NCBI GenBank assembly: GCA_017511325.1
Contig: JAFWKS010000375.1
Span: forward strand, 1-8,780
Source of the DNA: Erysipelotrichaceae bacterium
Lineage (GTDB): Bacteria; Bacillota_I; Bacilli_A; Erysipelotrichales; Erysipelotrichaceae
DNA: 8,780 nt
Reading direction: 5' to 3'
The notes under the pieces are model-generated. The model was not told where the DNA came from and ran no database searches. It worked only from the letters and a program-made list of their open reading frames with translations. Shown one piece after another: positions 1 through 8,780 of this stretch. The number at the start of each line of letters is the position of its first letter. Position 1 is the stretch's first letter. The translations under genes were made by a program, and so were the position numbers.

Positions 1-1
1 C

Positions 2-172
2 ATGAAGCTGGTAAGTCCTTATTCCATACTGATAAGTCAGGATTATTATGCTTTAGATGATATGTTTAAAGAACAGTTCATGATCAGGCATGATAATAAC
101 AAGGATATCTCGCTGTCAGTAAGATCATCGATAATCTTATCGGTTGCCTATCATTTAAAACGCAGTCTGTAA
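2..172 (+). CDS. 3' end of an unrecognised protein (partial at left edge)
   Basis: This frame is open from the window edge to a TAA at 170-172, giving 56 residues that end in HLKRSL. The ATG at 2-4 is probably internal, since the frame runs off the edge and no upstream context is visible. The other two plus-strand frames are closed in this stretch, and the codons (ATC, GAT, TCG, CTG) resemble those of neighbouring genes. I do not recognise the family: the fragment is mixed polar/hydrophobic with no clear motif. Its last 22 bases overlap the 3' end of the convergent radical SAM gene, and no terminator separates the two. It could be non-coding; the case rests only on the open frame and codon look. 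Confidence 0.45.
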   Translation: MKLVSPYSILISQDYYALDDMFKEQFMIRHDNNKDISLSVRSSIILSVAYHLKRSL

Positions 173-957
173 CTGCATTTTCTGCACAGTTCGAATCTGA
201 GCTGATGATTTTTGAATGATTCAATACATTCAAGATATTCTTTTGATCCAAGGATATCTTTTAATTTATCTTTTCTAAGACTGCCGATTCTGTTATGAGC
301 TTTAGGATCAAGGCAGCAGATCGTTACATCCAGATCGGAATTGATGGCGATCATATCGATCGCGCCGTGACATGTACCATTTTTTGAGATAACTGGATCA
401 TTTATATCGGGCCATCTGAACATCTTTTCAAAGTAGACATAGAGATTATCCTTGAGTTTGTATGAATTCTTCCTTTTGGTATCAGCACAGCCGAATCTTT
501 CTTCCAGATCAAGAAGATATGATCTGAGCTTATTATCGAGATTGTCTCTGTCATAGAAACGAAGCTCTATCACTTTGTCATTGTTTTCTATCAGCTTATC
601 GATCGTTTGAAAATATCGATCATCGACATCAATGTTATTGATACTGTGTAAAGAGATCGACAGTTTTCTAAGGGCTCTGTGTTCAAGGATACCCGGATAT
701 CTATATAATAAGGTACCGTTGCTTACAAGCTGCAGTTTTAAACCGTATCCATCAAGAAGATCCATGATCTTTTCAAAATCAGGGTGCAGCAATGGCTCGC
801 CCAGAATATGAAGATAGATGTAATCGCAGATCGGCTTGATCTGAGAAAGACAATCCTGGATTTCCTTAAGACTGAGAAAACTGTTTCCTTTTTCATAAGT
901 GCAGAAGGGACAGTTGAGATTGCAGGCATTTGTTATCTCAAGATAAACACGTTTCAT
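151..957 (-). CDS. Radical SAM protein with short SPASM-like C-terminal Fe-S domain
   Basis: This 268-residue protein should bind a [4Fe-4S] cluster that cleaves S-adenosylmethionine to start radical chemistry. The CxxxCxxC signature is at Cys12, Cys16 and Cys19, directly after a first beta strand (VYLEITNAC). A GEP motif that contacts SAM follows at 53-55. The C-terminal part carries Cys196, Cys214-Cys215 and a Cys258-x2-Cys261 pair. That resembles a reduced SPASM or 'twitch' domain with room for one auxiliary cluster, fewer Cys than a full SPASM. The start is fixed by homology, since the family begins only a few residues before the Cys motif. There is no well-spaced Shine-Dalgarno: an AGGA lies one base before ATG, too close. 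A TATCAT hexamer ends six bases upstream. The substrate is unknown; no precursor peptide gene is visible next to it, so peptide maturation is only one possibility. Confidence 0.88.
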   Translation of the reverse strand: MKRVYLEITNACNLNCPFCTYEKGNSFLSLKEIQDCLSQIKPICDYIYLHILGEPLLHPDFEKIMDLLDGYGLKLQLVSNGTLLYRYPGILEHRALRKLSISLHSINNIDVDDRYFQTIDKLIENNDKVIELRFYDRDNLDNKLRSYLLDLEERFGCADTKRKNSYKLKDNLYVYFEKMFRWPDINDPVISKNGTCHGAIDMIAINSDLDVTICCLDPKAHNRIGSLRKDKLKDILGSKEYLECIESFKNHQLRFELCRKCSYRLRFK

Positions 958-963
958 ATCCTA

Positions 964-969
964 ATGATA
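964..969 (-). promoter_or_regulatory. Probable -10 element (TATCAT) placed for a leaderless radical SAM transcript
   Basis: Read on the minus strand, TATCAT ends exactly six bases before the ATG at 957-955. Transcription would then start at or next to the A of the ATG. The hexamer has one mismatch to TATAAT. A TTTATA 16 bases further upstream is a weak -35 (4 of 6). The same spacing occurs before three other genes here. Confidence 0.45.
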
Positions 970-997
970 ATAAAAAGGAATTTATTATAAAAGCAGA

Positions 998-1026
998 TTG
1001 AATTAAAAGGGAAAATATCGTAATAT
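998..1026 (+). promoter_or_regulatory. Sigma-A type promoter of the riboswitch-ATPase unit
   Basis: TTGAAT at 998-1003 and TAATAT at 1021-1026 are separated by 17 bases, the preferred sigma-A spacing. Each has good agreement with TTGACA/TATAAT. Transcription should begin near 1033-1035, immediately before the riboswitch aptamer, so promoter and leader positions support each other. The region is divergent from the radical SAM gene. Confidence 0.72.
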
Positions 1027-1034
1027 TGTTTTGT

Positions 1035-1126
1035 AAAAATGAGGGAGTAGCATACGTATTGAATATACGTGTCAAGCCAACAATCTCGGCTTAGTGCCTG
1101 GTTTGCCTTAAAATGCGAGACTCATG
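1035..1126 (+). promoter_or_regulatory. yybP-ykoY family Mn2+ riboswitch aptamer
   Basis: The leader has the family's hallmark 5' element GGGAGTAGC (1043-1051) and 3' element GCGAGAC (1115-1121). They are closed by a P1 helix, ATGAG 1039-1043 with CTCAT 1121-1125. The next hairpin pairs 1052-1059 with 1065-1072 (loop TGAAT). Then comes GTCAA and the conserved-looking ACAATCTCGGC segment; 1073-1079 can pair with 1099-1105. Known members of this family bind Mn2+ and usually turn on exporters or P-type ATPases, which matches the gene downstream. The identification is by eye; a covariance-model search (Rfam yybP-ykoY) would settle it. Confidence 0.85.
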
Positions 1127-1148
1127 TATGACTTTGTTGTACATGAGT
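1120..1148 (+). promoter_or_regulatory. Riboswitch switching hairpin (anti-antiterminator)
   Basis: ACTCATGTAT at 1120-1129 pairs with GTACATGAGT at 1139-1148, giving ten pairs (one G-U) around a nine-base loop. Its left arm contains the CTCAT that also forms the 3' side of aptamer P1, so the two helices exclude each other. Its right arm can instead pair with 1160-1166 and break the terminator. It is therefore the element that passes the ligand state from aptamer to terminator. Confidence 0.7.
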
Positions 1149-1159
1149 GACTTAGATGG

Positions 1160-1186
1160 CTCATGTATATACATGAGTTTTATTTT
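1160..1186 (+). terminator. Riboswitch-controlled intrinsic terminator
   Basis: CTCATGTATATACATGAG (1160-1177) is a perfect inverted repeat followed by TTTATTTT-like sequence (TTTTATTTT from 1178). It ends about 18 bases before the ATPase start codon. It lies after the aptamer and switching hairpin, so it is read as the regulated terminator. The left arm 1160-1166 is complementary to 1141-1147, which gives an antiterminator form. Confidence 0.75.
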
Positions 1187-1204
1187 AAGCGGAAAGAGGA
1201 AAGA

Positions 1205-3922
1205 ATGAACAAATTTTATCTAGAAAATGCTGAAGATGTCCTCAAACATGTTGACTCGAATATCGACGGTTTAACTGAGGAAGAAGCAGCGAGAAGACTT
1301 GAAAAGTACGGTAAAAACAAGCTTAAAGAAGCGGAAAAGACACCATTGATCAAAGGATTCATCGAGTCGATCTCTGATCCGATGATCATCATGCTGCTGG
1401 CAGCAGCGGCCATACAGGCTGTAGTCAATGTTCTGCAGATGTCTGAAGGCTTCAAGCTTTCGGAATTTGCGGATGTCATCGTCATCATGGCTGTTGTCGT
1501 CATCAATACCATCATGTCTTTGATCCAGGAATCAAAGGCTGAAGGAGCAATGGAAGCTCTGATGCAGATGACAGCTTCTACTTCAAGAGTATTAAGAAAC
1601 GGTGAAGTTAAGGTCATCAAATCTGAAGACATCGTTTTAGGTGATATCATCCTGTTTGAAGCGGGAGATACAGTAAGTGCAGACTGCAGGATCCTCGAAT
1701 CCCATTCTTTAAAGGCTGAAGAAGCTGCATTGACTGGCGAATCTGTTCCGGTAAACAAGATCATTGATGTATTGATGTGTGAAGAAAACAAGAGCGATAT
1801 CGGATTAGGCGATCGCAAGAATATGCTGTTCAACGGTTCGACTGTCGTTTATGGCCGCGGCAAGGCTGTAGCTGTAGCATGTGGTATGGATTCAGAGATG
1901 GGCAAGATCGCTGATGCATTGAATCAGGCTGAAAAGGAACTTACACCTTTGCAGAAGAAGATGGCCGAACTATCTACCTTCCTTACCAAGCTGGTCATCA
2001 TCATCTGTGTCATAGTCTTTATTTCCGGCATCATTGGCCCATTCATCGCCAATGGCATGTCTTTCACAGGCATTAAATTAGGAAATATTGCATTGAATAC
2101 TTTCATTGCCGCAATCGCTCTGGCGGTCGCCGCGATCCCTGAAGGTCTTCCTGCTGTTGTAACGATCATTCTTTCGATCGGTGTCTCAGCTATGGCAAAA
2201 CGTCAGGCTCTGATCAGAAAACTGACAGCCGTTGAAACATTGGGCTGCACTAATATCATCTGTACTGATAAGACCGGAACCCTTACTCAGAACAAGATGA
2301 CTGTCGTCAAGGAATACAGTTCTGACAAGGAACTTCTGGCTAAGGCTATGGCTTTATGTTCAGATGCCTTCATCAGACCAGGCGATCAAACATCAAGTGG
2401 CGAACCTACTGAAGCTGCTTTAGTAAATTACGCAAATTCATTAGGTCTTCCTAAATATGAACTGGAAAAGGTTGAGCCTAGAAAGGGCGAAGCTCCATTT
2501 GATTCCAACCGTAAGATGATGTCTACTATCCATCCGGCAAAAGATGGATATATACAATACACCAAAGGCGCTTTGGATGTCATGCTGGATCGCTGCGATT
2601 ACTATTTAAGTAAAGACGGCGAGATCAAAATGACTGATAAGCTTAAGGAAGAGATTCTTAATGTAAACAAGCAGTTTGCTTCTGAAGCATTGAGAGTACT
2701 CTGTGCCGCCTATAAGAAATATGAAAAGCTTCCTGCTTCCATGGAGCCGGAAGATCTTGAATTCGGTTTGACTTTCATAGGTGTCGTCGGAATGATCGAC
2801 CCATGCCGTCTGGAAGTCTATGATGCGATCAAGCAGTGCCGCAGTGCCGGTATTACGCCGATCATGATCACAGGCGACCACAAGGATACAGCTGTCGCTA
2901 TCGGTAAGGATCTGGGGATCATCACTGATGCTGCACAGGCTATCGAAGGACATGAACTTGATAAATATGATGACGAACAGATGAAAGAAGTCGTCACCAG
3001 ATATTCTGTCTATGCACGTGTTCAGCCTGAACATAAGACCAAGATCGTCAATGCCTGGAAAGCCAGAGGCATGGTCACAGCCATGACTGGTGATGGCGTC
3101 AACGATGCACCATCGATCAAAGCTGCCGATATCGGTATAGGTATGGGTATTACCGGAACAGATGTAACCAAATCAGTAGCAGATATGGTCCTGGCCGATG
3201 ATAACTTTGCAACGATCGTCAACGCTGTTGAAGAAGGTCGTAAGATCTATGACAATGTCTGCAAGGTCATTCAGTTCCAGCTTTCTACGAACCTTTGTGA
3301 AGTCATAATCATGTTTATTGCATCGATCCTTAATTTCACATTGCTGAAGCCTGTACATCTGCTTTGGATAAACATGGTCACAGACTCACTTCCTGGATTA
3401 GCTCTAGGTATGGAAAAAGCTGAAGGCGATGTCATGACCAGAAAGCCTCGTAGTTCTGAAGATGGCATCTTCGCACACGGCGCTGGTGTAGACATGGTAT
3501 GGCAGGGCCTATATCTTTCAGTTATTGAACTGGCTTCATATTTTATCGGTCTGTATCTGGAGACAGGAAAGCTATCCTTCTTCGCTATTCCGGATTGCGC
3601 GAACGCGATCGCTATGGCTTTCTTGACCGTCAACTTTGCGGAGATCTGCTGCGCAATCAATATGCGTTCACAGAACAAGTCAATCTTCTCTAAAGAAATG
3701 TTCGAACATTTCAACTGGTGGCTGTTCGGTGCAGTTATCGTGACCGTCATAATCACGCTTGCAGCAATATATGTGCCTGGTTTGAGTTCAGTATTCGGTA
3801 TCGAACCTGGAACATTCCAATTAAAAGAACTTATGATCTCCGTTTGTCTGGCATTGTCTACATTCCCAGCTTTCGAGATCGGAAAAGCTATCAAAAGAAA
3901 TACACTGTTAAAGGCTCAATAA
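1205..3922 (+). CDS. P-type Ca2+/Mn2+-transporting ATPase (type IIA), riboswitch controlled
   Basis: This 905-residue membrane pump couples ATP hydrolysis to metal export. The start is the ATG at 1205, preceded by AGAGG with five-base spacing. An in-frame ATG at 1163 lies inside the terminator stem and is rejected. Motifs in order are TGES 177-180 (actuator), PEGLP 312-316 in M4, DKTGTLT with phosphorylated Asp355, TGD 556-558 and TGDGVND 628-634 (hinge). Residues matching SERCA's Ca2+ ligands are all present: Glu313 (M4), Asn696 and Glu699 (M5), Asn723, Thr726 and Asp727 (M6), and Glu813 (M8). The length fits the bacterial Ca2+-ATPase family (about 880-910). The Mn2+ riboswitch upstream argues for Mn2+ export, as for other yybP-ykoY-controlled P-type ATPases. 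The ligand set equally permits Ca2+. The stop codon lies in the loop of the downstream terminator. Confidence 0.93.
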   Translation: MNKFYLENAEDVLKHVDSNIDGLTEEEAARRLEKYGKNKLKEAEKTPLIKGFIESISDPMIIMLLAAAAIQAVVNVLQMSEGFKLSEFADVIVIMAVVVINTIMSLIQESKAEGAMEALMQMTASTSRVLRNGEVKVIKSEDIVLGDIILFEAGDTVSADCRILESHSLKAEEAALTGESVPVNKIIDVLMCEENKSDIGLGDRKNMLFNGSTVVYGRGKAVAVACGMDSEMGKIADALNQAEKELTPLQKKMAELSTFLTKLVIIICVIVFISGIIGPFIANGMSFTGIKLGNIALNTFIAAIALAVAAIPEGLPAVVTIILSIGVSAMAKRQALIRKLTAVETLGCTNIICTDKTGTLTQNKMTVVKEYSSDKELLAKAMALCSDAFIRPGDQTSSGEPTEAALVNYANSLGLPKYELEKVEPRKGEAPFDSNRKMMSTIHPAKDGYIQYTKGALDVMLDRCDYYLSKDGEIKMTDKLKEEILNVNKQFASEALRVLCAAYKKYEKLPASMEPEDLEFGLTFIGVVGMIDPCRLEVYDAIKQCRSAGITPIMITGDHKDTAVAIGKDLGIITDAAQAIEGHELDKYDDEQMKEVVTRYSVYARVQPEHKTKIVNAWKARGMVTAMTGDGVNDAPSIKAADIGIGMGITGTDVTKSVADMVLADDNFATIVNAVEEGRKIYDNVCKVIQFQLSTNLCEVIIMFIASILNFTLLKPVHLLWINMVTDSLPGLALGMEKAEGDVMTRKPRSSEDGIFAHGAGVDMVWQGLYLSVIELASYFIGLYLETGKLSFFAIPDCANAIAMAFLTVNFAEICCAINMRSQNKSIFSKEMFEHFNWWLFGAVIVTVIITLAAIYVPGLSSVFGIEPGTFQLKELMISVCLALSTFPAFEIGKAIKRNTLLKAQ

Positions 3923-3937
3923 AGAGCCTTTTATTTT
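3909..3937 (+). terminator. Intrinsic terminator of the ATPase transcript
   Basis: AAGGCTC (3911-3917) pairs with GAGCCTT (3924-3930) across a six-base loop, and TTATTTT follows. The ATPase stop codon TAA (3920-3922) sits in the loop. The U-tract runs straight into the TATAAT at 3937-3942 that serves the next gene. Confidence 0.8.
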
Positions 3938-3942
3938 ATAAT
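3937..3942 (+). promoter_or_regulatory. Perfect TATAAT six bases before the ydcF-like ATG
   Basis: TATAAT ends at 3942 and the ATG begins at 3949, so a normal -10 to start distance places the transcript start on the ATG itself. No -35 is recognisable (GCTCAA at the 17-base position) and there is no TG extension. On its own this would be weak, because it sits in a T/A-rich terminator tail. It gains weight from the identical arrangement at three other genes. Confidence 0.45.
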
Positions 3943-3948
3943 CAGTTT

Positions 3949-4479
3949 ATGAATATCATTATTCTCTTTCTGCTGATTTATGCCTTGCTTATTTATGCTT
4001 TCTCTTTTGAAAAGGAAGAAACGGGTGTGGATTATCTGATCGTTTTGGGATGCAGACTTGAAAATGACGAGCCAGCTAAAGAATTGATCGAAAGGATTGA
4101 TAGAGCTGTTTTATTTCTTAAAAAAAACCCGGAATGCAAAGTCATCGTGAGTGGTGGCATCACTCAAGGAAACAGTAAAAGCGAAGCTGAAGTCATGTAT
4201 GATCTTCTAATCGATAGAGGCATTGAGCCAGACAGGATAATAAAAGAAGATCAGGCTAAGGATACCTATGAGAACTTCTTTTACAGCAAAAAGCTGCTGG
4301 AACAGGGTAAGAAAGTCTGTTTTTGCAGCAGTGATTATCATATTCTTAGAAGCAAACTGATGGCTATGAAGAATAGACTTAAAACCTACAATATATGCAG
4401 CCACAGTTCTATAAAAGATAAAATCATTCATCTTCCCCTTGAAGAATACTTCATAATACAGAATATGATAAAAAAGTAA
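3949..4479 (+). CDS. YdcF/SanA-like (DUF218) protein with N-terminal membrane anchor
   Basis: This 176-residue protein has a hydrophobic segment at about residues 2-19. A DUF218 fold core follows: DYLIVLGCR at 28-36, the SGG turn at 68-70 and SEAEVM at 78-83, then a DTYEN segment. Family members are anchored at the outer face of the membrane and have been linked to cell-envelope functions; their reaction is not well defined. The longer frame reaching back to 3718 overlaps the ATPase out of frame and is not used. The chosen ATG lacks a Shine-Dalgarno. An alternative GTG at 4027 has AGGAAG eight bases upstream and would give a soluble 150-residue form without the anchor; I prefer the ATG because the anchor is typical of the family. 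It starts 26 bases after the ATPase stop, beyond a terminator, so it is probably transcribed separately. Confidence 0.8.
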   Translation: MNIIILFLLIYALLIYAFSFEKEETGVDYLIVLGCRLENDEPAKELIERIDRAVLFLKKNPECKVIVSGGITQGNSKSEAEVMYDLLIDRGIEPDRIIKEDQAKDTYENFFYSKKLLEQGKKVCFCSSDYHILRSKLMAMKNRLKTYNICSHSSIKDKIIHLPLEEYFIIQNMIKK

Positions 4480-4572
4480 GCTGATTCGTATTGTTATTTT
4501 GGTTGAAGAGCTTTTAGTGATTAAAATATCAAAGATTTAGCTAAAGATTTATAATTAGAATACGACTTTTGA

Positions 4573-5158
4573 TCAGAACCCGATCTTCATCTGAGTGATA
4601 AAAGCATCATCGAGATTGATACTTCATACATTTCAGGAGGAAGTTGCGGTGTTGTTTTCGACGATCAGATTATAAAAATTCAAAGATAATTGCTGTTCAA
4701 GGGTTCTGATTGTAAATGAGACTGTAATAAATTCAAAAACAGTATTAAGTCTTGCTATGGTATTTGAATTGATATTCTGACTGAAAACAAACTTAGATTG
4801 ATTATAGAATTATTCTGTCTGGTTCTTATTTGCATTATATCGACAATTATGTCGCAAAAAGCAAATGAGAGATCATTATTTGTAGTTGTGAACAGATCTA
4901 ACTAACTGGTATTTATAGATCTGAAGGTATAAGGCAGTTCAACGATAGTGTTTTCTTCAATCTGTATATCCGATAAAAAAGTTTCAGTTTATGGCTGGGA
5001 ATTGATTAAAGAGTGCTAATACGTAGAAAACAGTGCTATAAACATCGTCGTCAAAAAAGTTCTCGCTGTTTGGCATACAGGACAATGGCAGTGCAGTTGC
5101 TTATGACGGCAGAACGATCACACCAACATATTCGATCCCAAAAACGGGAATTGAATAA
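4573..5158 (+). pseudogene. Decayed coding remnant(s) in an otherwise gene-free 737-bp stretch
   Basis: Between 4480 and 5216 I find no intact gene, but several fragments read like protein. 4573-4689 encodes a 38-residue piece containing SYISGGSCGVVFDD, ending in TAA. 4682-4780 continues in another frame. 4933-5106 is open except for one TAA at 5017. 5042-5158 is open in the next frame and encodes GIQDNGSAVAYDGRTITP and a natural-looking end (TGIE then TAA). The last two frames overlap across a six-A run at 5053-5058, a likely slippage site. This is best read as one gene lost by stops and frameshifts. I cannot name the family. The flank 4480-4572 shows only an 18-codon scrap. It may instead be unrelated non-coding DNA. 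Confidence 0.42.
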
Positions 5159-5170
5159 TCGATCTTAGTA

Positions 5171-5199
5171 AAGGACTTTCTGACAGACAGAAGGTCCTT
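5171..5199 (-). terminator. Hairpin downstream of the TtcA-like gene, probable terminator
   Basis: AAGGACTTTCTG (5171-5182) and CAGAAGGTCCTT (5188-5199) form a 12-pair stem with one G-U and a five-base loop. It starts 18 bases past the stop of the minus-strand ttcA-like gene. The U-tract is weak on both strands (TTTACT on minus, TTATAATAAA on plus). It may act in both directions, also ending transcripts that cross the decayed region. Confidence 0.6.
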
Positions 5200-5216
5200 A
5201 TAATAAATAAACCGGA

Positions 5217-5966
5217 TCACTTTGGATCCAGCTTGTGCATATAAAGATTGATATGTTCCTTGTTGTATAAGGAGAGAAGGAAATTCTCTTTTGCCTGAGG
5301 ATATTCACGATATATAGAATGAAGCAGTTCCTTGATATCCTGTCTTTTGGTGAATCCATCGTTTGGACATCCGGATTTTATGACGGGGATCTCCAGTTTA
5401 CGGCATACTTTCGCAATATCCGATTCGAAAGATAGACAAAACGGTCTGATGAATGTCGTCTGCGAATCGGTAAGAAACATTTTAGGATCGAAAGTAGCGA
5501 TCCTTCCGCCATAGATCATATTCATGAACATCGTTTCGATGGCATCATCCGCATGATGAGCAAAGGCGATCTTATTGCAGCCAAGTTCCTTGGCTTTTTT
5601 AATGACAGCGCCTTTTTTAAGTGTTGAACAGACTGAACATGGTATCTTCCCCTTATGCCTGTTTAGTTCAAGGATCTCTCTGATCCTGGATTTTTCATAA
5701 TGGATCTCAATAGGATATTTGCTGAACCACTCCTTGAGCGGGGTGATATCCTCTTCACCGAAATCCAGATCGATATGAATACCGATGAAATCAAAAGTCT
5801 TATTATAAGTATTCACAAAGAGAAATTTATACAGATAAAGCATGTACAGAAGCAAGGATGAATCCTTGCCTCCGGAAAGACCTACTGCGATCTTATCGTT
5901 GTCTTCGATCATCGAAAACATTTGATCTGCTTTTCTGACCTGTGCCAATAACTTTTTTGTAGACAT
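5217..5966 (-). CDS. ttcA: TtcA-like tRNA 2-thiocytidine synthetase (PP-loop ATPase)
   Basis: This 249-residue cytosolic enzyme is expected to adenylate C32 of certain tRNAs and replace the oxygen with sulfur, giving s2C. It has the PP-loop SGGKDS at 31-36, a PCSVC motif with Cys110 and Cys113, and a third Cys at 200 (SGCPND). Three Cys in these places hold the [4Fe-4S] cluster in E. coli TtcA. HHADDAIETMFMNMIYGG around 134 closely resembles the family's HH-DD-T-F-N-YGG block. It is shorter than E. coli TtcA (311) and lacks that protein's extensions. I chose the second Met (5966-5964) over the one at 5984, because a TATAAT ends six bases before it and would be transcribed over if the first Met were used. 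Thiolation of C32 is inferred from family; related PP-loop enzymes with other substrates cannot be excluded. Confidence 0.8.
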   Translation of the reverse strand: MSTKKLLAQVRKADQMFSMIEDNDKIAVGLSGGKDSSLLLYMLYLYKFLFVNTYNKTFDFIGIHIDLDFGEEDITPLKEWFSKYPIEIHYEKSRIREILELNRHKGKIPCSVCSTLKKGAVIKKAKELGCNKIAFAHHADDAIETMFMNMIYGGRIATFDPKMFLTDSQTTFIRPFCLSFESDIAKVCRKLEIPVIKSGCPNDGFTKRQDIKELLHSIYREYPQAKENFLLSLYNKEHINLYMHKLDPK

Positions 5967-5972
5967 ATTGAT

Positions 5973-5978
5973 ATTATA
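5973..5978 (-). promoter_or_regulatory. TATAAT six bases before the ttcA-like ATG
   Basis: On the minus strand TATAAT is followed by ATCAAT and then ATG, so the predicted transcript start is the ATG. A possible -35, ATGACT (4 of 6 to TTGACA), lies 16 bases upstream and extends into the truB start codon. No Shine-Dalgarno is present. Confidence 0.6.
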
Positions 5979-5983
5979 TACCA

Positions 5984-5992
5984 TGTTATAAT
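5984..5992 (+). promoter_or_regulatory. Extended -10 promoter (TGTTATAAT) six bases before the truB ATG
   Basis: TG at 5984-5985, one base, then a perfect TATAAT at 5987-5992 make an extended -10, which explains the absence of a recognisable -35. The ATG follows after six bases (GCAGTC), so the mRNA should start on the initiation codon. No Shine-Dalgarno exists in front of truB. Confidence 0.65.
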
Positions 5993-5998
5993 GCAGTC

Positions 5999-6841
5999 AT
6001 GGGGAATGTATTGTATATCGATAAACCAAAGGGTATGACATCATTTGATGTCTGTTATAGATTAAGAAAAGTATTGGGCACAAAGAAGATCGGCCATACC
6101 GGAACCCTTGATCCCAATGCGACAGGGGTGATGATCGTTTTGTTTGACAAAGCAACAAAAGCCAATCAGTTTTTGACAAGTGATAATAAGGAATATGAGT
6201 GTCGTGTGCTTTTCGGCATTGAAACGGATACTCTTGATACGGATGGAAAGATCGTCCTGAAGCAGGAATATAAAATGCCTTCAAAGGACGACATCAGTTC
6301 AATACTGAACGGTTTTTTAGGTGAGTCATTTCAGGAAGTGCCAAAGACCTCAGCTGTGAGTGTCGATGGCAAAAGACTTTATCAGTATCAAAGAGAGAAG
6401 ATCGAAGTAAAACTTCCTGTGCGGAAGATAAATATATACGAGATAGAACTTCTGGATCTGCAGGAAGACGGCTTTTCTTTCAGGGCTAAAGTATCTTCAG
6501 GCACTTACATCCGTTCATTGGTAAGAGATATCTGCCACAAACTAGGTCTTATAGGAACAGTCAGTGAACTAAGAAGGACTAAAGTCGATCAAGTAGATCT
6601 TTCAATGTGCGATGCTCTTGAAGAGATCGAGAAAGGAAACTACCATACTCATGACTTGATCGATCTGCTGGCTCAAACATATGAAACAATCGAATATGAT
6701 CCTGTACAGGATATTTATAACGGCAAAAAGATAAAAATAGATTCGCTTGCGGAAAAAGTTTTGATCATTAAAGATGATAAAGCTTTGGCTATCTATGAAA
6801 AAGACGGTGATCTATACAGATCTGCCAGGGGGCTCTGGTGA
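5999..6841 (+). CDS. truB: tRNA pseudouridine(55) synthase TruB
   Basis: This 280-residue enzyme converts U55 of the T-loop of tRNAs to pseudouridine. The N-terminus (IDKPKGMTSFDV, residues 7-18) and the catalytic block GHTGTLDPNATG (32-43) are diagnostic. The catalytic aspartate is Asp38, equivalent to Asp48 in E. coli. The Tyr-containing KEYECRVLFGIETDTLDTDG segment (about 65-84) and the SSGTYIRSL motif, about two-thirds along, complete the core. The last 60 residues are a small PUA-like domain. The start codon is well constrained, because the family's conserved sequence begins within six residues. Here truB is first in its operon; the usual upstream Firmicute partner rbfA is absent. It is followed by ribF with GTGA start/stop overlap. 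Confidence 0.96.
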   Translation: MGNVLYIDKPKGMTSFDVCYRLRKVLGTKKIGHTGTLDPNATGVMIVLFDKATKANQFLTSDNKEYECRVLFGIETDTLDTDGKIVLKQEYKMPSKDDISSILNGFLGESFQEVPKTSAVSVDGKRLYQYQREKIEVKLPVRKINIYEIELLDLQEDGFSFRAKVSSGTYIRSLVRDICHKLGLIGTVSELRRTKVDQVDLSMCDALEEIEKGNYHTHDLIDLLAQTYETIEYDPVQDIYNGKKIKIDSLAEKVLIIKDDKALAIYEKDGDLYRSARGLW

Positions 6842-7587
6842 AGAAGATTCTTATTAAAGACAGTGAATTTGAAATAAAAGAAAGAAATGTTGCCTGTATC
6901 GGTTATTTTGACAGCGTACATCTTGGCCATCAGGATCTTCTAAACAAAGCAATAAGTGAAGCTAAGAGACTTGGACTTAAAAGTGCCTTGATCTGTTTTT
7001 CTCCTGATCCAGCCGATATAATTTCAGGAAAAAGGAACAGACACATCTTTTCGAACAAGGAAAAAGAGAATATCGTTCGTGATTTCGGCATCGATATGAT
7101 GATAATCATATCTTTTGATGAAAAGCTGATGAAGCTTGAAGCAAGGGAATTTATTGAAAGATATCTCAACAGAATGAACATCGAAGAACTTGTGAGTGGT
7201 TTTGATTTCTCTTTCGGATATATGGGCTCAGGTGACAACAGGCTTTTAAAGAAATATGGGAATTTCAAAAGCATCGTCATCCCTGAACATACACATTACG
7301 GAAAGAAAGTATCTTCAACAAGGATCAAAGAAGAATTGAATAAAGGCAATCTAAAGCTTGTGGATAAGCTGTTAGGTTATCCTTATTATCGCAATCTCAA
7401 AGTCATAAACGTCTCTCAAAACGGCTCAAAATGGCTCATAGAAGCGATCCAGAAAGAAAAAGACATAATAGAAATAAAAGATGGAAAATATGAAGGATTC
7501 ACACTTGAGAACGGAATCTACCGTTTTGAAAGTGACGTTCCTTATAGAAAAAACGAAAGCATAAAGTTTTATGTCAATAAACAATGA
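6838..7587 (+). CDS. ribF: RibF-like FMN adenylyltransferase lacking a recognisable riboflavin kinase domain
   Basis: This 249-residue protein should make FAD from FMN and ATP. The nucleotidyltransferase domain is intact: GYFDSVHLGHQ at 22-32 with the HxGH motif (28-31), the GFDFSFGYMGSGD segment near 121-133, and VSSTRIK at 158-164. Family RibF proteins are about 300-320 residues, with a C-terminal riboflavin kinase that starts after a LLGRPYSISG-like linker. Here the linker is recognisable (LLGYPYYRN, 178-186), but only 63 residues follow and the kinase's GFPTANL and GVY motifs are missing. The enzyme may therefore be monofunctional. The gene starts with GTG overlapping the truB stop (GTGA). 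An AGGGGG with five-base spacing is the strongest Shine-Dalgarno in the operon. Confidence 0.88.
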   Translation: MKKILIKDSEFEIKERNVACIGYFDSVHLGHQDLLNKAISEAKRLGLKSALICFSPDPADIISGKRNRHIFSNKEKENIVRDFGIDMMIIISFDEKLMKLEAREFIERYLNRMNIEELVSGFDFSFGYMGSGDNRLLKKYGNFKSIVIPEHTHYGKKVSSTRIKEELNKGNLKLVDKLLGYPYYRNLKVINVSQNGSKWLIEAIQKEKDIIEIKDGKYEGFTLENGIYRFESDVPYRKNESIKFYVNKQ

Positions 7588-8780
7588 ACTATTCATAAAA
7601 CGCTGCAGGGAATACTTTGAAGATGACTGCAGCGAATTTCTTGCTCAACTTGAAAAGCCATGTACTCAGGCTTTCTTTCTTAATACAAGAAAAGCAGATA
7701 AGGAAAAGATATTGAAAATAGTTGATTTTCCATATCGCAGTTCAAAGCTGACTGATCAAAGCTTCTATCATGAATGTGACAGTATCGGCAAAACAAAAGC
7801 GTATGAACTTGGGCTCATCTATCCTCAAGAGATAGCGGCATCTTTAAGTTCGCTTTTTATCGAGAAAGATGATATTGAAACAGTTGTGGATCTGTGTGTT
7901 GCTCCTGGCGGCAAAACGATCAATGCCTTGAACAGACTTTCCAAGGATGTCCTTTGCATAAGCAATGATGTGAATCACTCCAGAGCATTGACTCTGTCTT
8001 CTAATCTTGAAAGATCAGGTCTATACAATGTAATCATCACCAACAGAAAAACGGAAGATCTGGCCGATCAGCTTGAGGGCTTTGCGGATCTTGTGATCCT
8101 TGATGCCCCGTGTTCAGGCGAAGGTATGATCAGGAAATATCCGGAGATCCTTGATGAATATTCTTTAAACAATATCGTACAGCTATCAAAAATCCAGACA
8201 AAGCTCCTGGATGAAGCTTACAGGATGCTTAATGACGGGGGACAGCTGCTTTATTCCACGTGTACGTATGCATTTGAAGAAGATGAAAAGCAGGTAGAAA
8301 GTTTTCTTGAAAGATTTCCGGATATGAAACTCGTGGATATCGATATGAGATCATCTTCAAAACTAAAGGGTACCATCAAGCTTTCACCATTAAACGGTAC
8401 AGAAGGACAGTTCATCGCCCTGATGAGAAAAGACGGGATAAAGAAAGATCTTTCGCTCAGATATCTGAAACCCGTCAAAGAAAAACTTGTAGATGATTTC
8501 ATCAAAGAGAATCTTGTTTTAGATGAATACTATCTATATAAAAACAGCGAACATTTCTTCCTTTCGCTCAGACCTCTTCCGGATCTTAAATACAGCACTC
8601 TCAAGTACGGTATATATGCAGGAGAGATCATAAACAGAAGATTTGAACCTAACCATAATCTTTTTAGAGCCAATTGTCTGGCAGACAAGTTCAGATATGT
8701 ATATGATCTTAACGATAAAGAGTATGACATGTTTGTTTCCGGAAATGAGTTTAAGGCGGAACTGGAAAATCATTATTATC
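7571..8780 (+). CDS. RsmF/NOP2-type RNA m5C methyltransferase (3' end beyond window)
   Basis: The frame is open from the ATG at 7571 to the right edge, giving 403 residues with no stop. It is a SAM-dependent cytosine-5 methyltransferase of the RsmB/RsmF family, most likely acting on 16S rRNA. The SAM-binding motif DLCVAPGGKT lies at 107-116. DAPCSGEG at 178-185 carries the motif IV Cys181. YSTCTY at 228-233 carries the motif VI nucleophile Cys231. The region from about residue 290 onward matches the position of the RsmF C-terminal RNA-binding extension rather than RsmB, whose extra domain is N-terminal. Family length is about 450-480, so a few dozen residues are probably missing. It overlaps ribF by 17 bases without a clear Shine-Dalgarno, suggesting coupled translation. 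The exact target cytosine is not deducible here. Confidence 0.92.
   Translation, partial: MSINNELFIKRCREYFEDDCSEFLAQLEKPCTQAFFLNTRKADKEKILKIVDFPYRSSKLTDQSFYHECDSIGKTKAYELGLIYPQEIAASLSSLFIEKDDIETVVDLCVAPGGKTINALNRLSKDVLCISNDVNHSRALTLSSNLERSGLYNVIITNRKTEDLADQLEGFADLVILDAPCSGEGMIRKYPEILDEYSLNNIVQLSKIQTKLLDEAYRMLNDGGQLLYSTCTYAFEEDEKQVESFLERFPDMKLVDIDMRSSSKLKGTIKLSPLNGTEGQFIALMRKDGIKKDLSLRYLKPVKEKLVDDFIKENLVLDEYYLYKNSEHFFLSLRPLPDLKYSTLKYGIYAGEIINRRFEPNHNLFRANCLADKFRYVYDLNDKEYDMFVSGNEFKAELENHYY

What the first reader, a model, noticed from the sequence alone, without database searches (positions are those of the whole stretch)
958..5998. Four start codons share TATAAT-N6-ATG geometry: predicted leaderless mRNAs
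A -10-like hexamer ends exactly six bases before the ATG of four genes: TATAAT before the ydcF-like gene (3937-3942), ttcA (5973-5978, minus) and truB (5987-5992), and TATCAT before the radical SAM gene (964-969, minus). None of the four has a usable Shine-Dalgarno, and homology independently constrains the starts of truB, ttcA and the radical SAM gene. The ATPase (conventional leader) and ribF (internal) have ordinary Shine-Dalgarno sites. A -10 six bases from ATG is the signature of leaderless transcripts in Deinococcus and Actinobacteria. It is not the standard mode in Firmicutes, so widespread use here would be notable.
Basis: partly seen in the sequence, partly recalled or inferred. Interest (0 to 1): 0.75.

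Follow-up and report, generated by a model that had tools for sequence, protein, structure and literature searches.

The report
Leaderless genes with start-codon promoters
In a gut bacterium of the Erysipelotrichaceae, several genes carry their promoter so close to the start codon that the messenger RNA most likely begins at the start codon itself; related genomes show that this is a real and conserved habit, of a kind already known from streptococci, actinobacteria and Deinococcus.

Summary
In detail: TATAAT (three genes) or TATCAT (one) ends exactly six bases before the ATG of the DUF218 gene, truB, ttcA and the radical SAM gene. A TATAAT-like hexamer ends at distance 6 in 37 of 300 leading genes (mean at distances 14-44: 8.1) and in 3 of 257 operon-internal genes. 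Six related genomes pooled repeat it (28 of 235 against 6.4); four outgroups pooled do not (3 of 188 against 5.4). Two signals not used to pick these genes agree: a pyrimidine before the start codon (59 of 65) and an upstream TG (22 of 65). All four window hexamers keep their distance in G001. Of 40 divergent starts 20-50 bp apart, 31 carry the hexamer at 6-8; such spacing is rare in non-user genomes. The divergent ttcA-truB pair is 32-49 bp apart where truB is leaderless and wider elsewhere. Best reading: about a tenth of leading genes are leaderless. The kind is known in Bacillota: streptococci show 8.6-9% by RNA mapping. Transcript ends are untested.

The parts
964..969 (-). -10 element TATCAT of the radical SAM/SPASM gene, ending 6 nt before ATG 957
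   Evidence: TATCAT at the same distance in L001; absent from L002; in L004 TATAAT 6 nt before an ATG one codon upstream
151..957 (-). radical SAM/SPASM protein, predicted leaderless
   Evidence: no other in-frame start before an upstream stop
1205..3922 (+). P-type Ca2+-ATPase-like gene, SD-led (GAGGAAAGAATG): contrast within the window
3910..3931 (+). intrinsic-terminator-like hairpin after the ATPase gene, next to the DUF218 promoter
   Evidence: -11.2 kcal/mol, z -3.64
3937..3942 (+). -10 element TATAAT of the DUF218 gene, 6 nt before ATG 3949
   Evidence: kept in L001 (6 nt) and L002 (7 nt)
3949..4479 (+). DUF218 (ydcF/elyC-like) gene, predicted leaderless
5973..5978 (-). -10 element TATAAT of ttcA, 6 nt before ATG 5966; -35-like ATGACT at 6000-5995, 16-nt spacer
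5217..5966 (-). ttcA-like gene, predicted leaderless from ATG 5966 (the longest ORF would start at 5984)
5984..5992 (+). extended -10 TGTTATAAT of truB, ending 6 nt before ATG 5999
5999..6841 (+). truB, predicted leaderless; no other in-frame start before an upstream stop
5967..5998 (.). 32-bp gap between the ttcA and truB start codons, holding two back-to-back -10 elements
   Evidence: identical in L001; gap 32-49 bp in 11 loci with a leaderless-type truB, wider in the 12 other loci that have the divergent pair

Best explanation
The four genes are read from sigma-A-type promoters whose -10 element ends six bases before the start codon, so RNA polymerase begins on the A of ATG and makes a leaderless mRNA. 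Ribosomes then take up the 5'-terminal AUG without a Shine-Dalgarno contact. Shown by sequence: the motif, its exact spacing, its enrichment at leading genes of related genomes, its conservation, and a pyrimidine-purine initiator at the start codon. Inferred: the transcript start itself and the mode of ribosome recruitment. In this lineage about a tenth of leading genes work this way beside a majority of others, and the habit goes with very short intergenic gaps that hold little more than promoters.
For: G001: 37 of 300 leading genes at distance 6, mean over distances 14-44 8.1 (largest 13), p 2.7e-14; 300 dinucleotide shuffles mean 6.35, largest 13; operon-internal 3 of 257. Leading genes with no other upstream start: 30 of 169 against 5.5. 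After dropping 17 paralogue-like genes: 32 of 290 against 7.9. Six further genomes pooled 28 of 235 against 6.4, p 1e-10; exact TATAAT 16 against 0.97. Position -1 is C/T in 59 of 65 against 163 of 302 other leading genes without SD (p 4e-9); TG at -15/-14 in 22 of 65 against 46 of 418 hexamers at distances 14-41 (p 9e-6). Orthologue groups: of 21 with the hexamer at distance 6 in any member, 8 have it in two or more; at distances 13-40 it is 12 of 123. Same pipeline: Deinococcus deserti plasmid 2 TANNNT 6 of 79 against 0.48 (TATAAT-like 1 of 79 against 0.03); E. coli 0 of 84 for both. All four window motifs are kept in L001. ttcA and truB starts lie 32 bp apart.
Against: No RNA 5'-end data. 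The window's genome is not held; the evidence comes from relatives. About 8 of the 37 G001 cases are expected by chance. Some genomes are not significant alone (G029 2 of 27, G031 2 of 29). The stricter whole-genome pattern with TG is not significant in G001 (6 against 3 and 3, p 0.18). In the six other genomes operon-internal genes also show a small excess (8 of 207 against 2.9, p 0.01), so the leading/internal contrast is clean only in G001, or my 30-bp cut mislabels some (as it would DUF218). The radical SAM hexamer is missing in L002 and in the G013 orthologue. SD absence is largely forced by geometry.
Confidence: 0.9

Rival explanations
1. The true starts lie further downstream, so the hexamers are ordinary -10 elements of leadered mRNAs.
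For: Start codons were chosen by coding score, and some genes have several candidates.
Against: truB homologues begin at the same residue, within a few, across the order; the radical SAM start is forced on the 5' side and lies 11 residues before its first cysteine of the CxxxCxxC motif. A mixture of wrong starts would not give a peak at exactly 6, nor a pyrimidine at -1. The peak stays with 5'-forced starts.
Confidence: 0.04
2. Chance: AT-rich gaps in a 39% GC window give TATAAT near ATG now and then.
Against: Window 2.6e-6, G001 p 2.7e-14, shuffles never above 13 against 37, outgroup genomes without a pooled peak.
Confidence: 0.01
3. The AT-rich block before the ATG is a ribosome (S1-type) contact on a leadered mRNA, not a promoter.
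For: Nakagawa et al. (PMC5397173, passages) warn that AT-rich bias upstream of non-SD genes may be S1 binding rather than a Pribnow box.
Against: A contact site would not need the exact TATAAT letters, a fixed spacing, the TG at -15/-14, or a pyrimidine at -1; and it should not be rare inside operons in G001. An S1-like protein with about 340 matched positions is found in only 3 of 59 order genomes, none of them users.
Confidence: 0.02
4. Very short leaders (1-5 nt) rather than strictly leaderless transcripts, with some start-site slippage.
For: Exact TATAAT also lies above background at distances 7-10 (2, 6, 3, 5 against 1.55 in G001; 9, 4, 2, 1 against 0.97 in the other six genomes); orthologues drift between 6, 7 and 8.
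Against: The main peak is at 6, where the start-codon A is the expected +1 and -1 is a pyrimidine.
Confidence: 0.05

Closest known systems
Leaderless mRNAs of Streptococcus (PMC6431027, passages)
   Same: Bacillota; 8.6% of S. pyogenes mRNAs, about 9% in S. agalactiae and S. pneumoniae; 54 of them (81%) shared by S. pyogenes and S. agalactiae
   Different: Mapped by RNA-seq there, predicted here; another order; I did not compare gene lists or divergent-pair spacing
TA-led genes of Zheng et al. 2011 (PMC3160421, passages)
   Same: TATAAT-like signal about 12 bp upstream counted from its first T, mixed with SD-led genes; TG before the box in several low-GC genomes
   Different: In Firmicutes they report them concentrated in Lactobacillales and Mycoplasma (56 of 209 genomes, mean 4.2%); the string 'Erysipelo' has 0 occurrences in the main text
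Leaderless genes of Deinococcus
   Same: Same peak at distance 6 in my pipeline on 150 kb of D. deserti plasmid 2
   Different: TANNNT rather than TATAAT; Zheng et al. give 35.9-46.1% of genes in Deinococcus-Thermus
Bidirectional promoters of E. coli (PMC12825309: abstract start in listing; a term search of its text found none of five terms) and Salmonella plasmids (PMC10268837: abstract start only)
   Same: Divergent starts so close that one polymerase binding event prevents the other
   Different: Those are described as pseudo-symmetrical sequences; here two separate -10 elements lie back to back (8 bp apart in the window), each before a leaderless gene; 'leaderless' does not occur in PMC12825309

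Membership tests
Bacterial leaderless genes | -10 element ending about 6 nt before the start codon | tested here: met
Bacterial leaderless genes | Transcription start on the start codon | not testable with these tools
   only indirect: -1 pyrimidine in 59 of 65; all four window genes have C or T at -1
Bacterial leaderless genes | No Shine-Dalgarno | tested here: inconclusive
   0 of 65 with SD, but the hexamer occupies the SD positions, so this is largely forced
Bacterial leaderless genes | At leading genes rather than inside operons | tested here: met
   G001: 37 of 300 leading against 3 of 257 internal; other six genomes 28 of 235 leading, but also 8 of 207 internal against 2.9
Bacterial leaderless genes | Translation from a 5'-terminal AUG | not testable with these tools
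   needs a reporter or ribosome profiling
Pseudo-symmetrical bidirectional promoters | One shared element read in both directions | tested here: not met
   ttcA and truB have separate -10 elements (5973-5978 and 5987-5992)

The most novel reading that the evidence does not exclude
Back-to-back leaderless promoter pairs are a lineage-wide architecture: gaps of about 29-50 bp hold little but two promoters, each expected to cover the other gene's start codon, so polymerase binding is mutually exclusive and ties the expression of two genes (ttcA with truB, guanylate kinase with an RlmA-like gene, peptide deformylase with an ftsW/rodA-like gene). In the order the divergent ttcA-truB gap shrank when truB became leaderless. 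The architecture is seen in the sequences; the exclusion and coupling are untested.
Probability: 0.4. Interest if true: 0.6.

Novelty: new member of a known kind. Interest (0 to 1): 0.42.

Why it matters
It adds a clade of Erysipelotrichaceae to the Bacillota that use leaderless genes, and shows the habit to be patchy within one order, so that the order offers a natural comparison of gain and loss. Gene finders that expect SD sites may place some starts wrongly here (ttcA is a likely example). The compact divergent leaderless pairs, ttcA-truB above all, give a simple testable system for promoter exclusion.

Tried and rejected
Loss of a ribosomal protein as the cause: bS21 is found in 56 of 59 order genomes. 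An rpsA-like protein with about 340 matched positions is the best match in only G016, G026 and G051 of 59, whose pattern ratios are 0.5, 0.4 and 0.6, but three genomes prove nothing. 16S rRNA was sought in seven relatives to read the anti-SD and not found, 0 of 7. Rfam found nothing in the window. I first guessed that the divergent genes of 186-190 aa were TetR regulators; Pfam shows rhomboid, NUDIX, guanylate kinase and deformylase instead, so there is no regulator theme. The whole-genome pattern with TG flags 10 of 59 genomes at p below 0.01, uncorrected, and 3 as low; it misses G001, and it flags G021, which I had counted among the outgroups and non-users (gene test 3 of 63 against 0.97, p 0.07). 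The user set (11 genomes) rests on thin gene-level evidence for G003 (2 of 13), G027 (1 of 30), G029 and G031. G044 varies by region: 12 of 31, then 3 of 22. Pairwise orthologue concordance (15 of 56 pairs against 12 of 211) counts truB six times, so I use the count per orthologue group instead.

Full report
WHAT WAS CLAIMED.

THE OBSERVATION. Reading the window confirms all coordinates. The genes are a radical SAM/SPASM protein, a P-type ATPase, a DUF218 protein, a TtcA-like enzyme, TruB, a RibF-like FAD synthetase and an RsmB/F-like methyltransferase. truB and the radical SAM gene have no other in-frame start before an upstream stop; ttcA has a second ATG 18 nt upstream, DUF218 a TTG and a GTG upstream inside the ATPase gene. 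truB has an extended -10 (TGTTATAAT). ttcA has a -35-like ATGACT at 16 nt and is the best promoter match in 3850-6050 (10 of 12), although that scan as a whole finds no more promoter-like sites than shuffles do (6 against 8.5). The ATPase has an SD-like site.

THE HOST. No genome is held for the window. TruB places it beside a goat-ileum MAG, Erysipelotrichaceae bacterium RGIG2348 (79% identity; L001, handle G001).

THE GENOME-SCALE TEST. I called genes with a codon-usage score, choosing starts without looking upstream, in 662 kb of G001. A hexamer with at most one mismatch to TATAAT ends at distance 6 in 37 of 300 leading genes (upstream gap at least 30 bp, or a divergent neighbour), against a mean of 8.1 over distances 14-44 and a largest value of 13; in operon-internal genes it is 3 of 257. 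Three hundred dinucleotide shuffles gave mean 6.35, largest 13. Six other genomes with TruB 49-67% identical gave 28 of 235 against 6.4 pooled; their internal genes gave 8 of 207 against 2.9. Four outgroup genomes of the order gave 3 of 188 against 5.4. With ten further genomes the results run from strong (G044 12 of 31) through weak (G042 4 of 34, G003 2 of 13, G008 2 of 35, G027 1 of 30) to nil (G019, G037, G015, G061, G035). With more sequence G044 has 15 of 53. Different motif definitions put the excess in G001 at 7-13% of leading genes.

INDEPENDENT SIGNALS. In the 65 distance-6 genes of seven genomes, the base before the start codon is C or T in 59, against 163 of 302 other leading genes without SD, 112 of 168 leading genes with SD and 220 of 464 internal genes; TG stands at -15/-14 in 22, against 46 of 418 TATAAT-like hexamers further upstream (tests). 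These fit a pyrimidine-purine initiator on the start codon and extended -10 promoters. The absence of SD in this set (0 of 65) is largely forced by overlap and proves little.

CONSERVATION. In seven genomes, 167 reciprocal-best pairs form 105 orthologue groups; 21 groups have the hexamer at distance 6 in some member and 8 have it in two or more (truB, ttcA, nusB, guanylate kinase and four others), against 12 of 123 group-distance cases at distances 13-40. Some discordant members carry it at 7 or 8. The four window hexamers sit at the same distance in L001. In L002 DUF218 has it at 7, ttcA at 6, truB at 7, and the radical SAM gene lacks it; in L004 truB and ttcA have it at 6 and the radical SAM gene has TATAAT six bases before an ATG one codon upstream.

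THE ttcA-truB PAIR. Of 40 loci with truB in hand, 23 have a divergent ttcA next to it; some of the other 17 are short or end nearby, so absence there is not shown. Eleven of the 23, chosen because truB looked leaderless (the window included), have gaps of 32-49 bp between starts; truB has a one-mismatch hexamer at 6-7 in 10 of the 11 and ttcA at 6-8 in 8 of the 11. Measured between the aligned protein parts, the 11 gaps are 33-59 bp and the 12 others 63-136 bp, without overlap. The alternative ATG 5984 would leave ttcA 14 bp from truB.

COMPACT DIVERGENT PAIRS. In 11 user genomes (1300 genes after removing paralogue-like copies) there are 40 divergent starts 20-50 bp apart, and 31 carry the hexamer at 6-8 (26 at exactly 6); in 10 non-user genomes (669 genes) there are 2 such starts and neither carries it. 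User status was set from the same kind of data, so the hexamer count is partly circular; the rarity of the spacing in non-users is not. Co-directional cases also favour short gaps: 24 of 199 at 20-80 bp against 7 of 234 above 80 bp, and 10 of 542 below 20 bp. DUF218 in the window is such a case: a 26-bp gap holds most of a terminator-like hairpin and its -10.

GENES. Pfam on 36 of the 37 G001 cases, the remaining one being the radical SAM orthologue, shows many housekeeping genes: uracil-DNA glycosylase, NusB, guanylate kinase, an RlmA-like enzyme, RimM, alanine racemase, a MurD-like ligase, peptide deformylase, FtsW/RodA, RapZ, a DprA-like protein; YceD and three others match below Pfam's cut-off, and two had no match. 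I did not run a matched control set, so no enrichment is claimed.

DISTRIBUTION. A TruB tree of 37 rows puts the window, G001-G004, G013, G023, G029, G031 and G044 in one clade (100/99), all labelled users, some on thin evidence; G027/G042 and G017 fall elsewhere. One gene tree cannot settle gains and losses. The TG-extended pattern at N6 against N4 and N16 is raised at p below 0.01 in 10 of 59 order genomes and lowered in 3 (counts; no correction for many tests).

AGAINST THE LITERATURE. Streptococcal dRNA-seq finds 8.6-9% leaderless mRNAs (PMC6431027, passages); C. difficile only 15 genes (PMC7438776, passage); Enterococcus under 1% (PMC7724050, passages); Mycoplasma gallisepticum nine transcripts (PMC4245973, passages). 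Zheng et al. predicted TA-led genes in 56 of 209 Firmicutes genomes (PMC3160421, passages). StartLink authors cite predicted leaderless transcription in 21.6% of bacterial species (PMC9581028, passages). A search for 'leaderless' with 'Erysipelotrich' lists five papers; the passages of two do not report leaderless genes in this group, and the other three I know from title and abstract start only. So the kind is known in the phylum, and this lineage seems a new member; subscription papers were not searched.

VERDICT. Real, conserved and most likely leaderless; ordinary in kind, with the compact divergent pairs as the most interesting extension.

Noticed in passing
window 4470-5225: The stretch between DUF218 and ttcA matches, in several frames, scattered parts of a 1184-aa open frame that stands at this place in L001: a decayed gene remnant in the window.
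   Followed up: partly
window 6838-7587: The RibF-like protein (249 aa) shows the FAD synthetase domain but no riboflavin kinase domain in Pfam at E 0.001.
   Followed up: no
L038 and L039 (G001 contigs C4 and C11): Two diverged copies (49-82% protein identity) of a block of about ten genes with rhomboid, patatin, methyltransferase and NUDIX genes: a segmental duplication or a mixed MAG.
   Followed up: partly
G016, G026, G051: Only these 3 of 59 order genomes have an rpsA-like best match of about 340 positions near 250 bits; all three have pattern ratios below 1.
   Followed up: partly
L188, divergent genes listed at 11831 (-) and 13060 (+), G044: Another divergent pair, 35 bp apart, with a leaderless-type hexamer on both sides in one short AT-rich gap.
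   Followed up: no
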